From Singulisphaera acidiphila DSM 18658 (GTDB taxonomy: Bacteria > Planctomycetota > Planctomycetia > Isosphaerales > Isosphaeraceae): a DNA stretch of 64,000 nucleotides. The notes under the pieces were generated by a model. That model was given only the letters and a program-made list of their open reading frames with translations. It was not told the origin of the DNA and did not search any database. The stretch lies in assembly GCF_000242455.2 (NCBI RefSeq), contig NC_019892.1:1984001-2048000 (forward strand), in the 5' to 3' direction. A program made the position numbers and the translations under genes. This document shows, piece by piece, positions 1 to 64,000 of this stretch. Each line of letters begins with the position of its first letter. The first letter of the stretch is position 1.

Positions 1-1
1 G

Positions 2-838
2 TTCGTCAGCCTGATCAAAGTTGCCGAGATGCGCGGGGGCATTCCTGAGACGCTCCATCGCCTCTCGAAGCACTATGAAGCCCGCCAGAGCCTGATCCGT
101 CAGGCTCGCTCGGCGATGATTTATCCGATCTCGGTGTTGGTCATTGCCTCGGGCGTGGTTGCCCTGATCACGATCTTTCTGCTCCCCCAGTTCATCAGCA
201 TGCTCAAGGATGTAGCGCGTGGTGCGCCCCTCCCCCTGCCCAGCCGGATCCTGATGGCCTTCAGCGCGTTCGTGGGATCGTCGGGCTGGTGGATGATGCC
301 GCTGGTCATGATCGGGGGACCGATCCTGCTGTTTAAGCTCTATCGAACCAAGGCTGGCAAAGGCTTGATGGATCGGATTGCCCTGTATATCCCCGTCCTC
401 GGGCTCCTCTTGAAGAAGATCGACACGAGTCGATTCGCGCGGACGCTCTCCGTCTTGCTCGGTTCGGGGGTCGACGTCGGCACGTCGCTCGACCTGACGG
501 CCGACGTCATGCAACTTGATCCGTTCCGCGACGCGGTCCGTGACGCTCGGGGCGGCGTCCTGACCGGTGATACCCTCACTGCGTCGCTCGACGCCTCACG
601 TCGATTCTCCGTCGACGTCATCGCGATCGTCGACTCGGGCGAAGAGACCGGAAAACTTCCTGAGAGTCTCGATCGCCTGGCCGACGACTATGACGAGCAG
701 GTGGCCTACATGGTCAAGAACATGGGCCAACTCGTCCAACCGGTCCTCATGGTCATTCTCGGTGGGATCGTTTTCTTCATCATCCTGGCGATCTTCCTCC
801 CGTACCTCTCCATCCTGACGAATCTGGCAGGCGGATAA
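2..838 (+). CDS. Type II secretion/type IV pilus inner-membrane protein F, 5'-truncated
   Basis: This is the C-terminal part of a GspF/PilC-family polytopic inner-membrane platform protein, which couples the cytoplasmic assembly ATPase to pseudopilus growth. The open frame runs off the window start: codons from base 2 read FVSLIKVAEMRGGIPETLHR, matching the family pattern at the end of the first cytoplasmic T2SSF domain, so the in-window ATG at 29 is not the true start. Visible parts are a TM segment (around ISVLVIASGVVALITIFLL), a second TM pair, the second T2SSF domain with LLGSGVDVGTSLDLTADV and DSGEETGKLPESLDRLADDY, and the terminal TM segment (VLMVILGGIVFFIILAIFLP). The DUF1559 prepilin at 57.3 kb is a plausible substrate type, but no pilus operon is visible here. 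The family call is firm; the exact system is not known. Confidence 0.88.
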   Translation, partial: FVSLIKVAEMRGGIPETLHRLSKHYEARQSLIRQARSAMIYPISVLVIASGVVALITIFLLPQFISMLKDVARGAPLPLPSRILMAFSAFVGSSGWWMMPLVMIGGPILLFKLYRTKAGKGLMDRIALYIPVLGLLLKKIDTSRFARTLSVLLGSGVDVGTSLDLTADVMQLDPFRDAVRDARGGVLTGDTLTASLDASRRFSVDVIAIVDSGEETGKLPESLDRLADDYDEQVAYMVKNMGQLVQPVLMVILGGIVFFIILAIFLPYLSILTNLAGG

Positions 839-1182
839 CTATCTGCGGACGAAGACTTGCTGATGCGGGCATTCATGCTGCATCAACAATCGAATTCCTT
901 TCCCTCGCAGGGTGGGCACGGCTCGCCTTGTTCGGTTTGTGCTTCGATTTGCGCACGGGTGAGCCATTGATGGGAAGTCCACACGATCAATTTGGAAAGC
1001 AATTTACCTACGGCTCATAATGGTGCATCCGGTAGGCTCGTTCGCGACGAAGGTTGAGCGCACGGCCGGCCGCGCGGCTGGTTTCAGGCTCGAGATCCTT
1101 GTCGGGGGCATGCCCTCCGAGTACCCTCGGCACGTTGCATCGAGGCGAACGCATTGCTTTGAGGCCTTGTGGCGGGGGAGAA
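839..1182. other. Intergenic gap, no gene seen
   Basis: This stretch lies between the F-protein stop and the chosen ceramidase start. Short frames cross it without credible composition or ribosome binding sites. An in-frame upstream extension of the ceramidase frame to 1054 lacks a Shine-Dalgarno and would bury the signal peptide, so I treat it as leader sequence. Confidence 0.5.
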
Positions 1183-2577
1183 ATGTCGATGGATTGGTCT
1201 GGATACCGAAAATTCGTCACGGTCTCACTGGCGATTGTGTCGGCGCTGGTAAGCCAACAACGCTCTGTTGAGGCGGCCGAGGGCTCGCGAGCAGGGACGG
1301 CGCGGGTGGCGATCACGCCCCAAAAGCCGACCTGGATGGCCGGGTACGGAAGCAGGACCAAGCCGTCGGAGGGAGCCATCCATGACCTCTGGGCCAAGGC
1401 CTTGGTCCTCGAAGATGAGTCGGGCCGAAAAGCCGCTCTGGTGACGCTCGACCTCTGTGGGATTGGTCGCGAGCTCTCCTTGAAGATTCGCGCCCGGCTC
1501 AAGTCGGATCTTGGGATCGAGCGCGATCATGTCGTCCTTTCTTGCTCCCACACGCATTCCGGGCCGGTCGTGGGGGACAATTTGATCGGCATGTACCCGA
1601 TGGACGAGGCCCAGCGCCAAGTTGTTGCCGAGTACGCCAATTTCCTCGCGGACTCGATTGTCGATGTCACCACCCGGGCCGCGAAGAACCTCGCTCCGGC
1701 GAAGCTGGCGTGGGGCACGGGGCGAGCCGATTTCGCGGTCAATCGGCGGAGCAACAAAGAGCCTGATGTCCCCGAACTCCGCGATCGTCTGGGACTTGAA
1801 GGACCAGTCGATCACGACGTCCCGGTCTTGCGCGTTCAAGGAGCCAGCGACAAGACTCTCGCCGTCGTCTTCGGCTATGCCTGCCACTGCACGGTCCTCT
1901 CCCTCAACCAGTTCTGCGGTGACTACGCCGGGTTTGCCCAACTCGCCATCGAAAAGAACAACCCAGGAGCGCAAGCCATGTTCGTCGCCGGCTGCGGTGC
2001 CGATCAGAATCCGCTCCCCCGCCGCACCGTTGAGCTTGCCCAGGGCTATGGAGAGCGGCTCGCCGCCGCTGTCCAACCCGTCCTCGATTCGGCCATGGAA
2101 CCCGTCCTGACCCCGCTGAAAGCGTCCTACTCCGAAATCGACCTCGGGTTCGGAACGATGCCGACTCGGGCGGAAATCGAGGAGGAGGCGAAGTCGAAGA
2201 CTCTCGCCATCGCGAATCGCGCCAAGGCGATGCTTCAAACCTTGGATGCAAAGGGCCAGTTGCCGGCGAGCTACCCCTACCCGGTCCAAGCGTGGCGCCT
2301 TGGCGAGTTGACCTGGATCTTCCTGGGCGGCGAGGTCGTCGTTGACTACTCGTTGCGGATCAAGCGGAACCTCGGTTCATCCCACACCTGGGTTTCGTCG
2401 TATTGCAACGACGTCTGTGCCTACATCCCTTCGCTCAGGGTGCTCAAGGAGGGGGGCTATGAAGGGGCCACCTCCATGATCTATTACGGCCAACCGACGA
2501 TCTGGTCGGAGAAGGTGGAAGACGACATCATCGACGCCGTCAACCGGGCCGCAAAAACGGTTGAACCCGCGCATTGA
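1183..2577 (+). CDS. Neutral/alkaline ceramidase-like secreted hydrolase
   Basis: A 464-residue protein of the neutral/alkaline non-lysosomal ceramidase N-terminal domain family, common in planctomycetes, where the substrate is usually unproven. The family hydrolyses the amide bond of ceramide with an active-site zinc. The ATG at 1183 is chosen because GGCGGGGGAG precedes it and it exposes a signal peptide (FVTVSLAIVSALVSQQRSVEAA). The mature protein starts with the family pattern RVAITPQKPTWMAGYGSR. Likely zinc and catalytic segments are LSCSHTHSGP, YACHCTVLSLNQFCGDYAG and FVAGCGADQNPLPR. It is about 460 residues, shorter than full ceramidases (about 650-700), and lacks the C-terminal Ig-like domain, as is usual for bacterial family members of this group. 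It converges on the MFS gene with a 23-base gap. Fold family is confident; ceramidase activity is inferred. Confidence 0.85.
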   Translation: MSMDWSGYRKFVTVSLAIVSALVSQQRSVEAAEGSRAGTARVAITPQKPTWMAGYGSRTKPSEGAIHDLWAKALVLEDESGRKAALVTLDLCGIGRELSLKIRARLKSDLGIERDHVVLSCSHTHSGPVVGDNLIGMYPMDEAQRQVVAEYANFLADSIVDVTTRAAKNLAPAKLAWGTGRADFAVNRRSNKEPDVPELRDRLGLEGPVDHDVPVLRVQGASDKTLAVVFGYACHCTVLSLNQFCGDYAGFAQLAIEKNNPGAQAMFVAGCGADQNPLPRRTVELAQGYGERLAAAVQPVLDSAMEPVLTPLKASYSEIDLGFGTMPTRAEIEEEAKSKTLAIANRAKAMLQTLDAKGQLPASYPYPVQAWRLGELTWIFLGGEVVVDYSLRIKRNLGSSHTWVSSYCNDVCAYIPSLRVLKEGGYEGATSMIYYGQPTIWSEKVEDDIIDAVNRAAKTVEPAH

Positions 2578-2600
2578 AAGGGGAATGGCTACCGGCAAGA

Positions 2601-3908
2601 TCAGCGGGACTCGTTGTGAGGCAGGTGGAGGCGATTTGCCGGTGGCTTGACCAGGAGCCAGGCGGCGCCTCCCAGTAAACCAACCACTGCGCAAATGCAT
2701 GACGATACGGTCATGGCAAACGTCACCCCGTATCGGCTCGCGACGTAGCCGGTCCAGAGGGAGCCGAGCGGCACGGATCCCGAGTAGGCAATGATCCAGA
2801 TCGCCATCACACGCCCACGGAGGTGGTCGGGAAGCGTGTTCTGAATCATTGTCTGCGTCGCGGCGTAGAACAAGACGGCCCCAAATCCGATGCCGAACAA
2901 ACAGAGGGTGGCGGTGACCAGGCGGGCGTTGGGGAGCGCCGCCAGTCCAGCCAAAGGGGGCAGCATGGCAGAGGCCGCCAGTGACACCGCGAAGATGAGC
3001 AACCCGGCCAGCACGAGTCTCTCCTTGCGTTCTATCGTACTGAACGACGCCATCCAAAATGCTCCGATCGTCGCACCGACCCCGCTGCTCGCCAGGAGTA
3101 CGCTGTAACCCCGGACGTCCGTCCCCACGACCCGGGTGGCATAGGCGGGGATCATCGAGTCGTATCCCATGCCCACGACTCCGAAGAAGGTCATGAGTAC
3201 GAAGAGGATCATGACCTTGCGATCGCTGCCGATATAAGCAAACCCGCCGAGTATTTCCGCCCCGCCCTTGGCTCCTGGCGGGCTGCGTCGACTGGGAAGT
3301 CGGATCATCAGGACGGCGACGATCGCGGCGAGATAACTGGCTCCGTTCAGAGCGAAGCAGGCGGTTGCGCCGAGCCCTGCATAGACGACGCCCGCGAGCG
3401 CCGGTCCGATGACCCTCGAGGCGTTGAAGAGTCCGGAGTTAAGCGCAATCGCATTGCTCAGGTCGGCCCGACCGACCACGTCATAGAGAAAGACCTGGCG
3501 GCTTGGCATCTCGAACGTCACGCAAACTCGGGTCAGCATCAGGATGACGATCAGATGCCAGACCTGGACGATGCCGAAGCCGATCAGGAAGGTGACAGCA
3601 AAAGCCAGGACCATCTGGGCGACTTCCATGATCAAGATCATCCGCCGGGGGACGACTCGGTCGGCGATCACCCCCGCGATGAGCCCCACAACGAGGCCGG
3701 GAAACAGGGCTGCCGCGCCGACGACGCCGAGCATGGACTCCGAGCGCGTTTTCTCGAAGACGATCCAGTTGATCGCCGCCCCTTGAAGCCAGGTGCCGAT
3801 CAGGCTGATCCCCTGGCCGAGATAAAAGCGGCGATAATCCGGGTTGGCCAGCGCTGCGAACGTTCGAGAGCGAGTCGGAATCCGGTCGGAGGCGAAGGCG
3901 TTGGCCAT
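2601..3908 (-). CDS. MFS transporter, EntS-like
   Basis: A 12-TM major facilitator protein of about 435 residues of the EntS-like efflux subgroup (MFS_3). It begins with FAALANPDYRRFYLGQGIS, typical for the family, followed by SLIGTWLQGAAINWIVFE in TM1 and the loop signature IADRVVPRRMILIMEV between TM2 and TM3. ATG 3908 (MANAFASDR) is preferred; an upstream in-frame start at 3986 would add 26 residues of poorly biased sequence. Substrate cannot be told from sequence; relatives export siderophores, drugs or other small molecules. It converges on the ceramidase gene and is followed upstream by two more transporters on the same strand. Confidence 0.83.
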   Translation of the reverse strand: MANAFASDRIPTRSRTFAALANPDYRRFYLGQGISLIGTWLQGAAINWIVFEKTRSESMLGVVGAAALFPGLVVGLIAGVIADRVVPRRMILIMEVAQMVLAFAVTFLIGFGIVQVWHLIVILMLTRVCVTFEMPSRQVFLYDVVGRADLSNAIALNSGLFNASRVIGPALAGVVYAGLGATACFALNGASYLAAIVAVLMIRLPSRRSPPGAKGGAEILGGFAYIGSDRKVMILFVLMTFFGVVGMGYDSMIPAYATRVVGTDVRGYSVLLASSGVGATIGAFWMASFSTIERKERLVLAGLLIFAVSLAASAMLPPLAGLAALPNARLVTATLCLFGIGFGAVLFYAATQTMIQNTLPDHLRGRVMAIWIIAYSGSVPLGSLWTGYVASRYGVTFAMTVSSCICAVVGLLGGAAWLLVKPPANRLHLPHNESR

Positions 3909-4113
3909 GAAGGTCCTGAGGGCCGGAGTCTCGCTCAAGCCCTTTTGGGGAGGGGCCGCGATTTTTGATTCTCCATTATGGCGCAATCGTCCGCCCTGGA
4001 CAACGTCACCGGTTCGTCCCGGAGCGTCGCCAACTCAACAAAGGAACCGTTCCGGGCGGTAGGGGTATCGAAGATGAGGCCCCTACCACCCCTCGGAGCA
4101 CGGTCTATTCCGC

Positions 4114-5652
4114 TTACGCGGGGCTCGGGGCCGGTTCCGGACTTGGGGGCACAGCGGCAGGGGCGGGCGGCTCACAGGCCGCCTGCGGCTGTTGTGGGAT
4201 CGGGAGTGCCTGAGTCTCCGCGCCGATCGCGGCCAGGAGCGTGTAGATCAGAAACGCTGTCGCGAAGGCAAAGACGGAGGCGGGCTGAAGCCGGGAGCCG
4301 TCGCTCCATCCGCTGGCCTCGGCAATGAGCGGCACCAGGCCGACGCCGACACCGAGCAACCAGGCTACCAAGCCTGCGGGGTTCAAGCCGCGTCGCGGGC
4401 CTGGCCAGACGCCCCGGTTCCGGACGTAGTCGGCCGTCATCGCGCCCACCATCGGAGCAAAGAGGGCACCGAGCAAGGTGAAGATTTCTTCGAGACGGAT
4501 CGCCAGACCGGTGGCGACGAACAGCCAGGCTACCGTCGTGCCGATCAGATTCCAGCGGAGTCGGGAAATTCGGGGCCAGACCGCCTCGAATCGGCTTCCG
4601 AAGATATCTGCGGAGTAGCAGGTTTGCGCGAGCGTCGAGAGGGAGAAAAAGAGAAAGATCGCACCGGCGACGGTTTCGGGCAAACCGAGGACCAGGGCCG
4701 TCCGGAAACTGAAGTTGCCTACCCCCGGCGCGTTTTTCAAGGTGAGCGGGGCCGTGTAACGGCCGACGGCCCCGGCTACGGTCAGGAGCGACAGGGTTGC
4801 CACGGTCCAGGAGGCGAACGCGACGCCGATCCAACCGCCCAGTCGGACGTCGCGCGTGGTCCGGCTCGCGGCCCCAAAATCGGCGGCCACCGTTCCCGCA
4901 ATTGCGAAGAAGCCGAAGATCATCTGGATCATCATCAAGAACGCGCGCGGGCCGCCGTCAACGACCGGGGCCGACGTGGCCGGATCGGTCACCAGGGGTT
5001 GGAAGCTGGGCAAGCCCCTCAGTGTCAAAATCACGGCCAGGGCAAGCATCAACGCGGGAAAAATCGGGTAGATCTTCATGAGTGCCGCGATGATCCTGAC
5101 GAGAAAGTGCCCGGTCAGTGCGGCGGCGTAGATCCAGACGAGCGACGTGATCAGGATCAGGGGGCTCCGCAGTTCGAGGACCGGGCTTGTGCCTGCTCCG
5201 AGTGGGATCGTCATGGGCTTGAGCCATTTGACGCTGACCAACCCACAGAGACTCAGTCCTTGAAACGCCCAGTCGACGGCGTAGAGCGTCGCCATGGCCA
5301 TGACTGCGATCTGAGCGAGGCCGAATACGATGAACGTCAAGCCGACCGTCCCGGTCGTGCCGAAGGTGCTGCAACCGAGGACGGTGAACGGCCAGCCGGT
5401 TTTTTGTCCCCAGAGCGCCGGAACGCGATAGAGCAAGACGTAGCAGAGCAAGCCGGCCACGGCCGCCCCGAAGACGGACCAACCGAGCCCCCCGATGGCG
5501 AGGGTTCGCCGACCGAGTTGGTCGAAGTAGACAGCCCCCAGGTAGAGGGCGATGTAACACGGCGCCGAGGTCGCTTGCCACCCCTTCCGTTCGAGCGGCG
5601 GACTATTCAGGACCGCCTGAAGCGCGGGGGAGTATGGGGCGTGTTCCGACAT
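4114..5652 (-). CDS. Purine-cytosine permease-like (NCS1-type) membrane transporter
   Basis: A 512-residue protein with about 12 hydrophobic segments. The N-terminal part (LERKGWQATSAPCYIALYLG, then QKTGWPFTVLGCSTFGTTGT) fits the cytosine permease/NCS1 group, which imports nucleobases or related ring compounds with sodium or protons. The last 35 residues form a soluble Pro/Ala-rich tail (PQAACEPPAPAAVPPSPEPA) not needed for transport. No strong Shine-Dalgarno precedes ATG 5652, so the start is moderately sure. It sits head-to-tail with the MFS gene at 5838-7409 with a 185-base gap, and could share its transcript. Function beyond membrane transport is inferred. Confidence 0.65.
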   Translation of the reverse strand: MSEHAPYSPALQAVLNSPPLERKGWQATSAPCYIALYLGAVYFDQLGRRTLAIGGLGWSVFGAAVAGLLCYVLLYRVPALWGQKTGWPFTVLGCSTFGTTGTVGLTFIVFGLAQIAVMAMATLYAVDWAFQGLSLCGLVSVKWLKPMTIPLGAGTSPVLELRSPLILITSLVWIYAAALTGHFLVRIIAALMKIYPIFPALMLALAVILTLRGLPSFQPLVTDPATSAPVVDGGPRAFLMMIQMIFGFFAIAGTVAADFGAASRTTRDVRLGGWIGVAFASWTVATLSLLTVAGAVGRYTAPLTLKNAPGVGNFSFRTALVLGLPETVAGAIFLFFSLSTLAQTCYSADIFGSRFEAVWPRISRLRWNLIGTTVAWLFVATGLAIRLEEIFTLLGALFAPMVGAMTADYVRNRGVWPGPRRGLNPAGLVAWLLGVGVGLVPLIAEASGWSDGSRLQPASVFAFATAFLIYTLLAAIGAETQALPIPQQPQAACEPPAPAAVPPSPEPAPSPA

Positions 5653-5837
5653 TTTCGGGAAAACTCAAAGTATAGACAGGGTCCTCCTCGAATCGGTTCC
5701 GGCTCAGATTCGGAGATCGAAGAGAAGGGCCCACACGCCATAACGGAAATCGCGGCCCGAGGGACTCAGGCCGCGACACGGTTTCCAGAAGGTATCGGGG
5801 GCTCCGATGTCTGGTCAAGAGGAGCGACGATCGTCGC

Positions 5838-7409
5838 TTACAGCTCGGCGGGGCCGGCCACTCCTCCCATCATCATCAACTCCTCTTCCTTTTCGCTGAT
5901 CAAGACCTTCGGTTTGTACCCGCCTTGCGTCTTGAAGTAGACGATCAGGGCCAGGTAGCAGACGAACATGATGCAGGGGAAGATCGCGACCGTAGCCAGA
6001 GCCCGCTTCTTGGCGAGCCCCTGAATCGATTCGATCACCCCCTTCTTTTCTTCGGGAAGGTTCTCGATCTTCTTCTGATCGAGCGGCTCGTATTTACCGA
6101 ACACGCTCGACTTCGGCGCATCGACCACTGCGGCGTAAACCTCGGGATCCTGAACCTTGAGCTCGCGGCCGGCTTCCTTGTCCTGGATATTGCCGAGGAG
6201 GGCCGCGCCGATCACGCCGACCGCCAGCATGCCCACGCCGCCCGTCGTGTTGAGCGTCAACGCCCCCCCCTTGGGGAACTGCTCGGCCACGACGCCCAGC
6301 ATGGTCGGCCAGAAGAACGTTTTCCCGAAGCCGTAAAGCGTCGCCGCTGCGAGAATCGTCACGCCCGTGGCCTTGGAAAGGAAGAGGAGTCCGCAAGCCG
6401 CCACCAAGGCGCTGCTGGCCAGCAGGCCGAGCGGTGACAGCTTATGAACGATCGGCCCTGCAAAGAAGCGGAGCACCAGCATAATCGCCGACGTGTAGAT
6501 CAAGACCCAACCGCCGTTGAGCCCGAGTCGTTCCATCTCGGGACCCATCAGGTCGCCGATCCAGCTATCCGTTCCCAGCTCGGTGGTGGCCAGCGGGATC
6601 ATGATCAGCAACAAGAAGATGAACAACGGCTGGCCGAGCGTACGAACGTAAGCGCCGTAGGCCGCCACGAGCGCCGCGGCGATTGCGATTTGCACCTCGG
6701 TCGCCAACTCAAACGTGTTCCCGAGCTCGCGGACGATCAGCCCGACGACGATCGCCGCGCCCAGGACCCCCACTTGCTGAAGCATCGGCTTATAAGACAC
6801 GCCGGCCGCTACTCGCTCGTTCACCGGGAACTTGCGGCCGATCATCAAAATCCCGTAGGCGATCACGGGAAAGAACAAGAGGGCGACCTTGTACTTCCAA
6901 TGCGTGGAACCCATCGCCATCGCAAGAATTCCGCCGAGCACCAACCCGCCGGGCCAACCCGCGTGGAGCATGTTGAGCCACTTCGTCTTCTCGCGTGCAA
7001 ACAGGGTTGCCACAACCGGATTGATGACCGCCTCGACGGTGCCGTTGCCCAAGGCAACGACGAACGTGGCCCAGTACAGGCTCTTGTAACCGGTCGCCGT
7101 GATCGTCAGGTAGGCCGAGATGATGTGGCAGAGGAACGCGAAGACCATCGCTTTCCCGTAACCGATCTTGTCGATGATCAGGCTGAACAGCACGATGCTA
7201 ATCGAAAAGGGCCAGAGGCCAACCCCGAAGATCTGCCCCTGCTCCGTCTTGCTCAGACTGAATTCCCGGCCCCAGTCGGCGATGATCTGGGTGCGGACGA
7301 CAAAGCCGAATGCCGTGGCAATCAGCGCGATGAAGCAGGCCCAGAAGAGCAACTTCTCGTCTCTTCCCGCCTTATCCGTCGGGGGGACGTCACTAATAAA
7401 ATCGTCCAT
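5838..7409 (-). CDS. MFS transporter
   Basis: A 523-residue major facilitator. TM1-TM2 contain FGFVVRTQIIADWGREFSLS and TM4-TM5 contain VALGNGTVEAVINPVVATLF, resembling sugar/nucleoside-type MFS proteins widespread in planctomycetes. A loop before the last TM (about residues 415-465) is long and charged (DKEAGRELKVQDPEVYAAVV, then PLDQKKIENLPEEKKG), longer than in typical MFS proteins. The C-terminus ends in a Glu/Met-rich cytosolic tail (SEKEEELMMMGG). A purine-rich GAGAGGGA lies upstream of ATG 7409. The substrate is unknown. Confidence 0.82.
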   Translation of the reverse strand: MDDFISDVPPTDKAGRDEKLLFWACFIALIATAFGFVVRTQIIADWGREFSLSKTEQGQIFGVGLWPFSISIVLFSLIIDKIGYGKAMVFAFLCHIISAYLTITATGYKSLYWATFVVALGNGTVEAVINPVVATLFAREKTKWLNMLHAGWPGGLVLGGILAMAMGSTHWKYKVALLFFPVIAYGILMIGRKFPVNERVAAGVSYKPMLQQVGVLGAAIVVGLIVRELGNTFELATEVQIAIAAALVAAYGAYVRTLGQPLFIFLLLIMIPLATTELGTDSWIGDLMGPEMERLGLNGGWVLIYTSAIMLVLRFFAGPIVHKLSPLGLLASSALVAACGLLFLSKATGVTILAAATLYGFGKTFFWPTMLGVVAEQFPKGGALTLNTTGGVGMLAVGVIGAALLGNIQDKEAGRELKVQDPEVYAAVVDAPKSSVFGKYEPLDQKKIENLPEEKKGVIESIQGLAKKRALATVAIFPCIMFVCYLALIVYFKTQGGYKPKVLISEKEEELMMMGGVAGPAEL

Positions 7410-8529
7410 CGGAGCCGGTCCCTCTCATCTCAAACGTGGTGGTCACGATTGCTATCAACAAGTCAGCCAACGATCAAGCCCAAGGCTTGTCGCGCACGCA
7501 GACGGAGATCCGGCCCATCAAGTTCCAATCCGCCGAGAGCAAGCTCCCTCGCGGAAAAAACCCGATGACCTGAAACAAATGCGCTGACACTCGTTCGATC
7601 CGAGGAATGCGTGCGATCGTCATGTCATACCCGAGCGGTCGACGCATCGCAATGCCCAAGCAAGGTATGCGTCAGTCTGCGCGGCTCCGGCGGCCTGGTT
7701 TAAGAGCTTGGACGAACGCAAAATCGGGGATTCTTCGGGTGGTGAGGTCGTGGGAAAGGTAGGATCCGTCCGCCGTCGAGGATCAAACCTGCGCAAGCAA
7801 GTCGAGCAAAATGCGAGGAATAAAGAGAGAAATCACCATCAATCGGAGCGGAACCTGGATGGCTGGGAGCCGTACTTTGGTCGTCGGACTCCTCGCGTTC
7901 GTACCGGGGACCTCAGCCGCTCCGTTGTGAGCAACACGCGTGGAGGAACCGCTTGAGAGATATCCGGAACCGCGTGCTTTATCGTGCATGCGTTGGCCGG
8001 CCGTCCTAGACACTCAGAACCTAGCGCCTTATATTTATTGAGTAGAGTGTGGGCGAGAGATCGTCTTGGCGAGGCTGAAGCACACACCAAGATCGATCCC
8101 GGCGAGCCAACGGTCGACAATCTCAGCGGCGATCTGTGGGAAAGGATGGTGGTGAATCGGTCGCCCTGCCGAGCAACCCTTCGCAAGACTGCCTTTTGAG
8201 CATTCTTCCCCTGATGGATGGAGTCATTGACTGAAAGACGTTGGGAGGGTTTGCACGGGTCAACTTCATGACCATCGCTTCATCCTCATGCTTCTGTATC
8301 GGGCCTTGGATTACCAACCGCTTCCCCAAAAAATCCATTCGGTACCACGCGATCAGTTGCCGGCTTCGGCTCCCTCCCCCTCTGATCAAGTGGCTTCTGG
8401 AAAATTGCTTCCTGCTGGCCTTTCCTCCCCGGGTTGGCTCCCTCGCCGCTCATACCGATCAGCAGCGAGTCATGCTTGCTGCTATCGCGGAGCTTGGACC
8501 GCATCCCAGAGAGATCAATCAGGAATCGC
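7410..8529. other. Gene-poor 1.1-kb gap with decayed repeat at its end
   Basis: No convincing gene is seen. Frames here are short and conflicting. The 3' quarter (about 8365-8465) is a diverged copy of the start of the next gene and is listed separately. A local AT-rich patch (CTTATATTTATTGAGTAG near 8030) may be promoter-related but no clear -35/-10 pair could be fixed. Confidence 0.5.
8365..8465 (+). pseudogene. Decayed tandem copy of the 5' end of the Gly-rich protein gene
   Basis: The segment reads LLENCFLLAFPPRVGSLAAH in the frame of position 8241 and aligns with LLEDRLLLALPPGLAPSPF of the next gene, 181 bases downstream. DNA matches include tgg/tct-cttctgga and cctgctggcc-tttcctcc. The offset keeps the two peptides in register with each other. 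The copy lacks a credible start and reading continues only to 8549, so it looks like the remains of a duplicated or related gene start. Confidence 0.55.
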
Positions 8530-9237
8530 ATGATGAGACGCCAATTTGAGTTCCATCCCGACCTGTCCGAATGTCTCCTGGAGGATCGCCTCCTGCTGGC
8601 CCTTCCTCCTGGGCTAGCTCCTTCGCCATTTATGTCGATCAACTCGGCAACCAATCAAATGGTGCCCGCTGGTACAAGCGGAGGTGGAGGCTCGGGAGGA
8701 GGAGGTGGTGGCCTTGTCAGCCCCGGGCCCACGTACTTCTACCTTCGGATTGGGGTAAACCTGGGCGGAGTGGCCCAGGCGGGGTCCTCGCTCGGTGGGA
8801 CGGTCTCGGTCTTTGGCCTCAACACCCGCGCGACGACCTCCGGCGGTGGAGGTGGTGGAGGCGGCGGCGGCGGTAATGGCGGAGGTTCCGGTCGAAATGG
8901 GACCGGAGGTAACAGCGGCTTTGGCGCCAATTTTAGCGCCGGTTACAGCTTCGCCCTCAGCAGTCTCAATAACTTTGGGACAAACTTTCCGACCTTGGGA
9001 TCGGTGCCTGTGCATACCTACGGCGGCGGCGGTGACCCTGTGGCTGATGCCCCGGCGAACTCGAACGACTCCGGCAACCCACCCGAGGGGAATCCGAACG
9101 ACCTACTCACTCCCCAACCTGGTACTGACAACGTTGAGCAAGCCCCCAGCGGAGACCTTGTGAATCGCTCATTGGGCAAGAGCCGGGATGCGGCGGCTTC
9201 GCTCTTGCAGGGACCGGCCCTGTCGAATCGCCGCTGA
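8530..9237 (+). CDS. Gly-rich putative surface protein with LEDRLLLA N-terminal motif
   Basis: A 235-residue protein of unknown function. The start ATG-ATG at 8530/8533 is chosen because it places MRRQFEFHPDLSECLLEDRL at the N-terminus: planctomycete secreted proteins often begin with a basic stretch followed by LExRxLL(S/A), thought to act in export or anchoring instead of a classical signal peptide. Then come Gly tracts (GGGGSGGGGGG about residues 52-63 and a longer run near 135-150), a beta-rich segment (YFYLRIGVNLGGVAQAGSSL) and a Pro/Asn-rich polar tail. No enzyme motif is seen. An upstream extension to 8434 lies in the decayed repeat zone and is discarded. Confidence 0.6.
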   Translation: MMRRQFEFHPDLSECLLEDRLLLALPPGLAPSPFMSINSATNQMVPAGTSGGGGSGGGGGGLVSPGPTYFYLRIGVNLGGVAQAGSSLGGTVSVFGLNTRATTSGGGGGGGGGGGNGGGSGRNGTGGNSGFGANFSAGYSFALSSLNNFGTNFPTLGSVPVHTYGGGGDPVADAPANSNDSGNPPEGNPNDLLTPQPGTDNVEQAPSGDLVNRSLGKSRDAAASLLQGPALSNRR

Positions 9238-9570
9238 TTCCGCTCTTCGGCTCTGCCTTTGCCGACCTGTCACCGTCGAATTCCCCCCCCCTCCTTACAC
9301 GCCTCCACCTGAAATTAGATCAAGAAATTTGATGATATCAGCGTCAGTTCCTGCTTGGAGCGAGACGTGGCAAACTCTGCGCCCTTGGACGGATGAATCA
9401 GATGATGATCATGTCGTTAGATCTTGTTTTTTGTTTGAAATTGATGTTTTGATGTTTTTTTATTTCGTCAGGCAGTACAGGCAAGGCGAGTCACTTGCGG
9501 CCAGAGATTAATCCATTTGTCTGTATGTTTTTGTGTGAATTGACTCCATTCGGGCAGACTTCGCACCGGC
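9238..9570. other. Intergenic gap with AT-rich tract
   Basis: No gene is seen. Bases about 9420-9475 are T-rich (tcttgttttttgtttgaaat and tgtttttttatttcg), markedly lower in GC than the flanks. The T runs on the plus strand could serve termination of the upstream plus-strand gene, but no strong stem precedes them. Confidence 0.45.
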
Positions 9571-11526
9571 TCACTTGGTTGGGGTGAGCCGATTCAAGGT
9601 GGCTCGGAACTGGTTGAGGGGGCCGCGAGCGAGTTGGGAGGGGGCCAGGTTGATCGACTCGCTCGGGTCCTCACGCAGGTTATAGTACTCCTCCTGACCG
9701 TTGCCATGACGATGGTAGACCTTGTCATCGGTGACCACAGCTCTCATCAGGCTGGTGGCCCCCGGTTGGTAGCGGAGCGAGACGGGCTGTTCCTGGTCGG
9801 GCGAGAACTCGGCGAGGGCGGCGCTCTCGACCGCACGATTGGGCGCGGGCTTGTCCTCCGCTGAAGAAGGAGGGAGGAGAGAACGGCCTGGGAAAGGGGA
9901 TCGTGATTGGTCTCCGACGAGGGCAACGATCGTCGCGGGCAGGTCACGCAGGCTGACGGCCTCGGAGACGACCGTCCTGGCCGGGACTTGTTTGGGGGCG
10001 ACGACGATCAGAGGGACGTGGATCTCCGGTTGATAAACGCTCTGGCGATGTCCTACGATCGGATAGCCGTCGCGGTCGTGTTCGCCGAAGTGTTCGCCGT
10101 GGTCGGAGGTGACGACGATCACAGTGTCTTTGAGCCGATCGAGTCGATCGAGTTCCGCGATCAGGCGGCCGATCTGGCTGTCCAGGTAGGCGAGGCAGTC
10201 GTCATAGGAGTCGCGGGCAAGGCGGAGTTCCGCCGGGGTTCGTTTGCGCGGTGTTTCGCCGATCCAGTCTCGCAGGGCCCTGCGCTCCGACAATGTGGCG
10301 CGACGGCGGCTGAAGGGCCGCTCGGCTGGACCGGGGACTAAGTAAGGGTCGTGAGCGTCGAGGTAGTTGAGGAAGGCGAAGAACGGTCGGTCGCTCTGCT
10401 TCGCGATCCAGGTCAGGGCCGCTCGATTGATCTCTCCGGCGTCCTTTCGATGGTACGACAGCTCGAGCGGATGGCTCGCTTCGCGTCCGGCCGCCGTCCA
10501 CAGGTGATCCAAGGGGGCGACCAGCCGCCGACAGATCAGCCAGCCCAGCGCCGAGCTGCGGAGGGTCTCAAGAGGGGAAATGACGAAGTCCTCGTAGTGC
10601 CCGAACCCTCGGCTCAAACCGTACTCGGTTGTGCAAAAGACCGTGTTGGCGGCGAACCCGGCCGTTGCATAGCCCTGTCGTCCGAGATGCTCCGCCAGGG
10701 TCGGGTGATGGGCGTCGAGCGCCCGGTCCGGGCCGACCGACAACTCCCAGGGCCATCGCCCTGTGAACATGCTCGCGTGTGATGCCAAGGTCCAGGGGGA
10801 TGTGGCGATTGCACGTTCGAACCGGGCGCCTTGGGCGGCCAGGCTTGCCAGGTTCGGCGTCGTGTCGCGAGCGGAGCCATTGAGATTCGTGGCGTCGGCG
10901 CGGACTGTGTCCATCACGATGAGCAGCACGTTTGGAGCGCCTGGCGAGGCGGTTCCGTGGGTCAAACCGCCTCGAGACACAATCCGGTCGCGGCCGATCG
11001 TAATCCCGACGAGAGCCAGGAGGGCGAGGCCGAGTGGTGGCAGGCTCACTCGGACCAGGCGGCGGAAACCTCTGCCGCGATTGTGGATCGCTGGTGCGAT
11101 CCAACAGGCGAGTCCCGCCGCGAGCAAGAGGGAGCAGATCGCCCAGAGGCCGGGGACGGCCAGCAACGGCGTTGTCAGGGCGACTGTGCAGAGGAGCCAG
11201 GCGGAGAGTCGAGCACCCACCTTCGGAATCGGCCGGACCAGGATCGTCAGGAAGAGGCCGATGACTCCGAAGATCGCCAGGTCCGCCACCGGGATCATCC
11301 AGAGGACATGCGGGCTCTTTCGGAACAGGCCGTGCTGGCTAAGTTGGACGCGGGCGAGGAACAGGGCGAGCTCGACGAAGCCCACGACAAGGCCCGCCCA
11401 CAGCGAGGCGACAACCAGGGCCAAAGGGCCCTTGGGCGGTCGGTTGCCGTGGTCCTCGGCGGCCGGAGTTCGCGCGCTGGCTCCGTCGCCCAATCGGCCG
11501 GGCGCTGTATCTGCTCTTGGCTTCAT
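9571..11526 (-). CDS. Membrane-anchored sulfatase-fold hydrolase or transferase (Thr at nucleophile position)
   Basis: A 651-residue protein with about four TM segments in the first 180 residues followed by an alkaline-phosphatase/sulfatase-superfamily domain. The domain opens with APNVLLIVMDTVRADATN (metal-binding D206), then TSPWTLASHASMFTG and the second metal site VIVVTSDHGEHFGEHDRDGY. The segment TLASHASMFTG aligns with CxPSRxxLLTG of formylglycine sulfatases, putting Thr246 at the nucleophile. Thr is known as nucleophile in phosphoethanolamine and phosphoglycerol transferases, so formylglycine-dependent sulfatase activity is unlikely. The N-terminal membrane domain also recalls lipid or cell-wall modifying transferases. 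A GAGGAGA ribosome site precedes ATG 11526. Fold certain; substrate unknown. Confidence 0.8.
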   Translation of the reverse strand: MKPRADTAPGRLGDGASARTPAAEDHGNRPPKGPLALVVASLWAGLVVGFVELALFLARVQLSQHGLFRKSPHVLWMIPVADLAIFGVIGLFLTILVRPIPKVGARLSAWLLCTVALTTPLLAVPGLWAICSLLLAAGLACWIAPAIHNRGRGFRRLVRVSLPPLGLALLALVGITIGRDRIVSRGGLTHGTASPGAPNVLLIVMDTVRADATNLNGSARDTTPNLASLAAQGARFERAIATSPWTLASHASMFTGRWPWELSVGPDRALDAHHPTLAEHLGRQGYATAGFAANTVFCTTEYGLSRGFGHYEDFVISPLETLRSSALGWLICRRLVAPLDHLWTAAGREASHPLELSYHRKDAGEINRAALTWIAKQSDRPFFAFLNYLDAHDPYLVPGPAERPFSRRRATLSERRALRDWIGETPRKRTPAELRLARDSYDDCLAYLDSQIGRLIAELDRLDRLKDTVIVVTSDHGEHFGEHDRDGYPIVGHRQSVYQPEIHVPLIVVAPKQVPARTVVSEAVSLRDLPATIVALVGDQSRSPFPGRSLLPPSSAEDKPAPNRAVESAALAEFSPDQEQPVSLRYQPGATSLMRAVVTDDKVYHRHGNGQEEYYNLREDPSESINLAPSQLARGPLNQFRATLNRLTPTK

Positions 11527-12622
11527 CGTTTCTCCTCAAGCGGGGCGGCGGATTGAGGAGGCCACATCGTCGCGTGATCAAGGCGCAAGGGAGTGTTGAC
11601 GTCGCGACCCCAAAGGAGTGGAGTCGCTTCGCCAGGGCATTCCCCGTTGTTGGCCCCTCCGGTAACGCCGGCTTTAAGGGCAGTTGATTCCAGTAGAAAT
11701 CCACGAACGCCGGACGAACCCAGAGGGCCGACGCTCGGCGCATATTCTCATCGCTCGAAGTCGGCGTGAACCCGGCTCCTGTGCGATCGATTGGCTGACT
11801 GGGCCATCACTCTCGGCTCGTAGGTTACTTTCGGGCCGGGACCCGAAGCTTCAGCGTGAACCACTTGGTTGCGGCTCGCGCCGTTGCCAGGATAAGACCC
11901 GTGGCGGCTGCAAAGGCCGAGGCCAAGGGCAAGGTCGTTTCAGGCCCAAAGTAGGCGAGTATGACATCACACATTGTGAATGAAACGCCTTTGTATTCGT
12001 CGTGACCACGCGGCCTGGGGAGAGGTCGGAGCGAGAATCGACCGGCGCTACATGGGGTCAGGATCGCTCAAAGTCGCGAAGAACCCTTTTTCGATGAGTC
12101 CTAGCAATTGCTACCTACTTGACTGAGTGGCATCCTTACGCCCCTTCTGGCGAGAGTCCGTTCTTCCGGATACTCCAAGTTGGCGTCATTTCTTCTCCGA
12201 TGGACTTAAGATTCCCAAAAACTTCTTTGAAACCACAATCGATTTGGAAGAAGCAGGAAACGGTGGCGCCGTGGAACGGGTCGTCTCAAGCGGGTCGAAT
12301 TTGCGGATTGGGCGATTGAGATCCGGGTAGGCGCTTGCTCGGGTTGAAGCGCCGATCTCACTTGACTCAAGACACTTCGGTGCTGATGAGGTCAGCGCCA
12401 AAGTGGCCAAGGGGAGTTCGGAATAATTCCGATTCTTGGCCACGTGCCTTGGCTGTTTTCGGACCTGAGATTTGAGCGCCAAGCGGGGGCCCTTGAGGCG
12501 ATTTATTCCCTTTTTTTGGTGGGAACCGATATCGCCGGGTGGCGGCGTCACCCCGGTTGCAGACCTATGCGGCCACCCCAGTTCAACTCGTTGGCGATTC
12601 AACGGGTTGGTAAGTTGTCATG
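11527..12622. other. 1.1-kb gap without recognised gene
   Basis: Several short overlapping frames on both strands have no recognisable domain or ribosome site. The only structured element noted is the large inverted repeat at 12403-12443, listed separately. The gap separates two minus-strand genes. Confidence 0.5.
12403..12443. repeat. Nested inverted repeat (hairpin)
   Basis: GTGGCCAAG (12403-12411) pairs with CTTGGCCAC (12435-12443). Inside it TCGGAAT and ATTCCGA form a second palindrome around one A. It lies about 180 bases beyond the stop of the acyl-CoA dehydrogenase (minus strand), so it may terminate or stabilise that transcript; no T-run follows. A protein-binding palindrome is the alternative. 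Confidence 0.5.
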
Positions 12623-13768
12623 CTAGCGGATCAGGTGCTGTGCAATTACGTTCCGCTGGATTTCATTGGTCCCCGAATAAATTGTGCTGCCGATGCTATC
12701 GCGGAGATCTTTTTCGATTCCGGTTTCGGAGACGTACCCGGCGGCGCCGAACAACTGGACGGCGTCGAGGCTATTTTTGACGTAGCAGTCGGACACGTGA
12801 AGTTTGGCCATTGCCGCTTCGAGCGTGGCGTCTTTGCCCTTGGCCTTGAGCCAGCCGATCCGGTAGACCAAGGGGCGGCAGGTCTCCAGTCGCACCGCCA
12901 TGTCGACGATCTTGTTGGCCACCGACTGGTTCTTGCCGATCGGCTTGCCGAACTGCTTTCGGGTCCGGACGTGGGTGATGCATCGCTCGAGCTGTCGCTT
13001 CATCGTGCCCAGGGAGCCGGCGAGGATCGCGCCGCGCTCCCACTCCATCGAGCAGTTGAAGACCTCGGCGCCACGCCCCTCACGGCCGAGCAGGCTCTCC
13101 AGGGGCAATTCGCAGTCCTCCAGGGCAAGCTCGCCCATCGGGACTGTGCGGACCCCTAGTTTCGGGATTTCGCGGACGACGCGGAAGCCGGGCGTCTCAC
13201 GGGGGATGATGAAGGCACTGATGCCCATGACTCCCCGCTCGGGAGCGGAGGTTGCGTAGCAGACGAACAGGTCGGCCACCGGCCCACTCGTGACCCAGAC
13301 CTTGCGGCCGTTGAGGATCCAGCGATCGCCCCGGCGCTCGGCCCGGGTCTGCATGCTGAAGATGTCCGAGCCCGCGTCGACCTCGCTCGCTCCGTTTGCG
13401 CCGACGAAGGTGCCGTCGCACAGACTGGGCAAGAACTGCCGTTTTTGAGCTTCGGTTCCATAGCGGAGGATTGGGATTGAGTTGGTCCACATCGAGGCGT
13501 TGATCGCGAAGATCAGGCCGTTGTCCGCACAGCCGTAACCGAGCCCCTCCATGGCCGCGATCGTCGCCTGCAAGTCTTGCCCTTTACCTCCATACTCCGC
13601 AGGGATCGGCAACCCTTGAATGCCGAACCGGGCACAGCGTTGCCATCCTTCACGCCAGAATTCCCGGCGCTCGTCACGGCCCAGCAAGTCGTCGACCAGG
13701 TTTTCCTTGGCGAATGCGATTGCCCGATCCTGCCAGTCCTGCTGCTCTGCGCTGAGTGAAAAATCCAT
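12623..13768 (-). CDS. Acyl-CoA dehydrogenase
   Basis: A 381-residue FAD flavoenzyme of the acyl-CoA dehydrogenase family, which introduces the alpha-beta double bond into acyl-CoA thioesters and passes electrons to an ETF. Domain order is normal: helical N-terminus (MDFSLSAEQQDWQDRAIAFA), middle beta domain (GANGASEVDAGSD, then GRKVWVTSGPVADL) and C-terminal helical domain (THVRTRKQFGKPIGKNQSVA, ending STIYSGTNEIQRNVIAQHLI). The usual catalytic Glu near the C-terminus (YEGT) is Ser365 here. Glu244 in MEWERGAILAG matches the alternative base of isovaleryl-CoA and long-chain dehydrogenases. ATG 13768 has a GGGAGG ribosome site eight bases ahead. It stands alone. Chain length or branched preference is not known. 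Confidence 0.88.
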   Translation of the reverse strand: MDFSLSAEQQDWQDRAIAFAKENLVDDLLGRDERREFWREGWQRCARFGIQGLPIPAEYGGKGQDLQATIAAMEGLGYGCADNGLIFAINASMWTNSIPILRYGTEAQKRQFLPSLCDGTFVGANGASEVDAGSDIFSMQTRAERRGDRWILNGRKVWVTSGPVADLFVCYATSAPERGVMGISAFIIPRETPGFRVVREIPKLGVRTVPMGELALEDCELPLESLLGREGRGAEVFNCSMEWERGAILAGSLGTMKRQLERCITHVRTRKQFGKPIGKNQSVANKIVDMAVRLETCRPLVYRIGWLKAKGKDATLEAAMAKLHVSDCYVKNSLDAVQLFGAAGYVSETGIEKDLRDSIGSTIYSGTNEIQRNVIAQHLIR

Positions 13769-13939
13769 CCGCTCGCCTCCCTGCTGGTCACGAATCGACT
13801 CGGAGTTCCTGCCCGCACTTTACCCCCCTGAATCCAGCAGGTAAACCCGCCCTGGGCCCCGAGTCGGTTGGAGACTGCCCATTGACTTGGAAGGGGATGC
13901 CTCGCATGATGTGTCTGTCTCTCTTCGCGGGCGAGCGAT

Positions 13940-14125
13940 CGTCGCGAGGATGACCAAGTTCACTGTCCCGGTCTAAGGGAAGCCGGTGAGAATCCGGCGC
14001 GGCCCCGCCGCTGTAATTGGGAACGTTGCGTTCCGCTCCAAAAGCGAAGCCACTGCCCGCGCGATTCAGAAGCGGGTGGGAAGGCAGAACGCAGCGACGG
14101 CCCATGAGCCAGAAGACCTGACCGG
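13940..14125 (+). promoter_or_regulatory. Cobalamin riboswitch
   Basis: The conserved aptamer elements appear in order: AAGGGAAgccGGTGAGAATC CGGCGC, then GGCCCCGCCGCTGTAA (13998-14017 region), GCCACTG ... GGGAAGGC, and the closing GAGCCAGAAGACCTG (14106-14120). This matches the adenosylcobalamin riboswitch consensus, which shuts down expression when B12 is plentiful. It lies about 200 bases ahead of the cobN start. The expression platform is not clear to me; a pyrimidine run (ctttgtttcttttcttcac, about 14202-14220) follows but no strong terminator stem was found. Ends are approximate. Confidence 0.93.
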
Positions 14126-14326
14126 GATCTATCAGACCTCTGACGCCTTCGAGGGTGAGGCAGTCGAGGGATTTCGCGGACGTTCCCGGTTTCGTTGCGC
14201 CTTTGTTTCTTTTCTTCACTCGCGCAATCGAACCTGGGACGACTGTCCCGTCCTTCGGCATCACGCCCGCGATGCGTCTTCTGCGGCGGTGGCTCGACCA
14301 AGAGGCCCCCGACGCGCCGAAGGTGG

Positions 14327-17300
14327 GTGATCCCGTTGTTCGTCTTCCTCACGACCGCTGATACCGAGATCCAGGCCCTGGCCGCCGCGGTCCGCCGCCT
14401 GCCCGATGACTTCTCGGTCGTTCGCGCCCGGAACCCCAACGAACTGCAAACGGCCGAGGCTCTCGATCGGTTCATCGCCGACGACCTGCCCGCTGCCCGA
14501 GCGGTGGTGGTTCGCGTGCTCGGAGGACGACCGTATTTCGCCGACGGCTTCGAACGGCTGTCTCGCGAGTGCAAGACCCGCGGTATTCCGTTCGTTGCGC
14601 TGCCGGGGGAAGCGGGGCTCGACCCCGAACTCACATCGCTCTGCCACGCCCCGTTGCCTTTGGTGACGCAGGTCCTCGAATATTTCACGCAAGGGGGGCT
14701 GCAAAACCTTGTCAACCTGCTGAAATGCCTCAGTGACAACGTCCTGCTGACCGGACTCGGTTACGAACCCCCCTCCCCTTTGCCGCGCGATGGTCTTTAC
14801 CTCCCCGACGCTCCCGATGGCCTGAGCCTCGCGGCCTGGCGGGAACGGATACATCGGCCGGATCGACCGACCGTCGGTATTCTCTTCTATCGTGCGCACT
14901 GGATGGCCCAGAACCTTGCGCCGATCGACGCCCTGGTCCGCAAAGTCGACGAGCTCGGCGGCAACCCCCTGCCGATCTTCTGCTACAGCCTGAAGGATGA
15001 CCCCGACCAGGACGGTGGCGTTCCCAGCGTTTTCCGTGAGTACCTGATCGACGACCAGGGCCAGGCCCATGTCGATGTCCTGATCAGCACGCTCAGCTTC
15101 ACGGTGGCCAACCTCAGCGACGGAACTCACACCGAGGCCACAGGGGCGGTCGTCGACCTCCTCGAACGGCTCGATGTTCCAGTCCTCCAGGCCGTGCTCT
15201 GCTCGTCCAGTTCGGCCGAGTGGGAGGCGAACTCGGCCGGGATGACTCCGCGCGACATTGCGATGAACGTCGTCCTCCCCGAGTTCGATGGCCGGATCAA
15301 CACCGTCGCCATCAGCTTCAAGGAGGAAGGGCAGTTCGACGAGAGGCTTGGCACCACGATCAAGGCGTACGTGCCGAAAGCCGACCGGGTCGACTACGTC
15401 GCTCGCCTGGCCTTGAACTTCGCCCGGTTGCGACGGACCGCCAACGCCGAGAAACGCGTCGCGATCCTCTTCGGCAACTACCCGACCAAGAATGCGCGGA
15501 TCGGCAATGGTGTGGGCCTCGACACGCCCGCCTCGGTGATGAATCTGCTCCGGAGCTTGAAGGACGCTGGCTATACCGTCGACAACCTCCCGGAGGATGG
15601 CGACGCGTTGATGCACCAGTTGATCGACGGCTGCACGAATGATGAGGAGTTCCTCACCGACGAGCAACTTCGCAACGCCGTCGGCCACGTCAGTCTGGCC
15701 ACCTACAACGGCTGGTTCAACGAACTCCCCGAAACCTCCCGTCGGGCGATGATCGACCAGTGGGGTCAGCCTTTGGGAGAAGTGGGTCGAATCGACGACA
15801 GCGTTGCGATTCCGGGCCTGATCTTCGGGAATGTCTTCGTCGGGATCCAGCCTCCTCGCGGTTTCGGCGCTGATCCGATGGCGATCTACCACAGTCCTGA
15901 TCTTCCGCCGACGCACCACTATCTCGCCTACTACCGCTGGCTTCGCGATGAGTTCGGAGCCCTTGCGGTACTCCACATGGGCAAGCACGGCAATCTCGAG
16001 TGGCTCCCCGGCAAGGCGACAGCCCTGTCGGAAGAATGCTATCCCGAGATTATGCTCAGCACCTTGCCTAACTTTTATCCCTACATCATTAATAATCCGG
16101 GTGAGGGGACCCAGGCCAAGCGACGAGCCCACGCGGTCATCGTCGACCACCTGGTCCCTCCCATGACCCAGGCTGAAACGTACGACGACCTGGCTCGCCT
16201 TGAGCAGTTGCTCGACGAGTACTACCGGATGGCGTCGCTCGACCCATCGAAGCTGCCTTACATCACGCAGCAGATCTGGACGATCGTCACCAAGAATAAC
16301 CTCGAGCGGGACCTCAAGGTCGACCGCTGCCCCGAGGCTGAGGAGTTCGACGCCTTCCTGCAAGAGATCGACGGATATCTTTGCGAACTGGGCGATGCGC
16401 AGATCCGTGATGGGCTGCACATCTTCGGTCAAGCTCCGCAGGGTGAGCAGCGCGTTGGTTTGATCGCCGCGATGATGAGGCTGGACAACGGCGAAGTCCC
16501 TTCCCTGCGCAAGGCCTGGGCGCGATCGTTCGCTCTCGATCCCGACTGGCTCTTCCAGGATCTTGGGTCGCCGGTCGACCAGGAAATCATTGATGGCCTG
16601 GATGAGGCCGTGTTCACCGGCAAATCGGATCGAGCTGTTTGGACTCGCGGTGACATCGTCGACCAGATCGACCTGCAAATTCACCACGGGATTTCCGAGG
16701 CCATTGGCCTGATCGACTCGTCATCGGCCCCTGTGAGTCAGTCCGACGAAGTTGCGGTAAGCAACCGGTTCGTCCGCGACGAAATCATCCCGCGTCTCGA
16801 TCGGACGACGGATGAGGTCACGAATACGGTTCGCGGTCTTGCGGGGCGCTTCGTCCCAGCCGGGCCGAGCGGCGCACCGACTCGAGGCATGGCCCGGATC
16901 CTGCCGACCGGGCGGAACTTCTACAGCATCGACATCCACACGATCCCGACCGAGACCGCCTGGAAGGTGGGCACGCAGGCCGCCGATCGACTGATCGAGA
17001 AGTACCAGGCCGAGAATGACGGTGAGTTCCCCAAGAGCGTCGGCATTGTCGTCTGGGGCACCAGCACGATGCGGACGCATGGCGACGACATCGCCGAGAT
17101 CCTCCACCTGATGGGTTGTCGCCCGGTCTGGATTCCGGAGAGCCGGCGGCTCAGTGGGATCGAGCTCGTGTCGCTGGCCGAGCTCGGCCGTCCTCGGATC
17201 GACGTGACGGTGCGGATCTCCGGGTTCTTCCGCGACGCCTTCCCGAACGTTGTCGCCCTGATCGACCGCGCAGTGGAGTTGGTCGCGGCGGCCGATGAGG

Positions 17301-18118
17301 CCGACGACCAGAACTTCCTTCGCCGCCACGTCCGCCGCGAGGAACAGGCCCTCGCCGCCAAGGGCGTGGCCGTCGACCAGGCTGCCCGCCAGGCGAGATA
17401 CCGGGTCTTCGGCTCGAAGCCGGGGAGCTATGGGGCGGGCCTCTTGAACCTGATCGACGAACGGAACTGGAAGAACGACGCCGACCTGGCCGAGGTTTAC
17501 ATCAACTGGGGTTCCTATGCCTATACGGCCAAGGAACACGGTGTCGCCGCTTCGGAGCCGTTCAAGCGGAGGTTGAGCCAGGTCACGGTCGCCGTGCAGA
17601 ACCAGGACAACCGTGAGCACGACATCTTCGACAGTGACGACTACTTCCAGTTCCACGGCGGGATGATCGCCGCGATCCGCGCCCTGACCGGTGAGAACCC
17701 GGCCGCCTACTTCGGCGACACGTCGAACCCCGACAACGTCCGGGTGCGCGACCTGGCCGACGAAGCCCGCCGCGTCTTCCGCTCCCGAGTCGTGAACCCC
17801 AAGTGGATCGCGTCGGTGATGCGACACGGCTACAAGGGGGCGTTCGAGATGGCCGCCACCGTCGACTACCTGTTCGGCTACGAAGCGACCGCCCAGGTGA
17901 TCGATGACTGGATGTTTGAAGACGTCAGCAAAGCCTATCTGCTCGATCCCAAGGTCCAGGAGTTCCTCCAGGAGAAAAACCCCTGGGCGCTCCGAACGAT
18001 GGCCGAGCGCTTGATTGAGGCTGTCGACCGTGGGTTCTGGGAGTCGCCGAACCCGGAGACGGTCGAAGCCCTCAAGGAACTTTATCTTCGCAACGAGACT
18101 GTTCTGGAAAGTCGTTAA
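14327..18118 (+). CDS. cobN: Cobaltochelatase subunit CobN (BchH/CobN family)
   Basis: The large substrate-binding subunit of the ATP-dependent chelatase that inserts cobalt into the corrin ring; about 1263 residues, normal for CobN. Recognisable family stretches are HMGKHGNLEWLPGKATALSE, LPTGRNFYSIDIHTIPTETA, IVVWGTSTMRTHGDDIAEIL and SYAYTAKEHGVAASEPFKRR. The start is uncertain: no ATG fits, and the frame is open back to 14195 with unconvincing composition (many Arg/Ser). GTG 14327 (VIPLFVFLTTADTEIQALAA) starts where homology-like sequence begins, with GAAGG just upstream but closely spaced. It lies under the cobalamin riboswitch, so it should be repressed by B12. Its AAA+/vWA partner is probably the ChlID-like protein at 19.7 kb. 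CobN relatives can use other metals, but the riboswitch supports cobalt. Confidence 0.93.
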   Translation: MIPLFVFLTTADTEIQALAAAVRRLPDDFSVVRARNPNELQTAEALDRFIADDLPAARAVVVRVLGGRPYFADGFERLSRECKTRGIPFVALPGEAGLDPELTSLCHAPLPLVTQVLEYFTQGGLQNLVNLLKCLSDNVLLTGLGYEPPSPLPRDGLYLPDAPDGLSLAAWRERIHRPDRPTVGILFYRAHWMAQNLAPIDALVRKVDELGGNPLPIFCYSLKDDPDQDGGVPSVFREYLIDDQGQAHVDVLISTLSFTVANLSDGTHTEATGAVVDLLERLDVPVLQAVLCSSSSAEWEANSAGMTPRDIAMNVVLPEFDGRINTVAISFKEEGQFDERLGTTIKAYVPKADRVDYVARLALNFARLRRTANAEKRVAILFGNYPTKNARIGNGVGLDTPASVMNLLRSLKDAGYTVDNLPEDGDALMHQLIDGCTNDEEFLTDEQLRNAVGHVSLATYNGWFNELPETSRRAMIDQWGQPLGEVGRIDDSVAIPGLIFGNVFVGIQPPRGFGADPMAIYHSPDLPPTHHYLAYYRWLRDEFGALAVLHMGKHGNLEWLPGKATALSEECYPEIMLSTLPNFYPYIINNPGEGTQAKRRAHAVIVDHLVPPMTQAETYDDLARLEQLLDEYYRMASLDPSKLPYITQQIWTIVTKNNLERDLKVDRCPEAEEFDAFLQEIDGYLCELGDAQIRDGLHIFGQAPQGEQRVGLIAAMMRLDNGEVPSLRKAWARSFALDPDWLFQDLGSPVDQEIIDGLDEAVFTGKSDRAVWTRGDIVDQIDLQIHHGISEAIGLIDSSSAPVSQSDEVAVSNRFVRDEIIPRLDRTTDEVTNTVRGLAGRFVPAGPSGAPTRGMARILPTGRNFYSIDIHTIPTETAWKVGTQAADRLIEKYQAENDGEFPKSVGIVVWGTSTMRTHGDDIAEILHLMGCRPVWIPESRRLSGIELVSLAELGRPRIDVTVRISGFFRDAFPNVVALIDRAVELVAAADEADDQNFLRRHVRREEQALAAKGVAVDQAARQARYRVFGSKPGSYGAGLLNLIDERNWKNDADLAEVYINWGSYAYTAKEHGVAASEPFKRRLSQVTVAVQNQDNREHDIFDSDDYFQFHGGMIAAIRALTGENPAAYFGDTSNPDNVRVRDLADEARRVFRSRVVNPKWIASVMRHGYKGAFEMAATVDYLFGYEATAQVIDDWMFEDVSKAYLLDPKVQEFLQEKNPWALRTMAERLIEAVDRGFWESPNPETVEALKELYLRNETVLESR

Positions 18119-18155
18119 TCCTGACCACGACTGAAATTAGACAAGGATTATTTCA

Positions 18156-18368
18156 ATGCTGATGTTTGCCCACCATGTTGGCGTCGAACTCCTCGGCCGT
18201 GAATTCTCCCCCCACGGGGTTGTGCAGCACGTCTGCGTTTTCGCGGCTTTGGGACTGATCCTGGCGACCTCGGCCTATGGGACCGCCGTTTTGGCGACCC
18301 GGTTGCCGGAGTTCCTGGCATCGCGTCGGCGCGAGGCGAAGGCCGTAGTCAATGATCGGTTCGCCTGA
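18156..18368 (+). CDS. His-rich mini membrane protein in riboswitch unit
   Basis: A 70-residue protein that I do not recognise as a named family. It has a His-rich N-terminus (MLMFAHHVGVELLGREFSPH, then VVQHVC) followed by one TM helix (VFAALGLILATSAYGTAVLA) and a basic C-terminal tail (SRRREAKAV). AAGGA precedes ATG 18156 by about nine bases. It starts 37 bases after cobN and an intrinsic terminator closes the unit right behind it, so it is probably co-transcribed with cobN under B12 control. Small one-TM proteins with histidines occur in cobalt transport (CbtB), but the His positions differ from CbtB, where they are C-terminal. A role in cobalt entry or chelatase assembly is inference from context. 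Confidence 0.65.
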   Translation: MLMFAHHVGVELLGREFSPHGVVQHVCVFAALGLILATSAYGTAVLATRLPEFLASRRREAKAVVNDRFA

Positions 18369-18412
18369 TCGATCGGTGCGAACCAGGCGAATCCGTTGTC
18401 GTATCGATGGAG

Positions 18413-18440
18413 GGTGGGCACGGCCCACCTCTTTTGTTTT
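18413..18440 (+). terminator. Rho-independent terminator of the cobN unit
   Basis: GGTGGGC (18413-18419), loop ACG, GCCCACC (18423-18429), then TCTTTTGTTTT. The perfect seven-pair GC-rich stem with T tract fits an intrinsic terminator on the plus strand, about 45 bases after the mini membrane protein gene. Confidence 0.85.
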
Positions 18441-18534
18441 CCTGCCACCACCTTGAGGGATGGCAGGTAGAAGCCTACCCTACAATACTGAGGCGGAGTC
18501 GCAAGTTTCGATCGATCGAACTCACCGAATACCG

Positions 18535-18930
18535 ATGATCCGAGCCAAGCGTGTTTTTGCCTATGCCTGGGCGTCCCCCACGACTCTCGTCGGGCTGACG
18601 GCGGGGGCGTTGACGCTCGCGACCGGGGGACGAGTGCAGCGTCGGCTGGGGACCTTGGAGTTTCACGGGGGATTCTCACGCTGGTTCGCGGAGCGGAATC
18701 GATTCGCCGCCATGACGCTGGGGCATGTCATCATCGGGCGTGATCCCTGTGCACTCGACTCGTGTCGCGCACACGAGCAGGCCCACGTCAGGCAGGTGGA
18801 GCGCTGGGGGATCGCGTTCATCCCGGCCTACCTCGCGGCGAGCGCCTGGGCGTGGTCGCAGGGTAAACATTATTATCTCGATAACTATTTCGAACGTGAC
18901 GCCCGCCGAGCCTGCGGGGAGTGGTGGTGA
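18535..18930 (+). CDS. Small membrane-associated HExxH protein
   Basis: A 131-residue protein of unknown function. It has a hydrophobic segment near the N-terminus (ASPTTLVGLTAGALTLATGG), the motif CRAHEQAHVRQVERWG, whose HEQAH matches the HExxH zinc-protease signature, a second hydrophobic helix (IAFIPAYLAASAWAWSQG), and NYFERDARR downstream, where the Glu could be a third zinc ligand as in gluzincins. The domain is much shorter than known M48/M56 peptidases, so protease activity is not assured. ATG 18535 is preferred over the frame-open 18460 because the upstream 25 residues overlap a probable leader. It comes after the terminator and begins a new unit with the VIT1-type gene 26 bases downstream. 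Confidence 0.6.
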   Translation: MIRAKRVFAYAWASPTTLVGLTAGALTLATGGRVQRRLGTLEFHGGFSRWFAERNRFAAMTLGHVIIGRDPCALDSCRAHEQAHVRQVERWGIAFIPAYLAASAWAWSQGKHYYLDNYFERDARRACGEWW

Positions 18931-18956
18931 AGGCCTTTCCCGAAGGACGAGCGACG

Positions 18957-19652
18957 ATGCCGCAGACACTTCACGTTGAACGCCACTTCACCTCCAGCGA
19001 GTTTGTCCGTGACGTCGTGATCGGCATGGCCGACGGCCTCACCGTGCCGTTTGCGCTGGCGGCGGGCCTCTCGGGTGCGGTCCAACTGACGTCGATCATC
19101 GTCACTGCGGGGCTGGCCGAGGTGGCCGCCGGTTCGATCGCGATGGGACTCGGGGGTTACCTCGCCGCGCGGAGCGACGCCGAGCATTATGTCTCCGAGA
19201 AAAAACGCGAGTGGCACGAGGTCGAGATGATGCCCGGGGAGGAGTTGGCCGAGGTGGCCGACCTCTTCCGTGAATACGGCCTTTCCGACGACGCAATCGC
19301 CCCGATCCTTTCGGCGTTTGAGGCCAATCCCAAGGGCTGGGTGGACTTCATGATGAAGTACGAGCTCGGCCTTGAGGAACCCGACCCCAAGCGCGCCTTG
19401 AATAGCGCGGCCACGATTGCGGGGGCCTACATCGTCGGTGGTCTGATCCCCCTGGCCCCGTACATGCTTTGGAAGAATCCGAGCCAGGCGCTGGTCGGCT
19501 CGGTGGCCGTGACCCTGACGGCCCTCTTGATCTTTGGCTACGTCAAGGGGCGTTTTACCGGGACCAAGCCGGTGCGAAGCGCCTTGCAGACCACCCTGAT
19601 CGGGGGCTTGGCCGCCTCTGCGGCCTTCCTGATCGCGAAGATGTTCTCCTGA
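18957..19652 (+). CDS. VIT1/CCC1-family metal transporter
   Basis: A 231-residue member of the vacuolar iron transporter (VIT1/CCC1) family of Fe2+/Mn2+ transporters. Family features visible are the first TM with VRDVVIGMADGLTVPFALAA, TM2 with GLAEVAAGSIAMGLGGYLAA, the cytosolic metal-binding loop rich in Glu (SEKKREWHEVEMMPGEELAE), and three C-terminal TM segments. ATG 18957 has GAAGGA upstream; an in-frame GTG at 18921 overlaps the previous gene. It sits between cobN and the ChlID-like ATPase gene, so cobalt or iron supply to tetrapyrrole metalation is a reasonable guess, but relatives carry iron or manganese. Confidence 0.87.
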   Translation: MPQTLHVERHFTSSEFVRDVVIGMADGLTVPFALAAGLSGAVQLTSIIVTAGLAEVAAGSIAMGLGGYLAARSDAEHYVSEKKREWHEVEMMPGEELAEVADLFREYGLSDDAIAPILSAFEANPKGWVDFMMKYELGLEEPDPKRALNSAATIAGAYIVGGLIPLAPYMLWKNPSQALVGSVAVTLTALLIFGYVKGRFTGTKPVRSALQTTLIGGLAASAAFLIAKMFS

Positions 19653-19665
19653 GACCCGGCATGAC

Positions 19666-21672
19666 ATGACTGACGCTCTGAAAAAAAACACAACAACCGC
19701 CACGGTCGGCGACACCGTCTATCCTTTCTCCGCGATCGTCGGGCAAGAGCCCATGAAGCTCGCCTTGATCCTGGCGGCGATCCACCCCGGCCTGGGAGGG
19801 GTCCTGATCCGAGGGTCGAAAGGAGCCGCCAAGAGCACTGCGGTCCGCGCCCTGGCGGCTTTGCTCCCCGATATCGACGTGGTCCCCGACGATCCCTTCC
19901 GTCGCGCCCCGGGGGAAGTGATCACCGAATGGCCGCTTCCCGACGGCGCAACGTTCGTCCGTCGGCCCGTCGCGCTCGTGAACTTGCCCGTTGGCGCCAC
20001 CGACGACCGGGTGGTCGGCAGCCTGAACTTTGAGCGTGCCCTGACCACCGGGCGACGCACGTTCGAGCCTGGCCTGCTCGCCACTGCGCACCGGGGGCTC
20101 CTTTACATCGACGAGGTCAACCTGCTCGGCGATCACCTTGTCGACGTGCTGCTCGACGCCGCCGCGATGGGGGTCAACCACGTCGAGCGCGAAGGCCTGG
20201 CGTTTCGCCACCCCGCCCGGTTCGTCCTGGTCGGCACGATGAATCCCGAGGAAGGCGACCTCCGTCCCCAACTCCTCGACCGCTTCGGGCTGGCCGTCGA
20301 CGTTGAGCCGATGACCGACCCAACGCAACGCGCGGAGGTGGTTCGCCGCCGCCTCGCCTTTGAGGCGGACCCCGCCCGGTTTCGCGCCCAATGGGCCGAA
20401 GCCGATCGTCGTGAAGGGGAGCGAATCGCCGAGGCGCAACGGATCCTACCGTCGGTGGTCGTCCCCGACTCGATCCTCGAGGCCCTCTGCTCCCGATGCG
20501 CCCGCGAAGGGGCCGACGGGCTTCGCGCGGACCTGACGATCTACAAGGCGGCTACGGCCCTGGCCGCTCACGAAGGCCGGACGACCGTGACAGCGGAAGA
20601 CATCGATGCGGTGGCCGAGCTCGCCCTCTCCCATCGGCGGACGACTCACGGATCGCCTCCGCCCGGCTCACCTCCCCCACCGCCCCCTTCCGGTGAGGAG
20701 CCGCCCCCCCCTGATCGCCCCGCGGTTCCGCCACGCAACGACTATTACGCAGGCCAGGGACGTCGCGACGAGCCGCGGGCCTCGGCTGAGTCGCATCAGG
20801 AGGATCAGGAGGAGTCGGAGCCCCAGGTCATCCCGGCGGCCAGTCCCCCGGTCACGCCTCGGTTGACGCCACCACGCGACCGGAATCGTCGCGCTGTGGC
20901 GGGACGCCGAGGGATGGTTTCTGCCCCCGATCGCCAGGGCGTCTTTATACGTGCGACGCGCCCGAAAGGAAGGGCACACGACCCCGCGATCGCCGCAACG
21001 CTTGGGGCCGCTGCCCCTTGGCAGGTTAGTCGCGGACGCGACGCCGGCGAGCCGCTCATCCTTCGGGCGGCCGACCTCCACGACAAAGTCCGCGCCCGCC
21101 GGACCCAGCATCTCGTCCTCTTCGTCGTTGACGCCAGTCGCTCGATGGGTGCCCGGCGACGGATGGCCCGCACCAAGGGGGCCGTGCTCTCCCTCCTGAT
21201 CGACGCCTATCAGAAGCGGGAACGTGTCGGCCTGATCGTCTTTGGCGGTACGTCCGCTACGCTTGCCTTGCCGCCGACGAGGAGCGTCCGGGTGGCGGCC
21301 CGCCATCTGAACGAGCTTCCCGTGGGAGGTCTTACGCCGTTGGCTCACGGGCTCCTCCTGGCCGAGCGTACGATCGCGGCCGTCCGCCGTCGCGAGCCGG
21401 GGATCTCCCCGTTGGTCGTCCTGCTGACCGACGGCCGGGGCAACGTTCCCCTCCAGCTCGGGGGAAATCCGGGGGCGGATGCAACCGTGCTCGCTCGCCG
21501 ATTTGCACGCAGCGGCGTGGCCGGGCTGGTGATCGATACCGAGGAGGGGCCCGTTCGGTTCGGGTTGGCCTCCCGACTGGCACGGGCCTGGGGCGCCGAG
21601 GTCCTCTCGCTCGATGCGCTCGGCGAGCGGCGATTCCCCGACGTCGTTCGCAAAGCTCTATTCGCGGGGTAA
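19666..21672 (+). CDS. ChlI-ChlD-type chelatase ATPase/vWA protein (probable CobN partner)
   Basis: A 668-residue fusion of a ChlI-like AAA+ module and a ChlD-like von Willebrand A domain, as in magnesium chelatase subunit D and the cobalt chelatase helper subunits. The AAA+ part has Walker A GSKGAAKST (50-58), Walker B GLLYIDEVNLLGDHLVDVLL and the arginine/sensor stretch GTMNPEEGDLRPQLLDRFGL. A long Pro/acidic linker (SPPPGSPPPPPPSGEEPPPP, then SHQEDQEESEPQ) precedes the vWA domain with an intact MIDAS: D489-A-S491-R-S493, GGLTPL and LLTDGRGN. It probably powers cobalt insertion with CobN. It starts 13 bases after the VIT1-type gene. A role with another BchH/CobN homologue elsewhere cannot be excluded. 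Confidence 0.88.
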   Translation: MTDALKKNTTTATVGDTVYPFSAIVGQEPMKLALILAAIHPGLGGVLIRGSKGAAKSTAVRALAALLPDIDVVPDDPFRRAPGEVITEWPLPDGATFVRRPVALVNLPVGATDDRVVGSLNFERALTTGRRTFEPGLLATAHRGLLYIDEVNLLGDHLVDVLLDAAAMGVNHVEREGLAFRHPARFVLVGTMNPEEGDLRPQLLDRFGLAVDVEPMTDPTQRAEVVRRRLAFEADPARFRAQWAEADRREGERIAEAQRILPSVVVPDSILEALCSRCAREGADGLRADLTIYKAATALAAHEGRTTVTAEDIDAVAELALSHRRTTHGSPPPGSPPPPPPSGEEPPPPDRPAVPPRNDYYAGQGRRDEPRASAESHQEDQEESEPQVIPAASPPVTPRLTPPRDRNRRAVAGRRGMVSAPDRQGVFIRATRPKGRAHDPAIAATLGAAAPWQVSRGRDAGEPLILRAADLHDKVRARRTQHLVLFVVDASRSMGARRRMARTKGAVLSLLIDAYQKRERVGLIVFGGTSATLALPPTRSVRVAARHLNELPVGGLTPLAHGLLLAERTIAAVRRREPGISPLVVLLTDGRGNVPLQLGGNPGADATVLARRFARSGVAGLVIDTEEGPVRFGLASRLARAWGAEVLSLDALGERRFPDVVRKALFAG

Positions 21673-21740
21673 TCGCTGCGAGTGGTCCGGAAGGCGAATT
21701 ACCTCGGGGTTCCGAACGCTCTGGTCAAGGACAACCAAAG

Positions 21741-22304
21741 ATGCCTGAAGAAACGAAGGAAGCGGAACGCCCCGACCCGAAACGGCGCCGGGGTCTGATC
21801 ATCGTCAACACAGGCGACGGCAAGGGGAAGACCACCGCCGCGCTTGGCCTCGCCTTTCGCGCCTTGGGCAGTGGCTTCAAGGTGTTCATGCTTCAATACA
21901 TCAAGGGGAAATGGAAGACCGGCGAGAAGAAGCTGGCCGACAAGCTCGCTCCCGAGATGCAGATCCTGCCGATGGGGGATGGATTCACCTGGGATACCAA
22001 GAACCCCGAGCAGGACATCGCCACGACGGCGAAGATCTGGGAAGTCAGTAAGCAGGCGATCAGTTCCGGCGATTACGACATGGTGATCCTCGACGAGATC
22101 AATGTCGTCATGAAGCTCGGCTATCTCGACCCGACGGTGGTTGTCGAATTCCTCAAGACGCGCGACCCACGACTCCACGTCGTCCTGACCGGGCGAGGCG
22201 CACCGCCGGCAATCATCGAACTCGCGGACCTCGTTTCCGAAATCGTTCCGATCAAGCACCCGTTCAAAGCGGGAATCAAAGCCCAGCAGGGGATCGAATT
22301 TTGA
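21741..22304 (+). CDS. cobO: Cob(I)yrinic acid a,c-diamide adenosyltransferase
   Basis: A 187-residue CobO/BtuR-type corrinoid adenosyltransferase, which transfers the 5'-deoxyadenosyl group of ATP to Co(I) of cobyrinate diamide or cobinamide. The unusual P-loop NTGDGKGKTTAALG (residues 23-36), MLQYIKGKWKTGE, DMVILDEINVVMKLGYL and VVLTGRGAPP are all hallmarks. Length is typical. It follows the chelatase ATPase gene by 68 bases and its stop overlaps the TTG start of the ferredoxin-like gene, suggesting one transcript. Confidence 0.95.
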   Translation: MPEETKEAERPDPKRRRGLIIVNTGDGKGKTTAALGLAFRALGSGFKVFMLQYIKGKWKTGEKKLADKLAPEMQILPMGDGFTWDTKNPEQDIATTAKIWEVSKQAISSGDYDMVILDEINVVMKLGYLDPTVVVEFLKTRDPRLHVVLTGRGAPPAIIELADLVSEIVPIKHPFKAGIKAQQGIEF

Positions 22305-22687
22305 CTAGCGACCAGGACAGTGCAGCCCCCGCCGCTCCCTTGACGACCAAGGTCAAACCCCCTGCGCAGATTCTCTTCTGCAAAGGGTGCTGCTGTGGCA
22401 AAACCGAGCGCGGCCTCCCGGAGGTTCCCGTCGATCGACTCAAGGCGATCTGGAAATCCGAAAAGCTGAACAAAGGTGTTCAATTGACGATTTCCGGTTG
22501 CCTTGGCCCGTGCGACCTGCCGAATGTCGCCGTCGTCGTCACGCCCCAAGGGACCGAGTGGTATGGCCGGCTCGACGGCGATGCTCACTACGACGCCATC
22601 ATCGATTGGGCTCGCGCTTGCCTCGCCGAAGGTTCGGCCCTTCCGATGCCCAAATCGTTGGAGCCGAATCGCTTCGAGCGGTTCTAA
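22301..22687 (+). CDS. (2Fe-2S) ferredoxin-like protein of thioredoxin fold
   Basis: A 128-residue protein with cysteines arranged as ILFCKGCCCGKTERGLPEVP and ISGCLGPCDLPNVAVVV, the pattern of thioredoxin-like [2Fe-2S] ferredoxins. The start is TTG 22301, overlapping the cobO stop as TTGA, with AGGGG about eight bases ahead; no ATG fits. Such ferredoxins occur next to cobalamin genes (CbiW in some bacilli), and corrinoid adenosylation needs reduction of Co(II) to Co(I), so electron supply to CobO or to a ring-modifying step is plausible. There is an extra cysteine (CCC) in the first motif. Function is inferred from context. Confidence 0.78.
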   Translation: MTSDQDSAAPAAPLTTKVKPPAQILFCKGCCCGKTERGLPEVPVDRLKAIWKSEKLNKGVQLTISGCLGPCDLPNVAVVVTPQGTEWYGRLDGDAHYDAIIDWARACLAEGSALPMPKSLEPNRFERF

Positions 22688-23065
22688 TCAGGTGGCCATG
22701 CTCATGCCCGCAATTCTTCAGCGTGAACATGATTGTGCGCAACCCGAGGCTGCGCAGCGATTCAGAGGTTTTTGACATGAGGCTGTGGTCGTTGCCGAAT
22801 TGAGTTCGTACGCCAAGTAAGGCTGTGTCGCTGTCCCCTGGAGAGGGCCGATCCCACTTCCCTGGGGCCACCGCCCTGCCCGCGATTCAATTGATCTCAA
22901 CTCAAGAGAGGGCGGGGCGCTCGCGGCCCCAGGACTGGCGACTCTGTTCGTGGGTTGGAGCCGAGACCTGTTGTGGCTCGGCCGCCCAGAAAATCAACGA
23001 TAAAGGACGCCACCAACGGCATCGTTCGCCTCTCATGTCTCATGGCGAAGGAGGCAAGCTAGCGC
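22688..23065. other. Convergent intergenic gap, no gene seen
   Basis: The gap separates the end of the cobO unit from the polysaccharide export gene coming from the other strand. Only weak stems were seen (for example GCGCA/TGCGC near 22738-22756 ahead of a short T run). No gene is supported. Confidence 0.5.
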
Positions 23066-23800
23066 TCAACCTCCTCCGAGCAGTGTGCTGAGAAGGCCTG
23101 GGGGTTTGCCGCCGGGGACGATGATTCGATCGCCGGGGAAGACCTGGTAGTTGGTCAAGGTGTCACCCCGGTCCTTGATCCCGAACCAGTCAATTTTGAG
23201 GACCTGATCGGGGCCGCCCGCCGGGTGGGGACGAACGAGATAGGCTTTCTCGGGCATGCTGTTCGTTCGGAGGCCGGCGGCCATCAGGGCGTCGAGCACC
23301 GTGTCGTTGCCTGTGCTGGGGAACCTGCCCTGGGACGTCACCGTCCCCATCACGTAATAGAACTTGCTGGCGCTCCCGTTGACCAGGCGGACCGAAACCT
23401 GGGGCGGTCGATTGGACTTGGCCTTGGTCGGCTGGGTCGCGATCTGGAGCGCGATCTTCTCCTCCACTTGAGGGAGGGTGAGGCCGGCGACGTAGACGTC
23501 ACCCAGGAAGCCGAGGTCGATGGTGCCGTCGGCTTGGACGGGGACGGTGGTGAGCGTCAAGTCGGTAATGGCGGGCCGGATAGCGATATCAAGCTCGTCG
23601 GGGGGCTCAACGACATACGTCGGCAACGAGACCATTTGCAGCTCGCGCGGCTGGTTCGGATCGATGCACCCATACTGGGGGATCCGATTTGCGGCGTGCT
23701 TGCTGCCGAGACCCTGGCAACCTGCAACGAGCAGCAGGAGTGCCCCAGGTAGGAGCATTCTCAATTGGCGTTCGCAGCCCGTTAGCGTCCATGCGGTCAT
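23066..23800 (-). CDS. Polysaccharide biosynthesis/export lipoprotein (Wza-like)
   Basis: A 244-residue outer-membrane-type polysaccharide export protein. The N-terminus is a lipoprotein signal with basic residues and lipobox LLLVAGC; ATG 23800 supplies the basic n-region, whereas the internal ATG 23758 does not. The Poly_export domain is visible as YVVEPPDELDIAIRPAITDL, PVQADGTIDLGFLGDVYVAG and LTLPQVEEKIALQIA, followed by an SLBB-like segment (FYYVMGTVTSQGRFPSTGND) and the closing VFPGDRIIVPG. It is shorter than Wza (about 380), having a single SLBB-like domain, as in many planctomycetes. No exopolysaccharide synthesis genes flank it. Confidence 0.86.
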   Translation of the reverse strand: MTAWTLTGCERQLRMLLPGALLLLVAGCQGLGSKHAANRIPQYGCIDPNQPRELQMVSLPTYVVEPPDELDIAIRPAITDLTLTTVPVQADGTIDLGFLGDVYVAGLTLPQVEEKIALQIATQPTKAKSNRPPQVSVRLVNGSASKFYYVMGTVTSQGRFPSTGNDTVLDALMAAGLRTNSMPEKAYLVRPHPAGGPDQVLKIDWFGIKDRGDTLTNYQVFPGDRIIVPGGKPPGLLSTLLGGG

Positions 23801-24092
23801 CGGCCGGCACTCTCATTCGGGCGTTCCGTCTCAGTGTATGGCCCGCTCGTCCGGTAAACGGCGCGGACCCGACCCCACCGTGAGTCGGCATCATCCCCTG
23901 GATCGGTCAGGTCTGCTCGGCGACTTGACCAAAACTCGGGATTGACCAAATTGGCGGGAGGAAGTAGCTTTCGACCCACCTGGAGTTCGGCCCTCGCATG
24001 GCGGGAGTTATCTTCCGTCACGCACAAAAAAAGGCTGGCGGCCCCCGATGGAGCGGGAGCGGCAGAACCCGGGGTTACCGAGGCAACTGTCC

Positions 24093-25679
24093 ATGCCGGC
24101 TTCCGCGTCTCGGGTCCTGTTCCTCGGCCTTGACGGCGGGACCATGTCCGTCTTAGCCCCCGGATTCGAGCGGGGCCTGCTACCGAACCTCGCCTCCCTC
24201 TGGCGGCGGTCGGCCACGGGCACGCTCCGGTCATCCGAGCCCATGGTCACTCCCGTGGCCTGGACCTCGTTTGCCACCGGATGCACCCCGCCCACTCACG
24301 GGATTCACGAATTTTATTATGTCGACGCGGCCGACCGTACGATTCGCTCGAATCACGCGGGACGGGTTCGCGTGCCGACGCTCTGGCAAATCATGAGCGC
24401 GGCCGGTCGAGAAGTCGTGAGCCTGAACTTACCGATGACCTATCCTCCGCCGCAGGTCCGCGGGGTGGTGGTCGCTGGCTCGGACGCTCCCGGCCTGACC
24501 TGGGCGTTCGCCCAGTGCCCCGACTTCGCCGAGGAAATCTTCGAGCAGGTCCCCGACTACACGCACAAGATCGTCTGGAAGAAGCGGCCCCGAACGCTCG
24601 AGGACCTGCAATCGCAGGCCGAGAAGAATCGGGCAACCTTCTACGCGCAGGCTGAGGCTGCGGAACGGGCGGATGCGCGGACCGACTGGTCGGCGATGAT
24701 GGTCCACTTCCATAACCTGGATAGCTTGCAACACCGGCTCTGGCCCTATCTCGACGTCGACGAGACCGGTGTTCGTGAAAAAGGGTGGAACGAGGAAGTC
24801 GAGAGCTGCCTCAAGGCGCTTGACGACAGCGCGGGACGGCTGATGGAGCTGGCCTCGAAACGCGATGCTGCCGTCGTCGCGGTCTCCGACCACGGCTTTG
24901 GTCCTTGCAGGGCGCTGGTGAACGTCAACGGTCTCATGCGGCAGGCCGGGCTTCAGCGCGGCCTCTTGTACGGCACCCGATTCAAGTACCGGGCGCAGCG
25001 GCTGGGCGATCGGTTCCATCGCTGGATGACCCGACGCGCGCCGGGCGGAGCGGGCCGCCGTTTGCCGCGTTCGATCGAAGGCCAGGTTGGCTGCGACTGG
25101 AAGCGAACGGCCGTCTACGCCCCGTTCGGCCAACTGAGCGGTTGCCTCTTCGTCAACCGGACGGTTGTCCCGCATGCTGCGGCTGCGGAACGCGTGCGCG
25201 GTGAAGTGATCGAGATCTGCCGCGAGGCTCGCGACCCCGAGACGGGTGCCGCGTTGTTTCGAGACGTGTTCGACGTGGCCGAACGGTACGGACTCGACCC
25301 GACCGCCGAGGGACTTCCGGACGTCCTCGCACTCTCGGCCGACGGCTACCAGGCGCAGGCCAAGTGGGGCGTGACGCTCCGCAACGAGCTTCTCAGGCCG
25401 GACCCGAACCTCCCCGCCACGCATTATATGGACGGGATCATCGCCATCGATGCCCCGGATATCAAGCCAGGCGCTCACCTCCATGCCAACCTGCACGACG
25501 TCGCGCCGACGGCACTGACGATGCTTGGCATGCGGGTTCCCGAGAGCATGGAAGGGCGCGTCCTCCACGAGGCGTTCGAGAATCCACTGCATGTTCGCTA
25601 CGGGGCACGCCCCGTGATCGAGCCCGACCCGCGTTTCGAGGCCCTTCTCGCCGCAGGCTTCGGCGCCGAGTGCGATTGA
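24093..25679 (+). CDS. Type I phosphodiesterase/nucleotide pyrophosphatase-like enzyme
   Basis: A 528-residue alkaline-phosphatase-superfamily protein. It opens with RVLFLGLDGGTMSVLAPGFE (first metal Asp), then SSEPMVTPVAWTSFATGCTP where Thr/Ser may be the nucleophile, followed by MVHFHNLDSLQHRLWPYLDV and the second metal site AVVAVSDHGFGPCRALVNVN. Planctomycete relatives are annotated as alkaline phosphatase family or phosphodiesterase. No signal peptide is visible, suggesting cytosolic action. ATG 24093 (MPASASRV) begins at the fold; the upstream frame adds 15 odd residues. An acyl carrier protein gene follows 29 bases later, hinting at action on an acyl or phosphopantetheine-linked substrate; that link is inference. 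Confidence 0.78.
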   Translation: MPASASRVLFLGLDGGTMSVLAPGFERGLLPNLASLWRRSATGTLRSSEPMVTPVAWTSFATGCTPPTHGIHEFYYVDAADRTIRSNHAGRVRVPTLWQIMSAAGREVVSLNLPMTYPPPQVRGVVVAGSDAPGLTWAFAQCPDFAEEIFEQVPDYTHKIVWKKRPRTLEDLQSQAEKNRATFYAQAEAAERADARTDWSAMMVHFHNLDSLQHRLWPYLDVDETGVREKGWNEEVESCLKALDDSAGRLMELASKRDAAVVAVSDHGFGPCRALVNVNGLMRQAGLQRGLLYGTRFKYRAQRLGDRFHRWMTRRAPGGAGRRLPRSIEGQVGCDWKRTAVYAPFGQLSGCLFVNRTVVPHAAAAERVRGEVIEICREARDPETGAALFRDVFDVAERYGLDPTAEGLPDVLALSADGYQAQAKWGVTLRNELLRPDPNLPATHYMDGIIAIDAPDIKPGAHLHANLHDVAPTALTMLGMRVPESMEGRVLHEAFENPLHVRYGARPVIEPDPRFEALLAAGFGAECD

Positions 25680-25708
25680 CTTTTCCCCCCGTTGCCCGAG
25701 AGGCCCCC

Positions 25709-25963
25709 ATGAACGAAATTCAAGAGAGCATCCACCAGTTCATTCTCAGCGAATTCCTCCCCGGCGAAGACCCGAGCGAGTTGACCGAGTCGACACCGCT
25801 GATCACCGGCGGGATCCTCGATTCCATCAGCACCTTGAAGCTTGTCAACTTCCTTGAGGAACGCTTCAACGTGACCATCGAAGCCCATGAGGCTGGCGTC
25901 GACAATCTCGACTCCGTTGGGCAGATCGTCCGTTTGATCGAGGAAAAGAAGAGCGCTGCCTGA
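25709..25963 (+). CDS. Acyl carrier protein
   Basis: An 84-residue acyl/peptidyl carrier protein. The phosphopantetheine attachment site is GGILDSISTLKLVNFLEE with Ser in the DS pair, on the usual helix II; the domain ends DNLDSVGQIVRLIEEKK. The sequence is not that of the housekeeping AcpP (DSLDTVE type), so it probably serves a dedicated pathway. ATG 25709 follows CGAGAGG. It is probably co-transcribed with the phosphodiesterase-type gene. No ligase or synthase for loading lies beside it. Confidence 0.88.
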   Translation: MNEIQESIHQFILSEFLPGEDPSELTESTPLITGGILDSISTLKLVNFLEERFNVTIEAHEAGVDNLDSVGQIVRLIEEKKSAA

Positions 25964-26215
25964 ACAAGAGGGTCTGACGACCGACCACTGACACGGGCGA
26001 CGCCAATCCGCGTCTCCCGCCGTGACGGCCCCTCCGGATTCACCGGCCCCGTGCTTTGAGGCCGGTGGCTACGATCTGGATGGGGCTTCGTTCGTTCGAA
26101 CGGCCCAGGTCATTCCAATGCAGTGCGCCTTGAAAGGGAACTGGGATTGTGAGAGCGGAGCGAGTTTATGGTTGAGAGCCAGCATTGGCCCTCAACCACA
26201 AGCGACGGAGAAGCA

Positions 26216-27373
26216 CTATCCCGATCGCCGGCGCGTTTTCCAGATCGTGACCGAGTTGGTGTTGTCGTTCACGGCGGCGAACTCCGCTCCGTCCGGCGCA
26301 GTCGCAACCCCGAACGCACCGCCGGGGCTGGTACTGATTGAGAACTGGCCAACGAACTGGCCGCGCCGGGTGAACTCGACCAGCGTGCTCGGGTTGTTCG
26401 GGTCGGGGTTGACGGCGTCGCCGTTGGCGACGATCAGGTTGCCGTCCGCGGCCTGAGTCATTCCGAGCGGGCCGTGGAGGTGGGCGTCATCCTGATAAAC
26501 CACCGTCCCGGTGCCACCGTCGTGTTGCGTCCGGCCGGCGTTGGGGACCGCGAAGATGACGTTGTCGGCCGTCGAGGCGACGAAGAGGGTGTCGGTTGCG
26601 TGGTCGTAAACGAGCCCCGTCGGGCCGAGCTCGAAGGCGGCCGGGTCGCCGCGATGCGTATAGCCCGAGGCAATCTGGGTCGACGAGACGACCTGGAATC
26701 CGCCCTTTGCCGGGAGTCGTAGGTTCAGTCGAGTCACGGTCCCGCTGAGGACGTTCGAGACGAACACCTGAGCTCGGTTGCCCTGGTCGAAGACGGTGAG
26801 GTCCCAGGGACCGTTGAGCAGGCTGGGGTCGGTCAGGTTCGCGACGAGATTGCCGTTCTTGTCGAGGACCTTCAGCGAGCCCGCCATGGCCGTGGCGGAT
26901 GTCCCATCGGTGCTGGGAAGGTTACCGACTAGCACGAACCCACGCCGGAGGACCCCTAAGGCCGTGGTGAGGCCGGACCCTGCCGGGGCCTGGTAGAAGA
27001 CCGAGGCCTGGTTGCCGGGCGTGACCCGCATGATAGTGGTCCCTGTGCCCTGCAAGTTGTCACTGTTGTTGAAGTTAGAGACCAGTACGTCCCCATGCCG
27101 GAGCACCCCGCCGCGGGCGAACCCCTTGGGAACGAACGCGACTCCGTACGGGTTCAGGTCACCGTTGGCGGGGACCGTCGACACCGTTCGGCTCGGCGCG
27201 TTGGCGAGTTGGTTGATCGTTGCGACGGCATGATGGTGGCTTGCACGCAGCGCGGAGATCTCCGCGTGCGGGGCCATCATCGCACTCAAAACCTCACGGG
27301 ATTCAAGCCCTTCCAGGGACGGTCGGAAGGATCGCGAATGGGGGGGCTTGCGCGGACCCAGGGGAAGTGGCAT
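26216..27373 (-). CDS. Secreted beta-propeller (NHL/SMP-30-like) protein
   Basis: A 385-residue protein with the planctomycete N-terminal pattern RKPPHSRSFRPSLEGLESRE followed by VLSAMM, similar in kind to LEDRLLLA at 8.5 kb. The body consists of repeated blades: NPYGVAFVPKGFARGGVLRH, GDVLVSNFNNSDNLQGTG, LGPTGLVYDHATDTLFVAST, LGMTQAADGNLIVANGDA, FGVATAPDGAEFAAVNDNTN. These match NHL or gluconolactonase-like propellers that act as binding or lactonase scaffolds. No catalytic set is evident. ATG 27373 has a strong GGAAGGAGGG site; the upstream frame start at 27406 is not needed. Extracellular location is inferred. Confidence 0.78.
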   Translation of the reverse strand: MPLPLGPRKPPHSRSFRPSLEGLESREVLSAMMAPHAEISALRASHHHAVATINQLANAPSRTVSTVPANGDLNPYGVAFVPKGFARGGVLRHGDVLVSNFNNSDNLQGTGTTIMRVTPGNQASVFYQAPAGSGLTTALGVLRRGFVLVGNLPSTDGTSATAMAGSLKVLDKNGNLVANLTDPSLLNGPWDLTVFDQGNRAQVFVSNVLSGTVTRLNLRLPAKGGFQVVSSTQIASGYTHRGDPAAFELGPTGLVYDHATDTLFVASTADNVIFAVPNAGRTQHDGGTGTVVYQDDAHLHGPLGMTQAADGNLIVANGDAVNPDPNNPSTLVEFTRRGQFVGQFSISTSPGGAFGVATAPDGAEFAAVNDNTNSVTIWKTRRRSG

Positions 27374-27988
27374 TGCTGACCCTCCTTCCTGATCAGAACC
27401 GGGCAAACACAGGTGTAGCAGTTGCGATTATTATGCTAGTCGTTTCTCGCAGTCAAGCAAAAATCATGCACGAATCTTTTGAATATAAATAAAATTGACG
27501 ATCACGCTGGATGGTCATTGGGGTTTCGAAATGCATTAATGCGTTTGCGGTTCGAAGATGGTTTTTTGTGTTTTTTTTCTTGTTTTTATGAAAAATTCAG
27601 TTTCATTTTGATGATATTTAATTGGATTAAAATATTTGTTTTTCTGCGTGTTTCTTTTCGTTAAATGGACGGCTTTGGCGTACGGCACGATCAGTGTTGG
27701 CTGTTGAAAATTCTCATCATGGAACTGTCGAATTGCGATGATTTTAGCGGGCCGATATAATCAGTCTATGCTGAATTTTTGAACGAGTTTCAGGTTGCGT
27801 TATTGCACTTTTTTGGGTTGCAAGTTTGATTGGTGTCATTATGGTGTTCTTTGATTAAACAATTGCCGTGATGTGGCGGATTCGAGTCTGGTCTCGTCTG
27901 CGGTGACGAGTGTGTGCCTTTGTGTCGTGTTTTTCCCTCGTGTTTCGAGGGGTTGAGCGCGGAAGGGTTCCTGATTGGAGTCTCAAGA
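27374..27988. other. AT-rich intergenic island between divergent genes
   Basis: Bases about 27410-27900 are far richer in A+T than the rest of the window, with runs such as ttttttgtgttttttttctt (about 27560-27580). No gene is credible; a 61-codon frame at 27479-27664 is composed of Phe/Ile/Leu from T-rich DNA. The island holds the promoters of the divergent propeller and PEP-CTERM genes. Confidence 0.55.
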
Positions 27989-28678
27989 ATGAAACCCCAG
28001 AATCGTTATCTCTCCCGGATGGTCGGGGGCATGCTTTTGTTCATTGGGTTGTCTGGGACGGCCCAGGCAGGGTTGATCTTCGGCAACGGTCCGCTTGGCG
28101 ATTTTACGGGTTCGCTCGTCGTCGCCAACCAGACATCCACAACGGCCACTTTAACCATCACACTTACCAATACCAGCCCCGTGGCCAACGGAGGGTATCT
28201 CACCGCTTTCGTGCTGAACAATCCGGGCAATATGATCACGGGCATTTCCCTAACCTCCGCCCCAGCTAACTTCACCTTGCTGGGAACTCCCCCCTTTCAG
28301 GATGGGATCAACGGTGCGCCCAATGGCCAGTTCGATTTCGGGGTGAGCACTGGGAACGGCTTTGAGGGGGGAGGCTCCCCTTCAAAGGGGCTGGCCGTCG
28401 GGGCGACAGGGATCTTCACTTTCTCGCTCACCGGCACGAATTTGTCCACCCTCTCACCGGCTGACTTCGCGAGCGCCCTCAGCGGGGGCACTGGCATTGG
28501 GCAGGGGCCGGAGTTCTTCGTCGCCCGATTCCGTGGCTTCAATAACAACGGGAGCGACAAAGTGCCGGGTACGCTCTCTACTGTCCCCGAGCCCTCGTCT
28601 TTGGTCTCCTGCGGCATTGCCGGAGTGATAGGCCTGAGCTTCGCCTGGTGTCGTCGCAAAAAGCTTGCCACGGCCTGA
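27989..28678 (+). CDS. PEP-CTERM sorting-domain protein
   Basis: A 229-residue secreted protein. It has a signal peptide (MVGGMLLFIGLSGTAQA), a beta-rich middle (NQTSTTATLTITLTNTSPVA) and a PEP-CTERM tail: VPEPSSL, TM stretch VSCGIAGVIGLSFAWC, then RRKK. PEP-CTERM proteins are cut by an exosortase and linked to exopolysaccharide or the surface; the export lipoprotein at 23 kb may belong to the same biology. ATG 27989 (MKPQNRY) has GGAG upstream; the earlier frame start at 27914 would place the signal peptide internally. Specific function is unknown. Confidence 0.85.
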   Translation: MKPQNRYLSRMVGGMLLFIGLSGTAQAGLIFGNGPLGDFTGSLVVANQTSTTATLTITLTNTSPVANGGYLTAFVLNNPGNMITGISLTSAPANFTLLGTPPFQDGINGAPNGQFDFGVSTGNGFEGGGSPSKGLAVGATGIFTFSLTGTNLSTLSPADFASALSGGTGIGQGPEFFVARFRGFNNNGSDKVPGTLSTVPEPSSLVSCGIAGVIGLSFAWCRRKKLATA

Positions 28679-28704
28679 TGCCCTGGCCTTCGTATTGCTC
28701 ACAC

Positions 28705-28750
28705 TTGCGGCCCTGTCGCTCCACTCAATTGTGGAACGGCCGGGCCGCAA
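28705..28750. terminator. Possible bidirectional terminator hairpin
   Basis: TTGCGGCCC (28705-28713) pairs with GGGCCGCAA (28742-28750) around an inner stem TCCAC/GTGGA. It lies between the convergent PEP-CTERM and GH3 genes. No T-run is present, so efficiency is uncertain. Confidence 0.5.
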
Positions 28751-28786
28751 CCTTTGCTGAATAGTGAGCAGGTGCGGCACCCAGGC

Positions 28787-30367
28787 CTATCCCGGTGGCA
28801 ACTCCCGCTCGATCCAGCCCTGAGCGAGCAGGAACTCTGCGAGTTGCTCGGTGAGTTTCCCCTCGCTATCCATTCGAGGGACCTTGTGCTGGCCACCAAG
28901 CTTGCCGCGCGACCGCATCCAGGCGTCGAAGCCGCCCGGCCGGGTCATGAGGAGGGCGGGGAGAGGAAGCCCAACCCCTTCGACGCGATGGGCCTGGTAG
29001 TCGGCATTGCGCTTGGCGAGGTCGGTATCGAGGGCGCGGCGGAACGCCGTCAGGTCGTCGGGGGGCTGGAGGAACTCGAAGACAAAGAGGTGATGGCCGA
29101 GTGCGCCTTGGAAGACAGGACCCACGTGCCACTCCCGAACCGACGCCCCGCTACTGGCCGAAGCGCTGGCGACTGCGGCCTCGACCTCTTCGCTGATCAA
29201 GTGCTCGCCGAAGGCGGAAAGGGTGTACTTGGTTCGGCCGGTGAAGGTGAGGAGCGGCGGATCGACCGACTCAAACCGCACGGTGTCGCCAATCAGATGT
29301 GACCACATTCCCGCACAGGTCGACACGACGATTGCGTAGTTAATGCCAACTTGAACATTTCCAAGCCAGTGCCGTGTAGGACGGTCCGACTCGAGTTCAT
29401 CCACCGGCACAAATTCATAAAAGATCCCGTGATCGAAGAGCAAACGCAGGTGCCCGGTCGCGGGATCTCCAAAGGCGATGAACCCTTCGGAGCACGGGTA
29501 CGTCTCCTGAAGGCGGATCTTGGGACTGCCAAGGACCTTGGCGAAGGCCTCGCGGTAAGGGTCGAATTTGACGCCCCCGTGAACGACGACCTCGAGCCTG
29601 GGCCAGACCTCGGCGATCGTGGCTTTGCCCGAGAGGTCGAGCAGTCGCTGAAAGAGGGCGAGCAGCCAGCTCGGGACTCCCCCGACGAGCGTGATCGGCT
29701 CTCTGAAGCTTCGCTCGGCCAGTAGCGCAAGCTTACGGTCCCAGTCCGGCTCTAACGCCAGCTCCAACGGCGGAAACGTATAGGGGCGGAGCAATTCGCT
29801 GACTTCTTTGGAGGCAATCCCGCTTAGGTCCCCTTGACGGACGCCCGGGGCGGGTTGCTCGAGGTCGCTCGACCCTCCCAGGAAGAAAAGGCGGCCGTGG
29901 AAAAGCCGTGATTCTGGGAGATGCGTCAGGTGGTAGGACACCATCGTCCTGGCACCGATCAGGTTCGATGCGAGCATCGCCCGTGAAACGGGGATGTACT
30001 TGGTTGCGCCTTGCGTTGTGCCGCTGGTCAACGCGAGGTAGGGGATTCGGCCGGGCCAGGTCAGGTTGTCGAAGATCGGGTACTGGTCGCGGAGATACTG
30101 CCGCCAGAGATCCTCGTAGCTCCGCAGGGGGACTGCATCCTGAAAATCCGCGACCGAGCGAATCGAACCAAACCGATGATCGCGACCGAATCTCGTCCCC
30201 TTGGCCTTGCCGACCAGACGCATGAGCATTCGTTCCTGGACGAGCGTGGCGTGGGCGCTCTCCAGTTGCTGGACGCGTCGGCGGGCATTCCAGTGAAAGG
30301 TACGATTCACCAACGACCGGACGGGAGGGGAGCCGGCGATCGTGACCAGCGGAAATAACGGGCTCAT
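28787..30367 (-). CDS. GH3-family acyl-adenylate/amido synthetase
   Basis: A 526-residue GH3 protein, a relative of plant auxin/jasmonate-amino acid conjugases that adenylate a carboxylic acid and pass it to an amine. The ATP-binding motifs are present: LALTSGTTQGATKYIPVSRA (motif 1), QETYPCSEGFIAFGDP (motif 2) and IGDTVRFESVDPPLLTFTGR (motif 3). Length is usual for bacterial members. The start lies one base after the stop of the methyltransferase gene upstream, so the two are translationally coupled. Bacterial substrates are unknown; pairing with a PmtA-like methyltransferase suggests a lipid or an acid-amine conjugate, which is inference. Confidence 0.88.
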   Translation of the reverse strand: MSPLFPLVTIAGSPPVRSLVNRTFHWNARRRVQQLESAHATLVQERMLMRLVGKAKGTRFGRDHRFGSIRSVADFQDAVPLRSYEDLWRQYLRDQYPIFDNLTWPGRIPYLALTSGTTQGATKYIPVSRAMLASNLIGARTMVSYHLTHLPESRLFHGRLFFLGGSSDLEQPAPGVRQGDLSGIASKEVSELLRPYTFPPLELALEPDWDRKLALLAERSFREPITLVGGVPSWLLALFQRLLDLSGKATIAEVWPRLEVVVHGGVKFDPYREAFAKVLGSPKIRLQETYPCSEGFIAFGDPATGHLRLLFDHGIFYEFVPVDELESDRPTRHWLGNVQVGINYAIVVSTCAGMWSHLIGDTVRFESVDPPLLTFTGRTKYTLSAFGEHLISEEVEAAVASASASSGASVREWHVGPVFQGALGHHLFVFEFLQPPDDLTAFRRALDTDLAKRNADYQAHRVEGVGLPLPALLMTRPGGFDAWMRSRGKLGGQHKVPRMDSEGKLTEQLAEFLLAQGWIERELPPG

Positions 30368-30368
30368 C

Positions 30369-30947
30369 TCAGAAACTTTCCTTCACGCCCCGGCAGAAAT
30401 AGGCACCGGCCGGGGGAAGGTTGCGGGGTTCGAAGACGAACGTGACCTCGTCGAAGAACCGGCGATAGAACCGCTGATAGACCCACGGCATCTCGGTGAT
30501 CTGGTTGAACGTTCCCGACGGGGCGAGCACCTGCTTGACGACTCGAAAGAGGTCGCGTTGCAGCTCTTTCGGGAACGATGGAACGGGGAGGCCGGAGACT
30601 ACGAAGTCAGCCTGCTCGATCCCGCGCTGTTGGAGAATCTGGGTGAGATCGCGCACGTCCCCTTCGACCACGTCGAAGTTGGCGCGGTTCGCGAACCGTT
30701 CGCGGAGGAGCCGGGCGAAGTCGGGATCTCGCTCGAGGACGATGACCCGGCAATCGGGATGGACCCGGTCGGCGATCACCTTGGTGATGGGACCTGTACC
30801 GGCCCCCAGCTCAACGACGACCCGGGCATTTTCCCAAGGGATGTTGCGGACGGTCGTTCGCGAGAGCCAGGGGCTGCTTGGCGCCAGGCTGGCGATCGCC
30901 GTTCCGTGCTTGAAGAACTTGCCGAGGAACAGAAAGAAGTCTTTCAT
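30369..30947 (-). CDS. PmtA-like SAM-dependent methyltransferase
   Basis: A 192-residue class I methyltransferase of the phospholipid N-methyltransferase/rRNA-dimethylase-like group. It starts FFLFLGKFFKHGTAIASLAP and SSPWLSR, the family lead-in, followed by the SAM-binding motif VVVELGAGTGPITKVIADRV, acidic LERDPDFARLL and GLPVPSF at motif IV. Bacterial PmtA methylates phosphatidylethanolamine towards phosphatidylcholine; whether this one does is not known. It is the first gene of a two-gene unit with GH3. No clear ribosome site precedes ATG 30947. Confidence 0.8.
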   Translation of the reverse strand: MKDFFLFLGKFFKHGTAIASLAPSSPWLSRTTVRNIPWENARVVVELGAGTGPITKVIADRVHPDCRVIVLERDPDFARLLRERFANRANFDVVEGDVRDLTQILQQRGIEQADFVVSGLPVPSFPKELQRDLFRVVKQVLAPSGTFNQITEMPWVYQRFYRRFFDEVTFVFEPRNLPPAGAYFCRGVKESF

Positions 30948-31014
30948 CGGTGCTCAACGGATGAGGAACGGGCGATCAACCCCGATATTGTAGAATGGTG
31001 GCGTGCGAAGCGAA

Positions 31015-31890
31015 TCATCTGTTCTGATGTGAGATGGTCGACGTCGGTCGCTTCACTTGGTACTGCCAGAAGCGGGCCGGGATGAGCGTGGGCGGGAGCG
31101 TCCCGAGCTTATCACGGAGGAACCGAAGGACGAGTTGGTTGACCAGCCTCGACTTCTCGATTTGCGGGGCGTGGCCGCACCTCGGAATCACGACCTGACG
31201 CACGTTACGCATCTGGTCGGCCGCGCGGATCGAGCCCGAGACGTCGGAGATGACCTGATCGTTCTCGCCCCAGATCAAGAGGGCCGGTTGCGCCACCCGG
31301 CTCAAGAGTGGGGCCACCGAATGTCCGACGGTCCCCCGGAGCGTTCGAAGGACCCCCTTCTTCCACTTCCGGTCCTGGAACTTACGCTCGATCACCGTCA
31401 CGAGGTCTTCGCTGGCGAAATGAGAGCGGTGGAAGACCGACTGGACGAGGGTGTCGTACTGACTCCGTCGGACCCCTTCCATCATCGGCAAGTTCTCGTC
31501 GCCGTGGAGTCCGGAGGGACAGAGTAGGACGAGTCGATCGACCTTTTCGGGGTATCGTGTGGCGTAGGTGAGAATGATCTGACCGCCAAGGCTGGAGCCG
31601 ACCAGGTTGTACGGCGGGCGCTGGACGTATTCGTCGAGAAAGTTCGCGAGTCGATCCGTAAGATAGTCAACGGTGATCTCGCCGCCTTCGTCAATTCTTC
31701 GGTGCAGCGAGTCGCCGTCGTAGACGAGCAGTTCGGGGACCTTGACGTCGAAATGTCTCGACCAGTGGGTCCGGTTGGCGAACCAGCTTTCCGATTGTTC
31801 GGCCAGTCCATTGACCAGGATGAGAGGGGCGGGCCTCTTGGAGGCGTTCAGTCGAGGGAGGTCGAAGAACTTCCGCACGGTTGGATTCAT
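31015..31890 (-). CDS. Alpha/beta-fold hydrolase
   Basis: A 291-residue alpha/beta hydrolase. The nucleophile elbow is LVGSSLGGQIILTYATRYPE, the acid residue lies in LLIWGENDQVISDVSG and the His in VVIPRCGHAPQIEKS, so the Ser-Asp-His triad is complete. The oxyanion region is LILVNGLAEQSESW. ATG 31890 (MNPTVRKFF) has CTGGAGACC in front; the frame extends to 31965 without support. It ends 67 bases from the start of the methyltransferase gene on the same strand and may be in the same unit. Esterase, lipase or C-C hydrolase activity cannot be told apart. Confidence 0.82.
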   Translation of the reverse strand: MNPTVRKFFDLPRLNASKRPAPLILVNGLAEQSESWFANRTHWSRHFDVKVPELLVYDGDSLHRRIDEGGEITVDYLTDRLANFLDEYVQRPPYNLVGSSLGGQIILTYATRYPEKVDRLVLLCPSGLHGDENLPMMEGVRRSQYDTLVQSVFHRSHFASEDLVTVIERKFQDRKWKKGVLRTLRGTVGHSVAPLLSRVAQPALLIWGENDQVISDVSGSIRAADQMRNVRQVVIPRCGHAPQIEKSRLVNQLVLRFLRDKLGTLPPTLIPARFWQYQVKRPTSTISHQNR

Positions 31891-32195
31891 CGGTCTCCAG
31901 GACTCCCGGTTTCCGAAGTGGCGTTTAGTGGAGTGTTCGCGTTGCCACTTCCTCTTGGGGATCACTCACCTCGACAATACCATCCGGATGACCTTCCAGC
32001 CAACCTCGTTCCTGAGCGTAACCTCAAAATTGGCTGGTATGTAGAACAAGTGAAGGCATTTCACGAAGACTTCAAATCCGATCGCGCCGACCGCTTGACG
32101 AGCGCTGGTAAATCGCTACAAGATGTTCCTGCGGCTTGGCCTTTTGCGTCACTCTCGTCCGTTGTGATCCTTCCACGAATTCGAGGTGCGTCACG
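31891..32195. other. Divergent intergenic gap
   Basis: The gap lies between the divergent hydrolase and SDR genes and should hold both promoters. No further gene is seen. Confidence 0.5.
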
Positions 32196-33206
32196 ATGCG
32201 TGTGTTCATCACGGGGGGAACCGGACTGATCGGCCGGCACCTGGTTCGGCGGCTGGCCGAGCGTGGCGACCAGCCGGTGATCCTGTCCCGACATGTGGAC
32301 CAGGTCCGCCGCGACCCGTCGATGCGCGTCCGTGAGATCGTCTCGGGGGATCCCACGACCTCAGGCGCCTGGCAGAGTGCGGTCGACGGCTGCGACGCCG
32401 TCGTGAACCTGGCCGGGCACAACATCTTCGAGGATCGCTGGAACGCGCAGGTCAAACGGAAGATTCGCGATAGCAGAGTCTACGGCACCGACAACCTCGT
32501 TGCCGCCATCGCCCGGGCGAAGACTCGGCCCAAGGTCATGGTCCAGTCCTCGGCGATCGGCTACTACGGCACGCCCGCCGAGACGGAATTGACCGAGGAG
32601 AGCCCGTCAGGTTCGGACTTCATGGCGGTCGTCTGCCGGGAATGGGAGGAGGCTGCGCACCACGTCGAAGCCTCGGACGTGCGACTCGCCTTGATCCGGA
32701 CCGGGGTCGTCCTGGAGCGAGGTGCCGGAGCCCTCGGCGTGATGACGCCGATCTTCAAGTGGCTGCCCTTGGGGGCGGCGCCGATCGGCAATGGCGGCAG
32801 TCTCTTCAAGCCGGCCCAAGGCCAGCAATGGATGAGCTGGATCCACATTGATGACATCGTTGGCATCTTGCTGCTGGCGATCGACCACTCGCAAGCGACG
32901 GGTCCGATCAACGGCACGGCCCCGAACCCGGTTCGCAATGCCGAGTTTTCCAAGGTGTTGGCCAAAAAAGTGTGGCGCCCTTGCTTACCGTTCGGTCCTC
33001 CCGACTCGCTCTTGAGAGTGGTTTACGGCGAAGTGGCCGACGTCATCACCAAGGGGCAGAAAGTGCTCCCGACCCGAGCGTTGGCGCTGGGCTATTCATT
33101 CAAGTATCCCAAGCTCGACGCCGCAATGACGGCTCTGTTCGCCAAGCCGGCCGCAGCTCCCAAGCCCGAACGCATCCCGGCCGCGAACTCCGGCCACTCT
33201 CATTGA
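32196..33206 (+). CDS. TIGR01777-family NAD(P)-binding SDR epimerase-like protein
   Basis: A 336-residue extended SDR of the TIGR01777 group (YfcH/SDR39U1). The Rossmann motif is MRVFITGGTGLIGRHLVRRL, followed by AVVNLAGHNIFEDRW, the substrate-region SSAIGYYG (Tyr of the YxxxK-like position in family-typical form) and the conserved SWIHIDDIVGILLLAID. A C-terminal DUF1731-like part (PFGPPDSLLRVVYGEVADVI, then GYSFKYPKLDAAMTALF) completes the family. ATG 32196 has GAGGTG eight bases ahead. A short Ala/Pro tail (AKPAAAPKPERIPAANSGHS) is added at the end. The reaction is unknown for the family. Confidence 0.88.
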   Translation: MRVFITGGTGLIGRHLVRRLAERGDQPVILSRHVDQVRRDPSMRVREIVSGDPTTSGAWQSAVDGCDAVVNLAGHNIFEDRWNAQVKRKIRDSRVYGTDNLVAAIARAKTRPKVMVQSSAIGYYGTPAETELTEESPSGSDFMAVVCREWEEAAHHVEASDVRLALIRTGVVLERGAGALGVMTPIFKWLPLGAAPIGNGGSLFKPAQGQQWMSWIHIDDIVGILLLAIDHSQATGPINGTAPNPVRNAEFSKVLAKKVWRPCLPFGPPDSLLRVVYGEVADVITKGQKVLPTRALALGYSFKYPKLDAAMTALFAKPAAAPKPERIPAANSGHSH

Positions 33207-33294
33207 GAGCTCTAACGTCGTTTGGACCGAGGCATCGCGACTCGCGGGTTTATATTTAGATTCGAGACTTGTTTCCACGAAGCTGTTTTGACTT

Positions 33295-34485
33295 ATGAGA
33301 CCGATCCCCCACGGTGGTAACCCGGCAGAGGCGCGACGCCGGTATGGGCTGGGTGATCGCCCATTAATTGATTTTTCCGCGTGTCTCAATCCGTTCGGCC
33401 CCTCCCCGGCGGTCATCAACGCCGCGCGCGCCGGACTTGACCGGGTCGGTGAGTTCCCGGAACCCGGTTGCCCTCGACTGACCGAACGGATCGCGGAATT
33501 CCATGGCGTTCCCATCGATCACGTGGTTGTGGGGGCGGGAACGAGCGAGTTGATCAGCCTGATCGCTCAGTCGCTCCGCGAGGTCCTGGCACTCCACGCC
33601 TACGAGAATGGCGACCCTGCCATGCCCGTTTCCCACCTGGTCGAGCCGACCTACGGCGAGTATCGCCGGGTGTCGGTTCTGAACGAGTTGCGAATCGAGG
33701 CGTGGGGGAACCACATCCTGAGCTGGCGCCAGGATGTGTTCCCAGGGCCGGCGGCCGGCGTCTTCTGGACGGGGCACCCGGACAATCCGACCGGCCGGGC
33801 CTGGGACCGGGCCGTGCTCTTGCCGCTGGTCGATGCCTCGCTTGGCCTCTTGACCGTGGTCGACGAGTCGTATCTCCTCTTCCTGCCCGACGAGGCGGAG
33901 CGGACCTTGGTGCAGGCGGCGACGAGTCGTGAAAACCTGCTCGTCCTCCGCTCGTTCAGCTCGATCGCCGCCATTCCAGGGCTCCGGATCGGATACGCCG
34001 TCGCTTCACCCGATATGGTGGTCCGGCTCAAACAGTACCAGGACCCCTGGACCATCACTCCAGTGGCCGAGGCCGCCGCACTCGCGGCGCTCGATGACGT
34101 TGACTCCCGGCAGCGCGTCGTCCACTTCCTTTCCGAAGAGACGCCTCGCCTGACCGAACGGCTCTGGGAGATCCCCGGCCTTCGCCCCGCCTGGCCCGAC
34201 CGCGAACGTCCTGTGGATGCCCCCCCTGCCCCGAATTGGCTCTTGGTGAGTCTCTCGGAGACGGCTTGGACCTCGACCCAGGTTCACGAAGCCCTGGCTC
34301 GCCTGGGATTCTTGGTCCGTGAGTGTTCCGACTATCGCGGCCTCGAAGTTGGGGCACTCCTCACGGGACCAGACAAATTGGTCGCCACCCAAGGCCATCT
34401 TCGAATCGCTGTGCGGACACCCCCCGAGAACGACCGGCTGACCGCCGCACTTGCCGAAGTCTTGAGTTCGGAGCCTCCCCGTTGA
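33295..34485 (+). CDS. CobD/HisC-like aminotransferase-fold protein lacking the PLP lysine
   Basis: A 396-residue fold-type I PLP protein in the place of threonine-phosphate decarboxylase (CobD/CobC), which makes aminopropanol phosphate for the nucleotide loop. It has IDFSACLNPFGPSPAVINAA, FPEPGCPRLTERIAEFHG, GAGTSELISLIAQ, HPDNPTGR, the PLP-ring Asp in TVVDESYLLF, phosphate-binding Arg in IPGLRIGY and substrate Arg in HLRIAVRTPPEN. The Schiff-base lysine of (S/T)xTK is absent: residues 220-223 are S-F-S-S and the codon at 33961 is TCG. If the sequence is right, classical PLP catalysis should fail. It heads a tight cluster with cobQ (TTGA overlap). No riboswitch is seen upstream. A pseudoenzyme, altered chemistry or a binding role are alternatives. 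Confidence 0.82.
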   Translation: MRPIPHGGNPAEARRRYGLGDRPLIDFSACLNPFGPSPAVINAARAGLDRVGEFPEPGCPRLTERIAEFHGVPIDHVVVGAGTSELISLIAQSLREVLALHAYENGDPAMPVSHLVEPTYGEYRRVSVLNELRIEAWGNHILSWRQDVFPGPAAGVFWTGHPDNPTGRAWDRAVLLPLVDASLGLLTVVDESYLLFLPDEAERTLVQAATSRENLLVLRSFSSIAAIPGLRIGYAVASPDMVVRLKQYQDPWTITPVAEAAALAALDDVDSRQRVVHFLSEETPRLTERLWEIPGLRPAWPDRERPVDAPPAPNWLLVSLSETAWTSTQVHEALARLGFLVRECSDYRGLEVGALLTGPDKLVATQGHLRIAVRTPPENDRLTAALAEVLSSEPPR

Positions 34486-36038
34486 CTCGTCCCGATTCCA
34501 CGCCTCGTGCTTCCAGCTTGATGGTCCTCGGCACCGCGAGCCACGTCGGCAAGAGCCTGCTCACGGCGGCCTTTTGCCGGCTGCTTGCGGAAGAGGGGCA
34601 CCGCGTTGCTCCCTTCAAAGCCCAGAACATGGCGCTCAATAGCTTCGTCACCTCCGAAGGGGGGGAAATCGGTCGTGCCCAAGTCGCGCAGGCCGAGGCG
34701 AGCGGCATCGAGCCTCACGTCGATATGAACCCGATTTTGCTCAAGCCGATGGGGGGCGTCTCCCAGGTCATCGTCAACGGCCACCCGATCGGCGTTATGT
34801 CGGCCCGCGAATACTACGCGGAGAAAGCGACCCTCTGGCCCCGGGTGACCGCCGCCTACGACCGCCTCGCCGGCCAGTATGAGCGGGTCGTTCTCGAGGG
34901 AGCAGGGAGTCCCGTCGAGATCAACCTCACCGAGCATGACCTGACGAACCTCAAAATGGCTCGCTATGCCGACGCCGCGGTCATTCTCGTGGCTGATATC
35001 GAACGGGGGGGCGTCTTCGCGCAGATCATCGGAACCTGGGAGCTCCTCGAACCCGGAGATCGAGCGCGCGTCGTCGGTTTCGTGATCAACAAGTTCCGAG
35101 GTGATGTGACTCTGCTCGATTCCGGGCTCGAGTTCGTCCGGGAACGAACCGGGGTGCCGGTGCTCGGGGTCCTTCCCTATCGGCCCGACCTGCAAATCGA
35201 CCAGGAAGACTCCCTCGGGATCGATGAGACGGCCACGCTCGATCGCGGTGAGCTTGGCCCCGGCGAGCTCGACGTGGCGGTTGCGCGGGTGCCCGGCCTG
35301 AGCAATTTCACCGATTTCTGGCCGTTGTCGCGCGTCCCCGGTGTCCGGGTTCGCTACATGGAGCGAGGAGCCCATTTCGGCCGGCCCGACCTTGTCGTTT
35401 TACCGGGGACGAAAACGACCGTTCGCGACCTCGACTGGCTGAGGAGGGTCGGACTTGCCGACCGGATCATCGCCTCTCGGGCCGAGGAGGACGGACCGCG
35501 GATCCTCGGGATCTGCGGCGGGTTCCAGATGCTCGGCCGTTGGATCGAGGACCCGCTCGGCGTCGAGTCGGATCGTGAGCGCGTGGAAGGACTCGGGCTG
35601 CTCGACACGGTCACCCGGTTCGCGGCGACCAAGACCCGGCATCTCGTGTCGGGCCAGGTCAACGGTTCGGACCTTGCCATCCTCGGTTACGAAATCCACA
35701 TGGGTGAAACCGAACGTAACGGTGCGACGATTCCTTGGCTCGCGCTGACGCGACGTCAGAACCAGACCACGATCCTCGACGGTGCGATCGATGAGGCAGG
35801 ACGAGTCTCAGGCACCTATGTTCACGGCCTGTTCGACAGTGCGCCGTTCACGGCCTCGTTTGTGAATGGACTCCGCGCCCGGCGCAAGTTCGCTCCGCTC
35901 GCGGAGCCCGAGTGGCAGTCGCATCGCGACTTTCTCGCCGCCCGCTACACGAACCTGGCCGAATTCCTCCGAGTCCACCTCGACCTCGCGCCGATCTGGT
36001 CGGTCCTCGGTGGACCTTCGGCTCGGAGCTCGGACTGA
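34482..36038 (+). CDS. cobQ: Cobyric acid synthase (glutamine-hydrolysing)
   Basis: A 518-residue CobQ/CbiP, which amidates adenosylcobyrinate a,c-diamide at b, d, e and g using glutamine and ATP. The N-terminal ATPase domain has SSLMVLGTASHVGKSLLTAA, APFKAQNMALNSFVTSEGGE and GGVFAQIIGTWELL. The C-terminal class I glutamine amidotransferase has Cys345 in ILGICGGFQMLG and His448 in SGTYVHGLFDS. The start is TTG 34482, overlapping the previous stop as TTGA, with GGAG eight bases ahead; ATG 34521 would clip the N-terminus and has no ribosome site. One base separates it from cbiB. Confidence 0.95.
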   Translation: MTRPDSTPRASSLMVLGTASHVGKSLLTAAFCRLLAEEGHRVAPFKAQNMALNSFVTSEGGEIGRAQVAQAEASGIEPHVDMNPILLKPMGGVSQVIVNGHPIGVMSAREYYAEKATLWPRVTAAYDRLAGQYERVVLEGAGSPVEINLTEHDLTNLKMARYADAAVILVADIERGGVFAQIIGTWELLEPGDRARVVGFVINKFRGDVTLLDSGLEFVRERTGVPVLGVLPYRPDLQIDQEDSLGIDETATLDRGELGPGELDVAVARVPGLSNFTDFWPLSRVPGVRVRYMERGAHFGRPDLVVLPGTKTTVRDLDWLRRVGLADRIIASRAEEDGPRILGICGGFQMLGRWIEDPLGVESDRERVEGLGLLDTVTRFAATKTRHLVSGQVNGSDLAILGYEIHMGETERNGATIPWLALTRRQNQTTILDGAIDEAGRVSGTYVHGLFDSAPFTASFVNGLRARRKFAPLAEPEWQSHRDFLAARYTNLAEFLRVHLDLAPIWSVLGGPSARSSD

Positions 36039-36039
36039 G

Positions 36040-37017
36040 ATGCCAGGTCTCCCCCTCGCGGTCTGGTCGCTCCCACTCGGCGCTACGCTCGATCTCCTGC
36101 TCGGTGATCCGAGGGGCTGGCCGCATCCCGTTCGGGCCATCGGCCATCTGATCGTTCGCCTTGAGGCCGTCGCGCGACGCTTGATCAAACAAGCAGGCGG
36201 GGGAGAGCGCACGGAGCGACTGGCGGGGATCTGGCTCACCGGCCATGTGGTCGGTATCGTGGGTGTGGCTGCATGGATGATTATTGTTGCATGTGACTGG
36301 CTTGGCCCAGTCCCCTCGCTGCTGGGCCGAAGTCTCCTGATCTATTGGGGCTTGGCCGCGCGGAGTCTTGGGGACGAGACCCTTCAAGCGTCGGAGGCGC
36401 CTGATCTCAAGACGGCCCGCCGCGAGCTGTCGATGATCGTCGGCCGCGATACCGCCACGCTCGACGAGGCCGAGATCGGCCGGGCCTGTGTGGAGACGGT
36501 GGCCGAGAACTATGCCGACGCCGTGGTCGCCCCCCTCTTCTGGTTTGTGATTGGCGGCCCTGTCGGTCTCTGGGCCTTCAAGGCCGTGAGCACTCTTGAT
36601 AGCATGGTCGGCTATCGCAATGCCAAGTATCGCGATCTCGGATGGGCGTCGGCACGGTTCGACGATGTCGCGGCCCTGATCCCGTCCCGATTGGCCTGGC
36701 TGCTGATTGGTCTCGCGGCCTGGGTTGCGGGCGAGCGGCCGGGGAATGCCCTCCGCATTGGCTGGCGTGACGGCCGCAAGCACCCGAGTCCGAATGCCGG
36801 GTGGGGGGAAGCCGCCATGGCGGGGGCCCTGGGCATTCAGCTCGGTGGACCGGCCACCTATGGTGGCGTTCCTGGCTTCAAGCCGTTGCTGGGTGAGCCG
36901 GACGAACCGATCGATCGGACCACCGTCCGTCGCTCGGTCCGGGTGATGCGGATTGCCGCGACCTTGGCGGTCGCTTTCGCCTGGGGAGTCCGGAGCGGGC
37001 TCTTCGGCTCGCCTTGA
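36040..37017 (+). CDS. cbiB: Adenosylcobinamide-phosphate synthase
   Basis: A 325-residue polytopic membrane protein of the CbiB (CobD of Pseudomonas) family, which couples adenosylcobyrate to aminopropanol or its phosphate. Hallmarks are GATLDLLLGDPRGWPHPVRA near the start, VGRDTATLDEAEIGRACVET, ENYADAVVAPLFWFVIGGPV, STLDSMVGYRNAKYRDLGWA and the C-terminal HPSPNAGWGEAAMAGALGIQ. About five TM segments are present. ATG 36040 follows the cobQ stop by one base. Its amine substrate would normally be made by CobD, so the lysine-less neighbour is directly relevant. Confidence 0.95.
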   Translation: MPGLPLAVWSLPLGATLDLLLGDPRGWPHPVRAIGHLIVRLEAVARRLIKQAGGGERTERLAGIWLTGHVVGIVGVAAWMIIVACDWLGPVPSLLGRSLLIYWGLAARSLGDETLQASEAPDLKTARRELSMIVGRDTATLDEAEIGRACVETVAENYADAVVAPLFWFVIGGPVGLWAFKAVSTLDSMVGYRNAKYRDLGWASARFDDVAALIPSRLAWLLIGLAAWVAGERPGNALRIGWRDGRKHPSPNAGWGEAAMAGALGIQLGGPATYGGVPGFKPLLGEPDEPIDRTTVRRSVRVMRIAATLAVAFAWGVRSGLFGSP

Positions 37018-37118
37018 CCCGCTGCGCTGGGGCGTGCTAGTTTCGTTGGGAATTCAGTCGACCACAGCAGGTTGCGACGAATCGCCCGTGGTTGCAACCC
37101 GAGGACGGATCAACGCCC

Positions 37119-38144
37119 ATGTCAGAGGCCTTGCTGATCGCTGCGCACGGCAGCCGCGATGAGGCGGGGGTGGAGGAATTCTGGGACTTTGCCGACGCCT
37201 GGCGTCAGCTCCGCCCCGACCGGATCCAGGGGGCCGGGTTCCTCGAGTTTGCCCAGCCCACGATCGGTGCCGCGATCGACGAACTCATTGACCGCGGCGC
37301 GACCCGGATCGTTATCGTTCCCGCTATGCTGATGGCGGCCGGCCACGTCAAGAACGACGTGCCGAGCGAGGTGCAGGAGTCGCGGGTCCGGCACCCGAAT
37401 GTGACGTTCCAGATGGCCCGCGCCCTCGACATCCACCCGGCGCTCCTGGAACTCTGCCACATCCGCTATCGCGAGACGATCGCTCCTCTGAGCGCGGTCC
37501 CTGCGGAACGGACTCTGCTCCTCGTCGTGGGTCGGGGGACGTCCGACCCGGACGCCAATGCGAACATCGCGCGCGTTTCGCGGTTCCTCTGGGAGTCGTA
37601 CGGGGTTGGCTGGGCGAGCGTTGCCTTCTCGGGTGTTACCTCGCCCGACGTCGATCGGGCGTTGTCCGTCTGCCGCCGACTTGGCTTCGACCGGATCGTG
37701 GTTCAACCCTACTTCCTCTTCGACGGCATTCTCCTGAAGCGGATTCGCGACACGGCCGCTCGTCATGCTGCGCTCGACCCGAGCGTCGAGATTGTGACGG
37801 TCCCCCACCTCCGCCTCCATCCGCTCTTGCTCCAGGCGTTCGAGGACCGGGCGCACGAAGCGATCCACGGCACCCCGCACATGAACTGCGACCTCTGCAA
37901 ATATCGGGTTCGGCTGATCGGTCGCGAGTCGGACGTCGGCCTGCCGCAGGTAGGCCATCATCACCATGTTCGGGCCTCGGCGGACCTGCTGGACGACGAC
38001 TTCGACCACGGCCACGACCATCGCCTCCGACGGCGGCGGCCGACCCTTGTGCCAGCGGCCGACACGACCTTCCACCCGTGGGATGAGCGCTTGCTCGAGC
38101 GGTTGCACTTGATCAACGAGTCGAGGTCACCGCGTGTCTTTTGA
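37119..38144 (+). CDS. cbiX: Sirohydrochlorin cobaltochelatase CbiX, long form with Fe-S motif and His-rich tail
   Basis: A 341-residue class II chelatase of the CbiX type, inserting cobalt early into sirohydrochlorin. Two tandem chelatase halves are visible: LLIAAHGSRDEAGVEEFWDF (His10) with MAAGHVKNDVPSEVQ (His76), then LLLVVGRGTSDPDANANIAR and PYFLFDGILLKRI. The C-terminus carries MNCDLC (residues 255-260), the MxCxxC motif that binds an Fe-S cluster in the Bacillus megaterium enzyme, and a His/Asp cluster (GHHHHV and DDDFDHGHDH, 279-301) likely to store or hand over cobalt. It lies 101 bases after cbiB and overlaps cobI by 11 bases. Confidence 0.93.
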   Translation: MSEALLIAAHGSRDEAGVEEFWDFADAWRQLRPDRIQGAGFLEFAQPTIGAAIDELIDRGATRIVIVPAMLMAAGHVKNDVPSEVQESRVRHPNVTFQMARALDIHPALLELCHIRYRETIAPLSAVPAERTLLLVVGRGTSDPDANANIARVSRFLWESYGVGWASVAFSGVTSPDVDRALSVCRRLGFDRIVVQPYFLFDGILLKRIRDTAARHAALDPSVEIVTVPHLRLHPLLLQAFEDRAHEAIHGTPHMNCDLCKYRVRLIGRESDVGLPQVGHHHHVRASADLLDDDFDHGHDHRLRRRRPTLVPAADTTFHPWDERLLERLHLINESRSPRVF

Positions 38145-38838
38145 GCTGGCGACGGTCTATGTGGTCGGGGTCGGCCCTGGGGAAACCGATCTCCTCACCC
38201 TTCGAGCCGTGAAGGTTCTCGAACGCTCCGAGGTGATCTTCCACCCGGGACCCCGGGACGACACCGGGTTCGCGTTGGGCGTCGTCGCCCCCCTGCTCCG
38301 TCCGAATCAGGTCGTCCGCGGCGCCTCGCTTGCGATGCGCCGCGGCCCTGACGACGGCACGGTCGGTTATGAACGGGTGGCCCAGCTTCTCGCCCACGAA
38401 GCCAGGCAAGGTCGAACCGTGGCCTTCCTGACCGAAGGCGACCCGATGCTCTTCGGCTCGGGGTCATACGTTGCCGAGCGACTTCGGTCGGTTGCCCCGG
38501 ACGTGCCGGTCGAGATCGTTCCAGGGGTCAGCGCGTCGTCGTCGGCCGCCGCGCGGTTGGGCTGGCCTTTGGCTCAAAAAGACGAAATTCTCACGATCTG
38601 TCCGGGGACTTATCACCCTGACGAGATTGGCGAGATTCTCGATCGCGGTGGCCCGGTCTGCTGGTTCAAAGCGGCCGCTGTGCTCCCTCAGTTGGTCGAA
38701 GAGCTTCGCCGGCGCGGTCGTCTTGATCACGCGGCCCTTGTCGAGCGAGTGGGCCATCCCAACGAGCGCATCTTCCTCGATGTTTCGGATGCGCTCAAGG
38801 TAAATCTGTCTTACTTTTCGCTCGTCCTGGTACGGTGA
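38134..38838 (+). CDS. cobI: Precorrin-2 C20-methyltransferase
   Basis: A 234-residue tetrapyrrole methylase of the CobI/CbiL type, transferring a methyl from SAM to C20 of (cobalt-)precorrin-2. It has YVVGVGPGETDLLTLRAVKV, VAFLTEGDPMLFGSGSYVAE and EIVPGVSASSSAAARLGWPL, and ends with VERVGHPNERIFLDVSDAL and NLSYFSLVLV, all in family order. The start is GTG 38134 with GAGGT in front, overlapping the cbiX end by 11 bases; this fits translational coupling. Placed right after the early chelatase it would act on cobalt-precorrin-2, so CbiL-type specificity is likely. Confidence 0.92.
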   Translation: MSFELATVYVVGVGPGETDLLTLRAVKVLERSEVIFHPGPRDDTGFALGVVAPLLRPNQVVRGASLAMRRGPDDGTVGYERVAQLLAHEARQGRTVAFLTEGDPMLFGSGSYVAERLRSVAPDVPVEIVPGVSASSSAAARLGWPLAQKDEILTICPGTYHPDEIGEILDRGGPVCWFKAAAVLPQLVEELRRRGRLDHAALVERVGHPNERIFLDVSDALKVNLSYFSLVLVR

Positions 38839-39435
38839 AATCTATAAATTTGTCTTTTGTATGCTATGGCTTGGTGGGCTTGATCAGTACGTTGCTCTCG
38901 CTCAAATCGGCCGAACCCTGCCCCTGCAGCACGGATGTGTAACGGCAACGGGGGTGATATCAAAGACTGTTGCCCTGGTTAGGCTGTTTTTGCGGCTTAA
39001 TTAATGATGGCCACCCGGCTTTCTCGGATGATGAGCGGGAGGGCACAGTCTCAGACGGGTTTTTATAAGACATGGCAATATGTCGCGATTGTGGATTTTA
39101 TGGTGCGATGTGATTCGATGGGATCGGGAATCCGCCGAATGGTCGCGGTCGTCAGGAGCGTTTGTCGCCCAATCCGGAGTTTCAATTTCGATGACTGGTG
39201 GATCACCAATCGACCAGTTGTGGAAAATTGCGTGCTTTGGTATCGATTGTCTTGATGCAACGTAAAGGTTGGATTTCCTATAGCCTTCAGTAAATTCAGG
39301 TGAGTGATCCGGATCTGACGTCATGGAAGGTTCTAACGGTTTCGGTCAAGTTGGGTCGTTCTTCCACCGATGAGAACTTGGCGACGACGATCAAGTCTGT
39401 CTGCTCTCGATACGTAATAGCCATGGAGGGATGAC
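38839..39435. other. 0.6-kb intergenic gap, moderately AT-rich
   Basis: No gene is supported. Base composition is lower in GC than coding flanks (for example tgcggcttaattaatgatgg near 38990). Short frames on both strands overlap at 39001-39330 and look like chance. It separates the cobalamin cluster from the secreted-protein block. Confidence 0.5.
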
Positions 39436-40638
39436 GTGACGTGGCCCAACTCACGACGCCGGGTGGCGGCATGTGCCCTAGGCCTAACCGCCGCCGCCTG
39501 GTTTGCGTCTTCGAGAGCGAATTCCGTAATGGGCCGCCCCCAAAGGCCCGACCCTAATGGTCTGATGTCAAGCACGCATGGGTTGGCTCCCCATGGCGTA
39601 CAAGCCTCGAAAGCTTTGAGGGCACCACAGCAGGCGGAAGGGGGCGTGCCTAAGGCGATCGCGAAAGTTGAAGGAAGGGGGGCGTCGGGGCATGAGGTCT
39701 GGCTTCGAGGCAGTAAATCGAAGGGGGCCGATCTTCGCCATCGCTGGATTCAAGTGCGTGGGCCAGCGGTTCAACTGGATGGATCGACCGATGTCGACGC
39801 GCGATTCACGGTTCCGAACGGGGCCGGCCCTCTCGGTTTCCTCCTTGTCGTATCGGGCCCTGAGGGCTCCGATACGGTCGAAGTGAGTGTCCCCATTGAG
39901 GGGACGCCGCTCGCCTCGGAGGAATCGATGTTGAGGGCGGACGCTGGCGACGATCAGATTGGCCTGGTCGGGCGGCAGGTGACGCTCAACGGTTCCCGGA
40001 GCGAACCGCGCGGGCGGGTTGGTTTCCGCTGGATCCAGACGGGAGGACCGGCCGTTCGGTTCAAGCTTGAAGAAGGTTACATCCACTCTTTCGTTCCGAC
40101 CGTCCCCGGTGTGTACCGATTCGCCTTGGCCGTGGCGTCGCACTCGACGATCTCGGCCCCGGATGAGGTCGTGGTCCGGGTGGGGACCGGTGTGGTTGAT
40201 GGGAAGGGGGGGGGAGAGTCCGATCCAATCACCTCCTCGAAGGTCCGACCCGTAATTCCGACGCAGGAACTAGCCAGGGCAGGACTTGCGGCGATCCGAG
40301 GTGGTGCCGACGCGGCTGAACCTCTGGCCAAGGTCTTCGAGGATACTGCCAATCGGATGGGTGTGTATCAGACCTACGGGGAAGCCTTTAGCGAGATGTC
40401 GCGAAGGTTCGAGGAGATCCTCCCGGAGGATCCGGTGAAGCGGCAACGTTGGGTCGATCGGGTCTTTCAGCCCTTGACCGCGCGGACTCTGGAAGTCATG
40501 CGACTTGAGGGTCTGGAACTCCTCAGGGCTGATGGGCCTGAGGTGGCGCTCGATGACGCTCAGAAGGCGGCGCTTGCCGAGCAATTCCATTTGATCGCCG
40601 AAGGACTCCGCTCGGTCGCCCAACCGCAGTTGAAGTGA
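39436..40638 (+). CDS. Secreted protein with two PKD/REJ-like Ig domains
   Basis: A 400-residue exported protein. The start is GTG 39436 with GGAGGG five bases ahead; a basic-hydrophobic signal peptide follows (SRRRVAACALGLTAAAWFAS). Two Ig-like domains share the pattern GxxxxLxGSxS...RWIQxxGPAV: SGHEVWLRGSKSKGADLRHR with WIQVRGPAVQLDG (about 80-155), and ADAGDDQIGLVGRQVTLNGS with FRWIQTGGPAVRF (about 165-255). These resemble PKD/REJ modules used in extracellular recognition. The C-terminal third is helical and charged (EMSRRFEEILPEDPVKRQRW). It opens the secreted-protein block. Function unknown. Confidence 0.72.
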   Translation: MTWPNSRRRVAACALGLTAAAWFASSRANSVMGRPQRPDPNGLMSSTHGLAPHGVQASKALRAPQQAEGGVPKAIAKVEGRGASGHEVWLRGSKSKGADLRHRWIQVRGPAVQLDGSTDVDARFTVPNGAGPLGFLLVVSGPEGSDTVEVSVPIEGTPLASEESMLRADAGDDQIGLVGRQVTLNGSRSEPRGRVGFRWIQTGGPAVRFKLEEGYIHSFVPTVPGVYRFALAVASHSTISAPDEVVVRVGTGVVDGKGGGESDPITSSKVRPVIPTQELARAGLAAIRGGADAAEPLAKVFEDTANRMGVYQTYGEAFSEMSRRFEEILPEDPVKRQRWVDRVFQPLTARTLEVMRLEGLELLRADGPEVALDDAQKAALAEQFHLIAEGLRSVAQPQLK

Positions 40639-40720
40639 GTACGGCCGCCGAGTATGGCCTCGCCGGGCCATGTGAACCCGTTTGGATCGAAGACCGATGG
40701 ATCGAGAGAAAGGGAAGGCC

Positions 40721-42256
40721 ATGGCCTCTCGGACGAGGAATAAGTTCGGCTGGTCCACGCTCGCGGTGATCGCGATCGGCATCCACGCCCCCCCCGCCAC
40801 AGCCGACAGTTCCTCGCCAGCGCCGGCACCGGCCTGGACGCCGCTGGCTCAGGCATTGCGAGCCACCATTGATCAGGGAATTCCCTCGGTCGTGATGGTG
40901 ACTTCGCGATCGACTTCGGTCTCGGCGGCGACCCGCGATGCCTTGTCGAAAACGCCGGAGATTGCCACGCTTGCGCGGACAATCCAGTTCGCCGAGATGC
41001 CTGCCGAATCGTATCCGTCCCAGGTGAAGTCGCTTGGGATCACCAGTTTTCCCACCTTCATCGCCTACCACCGAGGCAGTGAAGGGCTCAAGTCGCTGGG
41101 AATGCGCGGCGGGTTCAGTGACGTTCGGCAGATTCTGGCCTGGCTTGAACCGTTGGGTCGGGCCTTTCCCGCGTCTGGCTCCTCGGCGGGCGATTCTACC
41201 GTGGTCGATCCGATGATTAAAAAGACGGGCTATCCGGAAGCCTCGGGGCAGGGATATCCGTCGGAGCAGCGGTATTCGCCTCCCTCTGCGCCGCCCAACA
41301 AGGTCCCTCCTGCGTCACCACCACCTCAGCAGCCATACTACCCCCCACCGCCTCAACAGCAGCAGTATTACACGCCGCCTCAACAACAGCAGTACTATGC
41401 TCCCCCTCAGCAATTCGTCCCGGCGCCGGCGCCCAACTATATTCAGACCCAGACTCCGGCCATGATCGTGCAGCAGGCTCCGCAGCAAATCTACCTGGCT
41501 CCGCCTTCGCCTCCCCAGGTGACGGTCGCGATGGCTCCTCCTGCCTTCGCCCCGGTCCAAGTTCCGATGAACGCACCACCGGCTGCCAACATCTTTACAC
41601 AGCCGATGCAGGCGCCTCAGCCTCAACCGATGCAGGCCCCGCAGCCTCAGCCTGTCATGATGGCGCCGCAGCCTCAGCCTGTCATGATGGCCCCACAGCC
41701 TCAGCCTGTCATGATGGCGCCGCAGCCCCAGCCGATGATGGCGCCGCAGCCTCAGCCGATGCAAGCGCCCCAGCAGTTCGTGGCCCAAGCCCCGCAGCAG
41801 GTGTCGCAGGCCCCAACGACCGCAATGGTGCTGCAAGCCCCGGGATTGCTGAATAGCATGATCGGCACGATCGGGGAGCATCTTGCACGGCGAAAGAACC
41901 CCCGCGTTCAGATGAGCCCAATGCCCACTCTCGCCCAGGCCCCGGTGGCGAATGCCCCGTACGCGCTTGGCCTGGCCCCGGCCGGTTATGGTCAGGCTCC
42001 GGGTGCCTATGCCGCGGTGAATGCCTATGCCCCGGCTGGTCCCGCGATGGCCGTGCCCACCCCGGAGAGCACGTCGTTCGCCCCCTGCAACACTTACCAT
42101 GCCCACTGTAAGTATCACGGAGGCCCCTGCCCTGGTCCCGGCCCCGGTTATGCTCCACCGCCCCAGTACCCGGCTCCCTCACCCCAAGATGACCATTCGT
42201 CTCACCAAGGGGGATCGGGCGGTCACGGCTTGTTGAATCTGTTCCACAAGGACTGA
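40721..42256 (+). CDS. Secreted Pro/Gln/Tyr-rich protein with thioredoxin-like N-domain lacking CxxC
   Basis: A 511-residue exported protein. After a signal peptide (MASRTRNKFGWSTLAVIAIG, cleavage near ATADS) comes a thioredoxin-like stretch: IPSVVMVTSRSTSVSAATRD and LGITSFPTFIAYHRGSEG with the cis-Pro at P111, but no CxxC where SRSTSVSA stands, so no disulfide redox activity is expected. Then low-complexity sequence follows: YYPPPPQQQQYYTPPQQQQY and a run of eight MxAPQPQP-type units (41606-41773). The C-terminus has a few cysteines and His (CNTYHAHCKYHGGPC). Two earlier in-frame starts (TTG 40682, ATG 40697) exist; ATG 40721 follows AGGGAAGG. Surface or matrix structural role is inferred from composition. 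Confidence 0.68.
   Translation: MASRTRNKFGWSTLAVIAIGIHAPPATADSSSPAPAPAWTPLAQALRATIDQGIPSVVMVTSRSTSVSAATRDALSKTPEIATLARTIQFAEMPAESYPSQVKSLGITSFPTFIAYHRGSEGLKSLGMRGGFSDVRQILAWLEPLGRAFPASGSSAGDSTVVDPMIKKTGYPEASGQGYPSEQRYSPPSAPPNKVPPASPPPQQPYYPPPPQQQQYYTPPQQQQYYAPPQQFVPAPAPNYIQTQTPAMIVQQAPQQIYLAPPSPPQVTVAMAPPAFAPVQVPMNAPPAANIFTQPMQAPQPQPMQAPQPQPVMMAPQPQPVMMAPQPQPVMMAPQPQPMMAPQPQPMQAPQQFVAQAPQQVSQAPTTAMVLQAPGLLNSMIGTIGEHLARRKNPRVQMSPMPTLAQAPVANAPYALGLAPAGYGQAPGAYAAVNAYAPAGPAMAVPTPESTSFAPCNTYHAHCKYHGGPCPGPGPGYAPPPQYPAPSPQDDHSSHQGGSGGHGLLNLFHKD
41606..41773 (+). repeat. In-frame 24-27-bp repeats encoding M(Q/M)APQPQP
   Basis: About eight in-frame units encode MQAPQPQP or VMMAPQPQP; three central units read atgatggcgccgcagcctca with few differences. 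The array belongs to the Pro/Gln-rich protein and is prone to slippage, so copy number may vary between strains. Confidence 0.85.
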
Positions 42257-42300
42257 TGCATCGATCGATCCTCGAACGTTTCATCATTCCTCGAAGCATG

Positions 42301-42358
42301 TCGCCCTCGTGGCCTCCCCTTTCCGAACGGGTGGGACACGAGGGCGATCGTTTTGATT
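42301..42358. terminator. Bidirectional terminator hairpin
   Basis: TCGCCCTCGTG (42301-42311) pairs perfectly with CACGAGGGCGA (42337-42347); inner CCC/GGG pairs extend it. A short T-run (ttttgatt) follows on the plus strand. It lies between two convergent genes. Confidence 0.78.
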
Positions 42359-42361
42359 GGA

Positions 42362-45300
42362 TCAGCGTTCGACGCGGATCTGAATCGAACTGGCCCGCTG
42401 GAAGATGACTGCGGGTTCGGGCTCGGGGTCCGGGATCTTATCCGCAGGATCGAGGCGGATGGTCTTGATGCCTTGGGCGATCGCGGCTTCGCGACGCTTA
42501 TCATCATTCACGTTCGGGTTCTCGGGCGGGATGTTCCGGCTGTTCTCAGTCGACTCGGCCTGGATTAGCACACGATATTCCATTCCCCTCTCGATCTGGT
42601 CGAGTGGGATAATTGTCGTATAGACTCCGTCGCCCTTTGTGCGATCGCCGGCCGTCACGCCGTCATCATAAAAGGTCTGGCCGATCGGGTTGATTTGCTC
42701 GGTTCCATCACTGATTTTGTAGAGCACGCCTCGGATTGCGGCGCCGAGCACGGAGGTCCCGCCGTAAACCTGCACCTCGATCTTGGCACGCCGATCCATG
42801 ACTCGCGACAATCCGCGATTGGGCGGGGGCGGGATCAATTCAGGATCGTTGGGCAATTGGACAAGTGCCGAATTTAGCCGGAAGTTTGGCCGCGTTGAGG
42901 CGACCGAGAATGTGAAGTTGATCACGTCCGACATGATCGAGCGGTACGTCTGGTCCTTCAGGATCAACGCCCCCGTGTACCAGCCTTCTTCCTTGAACTC
43001 CGGGCTGAAGTGGTACACAAGGCATGTCGGTGACGAGAGGTCACGGTCGAGACGCAGCGTAGGCGTATTCACAAGTTGGCCGTTGTCGTTGTAGAGCTTA
43101 AGGTCGGGGAGGACCTCGGTCTTGTTTTCCCGGAGTGCCGAGAGGTCGACGCCCGGCAACGGCTTCGAGAATCCGACAATCAACTCAAACTCAGCCTGGA
43201 TTTGCTTTTTGGGGTCGAACAGAATGTTCTCGGCGTAAAACCGGGGAAGACGGAAGGTCCCGGGTTTCCGCTTTTCCACACCGTTCTCGATCGTGAATGT
43301 ATCCACTGGGGCCAGCGGATGGTGCTTGATTCGCCCTGTCGCCTTATCGACGACGCCGGGCTCGGCATCTTGCATCCGCTCCATGGCCAGAACAAGGGCA
43401 CGGCGATCGATCCGACCGGCGAGCGGCTTATCATTCGACTCGAACAGGTCTCTCTCGATGTGATCGAGAAACTCTTCCACGGCCCGAAGGCGAACCATTT
43501 GCTTTTTCAGGGCAATGTAGGCGAGTGTCGGTGCGGCCGGCTTTCTTACTGTATTTACGTAGTCGGCGATTGCACTGTCTCTATCCGTTTCTGCCTCACT
43601 CTTCTTCTTATTCGTGGTGGTCGATCTGGCGGATGGTTGAGCATCGCAATTGGGAGAGGGGGCGGACTTGAGTGGCTCGGGAATCGAGACCACTCGTCGT
43701 TTCTGAGCCTCATGCTCGAAATTCGCGAGAATCAAGTCGATCCGAATTTTTTCCGGGTAGTTGACCCGAAAATCATCGTCGATCCGGGAAATTTCCTGAG
43801 GGACTACTACTTTGATCAAAGTGTGGATGTCCTGATTCACTTCACTGGCTTCGGATTTTTTAGACCGTTTTAGCATGCTTTGGAAGCGTTCTTCCATCAT
43901 TTTGGCCGAATTATTCTTCTTTCGGGATTTTGTCGCGTCTGTGTTATCTGTACTTGCTGGTGGAAGGCCGGGTCTGGATAGCGTCAATGCCTCCAATTGT
44001 TCCAGAAATTTGGATTTGTTTATTGCATTATTTTCTTCATTTTGCTTATGCACGGGTACGGCCTGTTCTACATTTTGCTTATGCACAACAAAAAGGTCTG
44101 TTTCTGTGAGTTCTTCTTTTAGAAAAATGCCAAGAGAACCTTCATCTTGGTTCAGCACTTTCTTGAGATCCTCAATTCGTCGTGGATCGGCACTGAAGCG
44201 TTGATACGCGCTACCAAACCGCTGATACGCATCCTGGAGAATCCTATCCTCATCGTAATCCGGCGCGAGGAATCCTGAGTGGGCCGCAAGGGCGATGTTG
44301 AGCGATGACTTAAGATCTTCGAGATAGCCTCGGGCTCTAATCACATGTTCGACAATCGTTGATTTCATTTCAACGCCCGATCCCATACCCGGATTGCGGT
44401 CGTTATATCGTTGAATCGTTTTGTACAAGATCTCACATTCATCCGCGAGACCTTTGTCGGTTGATTGATCTTGTCCCAATTCCTCCTGGTCGATGTTGAT
44501 TTTCGTTCCGTCGAGTGCCTGATTCACGGCTGTGCGGAGCAACGTGATTGCTTCGGGAGCGAGGATGCCGGCTTGATTGAGATCGTATTCGAACTTGTTG
44601 GTTTGTTCTAGCCTGCCCTCAGAAGGGCACGGTGCAAGCTCGTTGTTGAAGTACTGGTGCATTCGAGCGAGACGGCTTTGGAGGTCAAGGTAGGGAAATT
44701 CGATCGGTGCGCCCACTAGCTTGCCGCTCTGGGTGCCGTTGATGAGCCACCGTTGGGATTTGCGGTGCTTGGTGGATTCGATGTCCGCCCTGGGGCCGCG
44801 AATTTCGTCCTGGTGGGGGAGGATGACCCAGGCGCCTGACGCTTGGTCATTCTTGAGCCTTTGCGCGAGGGCACCGACTTCGTCAACGTCGGCGATGGTC
44901 GAGATTGAGCCGCCACTACCGATAGCAATATCGCGGAGTTCGGGGGGAACGAAATCCGGTCCGACCATCACGATGTCAAGGCGAACATCGCCTTGGACGA
45001 TCAACTGTCGTCGGAGCCCTTCGAAGAGCACGCCGATATCGCGAGGGAGGCCGCCGGGCGGGATCAGGAACACAATGTTTTCGAGCCGGTTGCGGCGGAT
45101 TTGCTGCCCCAGTTCGCTGATGGTCGCTCTGAGTTCGGTCTCGCGCTGAGCGCGGACCTTGTTGCGGTCAGCTAACTCGGCAAGCCGGCGTAATTGCGCA
45201 TCGCGGGAGCGATTGTAGGTGGGCTTTGCCAGCATCTTACGACGCTCTTCCAGCCGGATCTTCTGGATTTCGGTCGTGAGTAGCTCAATCTTGGCTCTCT

Positions 45301-46903
45301 CCACGAGTTTCGAGAAGAGGTCGACATATTGATCGCGGAGATCGGTGTAGCGGTAAATACCCGAGAGGCAGAAGACGAAATCCTGGCTGGGGTCGAGTGG
45401 GTCCGGGTCGATAATGATCGTGCGCCGGCGGCCGAATCCGGTCGAGGCTGTGCGGCCAGGAATGAATAGGCGGAGGTCGGCGTCGACTTCTCCGAGCGCT
45501 GCTAGCCGGCTCTCGATTCCAACGACGCCCAATTCGCCAGCGATATCGACGACGGTGCCGGCCGTTTCCCGATCGAGTTGGATATGTTTCAGAGCCGCTT
45601 GATACAAATCTTCATTGATCCGCTTCTCTTCAGACATGGTCGCAGCCTGCATCGCGATGTGTTCCAGATACTGCCTTTCCTCGGAGGTCCACTTCTCGGT
45701 AATCGTTGGAGCGTTGGCTGTACCTGACAGGCCCGAGAGGAAGGCGTATAGACCCTGGACGATCTTTCGCTTTCGCGTGCTTTCGTTGTCCTTAGGTGAC
45801 GCATCGCGGAGTTCCTTTGCCCGATTCTTGGCGAACGTGCCGATCAGTTCAACCAGCGGGTCGAATCGCGGTGGGATCGCCAACTTGACCATTGAAGCCG
45901 TGTTTTTGAGAACGCCTTCAATCAGTTCTTTGTGCTCGTCCTTCGATAATTCGACCTGATTCTGTGAGAGTTGCGACTTGAGGAACTTCTCGACCTGGCC
46001 CCTCAGCGAAGTAATCGAGGTCAGGGACGTTCCGCCCTTTTTGCCTTTCAGCTTGGCCTGGTATTCCTCGCGGAGTTTACCCATCGCGGCGCGGGTGATG
46101 TTATCGATCTTCGACTTACGGTTGTCCACCGCCGTCGTGGCGATCGTGGCCGCCGAGGTTGAGGCGTTCGATGCCCCCTCATCCGCCGTACCATTGGTTG
46201 TTACGTTACGATCACGGAAGAATTTATCGACGATCTCCTGGCACGACTGGCGTTGTGCGGGGTCGGGGGCGTGGTCGATGGAGGAGCAAAATCGACCATA
46301 CCAGCCGTGCCGGTTGCCTTGTGACAGGTAGTTATCCATCAGGCAGCCCGGTCCACCCGGATTTGAGGACGGGCACCCGTGGGGGAAGTTGTATTCATCG
46401 ACCACGCCGAAGAGGTAATGGCAAACCTCGTGCGCGGCGGTCAAGACGTAGTCCTGTTGCAACTCCTCGGCGAGGGCCTGATAAAACAGCCCGATCTGTC
46501 CCGGCCGTCCTTCGATTGCGCCGGCCATCGCCCATCCCGCGCTTGCCGGTTTGCCGGTGAGTGAGAGAACGATGTCGGCTCGCTTTACGTCAGGAACCAA
46601 ATCGAGCGAGGCGATCTTGAGACGGCCGGCCGTTGCCTTTGACAGTGCGTCACTGACCCGGAGCACGACTGTCCGCACTTTCGCATCTTGTTCACTCGTC
46701 GGTTTCTGTGGGGCGCCGATCGCCGCGTCCCCATATCGGCCCTCCGCGAGCGCCGCGTACGTATAGGTGAATCGGATCGACCGCGTCTCCGGGTCATACC
46801 GGGCCGGTCCAGCCCAAGCATTGCCCCCACCGATGAGGCCACTCGATATCACCATTCCTACGGATGCGAAGGAGATCATCCTCGATAGCAGGTTTGACAT
46901 CAT
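42362..46903 (-). CDS. Very large secreted CLCA-like putative metalloprotease with vWA-like and C-terminal domains
   Basis: A 1513-residue exported protein, signal peptide about residues 1-31. Residues 158-171 read HEVCHYLFGVVDEY: the HExxHxxxGxxDE zinc-protease signature of the N-terminal catalytic domain in animal CLCA proteins (HEWAHLRWGVFDEY). A Cys-rich segment follows (CPSSNPGGPGCLMDN, then FCSSIDHAPDPAQRQSC), also as in CLCA. A vWA-like region spans about 500-680 (DFVFCLSG, ENIVFLIPPGG, DIVMVGPDFVPPELRDIAIG), without an intact DxSxS. The far C-terminus (about 1400) has GQTFYDDGVTAGDRTKGDGV, matching the DNGAGADxxxxDGVYS element of CLCA beta domains. Between them lies a long coiled, charged stretch. 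AGGAG precedes the double ATG. Self-cleaving matrix protease function is inferred. Confidence 0.6.
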   Translation of the reverse strand: MMSNLLSRMISFASVGMVISSGLIGGGNAWAGPARYDPETRSIRFTYTYAALAEGRYGDAAIGAPQKPTSEQDAKVRTVVLRVSDALSKATAGRLKIASLDLVPDVKRADIVLSLTGKPASAGWAMAGAIEGRPGQIGLFYQALAEELQQDYVLTAAHEVCHYLFGVVDEYNFPHGCPSSNPGGPGCLMDNYLSQGNRHGWYGRFCSSIDHAPDPAQRQSCQEIVDKFFRDRNVTTNGTADEGASNASTSAATIATTAVDNRKSKIDNITRAAMGKLREEYQAKLKGKKGGTSLTSITSLRGQVEKFLKSQLSQNQVELSKDEHKELIEGVLKNTASMVKLAIPPRFDPLVELIGTFAKNRAKELRDASPKDNESTRKRKIVQGLYAFLSGLSGTANAPTITEKWTSEERQYLEHIAMQAATMSEEKRINEDLYQAALKHIQLDRETAGTVVDIAGELGVVGIESRLAALGEVDADLRLFIPGRTASTGFGRRRTIIIDPDPLDPSQDFVFCLSGIYRYTDLRDQYVDLFSKLVERAKIELLTTEIQKIRLEERRKMLAKPTYNRSRDAQLRRLAELADRNKVRAQRETELRATISELGQQIRRNRLENIVFLIPPGGLPRDIGVLFEGLRRQLIVQGDVRLDIVMVGPDFVPPELRDIAIGSGGSISTIADVDEVGALAQRLKNDQASGAWVILPHQDEIRGPRADIESTKHRKSQRWLINGTQSGKLVGAPIEFPYLDLQSRLARMHQYFNNELAPCPSEGRLEQTNKFEYDLNQAGILAPEAITLLRTAVNQALDGTKINIDQEELGQDQSTDKGLADECEILYKTIQRYNDRNPGMGSGVEMKSTIVEHVIRARGYLEDLKSSLNIALAAHSGFLAPDYDEDRILQDAYQRFGSAYQRFSADPRRIEDLKKVLNQDEGSLGIFLKEELTETDLFVVHKQNVEQAVPVHKQNEENNAINKSKFLEQLEALTLSRPGLPPASTDNTDATKSRKKNNSAKMMEERFQSMLKRSKKSEASEVNQDIHTLIKVVVPQEISRIDDDFRVNYPEKIRIDLILANFEHEAQKRRVVSIPEPLKSAPSPNCDAQPSARSTTTNKKKSEAETDRDSAIADYVNTVRKPAAPTLAYIALKKQMVRLRAVEEFLDHIERDLFESNDKPLAGRIDRRALVLAMERMQDAEPGVVDKATGRIKHHPLAPVDTFTIENGVEKRKPGTFRLPRFYAENILFDPKKQIQAEFELIVGFSKPLPGVDLSALRENKTEVLPDLKLYNDNGQLVNTPTLRLDRDLSSPTCLVYHFSPEFKEEGWYTGALILKDQTYRSIMSDVINFTFSVASTRPNFRLNSALVQLPNDPELIPPPPNRGLSRVMDRRAKIEVQVYGGTSVLGAAIRGVLYKISDGTEQINPIGQTFYDDGVTAGDRTKGDGVYTTIIPLDQIERGMEYRVLIQAESTENSRNIPPENPNVNDDKRREAAIAQGIKTIRLDPADKIPDPEPEPAVIFQRASSIQIRVER

Positions 46904-47332
46904 CGTCTCCTAAATTTATGTGTGGAAAGGCTCGAATTATTTGTGGCCTACGACTTGTGTCGGTGTCGACGGGAAGAGCAGGTATGCCTGATCGTGATCC
47001 CTCGTGGATCACTCGTCCTGATTGCGGACATAACTCACTCGGGTCATCACTAGACTGTCTATCTTGTGTGGATTCCAGATTTTGCGCGAATGAGTTCGGA
47101 GAGGCAAACGGATTTTGTTTATAATCCTTAAAGAATGTGCGACATCGATGAGTCTATGAGAACCGCGGTTGGACTTTGAGGCTCGCTTTTGAATCGTGGG
47201 ATATAATCTCAGGGATTTCGTCGATCTTGGGTTGGCCGTGGACCGTTGGTCTGTCGGCCACAACCTGCCGGGGCCAAGGATACGACCCCTCACCTTTGGA
47301 CGGACTCGCGACGCAGAAAGGGAGTTTTCACG
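46904..47332. other. Divergent promoter region
   Basis: The gap lies between the CLCA-like gene and the YSAP-repeat gene, read outward from here. It is moderately AT-rich (gatataatctcaggg near 47200, a possible -10-like element in the plus direction). No gene is seen. Confidence 0.45.
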
Positions 47333-48178
47333 ATGAAGTTCAATACCTCCACGAGACGGTTAAAGGCAGCGGTGAGTCTTGCTGCCCTGTCCGGTTTTTG
47401 GTGTGCTGACGGTTATGCCGGCAGCCATAAAAATCAGGCGGCCCAGTTCGTCCCTATCTATCTGCAGCAAGCCCCGGCGGTTCAGGTCTACTCAGCACCA
47501 GTGGCCCAGGTGTATGCGGCCCCGGCCGTCCAGATGTATTCAGCCCCGGCTGTTCAGATGTACTCGGCCCCAGCGCCCCAGATGTACTCGGCCCCGGTAG
47601 CGCAAGCGTACTCAGCCCCGGCAGCGCAAGCGTATTCGGCTCCGGCAGCGCAAGCGTATTCGGCTCCGGCCGTTCAGATGTACTCGGCCCCAGCGCCCCA
47701 GATGTATTCGGCCCCGGCAAACTACTACACGGCATCTGCTATCGCCGCCGGTACGACCACCGTGGGCAATGCCCCAGTGGCGGGTGCGAAGATCAGCGTC
47801 GTGGATCGGGAAGACATCCTTGCGGATCTTCGCAGGGAGGCCAAGGAAGGGGCTTCAGACGGAACGATGCGCGAGCGTCGGAAGGCACTCCGAGAATCGG
47901 CCCGAACGAAATATGCCGATTCAATCGGTGTCGATGAGTCGGAACTGGGAGATGCCGACAATCAGGATATCGAAATCGTGGTGAATTCGATTCTTAATCC
48001 GAACAGCGGTAACGCGATGCAATCCGTCGCGGTGCAGTCGGCTTTGCAGCCGGTCTCTTATCTCCCGTCCTATGCTCCTGTCTACGCACCTCAGCAACCC
48101 ACGATGCTTGTGCAACCCGTCGTCCCGGCGCAACTCTACGTGCCGGTTCAGCCGAAGCATCACTGGCTTCATAAGTAA
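47333..48178 (+). CDS. Secreted Tyr/Ala/Pro repeat protein
   Basis: A 281-residue exported protein. Signal peptide: TRRLKAAVSLAALSGFWCAD with cleavage near GYAGS. Residues 52-131 are ten tandem 8-residue units of consensus (M/A/V)YSAPAVQ. A short charged helical region follows (SVVDREDILADLRREAKEGA, then RERRKALRESARTKYADSIG), and the C-terminus is again Tyr/Pro/Gln-rich (YLPSYAPVYAPQQPTMLVQP). No enzyme motif is seen. Tyr-rich repeats occur in cross-linked coats and matrix proteins; that role is inferred. AGGGAG precedes ATG 47333. Composition links it to the thioredoxin-like protein at 40.7 kb. Confidence 0.7.
   Translation: MKFNTSTRRLKAAVSLAALSGFWCADGYAGSHKNQAAQFVPIYLQQAPAVQVYSAPVAQVYAAPAVQMYSAPAVQMYSAPAPQMYSAPVAQAYSAPAAQAYSAPAAQAYSAPAVQMYSAPAPQMYSAPANYYTASAIAAGTTTVGNAPVAGAKISVVDREDILADLRREAKEGASDGTMRERRKALRESARTKYADSIGVDESELGDADNQDIEIVVNSILNPNSGNAMQSVAVQSALQPVSYLPSYAPVYAPQQPTMLVQPVVPAQLYVPVQPKHHWLHK
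47486..47725 (+). repeat. Ten tandem 24-bp coding repeats (YSAPAVQM)
   Basis: Ten in-frame copies of a 24-base unit, for example atgtactcggccccagcgcccc, encode MYSAPAPQ and variants with alternating M, A or V heads. Neighbouring units are nearly identical, implying recent expansion. No spacers are present, so it is not a CRISPR array. Confidence 0.92.
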
Positions 48179-48221
48179 GCTGACCATCGCATCTTGTCAG
48201 GGAACGAGGCGCGATTCGCCG

Positions 48222-48262
48222 CCCGGGATGAGTTCGGCTTGTAGCCGTATGAACCTCCCGGG
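48222..48262. terminator. Stem-loop between convergent genes
   Basis: CCCGGGA (48222-48228) pairs with TCCCGGG (48256-48262), with an inner stem CGGCT/AGCCG. It lies between the YSAP-repeat gene and the minus-strand PKD-like gene. No strong T-run follows. Confidence 0.5.
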
Positions 48263-48291
48263 AGACGAGCATGGTTTTCAATTGAACCCAC

Positions 48292-49431
48292 TCAGCGCAA
48301 GCGGATCTCCACGATCTTTGCGATCACGCCCGCCTCATTTTCGGGAGCTCGTTCCGTTAAGATGACCTTGCCGGATGCGTCCTGGATGATGAGCATCGCC
48401 CTTTCGAGTTTCGGCAACCACTTTCCTTCCGCGTATCGATTGCCGTCGATATATTGACGGAAATTCAACCTCGTCAATTCTGGAGACATTGCGTCGTAAG
48501 TGTAGTAAGTGAAATTGAAAAGTTCCTCGGAACGGCGGACATTGTTCCCCCAGAGATTGACCTTATTCTGCAGATACCGACGTCCCGGTTCCACGATAAC
48601 CGAAACAATAAGCCGGCCCGTGATATCCGGAGCCTCTCGAGGTGACGTGATGGTGATGGGCAGGCGCGGGGGCGTTGCTACAGAAACGACGTGATGTGCC
48701 GCGTCCGCGCTCAATTTTCCGGCATTCGTGGATTTTCCTTGAGCCATCAGGGTGAACTCGTAGGTGCCCGCAGGGATTTTCCTGACGAGGAGCATTGATC
48801 CCTTTGGTCCTCCCCCGGGCGTCATAAGCTCAAACTTAATGGTGGGCTTCACCACCCAGATGAGATCCTGCTCGTGATCGAAGCGACTTTCTCCCGCGTC
48901 GAGGACGAGGTCACTTCCCGGCGCCACGTTCTCCGGGCCTCGGATCATTGCGAGCGGGTTAGCGCCTGGAGAAGCAAGCTCCATGACCGGGGTTGCTCCC
49001 GGGTTCACGGCGATGGTCACCTCAATGGAATCCTTCGACGTTTTTAACTGGTAGAGGCTCCCCTCGTCGGGATTTTGCCCCAAGAGCAAGGCACTGAATC
49101 GCCGGAGCAAAGGCGGGTTAGTACCGGGGGGCGCTACGTTGTCCGGCTTTCCTTTGGCCGTCACGGTGAACTTGTATTTGAGCGCCGGAAGGTCGCCCTT
49201 GACGATCAGAATCGACCGGTTCAGGCCGCCTACGGGTGTTACGACTTCCATCGGGATGCTTGGGGACACTTCCCATTGTAGGTCTTCATCACTCCGGCTA
49301 TCTCCCGCGTCGATGGCAAAGGTCGTCCCCTTTAATACGGTTACGGACTTCTCGCCCCTAATCTTTGCTACGGGGGTTGCGGCGAAGGTCAAAGTGGGCC
49401 ATGCTAATAATAGAATGATTAGGCGTTGCAT
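48292..49431 (-). CDS. Secreted protein with duplicated PKD-like domain
   Basis: A 379-residue exported protein with signal peptide MQRLIILLLAWPTLTFA. Two internal repeats of about 85-100 residues align well: AKIRGEKSVTVLKGTTFAID with AGDSRSDEDLQWEVSPSI, and AMIRGPENVAPGSDLVLDAG with ESRFDHEQDLIWVVKPTI; both continue with (E/K)xxxxTPxGGxxxSxLxV and Y(K/E)FT(V/L)xAxGK. The layout recalls PKD modules. The third part (RLIVSVIVEPGRRYLQNKVN) is unique. Together with the protein at 39.4 kb it brackets the CLCA-like gene. Function unknown. Confidence 0.68.
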   Translation of the reverse strand: MQRLIILLLAWPTLTFAATPVAKIRGEKSVTVLKGTTFAIDAGDSRSDEDLQWEVSPSIPMEVVTPVGGLNRSILIVKGDLPALKYKFTVTAKGKPDNVAPPGTNPPLLRRFSALLLGQNPDEGSLYQLKTSKDSIEVTIAVNPGATPVMELASPGANPLAMIRGPENVAPGSDLVLDAGESRFDHEQDLIWVVKPTIKFELMTPGGGPKGSMLLVRKIPAGTYEFTLMAQGKSTNAGKLSADAAHHVVSVATPPRLPITITSPREAPDITGRLIVSVIVEPGRRYLQNKVNLWGNNVRRSEELFNFTYYTYDAMSPELTRLNFRQYIDGNRYAEGKWLPKLERAMLIIQDASGKVILTERAPENEAGVIAKIVEIRLR

Positions 49432-49977
49432 GCAATGGCTCCGGCAAGTGTGTGGATCCCGTCACACGCCAAGGTGAGGGGCTCAAATGATAGCGATGCC
49501 CGTGTCATCATGCTATGCCCCGCTTTACTTTGGAGCTGGAGATGTTTTTGTGAAACAAGTTTTTGTGTTATTTGAGTGCGTGGAAGCAATATGGGGGTTG
49601 TGCATTTTTTGCTTCGTGGCTCGTTGTTGCCGACATGGCCAAAGCGTGGTGTGTCTTGAGTTAATGTTGGGTACGAGATGCCTTTGCCTCGCCTGGACCA
49701 TCCGTTAGCCTGGAATTTGCCTTCGCCGTTAGACGGCCATCGGCCGAAATGAACCCCAGGGTTGCATTGGGTGCCTTGTCGCATTCAGGTTCGGTCCCTC
49801 CCGAAGACGGACTCCAGGTCGCCGCCCCCGAGGGGGCTCGGGAACGGCCTTCGGCAAGGAGAGGTAGGGCGGGCGCTGGGGAAGACACTGCGAACTGGCT
49901 TGAGGATTTGGGAATCACTCGCTCGGCTCAAGCCCGAACCCGGTGTTCGTCACTCGGGTTCGTTGCCACGTGGGGTT
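49432..49977. other. Intergenic gap, no gene supported
   Basis: A plus-strand frame at 49749-50102 is open but lacks a ribosome site and runs into the M28 peptidase gene on the other strand. The palindrome GCCCCCGAGGGGGC at 49824-49837 is present; its meaning is unclear. Confidence 0.5.
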
Positions 49978-51561
49978 TTATTGAGACTCGCCTTTTCTTC
50001 GCGCATTCCGATAGGTGGCTGTCTTGGGATTTGTTTCGTCCCACTTTGGCTCGGCGGGGTCCTCGGCAATCATCAGCAACGCTCGGGCGGTCATCCGGTT
50101 GACCTTGGCCATGTTCGCGTAGTCGATCTTGTCCCAGTGATCGCTGAGTCCATGATAGTCGGCATAATCAAAAGAGACCGTGAGCGTGTGGGCAGGGACG
50201 CCTAGATCGGCCAGGGCTTGATTATCACTCCTGGCGAAGTAGGCATCGCTGTTCCTCGGATGTTTGTAGACCCGGATTCCCTCGGCTTTGCCGGCGGCCT
50301 GGAACACGTTTCCAACGGTGGAGAAATCGATCCCGGTCATCGAGGCGGCGGCCACTTGGGGTCCTTCGCTGCTGTCCGTGCGTCCGACCTGTTCCAAGTT
50401 GACGTCGGCCACTGTCTTCGCGATCGGAACGAGGGGGTGGCGAGCGTAGTATCGCGACCCGAGCAACCCCTTCTCTTCACCAAAGAATGTCAGGAAAACC
50501 AGGCTCCGGCTTGGCCGTTGCTTGAGTTTGGCGAGGGCCGAAGCGACCTCGATGACGGTGACAGTCCCACTACCATCATCGTTTGCGCCGTTGTAGATCC
50601 GATCCTCGGCAGCCGAAGGTCGGATTCCGATGTGGTCGTAGTGGGCTGTCAGCAGGACGTAAGTGTTTTTTAAAGTCGGATCCGAGCCGCGTAACAGGCC
50701 GGCGACGTTGCGGATTTTGACCGGCCTGAGCGTAGGCTCATCCAGGTGAACGGAGAAATCCAGAGGGGAGGCCCCGATTGGGAGTGAATCAAAAATTTCA
50801 GCAAATTTCGAATCGTGGACTTTGATTATGGGAATGTCCAGTCGATTGGCGGCGAGTGCCGCGCGAAGCCCATTCGCGTTCTCAGGATCAATCAATCGCT
50901 GACCGTCGAGCCCGGAGGCGTCCTTCGAGTCGCGGCTGATATTGACCACGAGGGCGGGTTTCAAGTCCCGCATGCGCGTGAGGAACTGATTGAATGCGAA
51001 CAAGGTCGTCGGCCGTCGATCGGTCCCGACTCGTTCGGGATCCGGACATTCGGTCATGACGACTTTCCCTTCAATCTGATCGGTCGTGAGGGCTTCCGTG
51101 TTTCGGAAATCGACCTTGAACGAGGGTTTGCTCGTGAGGTCCATCGCCTTCAACCCCGACAGGCTGACCTGATCTTTGCCGAGCGGGATTCGGTCCTCTC
51201 CACTCCGCAGTTCAAATGCGAAACTTGGGGCATTCGGCTCAGCGAGTTGCCAGTTCGCCGTCTGAAAATATCCATCGTCGCCGACGGGTTCGAGCCCCGC
51301 GCGTCGGAACTGGGCGGCGATGTATTCGGCGGCAAGGTCAAGCCCTCGAGAGGGGGTATCGCGCCCCTCAAGTAAGTCCGATGCCAGGAAGGAGAGATGC
51401 CCTTGAAGCGAGTCGGCGGAGATCTGGTCGATCGCTGCGGTTTGGTCCGCCGTGGGTTCAAAGGCTACCGGTGCCTTGTCCTCAGCACCATGGACCCAAA
51501 TCGCAAAAGTGAGTGCGACGCTCGTAATGAAATATTCGATTCTGAAGACTTTGTCGACCAT
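49978..51561 (-). CDS. Secreted M28-family zinc aminopeptidase with PA-type insert
   Basis: A 527-residue M28 peptidase. Zinc ligands and catalysis: LTAHYDHIGIRP (His, Asp), NGANDDGSGTVTVIEVASAL (bridging Asp), LTFFGEEKGLLGSRYYARHP (catalytic Glu and ligand Glu), ADVNLEQVGRTD and SDHWDKIDYANM (last His). The N-terminal part (ISADSLQGHLSFLASDLLEG RDTPS) is typical for planctomycete members, and the middle holds a PA-like insert between about 180 and 320. The start ATG 51561 exposes a signal-like segment (FRIEYFITSVALTFAIWVHG); an upstream start at 51618 is possible, and neither has a clear ribosome site. It releases N-terminal amino acids outside the cytoplasm, as known for the family. Confidence 0.87.
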   Translation of the reverse strand: MVDKVFRIEYFITSVALTFAIWVHGAEDKAPVAFEPTADQTAAIDQISADSLQGHLSFLASDLLEGRDTPSRGLDLAAEYIAAQFRRAGLEPVGDDGYFQTANWQLAEPNAPSFAFELRSGEDRIPLGKDQVSLSGLKAMDLTSKPSFKVDFRNTEALTTDQIEGKVVMTECPDPERVGTDRRPTTLFAFNQFLTRMRDLKPALVVNISRDSKDASGLDGQRLIDPENANGLRAALAANRLDIPIIKVHDSKFAEIFDSLPIGASPLDFSVHLDEPTLRPVKIRNVAGLLRGSDPTLKNTYVLLTAHYDHIGIRPSAAEDRIYNGANDDGSGTVTVIEVASALAKLKQRPSRSLVFLTFFGEEKGLLGSRYYARHPLVPIAKTVADVNLEQVGRTDSSEGPQVAAASMTGIDFSTVGNVFQAAGKAEGIRVYKHPRNSDAYFARSDNQALADLGVPAHTLTVSFDYADYHGLSDHWDKIDYANMAKVNRMTARALLMIAEDPAEPKWDETNPKTATYRNARRKGESQ

Positions 51562-51919
51562 GTGAGGAGAATCTCTTTCTTCTGGATAGAATCGACTTCC
51601 GCGATGATGGCGGGGCAACCCTCCGCGCGGGTTGTGGTCGGAGACCGCGCTACGGTGTTTTCCCGGGACGCGGTGTTGATTATAACGAAGGAATCTTCTT
51701 TGCTCGACCTTGTACGTTTCAATGGAGAGAAAGGTGGCCGCCCGAGAGCGACTATCTGCTGGCGATTGCTAAGAAAATCTAAAATTTTGACATTGAATAA
51801 TGCATTTATGATTTTCGATATGATTTCTCTGCTGGGGATTGCCCTCTCTGCATTCAGCAGATGGCCGATCAAGGCGATCCATTTTATGCTGCTAAAAATT
51901 TATTGAAAGGTGGTGATTT
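51562..51919. other. Divergent intergenic gap
   Basis: The region upstream of the M28 and SMI1/KNR4 genes, AT-rich in its right half (aaaattttgacattgaataa near 51780). No gene is seen. Confidence 0.45.
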
Positions 51920-52690
51920 TTGATAAATAAGAGACGTGATTGTCTAACGCCTCCGGCCTCGGTCGCCGAGTCGTGGAATCGCATCGAATTGTGGCTCGAT
52001 GAGCATCTCCCGGCGGTGAAGGCGACCCTCCGTCCCGGGGTCTCGAAGAAGGACCTGGAGAAGTTTGAGAAGGCGATCGGGCAGCAATTACCCGATGATG
52101 TTCGGGAGTCGTGGATGATCCATGACGGCCAGGGGTGCCTCCCGGACGACTTCGACACCGAGGAGGTCGAGGACCAGATCCCAGATTTATTGAGCCTTTT
52201 CTTTGGGGTGGCCTTGAACCCTCTTATTACCTCAAAGAAGGCGCTTTCCCCTCGCGCTGTCCTTCCCACGTGGACGGATTGGACAGAGCTCATTGAGGGC
52301 GGGGAGCCGGGGTCCTACGAGGATATCGAGAAATACTGCTCGTCGTCTCCTGTCGGTGCGATCCAATGCCGCTATTTTCATCGCGGCTGGATTCCCCTGG
52401 CCACATGGGTGGACTCCGATTACGTCGGCATTGACTTCGACCCCGGACCCAACGGGGTCGTTGGACAGGTGGTCAACTTCGGCCGGAACGAGGAAAAGAA
52501 ATACGTGCTGGCGAAAAGCTGGGCGCAGTTCTTGGAGGACTTCGCAGACGAACTTGAAGCGGGTAACTTCGTGATCGACTTTGATCGAGAGTGCGAGGAG
52601 TTCCTCATGAAGAATCCGGAGGGTCCTCTCGTTCGGAATTACAAGGCGTGGTCGGAAGCCAAGCTGCCTTACGATTTTCCCGCGCGGTAG
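51920..52690 (+). CDS. SMI1/KNR4 (SUKH-superfamily) protein
   Basis: A 256-residue SMI1/KNR4-domain protein. The family pattern is visible: SWNRIELWLDEHLPAVKATL, GVSKKDLEKFEKAIGQQLPD, DVRESWMIHDGQGCL, WIPLATWVDSDYVGIDFDPG and SWAQFLEDFADELEAG. SUKH proteins are often immunity proteins against secreted nuclease toxins; others act in cell-wall signalling. The start is TTG 51920 (IleAsnLys follow) with AAGGTGG eight bases ahead; no ATG fits the N-terminus. No toxin gene is adjacent, so it may be an orphan immunity gene or a regulatory protein. Confidence 0.85.
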   Translation: MINKRRDCLTPPASVAESWNRIELWLDEHLPAVKATLRPGVSKKDLEKFEKAIGQQLPDDVRESWMIHDGQGCLPDDFDTEEVEDQIPDLLSLFFGVALNPLITSKKALSPRAVLPTWTDWTELIEGGEPGSYEDIEKYCSSSPVGAIQCRYFHRGWIPLATWVDSDYVGIDFDPGPNGVVGQVVNFGRNEEKKYVLAKSWAQFLEDFADELEAGNFVIDFDRECEEFLMKNPEGPLVRNYKAWSEAKLPYDFPAR

Positions 52691-52712
52691 ACCCGCATCG
52701 CGGACGGGCTAC

Positions 52713-52737
52713 GGGGTGGTGAGGTCATCACTACCCC
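52713..52737. terminator. Hairpin terminator between convergent genes
   Basis: GGGGTGGTGA (52713-52722) pairs with TCACTACCCC (52728-52737) through ten pairs including one G-T, loop GGTCA. It lies between the SMI1/KNR4 gene and the kinase gene stop and could end both transcripts. Confidence 0.65.
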
Positions 52738-52749
52738 TTGCCTGTGATA

Positions 52750-55700
52750 TCACTGCTTTGTTGTAGGAAAAGTGTGAATGGCGCCTTGCTGATCCATCGA
52801 CATGCCGGTCTGTATCTCCACGGCGAGGCGGACCTGGTCGACGCTTCCCTCCAAGGGGGGAAGTGGAGCCTGCCAACGCTGTACGATGCCGTCCTTGGTG
52901 CCGGTCACCACGCTCCGGCCGTCGGGGTGGAAGATTGCGCAGAGGACGGCATCGGTGTGTCGGAGCGGGGGACCAAGTTGCTGGCCGGATTCGACGTCCC
53001 AGAACCGGGCGGTTCCATCGTAGCTCGCCGTCAGGAGCGACCTGCCGTCGGGACTGAAGGTGAGGCTGGTCACTTCGTCGGCATTGCCCCGGATATCGCG
53101 AATCAGTAGCCCCTTCGTCAGGTTCCAGATGCCCAGGGTGCCGGCTTGGCAGCCGGTCACGATTCGCGGGCCGAGGGGGTCGAAGGCAACAGCCGTCATC
53201 GGGTAACCATGGTCGGGGCGGCGCTCGGGGATGATCTCTTGGTCTCGGGCGATATCCCAGAGCCGTGCGGTTCCATCCCGGCAGGCCAGGAGTAGGGTTT
53301 TCCCATCAGGGCTGAAGACCGCCTGACGGATTGGCGAGTTGAGGGACCGGATGATCGGGCGGCCGGATCGCAAGCCGGGCACATCCCAGAGGAGAGCGCT
53401 CCGAGGTTGGGCGTCCCAGGTGAGGAGCTGGGTCGAGTTGGGATGATAGACCACTCCGGCCAACGGGAGTGGTTGTTCGACCGTCTTGTGGAGTCGCGTG
53501 CCCGTAGCCAGGTCCCAGACCTCGGCACAACCTCGAACGTGGCGTTCGTTGCCCGCCCACCTGGCCACGGCAAAGGTCCGGCGATCGGGGCTGACGGCTG
53601 TGGCTTCGATGAAATCGACGATGTCGTAGGTCCGACCTCCATCCTCACTGAGGACCTTGCCGTCAGGCTCGTAACGTCGGCTATCCATCAAGGGCCCCAG
53701 GGGATTGCCGTTCAGGTCCCATCGCTGCGATCCTCGGGAACTGCTGGTCAAGAGCGACTGGCCGTCGGGGCTGAATGCCAGGCCATGCACGGCGCTCCCT
53801 GCCTTGATCGGAGAGCCGAGGGATCGGAGCCGAGGGACGGCCCAGAGTCGAATGGTTCCGTCATCTTGACCGATTGCCAGGGAGTGGCCATCCGGGTGGA
53901 AGGTCAGCCCGGTCACGGCGCTGGAGAGCTTGTAAGTCGGACCGGTGGGACGGAGCGTCGTGGTGTCCCAGATCCGGAGGTATCCCCCGGCGGTGCCCGT
54001 CACCATCAGGCGGCCGTCCGGCGAACTCGCCAGCCCGGTCACGCTGCTCCCTTGGGGCGGGAGGTCGGTCACCTGGTCCGTGGCGGTATCCCAGATCCGG
54101 AGGCCGCCGTCTCTCGTCCCGGTGACGACCCGCCGGCCGTCGCGGAGAAAAGCGATCATGTGGACCGGGGATTTATGCATCAAGGGTGTGCCGATCTGCC
54201 GGCCCGTCTCGACATCCCAACGGACGGCGCGGAGGTCCTTACCCCCGGTCACCAAGGTCCGGCCGTCCGGGCTCAGCGCCAGGGTGTAATACCCTGCCTC
54301 GTCGCCATGCCAGAGCGGTTCCCCGATTCGATTGCCCGTAGTTACGTCCCACCATCTCGCAGCGCCATCGTCGCAGCAGGTGACCAGTTTCCGGCCATCC
54401 GGGCTGAATGCGAGCCCCCAGATCACGTGCTCCGAGGGGTGGGACAAGGATGGTCCCGTGCGTGTCCGACGCTCCAGGTCCCAGAAGGACGCGTTCCCCT
54501 CCTCGACCGTCACCACCATCCGGCCATCGCGAGGGTTGAGAGCGACGCGGCTCACCCACTGATCCTCTCGAATCTCGGCGGGCTTCAGCGGGGCTCCCGA
54601 TTCTCGGCCGGAGTCCGTGTCCCAGGTCCGAATGTTGCGGTCCTTTCCAACCGAGACGAGGGTGCGGCCGTCACGACTGAAGGCCAGATCCAGGATCGGA
54701 CCCGAGTTCTGGACCGTCCAGCGAGGCTGACTGAACTGACCGGCCCAGTCGGCCAGGTTGATGCGAGTCGCCCGGTCGAGTCCGTGAATCGCGGCCCCCT
54801 CGGCCAGTTCCAGGCTCCGGGCCATCCATAAGAGGCCGTGGCCGACCTCGCCTCGGCTGCAGAGGTCCAGGCCATGGTTGAGCGCCAGTTCCGTCTGGCC
54901 CTCAATGGCCTTACGGCCGAGCTGTTCGGCTTCCACCTTGGCAGCGGCCTGCGCAGTCGCTTCGTACTCGGCGCGTCTCCATTGCCAGGCGATCAAGATG
55001 AAACTGAGAATGGTGACGGCCACCGTTGCGGCGGAGAGGAGAGCGACGGCCGGTCGTCGTCGCGACCACTTCCAACAACGGTCGACCCATCCTGTCGGCC
55101 GGGCCATGATCGCACGGCCATCCAGGTAACGCTCGAGGTCTTCGGCCAATTGAGCGGCGCTCGCATAGCGCCGACGCGGCTCTTTCTGGAGGCACTTCAG
55201 GCAAATCGTTTCCAGGTCGCGGGGTACGGCGGGTTGCAGCCTTCGCGGTGCGATCGGCTCGCGTGAGAGGACTTGCTCGAGGGTTCCCAAGACCGAGGGC
55301 GACTGGAAGGCTGGCCGCCCGGTCAGCATCGTGTAGAGAATTCCGCCCAGTCCGTAGACGTCCGAAACCGGGCCGGCGAGTCGTCCTTGGCCGTCCGCCT
55401 GCTCCGGGGCCATGTATTCGGGCGTCCCTACCAACTGTCCGCCCAGTGTGTCGAGACCGGAGCCGGTCACCAGCTTGGCCACCCCGAAGTCACAGAGCTT
55501 GAGCCGGCCGTCGGCGGTCAAAAGCACATTCGACGGCTTGAGGTCTCGATGCACGATTCCCTGGCCGTGGGCGTAATGGACCGCGTGGGCCAGGGTCAAG
55601 AGCCATTGCGCGGCGAGGGCGGGCGATTGAGGATTGCCGGCGAGTCGACTGCCGAGGTTTCCACCGTCGACGAATTCCAGCGTGAGATAAGGGCAAGGAG

Positions 55701-56172
55701 GCCCCAGATCGTTCGCTCGCCACTCTCCAAGTTCGAAGATCTGTATAATATTAGGATGCTGGAGCCGAGCGACCGCCTCGGCCTCAGCGCGGAAACGGGT
55801 CCGATTCTCCTCGCGGGCGAATTCGCCCCCGAGAAGCATCTTGAGAGCAACCACTCGCCGGAGTTCCGAATGCCGAGCCTGGTAGACAATCCCCATCGCG
55901 CCTCGGCCCAACTCCGAGAGAACCTCGTAGGACCCAAGGCGGGTCGGGAGCGTCATCGGCGATGAAGGCTGGTAAGGCATACCATTCAGCGCGGACAACC
56001 CCCGCAAGGAAGCAACGACGGCGTCGGGCTCGCCATCGAGTTCCTTCAAGGCCGCCTCGCAGCGGCCGCAACGTTCCAGGTGCTCGGCGATTGCCTCCAG
56101 ATCCTCCTCCGGGAGTCGACCGAGATTGAACTCAGAAAGACGGGATCTGGACGGGCAGGCAATGGGCGGCAT
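52750..56172 (-). CDS. Transmembrane Ser/Thr protein kinase with N-terminal zinc-finger-like motif and 14 WD40 repeats
   Basis: An 1140-residue kinase. Residues about 15-50 contain LPEEDLEAIAEHLERCGRCE, an HxxxCxxC pattern as in zinc-binding anti-sigma (zf-HC2) domains. The kinase domain (about 80-340) has GRGAMGIVYQ, VALKMLL, the loop IVHRDLKPSNVLL, DFGVAK and GTPEYMAPEQ, all intact, so it should be active. A TM helix (VALLSAATVAVTILSFILIA) follows near 385. The rest is 14 WD40 units (such as VTSLTFSPDGRSLLTASYDG TARFWD), enough for two seven-bladed propellers, probably outside the cytoplasm if topology is simple. It is divergent from the ECF sigma gene with a short shared promoter region. 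This kinase type is typical for planctomycetes. Confidence 0.9.
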   Translation of the reverse strand: MPPIACPSRSRLSEFNLGRLPEEDLEAIAEHLERCGRCEAALKELDGEPDAVVASLRGLSALNGMPYQPSSPMTLPTRLGSYEVLSELGRGAMGIVYQARHSELRRVVALKMLLGGEFAREENRTRFRAEAEAVARLQHPNIIQIFELGEWRANDLGPPCPYLTLEFVDGGNLGSRLAGNPQSPALAAQWLLTLAHAVHYAHGQGIVHRDLKPSNVLLTADGRLKLCDFGVAKLVTGSGLDTLGGQLVGTPEYMAPEQADGQGRLAGPVSDVYGLGGILYTMLTGRPAFQSPSVLGTLEQVLSREPIAPRRLQPAVPRDLETICLKCLQKEPRRRYASAAQLAEDLERYLDGRAIMARPTGWVDRCWKWSRRRPAVALLSAATVAVTILSFILIAWQWRRAEYEATAQAAAKVEAEQLGRKAIEGQTELALNHGLDLCSRGEVGHGLLWMARSLELAEGAAIHGLDRATRINLADWAGQFSQPRWTVQNSGPILDLAFSRDGRTLVSVGKDRNIRTWDTDSGRESGAPLKPAEIREDQWVSRVALNPRDGRMVVTVEEGNASFWDLERRTRTGPSLSHPSEHVIWGLAFSPDGRKLVTCCDDGAARWWDVTTGNRIGEPLWHGDEAGYYTLALSPDGRTLVTGGKDLRAVRWDVETGRQIGTPLMHKSPVHMIAFLRDGRRVVTGTRDGGLRIWDTATDQVTDLPPQGSSVTGLASSPDGRLMVTGTAGGYLRIWDTTTLRPTGPTYKLSSAVTGLTFHPDGHSLAIGQDDGTIRLWAVPRLRSLGSPIKAGSAVHGLAFSPDGQSLLTSSSRGSQRWDLNGNPLGPLMDSRRYEPDGKVLSEDGGRTYDIVDFIEATAVSPDRRTFAVARWAGNERHVRGCAEVWDLATGTRLHKTVEQPLPLAGVVYHPNSTQLLTWDAQPRSALLWDVPGLRSGRPIIRSLNSPIRQAVFSPDGKTLLLACRDGTARLWDIARDQEIIPERRPDHGYPMTAVAFDPLGPRIVTGCQAGTLGIWNLTKGLLIRDIRGNADEVTSLTFSPDGRSLLTASYDGTARFWDVESGQQLGPPLRHTDAVLCAIFHPDGRSVVTGTKDGIVQRWQAPLPPLEGSVDQVRLAVEIQTGMSMDQQGAIHTFPTTKQ

Positions 56173-56208
56173 CGGTCGGTCGTCTCCCCTCCCCTTTTGG
56201 TTGTGCAA

Positions 56209-56301
56209 GAAGCCGCATCCTGTAGAGAATAAGTCGTCGAGCGTGAATCGATTTTACCCGACAGCCTGAGAACGAACCCCGTCCCAACGGGGGAGCTATC
56301 C
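56209..56301. promoter_or_regulatory. Divergent promoter region between kinase and ECF sigma genes
   Basis: The 5' ends of the kinase and sigma genes face each other across about 130 bases (56173-56301). ECF-linked kinase genes are often controlled by the partner sigma factor, so a shared promoter is likely, but I could not fix -35/-10 elements. Confidence 0.4.
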
Positions 56302-56904
56302 ATGCCGGAAACAAGCCCCAACCTCCACGGTACCTCGCTCACTCTGCTCGAGAGGGTCCGTGTGAATGAGGAAGGGGCCTGGACTCGGCTGATCGACCTC
56401 TACACCCCGATGATCCGACACTGGTGCGGCCGGGTCGGCTTACAGGAAGTTGACGTCGACGACGTGGTCCAAGAGGTCTGCCAAGCCGCGCTGGCGGGGT
56501 TCGCCGACTTTCGCCGAGACCGTCCCGGCGACACGTTTCGCGGTTGGCTTCGGGTCATCACCCGCAATGCCCTTGCCCTCCACTACCGCCGTAACGGCCG
56601 GGTCCCTCGGGCCAGCGGCGGCAGCGAAGCCTTCTCCAGGCTCCAGGGGATCGCCGACTCGCAGGTTGATCTTCCCGACGCTGACCCGCCCGCAGTGACC
56701 CGTGAATTGTATCGCCGCGCTCTCGAACTGGTTCGGGGGGAGTTCGAGGAGCGAACCTGGCAGATGTTCTGGCTGACGGTCGTCGAAGACCGTACCCCGA
56801 CAGACGTTGCAACCCAGTATGGCGTTACCCCGGTCGCCGTCCGCAAGGCCAAGTCGCGCGTCTTGCATCGGCTCCGGACCGAAATCGGCGACTTAGCCTG
56901 CTGA
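56302..56904 (+). CDS. ECF-family RNA polymerase sigma factor
   Basis: A 200-residue sigma-70 ECF factor. Region 2 contains WTRLIDLYTPMIRHWCGRVG, VDDVVQEVCQAALAGFADFR and GWLRVITRNALALHYRRN; region 4 contains EERTWQMFWLTVVEDRTPTD followed by VATQYGVTPVAVRKAKSRVL, the helix-turn-helix. It has the length and layout of planctomycete ECF groups whose genes neighbour Ser/Thr kinases. The kinase next door carries an anti-sigma-like zinc motif, so phosphorylation or sequestration control is plausible but inferred. Confidence 0.9.
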   Translation: MPETSPNLHGTSLTLLERVRVNEEGAWTRLIDLYTPMIRHWCGRVGLQEVDVDDVVQEVCQAALAGFADFRRDRPGDTFRGWLRVITRNALALHYRRNGRVPRASGGSEAFSRLQGIADSQVDLPDADPPAVTRELYRRALELVRGEFEERTWQMFWLTVVEDRTPTDVATQYGVTPVAVRKAKSRVLHRLRTEIGDLAC

Positions 56905-57307
56905 GGATCCCTTCCCCTTGGGCCGGGAAAAAAAAGAGCTGTCACGCTCCGCGCATTCTCTAAACGTTAGGTCAAACGAAGCAGGCGACCCGAGCCATAT
57001 CTCTCCTCTTTTTGGGGCTTCCTACCGGAGGCCTCGGCCAGAATCGCCTCGTTTCCGCGTTGAGCCGGACACGTTCGCGGTTATCCATTATTGTGGATTT
57101 TTCCGCAGGCGGTCGATCTCTCGGAGTCCTGACTCCCCCTCGCGCCCAGCGAGGATTGGCACCGTTTACTGTTGGGAGCGAACGAGTGCGTCCTTCGATC
57201 CGAAGCTTCGACGGCGCAATCGCGCCGCTGCCGCTCCGCGCTGGTCGTGCTGCTAAGTAGGGTTATTATTATCTGTATGTCTCCGTTTTCCTCGAGGAGG
57301 TCCCCGT
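56905..57307. other. Intergenic gap ahead of the DUF1559 gene
   Basis: No gene is seen. A TA-rich patch (agggttattattatctgtatg, 57259-57279, cited in part) just before the strong ribosome site GAGGAGG may carry the promoter. A small palindrome GGAGTCctGACTCC lies near 57125. Confidence 0.45.
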
Positions 57308-58357
57308 ATGAGTCACCGCCGAGGCTTCACCCTGATTGAGCTGCTGGTTGTCATCGCCATCATCGCCGTGCTCATTGCCTTGTTGCTCCCAGCCGTCCAG
57401 GCGGCCCGTGAAGCGGCGCGTCGTGCCCAGTGCACCAACAACCTCAAGCAATTGGGGTTGGCTGCACATAATTATCTTTCGATTAACGAGGCGTTGCCGG
57501 CGCAGAACATGCCGGGGCCGGGCGGGGCGAGCGACTGGGGCTTCAACTGGTATTCCGCGCTTCTGCCGCAGATTGAGCAGCAAGCCATGTTCAATTCGAT
57601 CAATTTCAGCCGAGGCGCCTGGGACTTGGACAACACGACGTCGGCCTACTCGCAGCTCGCGACGTGGGTCTGCCCTTCGGAGAGCCAGACCCAGAGAATC
57701 TACCTTGGCTATTCCGTTGCCAACTACGTGGGCAATTACGGGGGGCCGGGGGCAATCTCGCCTTACTCCGGCACGATCATCCCGACCATCGACCTGGAGG
57801 TCAACAACAACGCGGCGTTGGGGCCGGTCAAGCTCGCGGGCATCGCCGATGGGACGTCGAATACGTCGCTGTTCAGCGAGCGGCTGATCGGGTTGCCGGG
57901 GTCGCAGACGGTGGGCCTCACGCCGAACTCGGTCAACGGCAAACGAGGGATCTTCACCTCGACGGGTCCGGGAGCCTCGGCGAACTCGGGACAAGCGTCG
58001 GCCATGGCTTTCATCAACGGATGTAAGACGCTCACGTCGACCTCGAGCGATCCCAATGGCAACATTCTTGGCGAATACGCGTTCGTCGGCTATCCAATGC
58101 ACCTCTGCTTCTCGAGCTTCAATCACTATCTCGGGCCCAATACGGTTCCTTGTGAGCAGCCCTCCGGCACGGAGCCCTCGTGGCTGGGCATCGGTCCGCT
58201 CAGCTCGGCCCCTGCGACGAGTAACCACTCTGGCGGCGTTAACGTCGCCATGGCCGACGGCTCGGTCCGGTTCATCAAGGACACGGTCAACCTTCAAGCT
58301 TGGTGGGCCCTCGGCAGCCGCAACGGCGGTGAGGTGATCAGCGCCGACGCCTACTGA
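57308..58357 (+). CDS. DUF1559 prepilin-like protein with H-x9-DG motif
   Basis: A 349-residue protein of the DUF1559 family, expanded by the hundred in planctomycetes. The N-terminus is a type IV prepilin leader: [20 protein letters not shown] with the cleavage/methylation site before Phe7 and conserved Glu at +5, followed by [20 protein letters not shown]. The C-terminal H-x9-DG motif is [20 protein letters not shown]. It should be processed by a prepilin peptidase and displayed by a type II/IV pilus-like machine, to which the F protein at the window start would belong. GAGGAGG precedes ATG 57308. The specific role is unknown. Confidence 0.95.
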
Positions 58358-58381
58358 CACAGATCGCCCTTGCCCTTCCCC

Positions 58382-58405
58382 GCCGCACATCTTTAGGGGT
58401 GCGGC
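58382..58405 (+). other. Hairpin between DUF1559 and lipoprotein genes
   Basis: GCCGCAC (58382-58388) pairs with GTGCGGC (58399-58405). It lies 25 bases after the DUF1559 stop and could act as a partial terminator or mRNA-stability element setting the ratio of the two products. No T-run is present. Confidence 0.45.
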
Positions 58406-58467
58406 TGGGTCTTGATCCCGTTGCTCCCCCGAGCGATCAACAAAAAAACGAACATCGAGGCTGTCTC

Positions 58468-58683
58468 ATGCGACGCGCATCGGTCACGTCTGTCATCGCC
58501 CTGCTTGCTCTGCTGACCCTGGGAGGCTGCTCCAACGGTCTTGAGGAGGGGATGCCGAGCAACATCACGGAAACGCCCCATCCTCCGGAACTCGTCACGA
58601 ATCAAATGCGCGACCATGCGAAAAAGATCGGTGCGAGCAGGCGCTCCCACGGCCCGACGTCCAACCGACCTCCAGGGAGGTGA
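58468..58683 (+). CDS. Small lipoprotein
   Basis: A 71-residue lipoprotein. The signal is MRRASVTSVIALLALLTLGG with lipobox LGGC. The rest (SNGLEEGMPSNITETPHPPE, then a basic tail) is short and without known domain. Small lipoproteins of this type commonly follow DUF1559 genes in planctomycetes, where their job is unknown. ATG 58468 has GAGG about nine bases ahead; the frame-open start at 58399 falls within the hairpin region and is discarded. Confidence 0.75.
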   Translation: MRRASVTSVIALLALLTLGGCSNGLEEGMPSNITETPHPPELVTNQMRDHAKKIGASRRSHGPTSNRPPGR

Positions 58684-58859
58684 GTGAATCCGCGACCGAC
58701 TCCCCCGTCCGGCTCTCGCGCCCGAAACGCGAATCGCCGCTGGCGGAAGGATTCACTGGCTCGTTGTCAGTCGAGCCAAAAAATGAGGGTCCCGCTCTCA
58801 CGGACGACGACAACGTTCAAGCTCTCTTGCAGTGGCTGGCCGTAAAGGTGACGATCTTC

Positions 58860-58918
58860 TTGCAAGGGCTTCGACCGTGGCCCTGTTGCAAAAGAAGAAC
58901 GGGAGAGCCGACTCCCGT
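58860..58918 (+). other. Two adjacent hairpins upstream of cobJ-cobH
   Basis: TTGCAAGGGC (58860-58869) pairs with GCCCTGTTGCAA (58880-58891, small bulge), and ACGGGAG (58899-58905) pairs with CTCCCGT (58912-58918). They sit between the lipoprotein gene and the third cobalamin cluster and may end the former's transcript. No cobalamin riboswitch box is seen here. Confidence 0.5.
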
Positions 58919-58954
58919 GCTCTGAACCGATCGTCGTCCTGGTACGCTGAACCC

Positions 58955-60460
58955 ATGAGCCTTGAAGATCAAGCCACTACCACTGGCACGCTGTATGTCG
59001 TTGGACTCGGGCCCGGTTCTGCCGGGCTGCTCACTCCCGATGCCTCGGCCGCGCTGGCGGCCTCCGAGGCGGTTGTCGGCTATCGTGGCTATCTCGACCT
59101 GATCGAGGACCGGCTTGCGGGTAAGACGATTGTAGGACGCGAACTCGGCGAGGAGGTCGAGCGGGCTCGGCTGGCGCTCGAACTGGCCGAACAGGGTCGG
59201 ACCGTTGCGCTGATCTCGACGGGGGACGCGGGGATCTATGGGATGGGGGGCGTGGTCTGGGAACTGGCTTCGCGGGTCGGCACGACGGCCGAGCTCGTGG
59301 TCGTCCCCGGGGTGACCGCCGCCTGCTCGGCCGCGGCGCTGCTGGGTGCTCCGATCGCGCACGATTGGGCGAGCCTCAGCTTGAGCGACCTCCTCACTCC
59401 CTGGGACGTAATCGTCCGTCGGGTCGATGCCGCCGCAGAGGCGGACTTCGTGCTGGCCCTCTACAACCCGGCAAGTCGGAAACGAACCCGACAACTCGCC
59501 GCCGTGGCGGATCGGCTGCTCGTCCACCGGTCCCCGGAGACTCCCGTCGGCCTGGTCGAGAACGCGTACCGGCCGGGCGAACGGGTTGAGATCGTCACGC
59601 TCATGGACCTCGCCCTGGGAAAAGCCGTCGTGAACATGTTCACGACCGTCGTGGTCGGCAGCTCACGCACGTTTGTCGCGAACGGCAAGATGGTCACACC
59701 GCGGATCTATGCCGCGAAAGCCCCGATTCACGATGCAAACGGTTCCCCGCCCGAGGAGGCGGCGACAAGTCGCGGACCGGGCGACCTGATCATGGCCGAG
59801 TCGCTGGCGATCATCGATCGCGAGCTCGGACCCGAACCGAGTGACCCGGCCGAACGCGCTGTCCTGAGACGCGTGATCCACGCGTCGGCCGATTTCGAGT
59901 TCGCGGGCACCTTGCAGTTCAGCCCCGGGGCGCTCGAGGCTGCCATCGAGGCGTTCCGGGGCGAAAGTCAAGGCAAGGGCACTCCAGGGTTGCCCGCGAG
60001 TGTGGTCACGGATGTGGAGATGCTCAAGTCGGGTGTTCGTCGCGACCTGGCCGAGCCGTTGGGAGTGTCCACCTTCTGCCTCCTGAACCACTCGCAGTCG
60101 CGTCGAATCGCGGCGGATGACGCGATTACACGATCAGCCGCGGGTCTGCGCCTGGCCGTTGCGGAAGTCGGGAACAACGCCGTGATCGCGATCGGGAATG
60201 CGCCGACGGCGCTTGAGGAGACGCTCAGGTTGATCCGCGAAACGCCCTGGCGGCCGGCCTGTGTAATCGGGATCCCGGTCGGGTTCGTTGGAGTCGAGGC
60301 GTCGAAGCAACGGCTCATCGACGAATTTCAGGACAGCGGAGTGCCCTTCATCACCAGCCTGGGACGTAAAGGGGGGACGGCGGTCACTGCAGCCGTGGTC
60401 AACGCCCTGCTCGAGCTGGCGGGGCCCGCGCCTCGAATTCGGACGCTCACGGGGGGCTGA
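58955..60460 (+). CDS. Fusion of precorrin-3B C17-methyltransferase (CobJ) and precorrin-8X methylmutase (CobH)
   Basis: A 501-residue bifunctional corrin enzyme. Residues about 10-255 are a CobJ/CbiH tetrapyrrole methylase: LYVVGLGPGSAGLLTPDASA, VVGYRGYLDLI, VALISTGDAGIYGMGGVVWE, VPGVTAACSAAALLGAPIAH and FVLALYNPASRKR. Residues about 300-500 are CobH/CbiC, which moves the methyl from C11 to C12: VIHASADFEFAGTLQFSPGA with the catalytic His, VVTDVEMLKSGVRR, VIAIGNAPTALEETL, CVIGIPVGFVGVEASKQRL and PFITSLGRKGGTAVTAAVVN. Each half has nearly full family length, so both should work. ATG 58955 follows the upstream hairpins; a longer frame to 58832 is discarded. It overlaps no gene but leads directly to cbiD (2-base gap). 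Confidence 0.93.
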   Translation: MSLEDQATTTGTLYVVGLGPGSAGLLTPDASAALAASEAVVGYRGYLDLIEDRLAGKTIVGRELGEEVERARLALELAEQGRTVALISTGDAGIYGMGGVVWELASRVGTTAELVVVPGVTAACSAAALLGAPIAHDWASLSLSDLLTPWDVIVRRVDAAAEADFVLALYNPASRKRTRQLAAVADRLLVHRSPETPVGLVENAYRPGERVEIVTLMDLALGKAVVNMFTTVVVGSSRTFVANGKMVTPRIYAAKAPIHDANGSPPEEAATSRGPGDLIMAESLAIIDRELGPEPSDPAERAVLRRVIHASADFEFAGTLQFSPGALEAAIEAFRGESQGKGTPGLPASVVTDVEMLKSGVRRDLAEPLGVSTFCLLNHSQSRRIAADDAITRSAAGLRLAVAEVGNNAVIAIGNAPTALEETLRLIRETPWRPACVIGIPVGFVGVEASKQRLIDEFQDSGVPFITSLGRKGGTAVTAAVVNALLELAGPAPRIRTLTGG

Positions 60461-60462
60461 TC

Positions 60463-61656
60463 GTGTCATCGCTCACTCGAGGGTCGCAGGCCGATTCTAT
60501 GATCAAGACCGAACGCCCTCCCTTCCAGATCGTTCGCGGCTATGTGGTCGCCCCTCGGAATCCCCAAGGGACTCGTGAGGGATATACGACGGGGGCCTCG
60601 GCCGCTGCGGCCACTCAGGCCGCTTGCCGCCTGCTCGAACGGGATGAACGCCCCGAGTTTGTCTCCGTTCCCTCGCCGCTTGGCTTTGACCTGGTCATTC
60701 CGATCAACCGGCTCTCGTATGCCGAGGGGACGGCGACGGCCGGCGTGATCAAAGATGGGGGAGACGACCCCGACGTCACTCACGGAGCTGAGATCATCGT
60801 GGCGGTGCGGCGGGTCGACCGACCGGGGATCCACATCCAAGGGGGCACCGGGGTCGGCACGATCACGCAGCCTGGTCTTGAGCTGCCGCCAGGCTCCCCT
60901 GCCATCAACCCGGTCCCGCGCTTGATGATTGCCCAAGGGGTGGCCATCGCCCTCGCGACCGAGCAGCCGGACCCCGGCGTTGAAGTGACCGTCTCGATTC
61001 CGGGGGGTGAGGAACTCGCCAAGAAGACGCTCAACTCCCGGATCGGGATCGTCGGCGGCCTGTCGATTCTCGGCACGACCGGGGTGGTCCGGCCGATGAG
61101 CACGGCCAGTTGGCGAGCGTCGGTCCTCCAGTCGATCGACGTGGCTGCTGCAAACAGCCTGAAGCACATCGTGCTCACGACCGGAGGGCGGTCCGAGCGG
61201 TTCGCGGAAGCGATCTACCCGGCGCTTCCCGAGATGGCCTTCGTCCAGATGGGGATTTTTACGGGAGACGGCCTGCGCCGGGCCGTCGAGCGCGGGGTGC
61301 CCAAGGTGACTGTCTGCGGAATGATCGGCAAGCTGGCCAAGCTGGCCACGGGGCAAATGCAGACCCACGTGGCGGGCGGCGGGGTCGACGTCGCGTTCCT
61401 GGCCGATCTCGCCCGAGACGCCGGGGCCGACGAGGCGTTGGTGGCCCAGATCGGTTCCGCCAACACCGGCCGACACGTGGAGGATCTGATCGACGCGGCG
61501 GGCTTCACCAAGCTCTACGAGCAGATTGCCGCTCGAACGGCCGCCATGTGCCAGGCTCACGTCAAGGGAGTGCTGACCATCGAGGCTGTTATGTTCGACT
61601 TCGATGGTGGTATCCTCGGGCGGGCCTCGGTCGACGCCAGGGCGGAACTGTCATGA
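60463..61656 (+). CDS. cbiD: Cobalt-precorrin-5B C1-methyltransferase
   Basis: A 397-residue CbiD, the C1-methyltransferase of the anaerobic cobalamin route. Family features: GTREGYTTGASAAAATQAAC near the start, AGVIKDGGDDPDVTHGAEII, LNSRIGIVGGLSILGTTGVV with RPMST, LTTGGRSERFA and GMIGKLAKLATGQMQTHVAG. The start is GTG 60463 with GGGGGG eight bases ahead; ATG 60499 is an alternative that shortens the N-terminus by 12 residues. The stop overlaps the cobL start as ATGA. Its presence argues that cobalt enters the ring before C1 methylation, unlike the classical CobN route. Confidence 0.95.
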   Translation: MSSLTRGSQADSMIKTERPPFQIVRGYVVAPRNPQGTREGYTTGASAAAATQAACRLLERDERPEFVSVPSPLGFDLVIPINRLSYAEGTATAGVIKDGGDDPDVTHGAEIIVAVRRVDRPGIHIQGGTGVGTITQPGLELPPGSPAINPVPRLMIAQGVAIALATEQPDPGVEVTVSIPGGEELAKKTLNSRIGIVGGLSILGTTGVVRPMSTASWRASVLQSIDVAAANSLKHIVLTTGGRSERFAEAIYPALPEMAFVQMGIFTGDGLRRAVERGVPKVTVCGMIGKLAKLATGQMQTHVAGGGVDVAFLADLARDAGADEALVAQIGSANTGRHVEDLIDAAGFTKLYEQIAARTAAMCQAHVKGVLTIEAVMFDFDGGILGRASVDARAELS

Positions 61657-62900
61657 AACGCCCCATCCACGTGCTCGGCCTTGGTGCAAACGGCGCGGAG
61701 AGCTTTTCCCCACGGGCCCAGGAGGCACTCCGCGCGGCGACCTTCATTGCGGGCGGGAAGCGGCACCTGGCCCTGGTCGTGTCTCGCGCGATCGAGACGT
61801 TTGCGATCACGAATAACCTCAACGCATTGTTCGCCCGCCTCCGGGACCGAGGCCCGGACGAACGTTGCGTGGTCCTCGCCTCGGGCGATCCGCTCTGCTT
61901 TGGCATCGGCGCCACGCTTCGGAGAGAACTCGGCTCCGAGCCGCTCGAGATCGAACCGGCCCTTTCCAGCCTCCAACTCGCGTTCGCCCGGACGGCCCGG
62001 TCCTGGCACGACGCGGCGATCGCGAGCATTCACGGCCGGCCGACCGCATCAGTCTTGATCCCGCTCCTCGGGGCACCGAAGATCGGCCTCTTCACCCAGG
62101 ATGGTTCGAGCCCCGCTGCGGTTGCCGAGTTCTTCCTGGAACGCGGCCTCGACGACTACCAGGCCTGGGTCTGCGAAGATCTCGGGAGCCCGGCCGAATG
62201 CGTCACGATGTTGCCATTGCAGGACCTCCCGAACCGTCGGTTCGGCGACCTGAACTTCATGGTCCTGATCCGTCATGATCGCGACGAGGGTAAGGGGCCG
62301 CATCAATGCTCCACTCCCCGGCCCGTCGTTCCGGCCGACAACCTGTTCGCTCGGCCTGCGAGCGGTCCCGTGCTCTTGACCCACCAGGATGTTCGTTCCG
62401 TCGTCCTGAATCGCTTCGACGACCTTCGTCCTGGCCCGATCTGGGACCTGGGCGCAGGGCTCGGGGGGGTCTCGGTCGGTCTGGCCAATCAGTTCCCCGC
62501 GCATGACGTGCTTGCCGTCGAACGATCGCCCACCCAGCTCGAATATCTCCGGATGAACCGAGCACGGTTCAACGCCTGGAACTTGCGGATCATCCACGGC
62601 ACCGCTCCCGAAGCCATTGGCGACGAACCGGCTCCCGCCGCTGTCTTCCTCGGGGGTTCGGGAAGTCAGCTCGACCCTATCCTCGACCTTGTCTTCGATC
62701 GGCTCGTCCCGGAAGGGATCTTCGTGGCGAACTTCGTCGGCCTTGAGAACCTGGCGCGGACGTTGGAGCGGCTCCAAAGCGAAGGTTGGTCGCCGACGGT
62801 ATCGCAGTTACAGGTCAGTCCCGGGCAGGATCTGGCGGGGCTGACGACGTTCGTGCCACAACGGCCGGTCTGGATTGTCCGGGGCCGACGACCTGCCTGA
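61653..62900 (+). CDS. cobL: Precorrin-6Y C5,15-methyltransferase (decarboxylating), CbiE-CbiT fusion
   Basis: A 415-residue CobL. The N-terminal CbiE half (1-210) is a tetrapyrrole methylase: PIHVLGLGANGAESFSPRAQ, VVLASGDPLCFGIGATLRRE, EIEPALSSLQLAFARTARSW. The C-terminal CbiT half (about 225-415) is a class I methyltransferase with motif IWDLGAGLGGVSVGLANQFP, acidic AVERSPTQLEYLRMNRARFN and VFLGGSGSQLDPILD. Together they methylate C5 and C15 and decarboxylate the C12 acetate. ATG 61653 overlaps the cbiD stop (ATGA). It ends the third cobalamin cluster. Confidence 0.95.
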   Translation: MKRPIHVLGLGANGAESFSPRAQEALRAATFIAGGKRHLALVVSRAIETFAITNNLNALFARLRDRGPDERCVVLASGDPLCFGIGATLRRELGSEPLEIEPALSSLQLAFARTARSWHDAAIASIHGRPTASVLIPLLGAPKIGLFTQDGSSPAAVAEFFLERGLDDYQAWVCEDLGSPAECVTMLPLQDLPNRRFGDLNFMVLIRHDRDEGKGPHQCSTPRPVVPADNLFARPASGPVLLTHQDVRSVVLNRFDDLRPGPIWDLGAGLGGVSVGLANQFPAHDVLAVERSPTQLEYLRMNRARFNAWNLRIIHGTAPEAIGDEPAPAAVFLGGSGSQLDPILDLVFDRLVPEGIFVANFVGLENLARTLERLQSEGWSPTVSQLQVSPGQDLAGLTTFVPQRPVWIVRGRRPA

Positions 62901-62916
62901 TCAAGGACCGACTACG

Positions 62917-63591
62917 ATGGTGGAGCGCTCTGGGCTGACCGTGGCGGCGGGGCTCTGGGGGATCGCGTTCGTCGCCTTGGGGATGGCGGCGTTCACCACC
63001 AAGGCCGACGCCAAGGGAGTCATCGGCCTCACCAGTGTCGGACAGGTGCTCACTGTTCTCGCTTTGGTCATCGACAATGCCGACCACGACGCGCCGCGTT
63101 CCTTGGCCGGACGGTCTACGACGATTCTCTATCTGACCACCTTTCTGGTGGTCGAGCTGGTTGGGATGCTCCTTCTCCTGTTCATGGGGGAGCGAGACCT
63201 GTCCCTCTGGTTTGCGTTCGGGGCAAGCTTTTCGGTAGTCGGGATCGCGGTCACCTGGCGGAGGGTTCCTGGCGACAATGTCCTGGCCTGCCAGATCTTT
63301 CTCCACGCTGTGATCGTCGTCCCGCTCCTGGCGGCCCTCCCTGCCTTTCTGATCGACCTGACGCGGGATCAAGGAGGCAGCGGTGTTCCCCTGGGGCTGA
63401 CGACGATGAGTCTGACGGTCTTGGTCCTCAGCGCCGTCGCGATCCCGCTCCTGATCGTGGCGCTGCTCTCGGTCTTGGCGTACAACCTCTCGAGGCCCAG
63501 GCCGGAGCAGGACTTCCCGTGGGCCGTCCTGACGGCGCACCAGGTCTTGTTCGCCCTGATCGTGTTGCGGTGGGCCGGTGATGGCCTCTGA
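62917..63591 (+). CDS. Polytopic membrane protein of unknown function
   Basis: A 224-residue protein with about six to seven hydrophobic segments, for example AAGLWGIAFVALGMAAFTT, GQVLTVLALVIDNAD, ILYLTTFLVVELVGMLLLLF, FAFGASFSVVGIAVTW and LLIVALLSVLAYNLS. I recognise no family. ATG 62917 has AAGGA nine bases ahead. It lies 16 bases after cobL and may be co-transcribed with the cobalamin genes, but nothing in the protein points to metal or corrin handling. It converges on the kinase gene with a 10-base gap. Confidence 0.68.
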   Translation: MVERSGLTVAAGLWGIAFVALGMAAFTTKADAKGVIGLTSVGQVLTVLALVIDNADHDAPRSLAGRSTTILYLTTFLVVELVGMLLLLFMGERDLSLWFAFGASFSVVGIAVTWRRVPGDNVLACQIFLHAVIVVPLLAALPAFLIDLTRDQGGSGVPLGLTTMSLTVLVLSAVAIPLLIVALLSVLAYNLSRPRPEQDFPWAVLTAHQVLFALIVLRWAGDGL

Positions 63592-63601
63592 ACCTTTTGG
63601 T

Positions 63602-64000
63602 TCAGCGGACGAGGAGGGCCAGTCCAAAACCGCAGGTGAAGGCGATCGCCAAGGCCCCGATGGCCGCGAACAGGGCTCCCCTTGGCTTACGCTCGACGAA
63701 GCTGGCGAGTGGCTGGAACCAGTTCGGATACTTGGGTCGAACCGTGATGACGGCGGGGGGAGCGGCCACGGGGGGCGGTGCCGCCACGGCGGGAGACTGT
63801 GCCGGTGCTGGTTCTCGCTCCGGCGGAGGCGCGACGCGCTTGGTCTTGGGGCGAATCAGGGCCAGGAGCGCTTCGGACGCCTCGGTTGCGGTCTGGAACC
63901 GATCGCTCGGTCGGTGCGCCAGCAGCTTATCGACGATTTTCAAGAGGCCCGCGGGGAGATTGGGCTGCACTTCGGAAAGCGGAACCGGTCGGCCGCTGAT
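63602..64000 (-). CDS. C-terminal part of a Ser/Thr protein kinase (cut by window end)
   Basis: The frame runs beyond 64000: it reads ISGRPVPLSEVQPNLPAGLL and KIVDKLLAHRPSDRFQTATE, the end of a Pkn-type kinase domain (C-terminal lobe with the RPxDRFQTA signature). A Pro/Ala linker (APAQSPAVAAPPPVAAPPAV) and a single TM helix near the end (GALFAAIGALAIAFTCGFGL) follow, so the kinase ends right after its membrane anchor without a sensor domain. The apparent internal start at 63970 is not the true start. Confidence 0.8.
   Translation of the reverse strand: MSGRPVPLSEVQPNLPAGLLKIVDKLLAHRPSDRFQTATEASEALLALIRPKTKRVAPPPEREPAPAQSPAVAAPPPVAAPPAVITVRPKYPNWFQPLASFVERKPRGALFAAIGALAIAFTCGFGLALLVR

Follow-up and report, generated by a model that had tools for sequence, protein, structure and literature searches.

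A CobD-like protein without the Schiff-base lysine in a cobalamin operon of Singulisphaera acidiphila and its lysine-bearing paralogue

A cobalamin operon of Singulisphaera acidiphila DSM 18658 contains a gene for a protein that resembles threonine-phosphate decarboxylase (CobD) but has serine at the place of the lysine that binds pyridoxal phosphate (PLP). Decarboxylation of threonine phosphate by CobC/CobD comes before the CbiB step of cobalamin synthesis (review PMC7242693). The locus raises the question of which protein supplies aminopropanol phosphate to this operon and why a CobD-like protein without its lysine is kept there. The original prediction, made from the letters of this DNA, offered three options, namely that the protein works without a lysine, that it serves as a binder or scaffold, or that another protein supplies aminopropanol phosphate.

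The operon and the missing lysine

The window, that is, the whole stretch of DNA analysed (64,000 nucleotides), contains the following features around the gene under study:

32190..33206, + strand: TIGR01777-family oxidoreductase, directly upstream of the CobD-like gene
33295..34485, + strand: lysine-less CobD-like gene, 396 aa, fold-type I PLP-enzyme fold (TIGR01140, AlphaFold2 model, dN/dS)
33454..33456, + strand: codon TTC, Phe54, opposite Tyr56 of Salmonella CobD (RYP motif)
33961..33963, + strand: codon TCG, Ser223, which aligns with Lys216, the Schiff-base residue of Salmonella CobD
34482..36038, + strand: cobQ, cobyric acid synthase (NF001989/TIGR00313 above cut-off)
36040..37017, + strand: cbiB, adenosylcobinamide-phosphate synthase, which uses aminopropanol phosphate (TIGR00380 above cut-off, PF03186)
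37122..38144, + strand: CbiX-type cobaltochelatase (PF01903)
38134..38838, + strand: cobI/cbiL, precorrin-2 C20-methyltransferase (TIGR01467 above cut-off)

The TTG start codon of cobQ overlaps the stop codon of the CobD-like gene (TTGA, 34482-34485), and the same gene order, with cobQ and cbiB, was found in the genomes G038, G009, G027, G015 and G024. In addition, the window contains a cobN-like cluster with a cobalamin riboswitch at 14-22.7 kb, as well as cobJ-cbiC and cbiET genes at 58.8-62.9 kb, and a CobS gene is located elsewhere in the genome. With these genes the pathway looks intact and requires aminopropanol phosphate. The riboswitch (13953-14139, 88.5 bits) lies ahead of a 1307-aa CobN-looking ORF, and the window seems to have a CobN-type chelatase gene in addition to the CbiX-type one (37122-38144).

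The best NCBIfam match of the protein was TIGR01140 (CobD) with 205.5 bits, which is under the curated equivalog cut-off of 290.55 bits. A lysine-bearing paralogue from the same genome, described below, scored 234.1 bits and is likewise under this cut-off; judging by these two scored proteins, the whole CobD-like group of Isosphaeraceae appears to be divergent. Modeling with AlphaFold2 led to a model with a mean pLDDT of 86, for which the top PDB matches found by Foldseek were the Salmonella CobD structures 1LC7, 1LKC and 1LC8 (TM 0.79-0.81 by query length), and the protein is accordingly predicted to have the CobD fold. Like Salmonella CobD (L-threonine-O-3-phosphate decarboxylase; 1LC5, 1LC7, 1LC8, 1LKC), to which it can be aligned over the full length (E 6e-31, 27-28% identity), it is encoded in an operon with cobQ and cbiB and retains most residues of the PLP site. 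Unlike it, the protein has no Schiff-base lysine, has Phe instead of Tyr56 and contains an extra loop, GLEVGALLTGPDKLVATQG, ahead of the last Arg motif, which is common to most of the Isosphaeraceae group.

The ORF at 33295-34485 (+) is open and Ser223 is located within R-S-F-S-S-I-A-A-I-P-G-L-R-I-G-Y. In the phmmer alignment with 1LC5, VLRSFSS of the window protein is opposite VLRSLTK of the Salmonella enzyme, which places Ser223 opposite Lys216. The pattern [LMFV][TS]K before GLR[LIV]GY, which marks the Schiff-base lysine, is not matched because of Ser223, and Phe54 is found where the RYP motif has its tyrosine. Thus, the reading of the ORF, the comparison with 1LC5 and the family alignment bear out the absence of the lysine from the codon at 33961-33963. 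The original prediction also held that the remaining ligand residues were all intact. This stands for the Asn, the Asp and both Arg motifs, since HGG, the Asn of NPTG, the Asp of VVDE and the Arg residues of LRIGY and HLRIAVR are all present in the alignment (Asn164, Asp190, Arg231 and the C-terminal Arg residues), but it does not stand for the tyrosine, which is changed (Tyr54Phe).

Enzymes of fold type I use this tyrosine to contact the PLP phosphate across the dimer, in the partner subunit. Since it has been lost beside the lysine, PLP binding by homodimers of the Singulisphaera protein is probably gone, as this pair of substitutions suggests. A replacement lysine was sought elsewhere in the window protein, and the only candidates were K246, K281 and K361, none of them convincing: K246 is also Lys in some lysine-bearing relatives, K281 recurs in Singulisphaera sp. 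GP187 alone, and K361 is located in a loop.

Recurrent loss of the lysine and a lysine-bearing paralogue

Comparison within Isosphaeraceae, where the same Lys-to-Ser change had been proposed as a check, revealed that the lysine was lost in two more genomes, although as Pro and Gly and not as Ser. In the orthologue from Singulisphaera sp. GP187 (G038), which shares 88% identity with the window protein, the codon is CCG (Pro). In the homologue from G043, which belongs to another genus of the family (g21), it is GGC (Gly), and this Gly variant was read from a MAG of low coverage. At this site, Lys is present in all 16 lysine-bearing homologues compared within Isosphaeraceae, together with the equivalent of Tyr54. 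All of 12 additional homologues from the rest of the class have the lysine as well, as do all 50 TIGR01140 matches read across the phylum, 49 of which also have the Tyr56 equivalent. No further lysine-less CobD was found among these 12 class-level and 50 phylum-level homologues or in two Haladaptatus CobD proteins, both of which have Lys.

In the phylogenetic tree the genes of both Singulisphaera genomes group together (100/99), and the lysine-less gene of G043 pairs with a lysine-bearing gene of G044 (100/100). A codon-based ancestral reconstruction assigned Lys to the ancestor of the window-type genes (at least 0.996) and to the common ancestor of the G043 and G044 genes in genus g21 (0.86-0.98), and a residue other than Lys to that of the two Singulisphaera genes. 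These values depend on the codon model used, which has a single omega, and the branches are long. Taken together, the tree and the reconstruction indicate that the lysine was lost twice, independently, from a lysine-bearing ancestor. Of 70 columns that do not vary among the lysine-bearing relatives, four are changed in the window protein (A47G, Y54F, K223S, R337L), five in the GP187 protein, two in the G043 protein (L176T, K223G) and none in the paralogue. When the lysine-bearing members are counted in the same leave-one-out way, 0 to 8 columns are changed. The lysine-less protein of G043 retains Tyr at the position equivalent to 54.

Some features of other genomes of the family should be mentioned. 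A DNA gyrase B-like ORF is located on the opposite strand between the Gly-variant CobD-like gene and cbiB in G043 (L033:930-2281). The incomplete genomes G043 and G044 yielded neither cobQ nor CobS. In G013, the beginning of the CobD-like gene is present in two slightly different copies on two contigs (L035, L036), probably as a result of a strain mixture in the MAG.

A search of the whole S. acidiphila genome with TIGR01140 gave three strong matches, namely the window gene, HisC and a paralogue at G000:C1:3926091-3927344. HisC (L002) was rejected as a source of the activity, being a histidinol-phosphate aminotransferase that adjoins a hisD-like ORF and not a CobD candidate. Besides HisC, the paralogue is the only strong lysine-bearing CobD-like match in the genome; it is located 1.9 Mb away, is 57% identical to the window protein and has the lysine intact (R-S-M-T-K-I-Y-A-F-P-G-L-R-I-G-Y). 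Thus, the second CobD whose search had been suggested does exist, and it lends strong support to the option that another protein supplies aminopropanol phosphate. The same lysine-bearing paralogue is present in GP187, G043 and G044. All three lysine-less genes occur in genomes with this paralogue (three of the four two-copy genomes; in G044 both copies have Lys), and the lysine was lost in none of the 11 single-copy genomes (Fisher p about 0.009 against the two-copy genomes, with relatedness ignored).

The paralogue is located away from the B12 genes, downstream of tRNA genes, and no cobalamin riboswitch was found in the 18 kb around it, so that its role in B12 synthesis rests on homology and elimination. 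A run of five tRNAs within 2.5 kb lies upstream of it (L030:5189-7619), the last about 470 bases before the gene; tRNAs are also found upstream of the paralogue in GP187, and this may be an integration site. In genus g21, a carbon-nitrogen hydrolase gene is located near the lysine-bearing paralogue in one genome and a gene of the PAD_porph/agmatine-deiminase type in the other (L034:999-1859, L039:4933-6039); such genes are often part of polyamine synthesis.

Selection on the lysine-less gene and alternative explanations

For the window gene and its GP187 orthologue, a dN/dS of 0.12 was found (bootstrap 0.087-0.165). The values for the same pair of genomes were 0.119 for cobQ, 0.114 for cbiX, 0.145 for cobI, 0.154 for cbiB and 0.044 for the paralogue. 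Around the lost lysine (residues 199-264) the dN/dS was 0.11, and the constraint spans the whole length of the protein. Branch models gave an omega of 0.083 for the Singulisphaera tips, 0.079 for their stem and 0.041 for G043, compared with 0.069 for the background and 0.047 for the paralogue clade; the difference between the lysine-less branches and the rest was not significant (p = 0.34). Neutrality on the lysine-less tips was rejected (2dlnL 244, p ~ 5e-55), as was omega = 1 for the Singulisphaera tips alone (p ~ 1e-49). The close Singulisphaera pair provides the firmest evidence, since synonymous changes are near saturation on deeper branches, and the codon models point to purifying selection that acted in Singulisphaera after the lysine was lost. 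The branch of G043 is long and its lysine may have disappeared only recently, so the constraint measured there may predate the loss. A pseudogene is ruled out by the codon models and the open frame (omega 0.04-0.08 on lysine-less branches), in agreement with the original view that the gene is not decayed.

A related explanation is that the gene is on its way out, the lysine having been lost after the paralogue took over and the frame being open only by translational coupling to cobQ. A lysine-bearing paralogue does make the enzyme redundant, the stop codon overlaps the cobQ start, and the dN/dS of 0.12 is higher than that of the paralogue. However, the rejection of omega = 1 on the lysine-less branches, a constraint equal to that of the lysine-bearing relatives and the operon neighbours and extending through the region of the lost lysine, and the change of no more than four of the 70 invariant columns are at odds with decay; moreover, coupling needs an open frame and not conserved amino acids. 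This explanation is already largely refuted and we consider it improbable.

A CobD-like gene was found in 15 of 45 Isosphaeraceae genomes, and a search at the order level added no genomes beyond this family. Four near-complete genomes, G005 (L048), G011 (L044), G012 (L045) and G026 (L042), have a lysine-bearing CobD-like gene and lack cobQ and cbiB; CobS is also absent from G005, G011 and G026, and G012 has CobS only. As in the window, a TIGR01777 oxidoreductase gene still precedes the CobD-like gene in G005, G011 and G026. These solo copies hint that the CobD-like protein of Isosphaeraceae may also have a function outside B12 synthesis, which could also explain the strong conservation of the paralogue. 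In a family with such a second, B12-independent job, the lysine-less copy might be a remnant of the B12 copy, its product being unneeded owing to another linker or an imported precursor. We consider this explanation for the lysine-less copy similarly improbable: selection on cobQ, cbiB, cbiX and cobI is normal in Singulisphaera, so synthesis of cobinamide phosphate seems to be kept there, and it needs an amino-alcohol phosphate.

Slightly less credible still is a lysine-independent enzyme that would hold PLP as an external aldimine, or use PMP, and catalyse without the lysine. In its favour, the protein retains Asn164, Asp190, Arg231 and the Arg residues near its C-terminus, and ColD-type dehydratases of the same fold are functional with His in place of Lys. 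In the lysine-less CobD-like proteins, however, the site holds Ser, Pro or Gly depending on the genome, which means that no side chain has been selected as a base there and makes catalysis without the lysine, the first option of the original prediction, unlikely; Tyr54 is also lost in Singulisphaera, and the only conserved new lysine that might be near the site is K361 in the loop. Finally, a sequencing or assembly error behind the missing lysine is ruled out for practical purposes by the independent isolate genome of GP187 (Pro), the Gly variant in another genus, the need for at least two base changes from AAG to TCG or CCG and three to GGC, and the intact frame and neighbours.

Proposed roles of the two copies and comparison with known systems

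The explanation that we prefer, with a probability of about 0.7, is that the paralogue decarboxylates threonine phosphate for the B12 of the operon and that the lysine-less copy is retained because it has a function other than catalysis at this step. The latter would be a pseudoenzyme conserved in the part of B12 synthesis that provides aminopropanol phosphate, most likely acting either as a subunit or regulator that pairs with the active paralogue or as a protein that holds threonine phosphate or aminopropanol phosphate beside CbiB, which is encoded in the same operon. The sequence constraint fits the binder or scaffold role that was among the original options. Several observations speak against this explanation. 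Tyr54Phe weakens the idea that the lysine-less protein lends its Tyr to the site of an active partner, and with it the catalytic-heterodimer form in Singulisphaera, although the G043 protein retains Tyr; and G044 has Lys in both copies. The position of the paralogue apart from the B12 genes and the divergence of the Isosphaeraceae group from TIGR01140 count against it as well.

Conserved dead paralogues and the CobD family are known already; no report of a lysine-less CobD was found in the literature searched, which covered few subscription journals. The selection-kept dead paralogues compared here are mainly eukaryotic, and the Singulisphaera case is bacterial and belongs to a textbook pathway. 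It has been caught early, when no cofactor residues other than the lysine and one further residue had disappeared. The lysine was lost twice independently, an active paralogue exists and the reaction can be assayed in a single step, so the case would test why a dead subunit is kept: for pairing, ligand handling or regulation. As the operon copy has no catalytic residue, annotation by family name would give the decarboxylase activity to the wrong gene.

Two CobD paralogues within one B12 genome are known from Haloferax (CobD1/CobD2, PMC8305020), but lysine loss is not reported there. The prozyme of trypanosome AdoMetDC (PMC5201418) and a dead paralogue of deoxyhypusine synthase (PMC3663545) are similar in that selection retains a catalytically dead paralogue beside an active copy; they differ in being demonstrated activators, of other folds and eukaryotic. 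The nearest precedent by analogy is eukaryotic serine palmitoyltransferase, in which LCB1/SPTLC1 has no PLP lysine and works as the partner of LCB2 (PMC3794620). In both cases, a fold-type I paralogue without the PLP lysine is retained beside a lysine-bearing one. The differences are that the heterodimer is demonstrated for serine palmitoyltransferase, which catalyses another reaction, and is only proposed for the two S. acidiphila proteins; furthermore, the lysine loss here is young, with nearly all other pocket residues present. More tentatively, and with less confidence than in the general explanation, threonine-phosphate decarboxylase in Singulisphaera and the related genus might be a two-gene system composed of an active lysine-bearing CobD and a dead CobD from the operon. 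By binding to the active protein or to CbiB, the dead one would control or channel aminopropanol phosphate, as a bacterial B12 counterpart of LCB1/LCB2 or of a prozyme that would have evolved twice in parallel.
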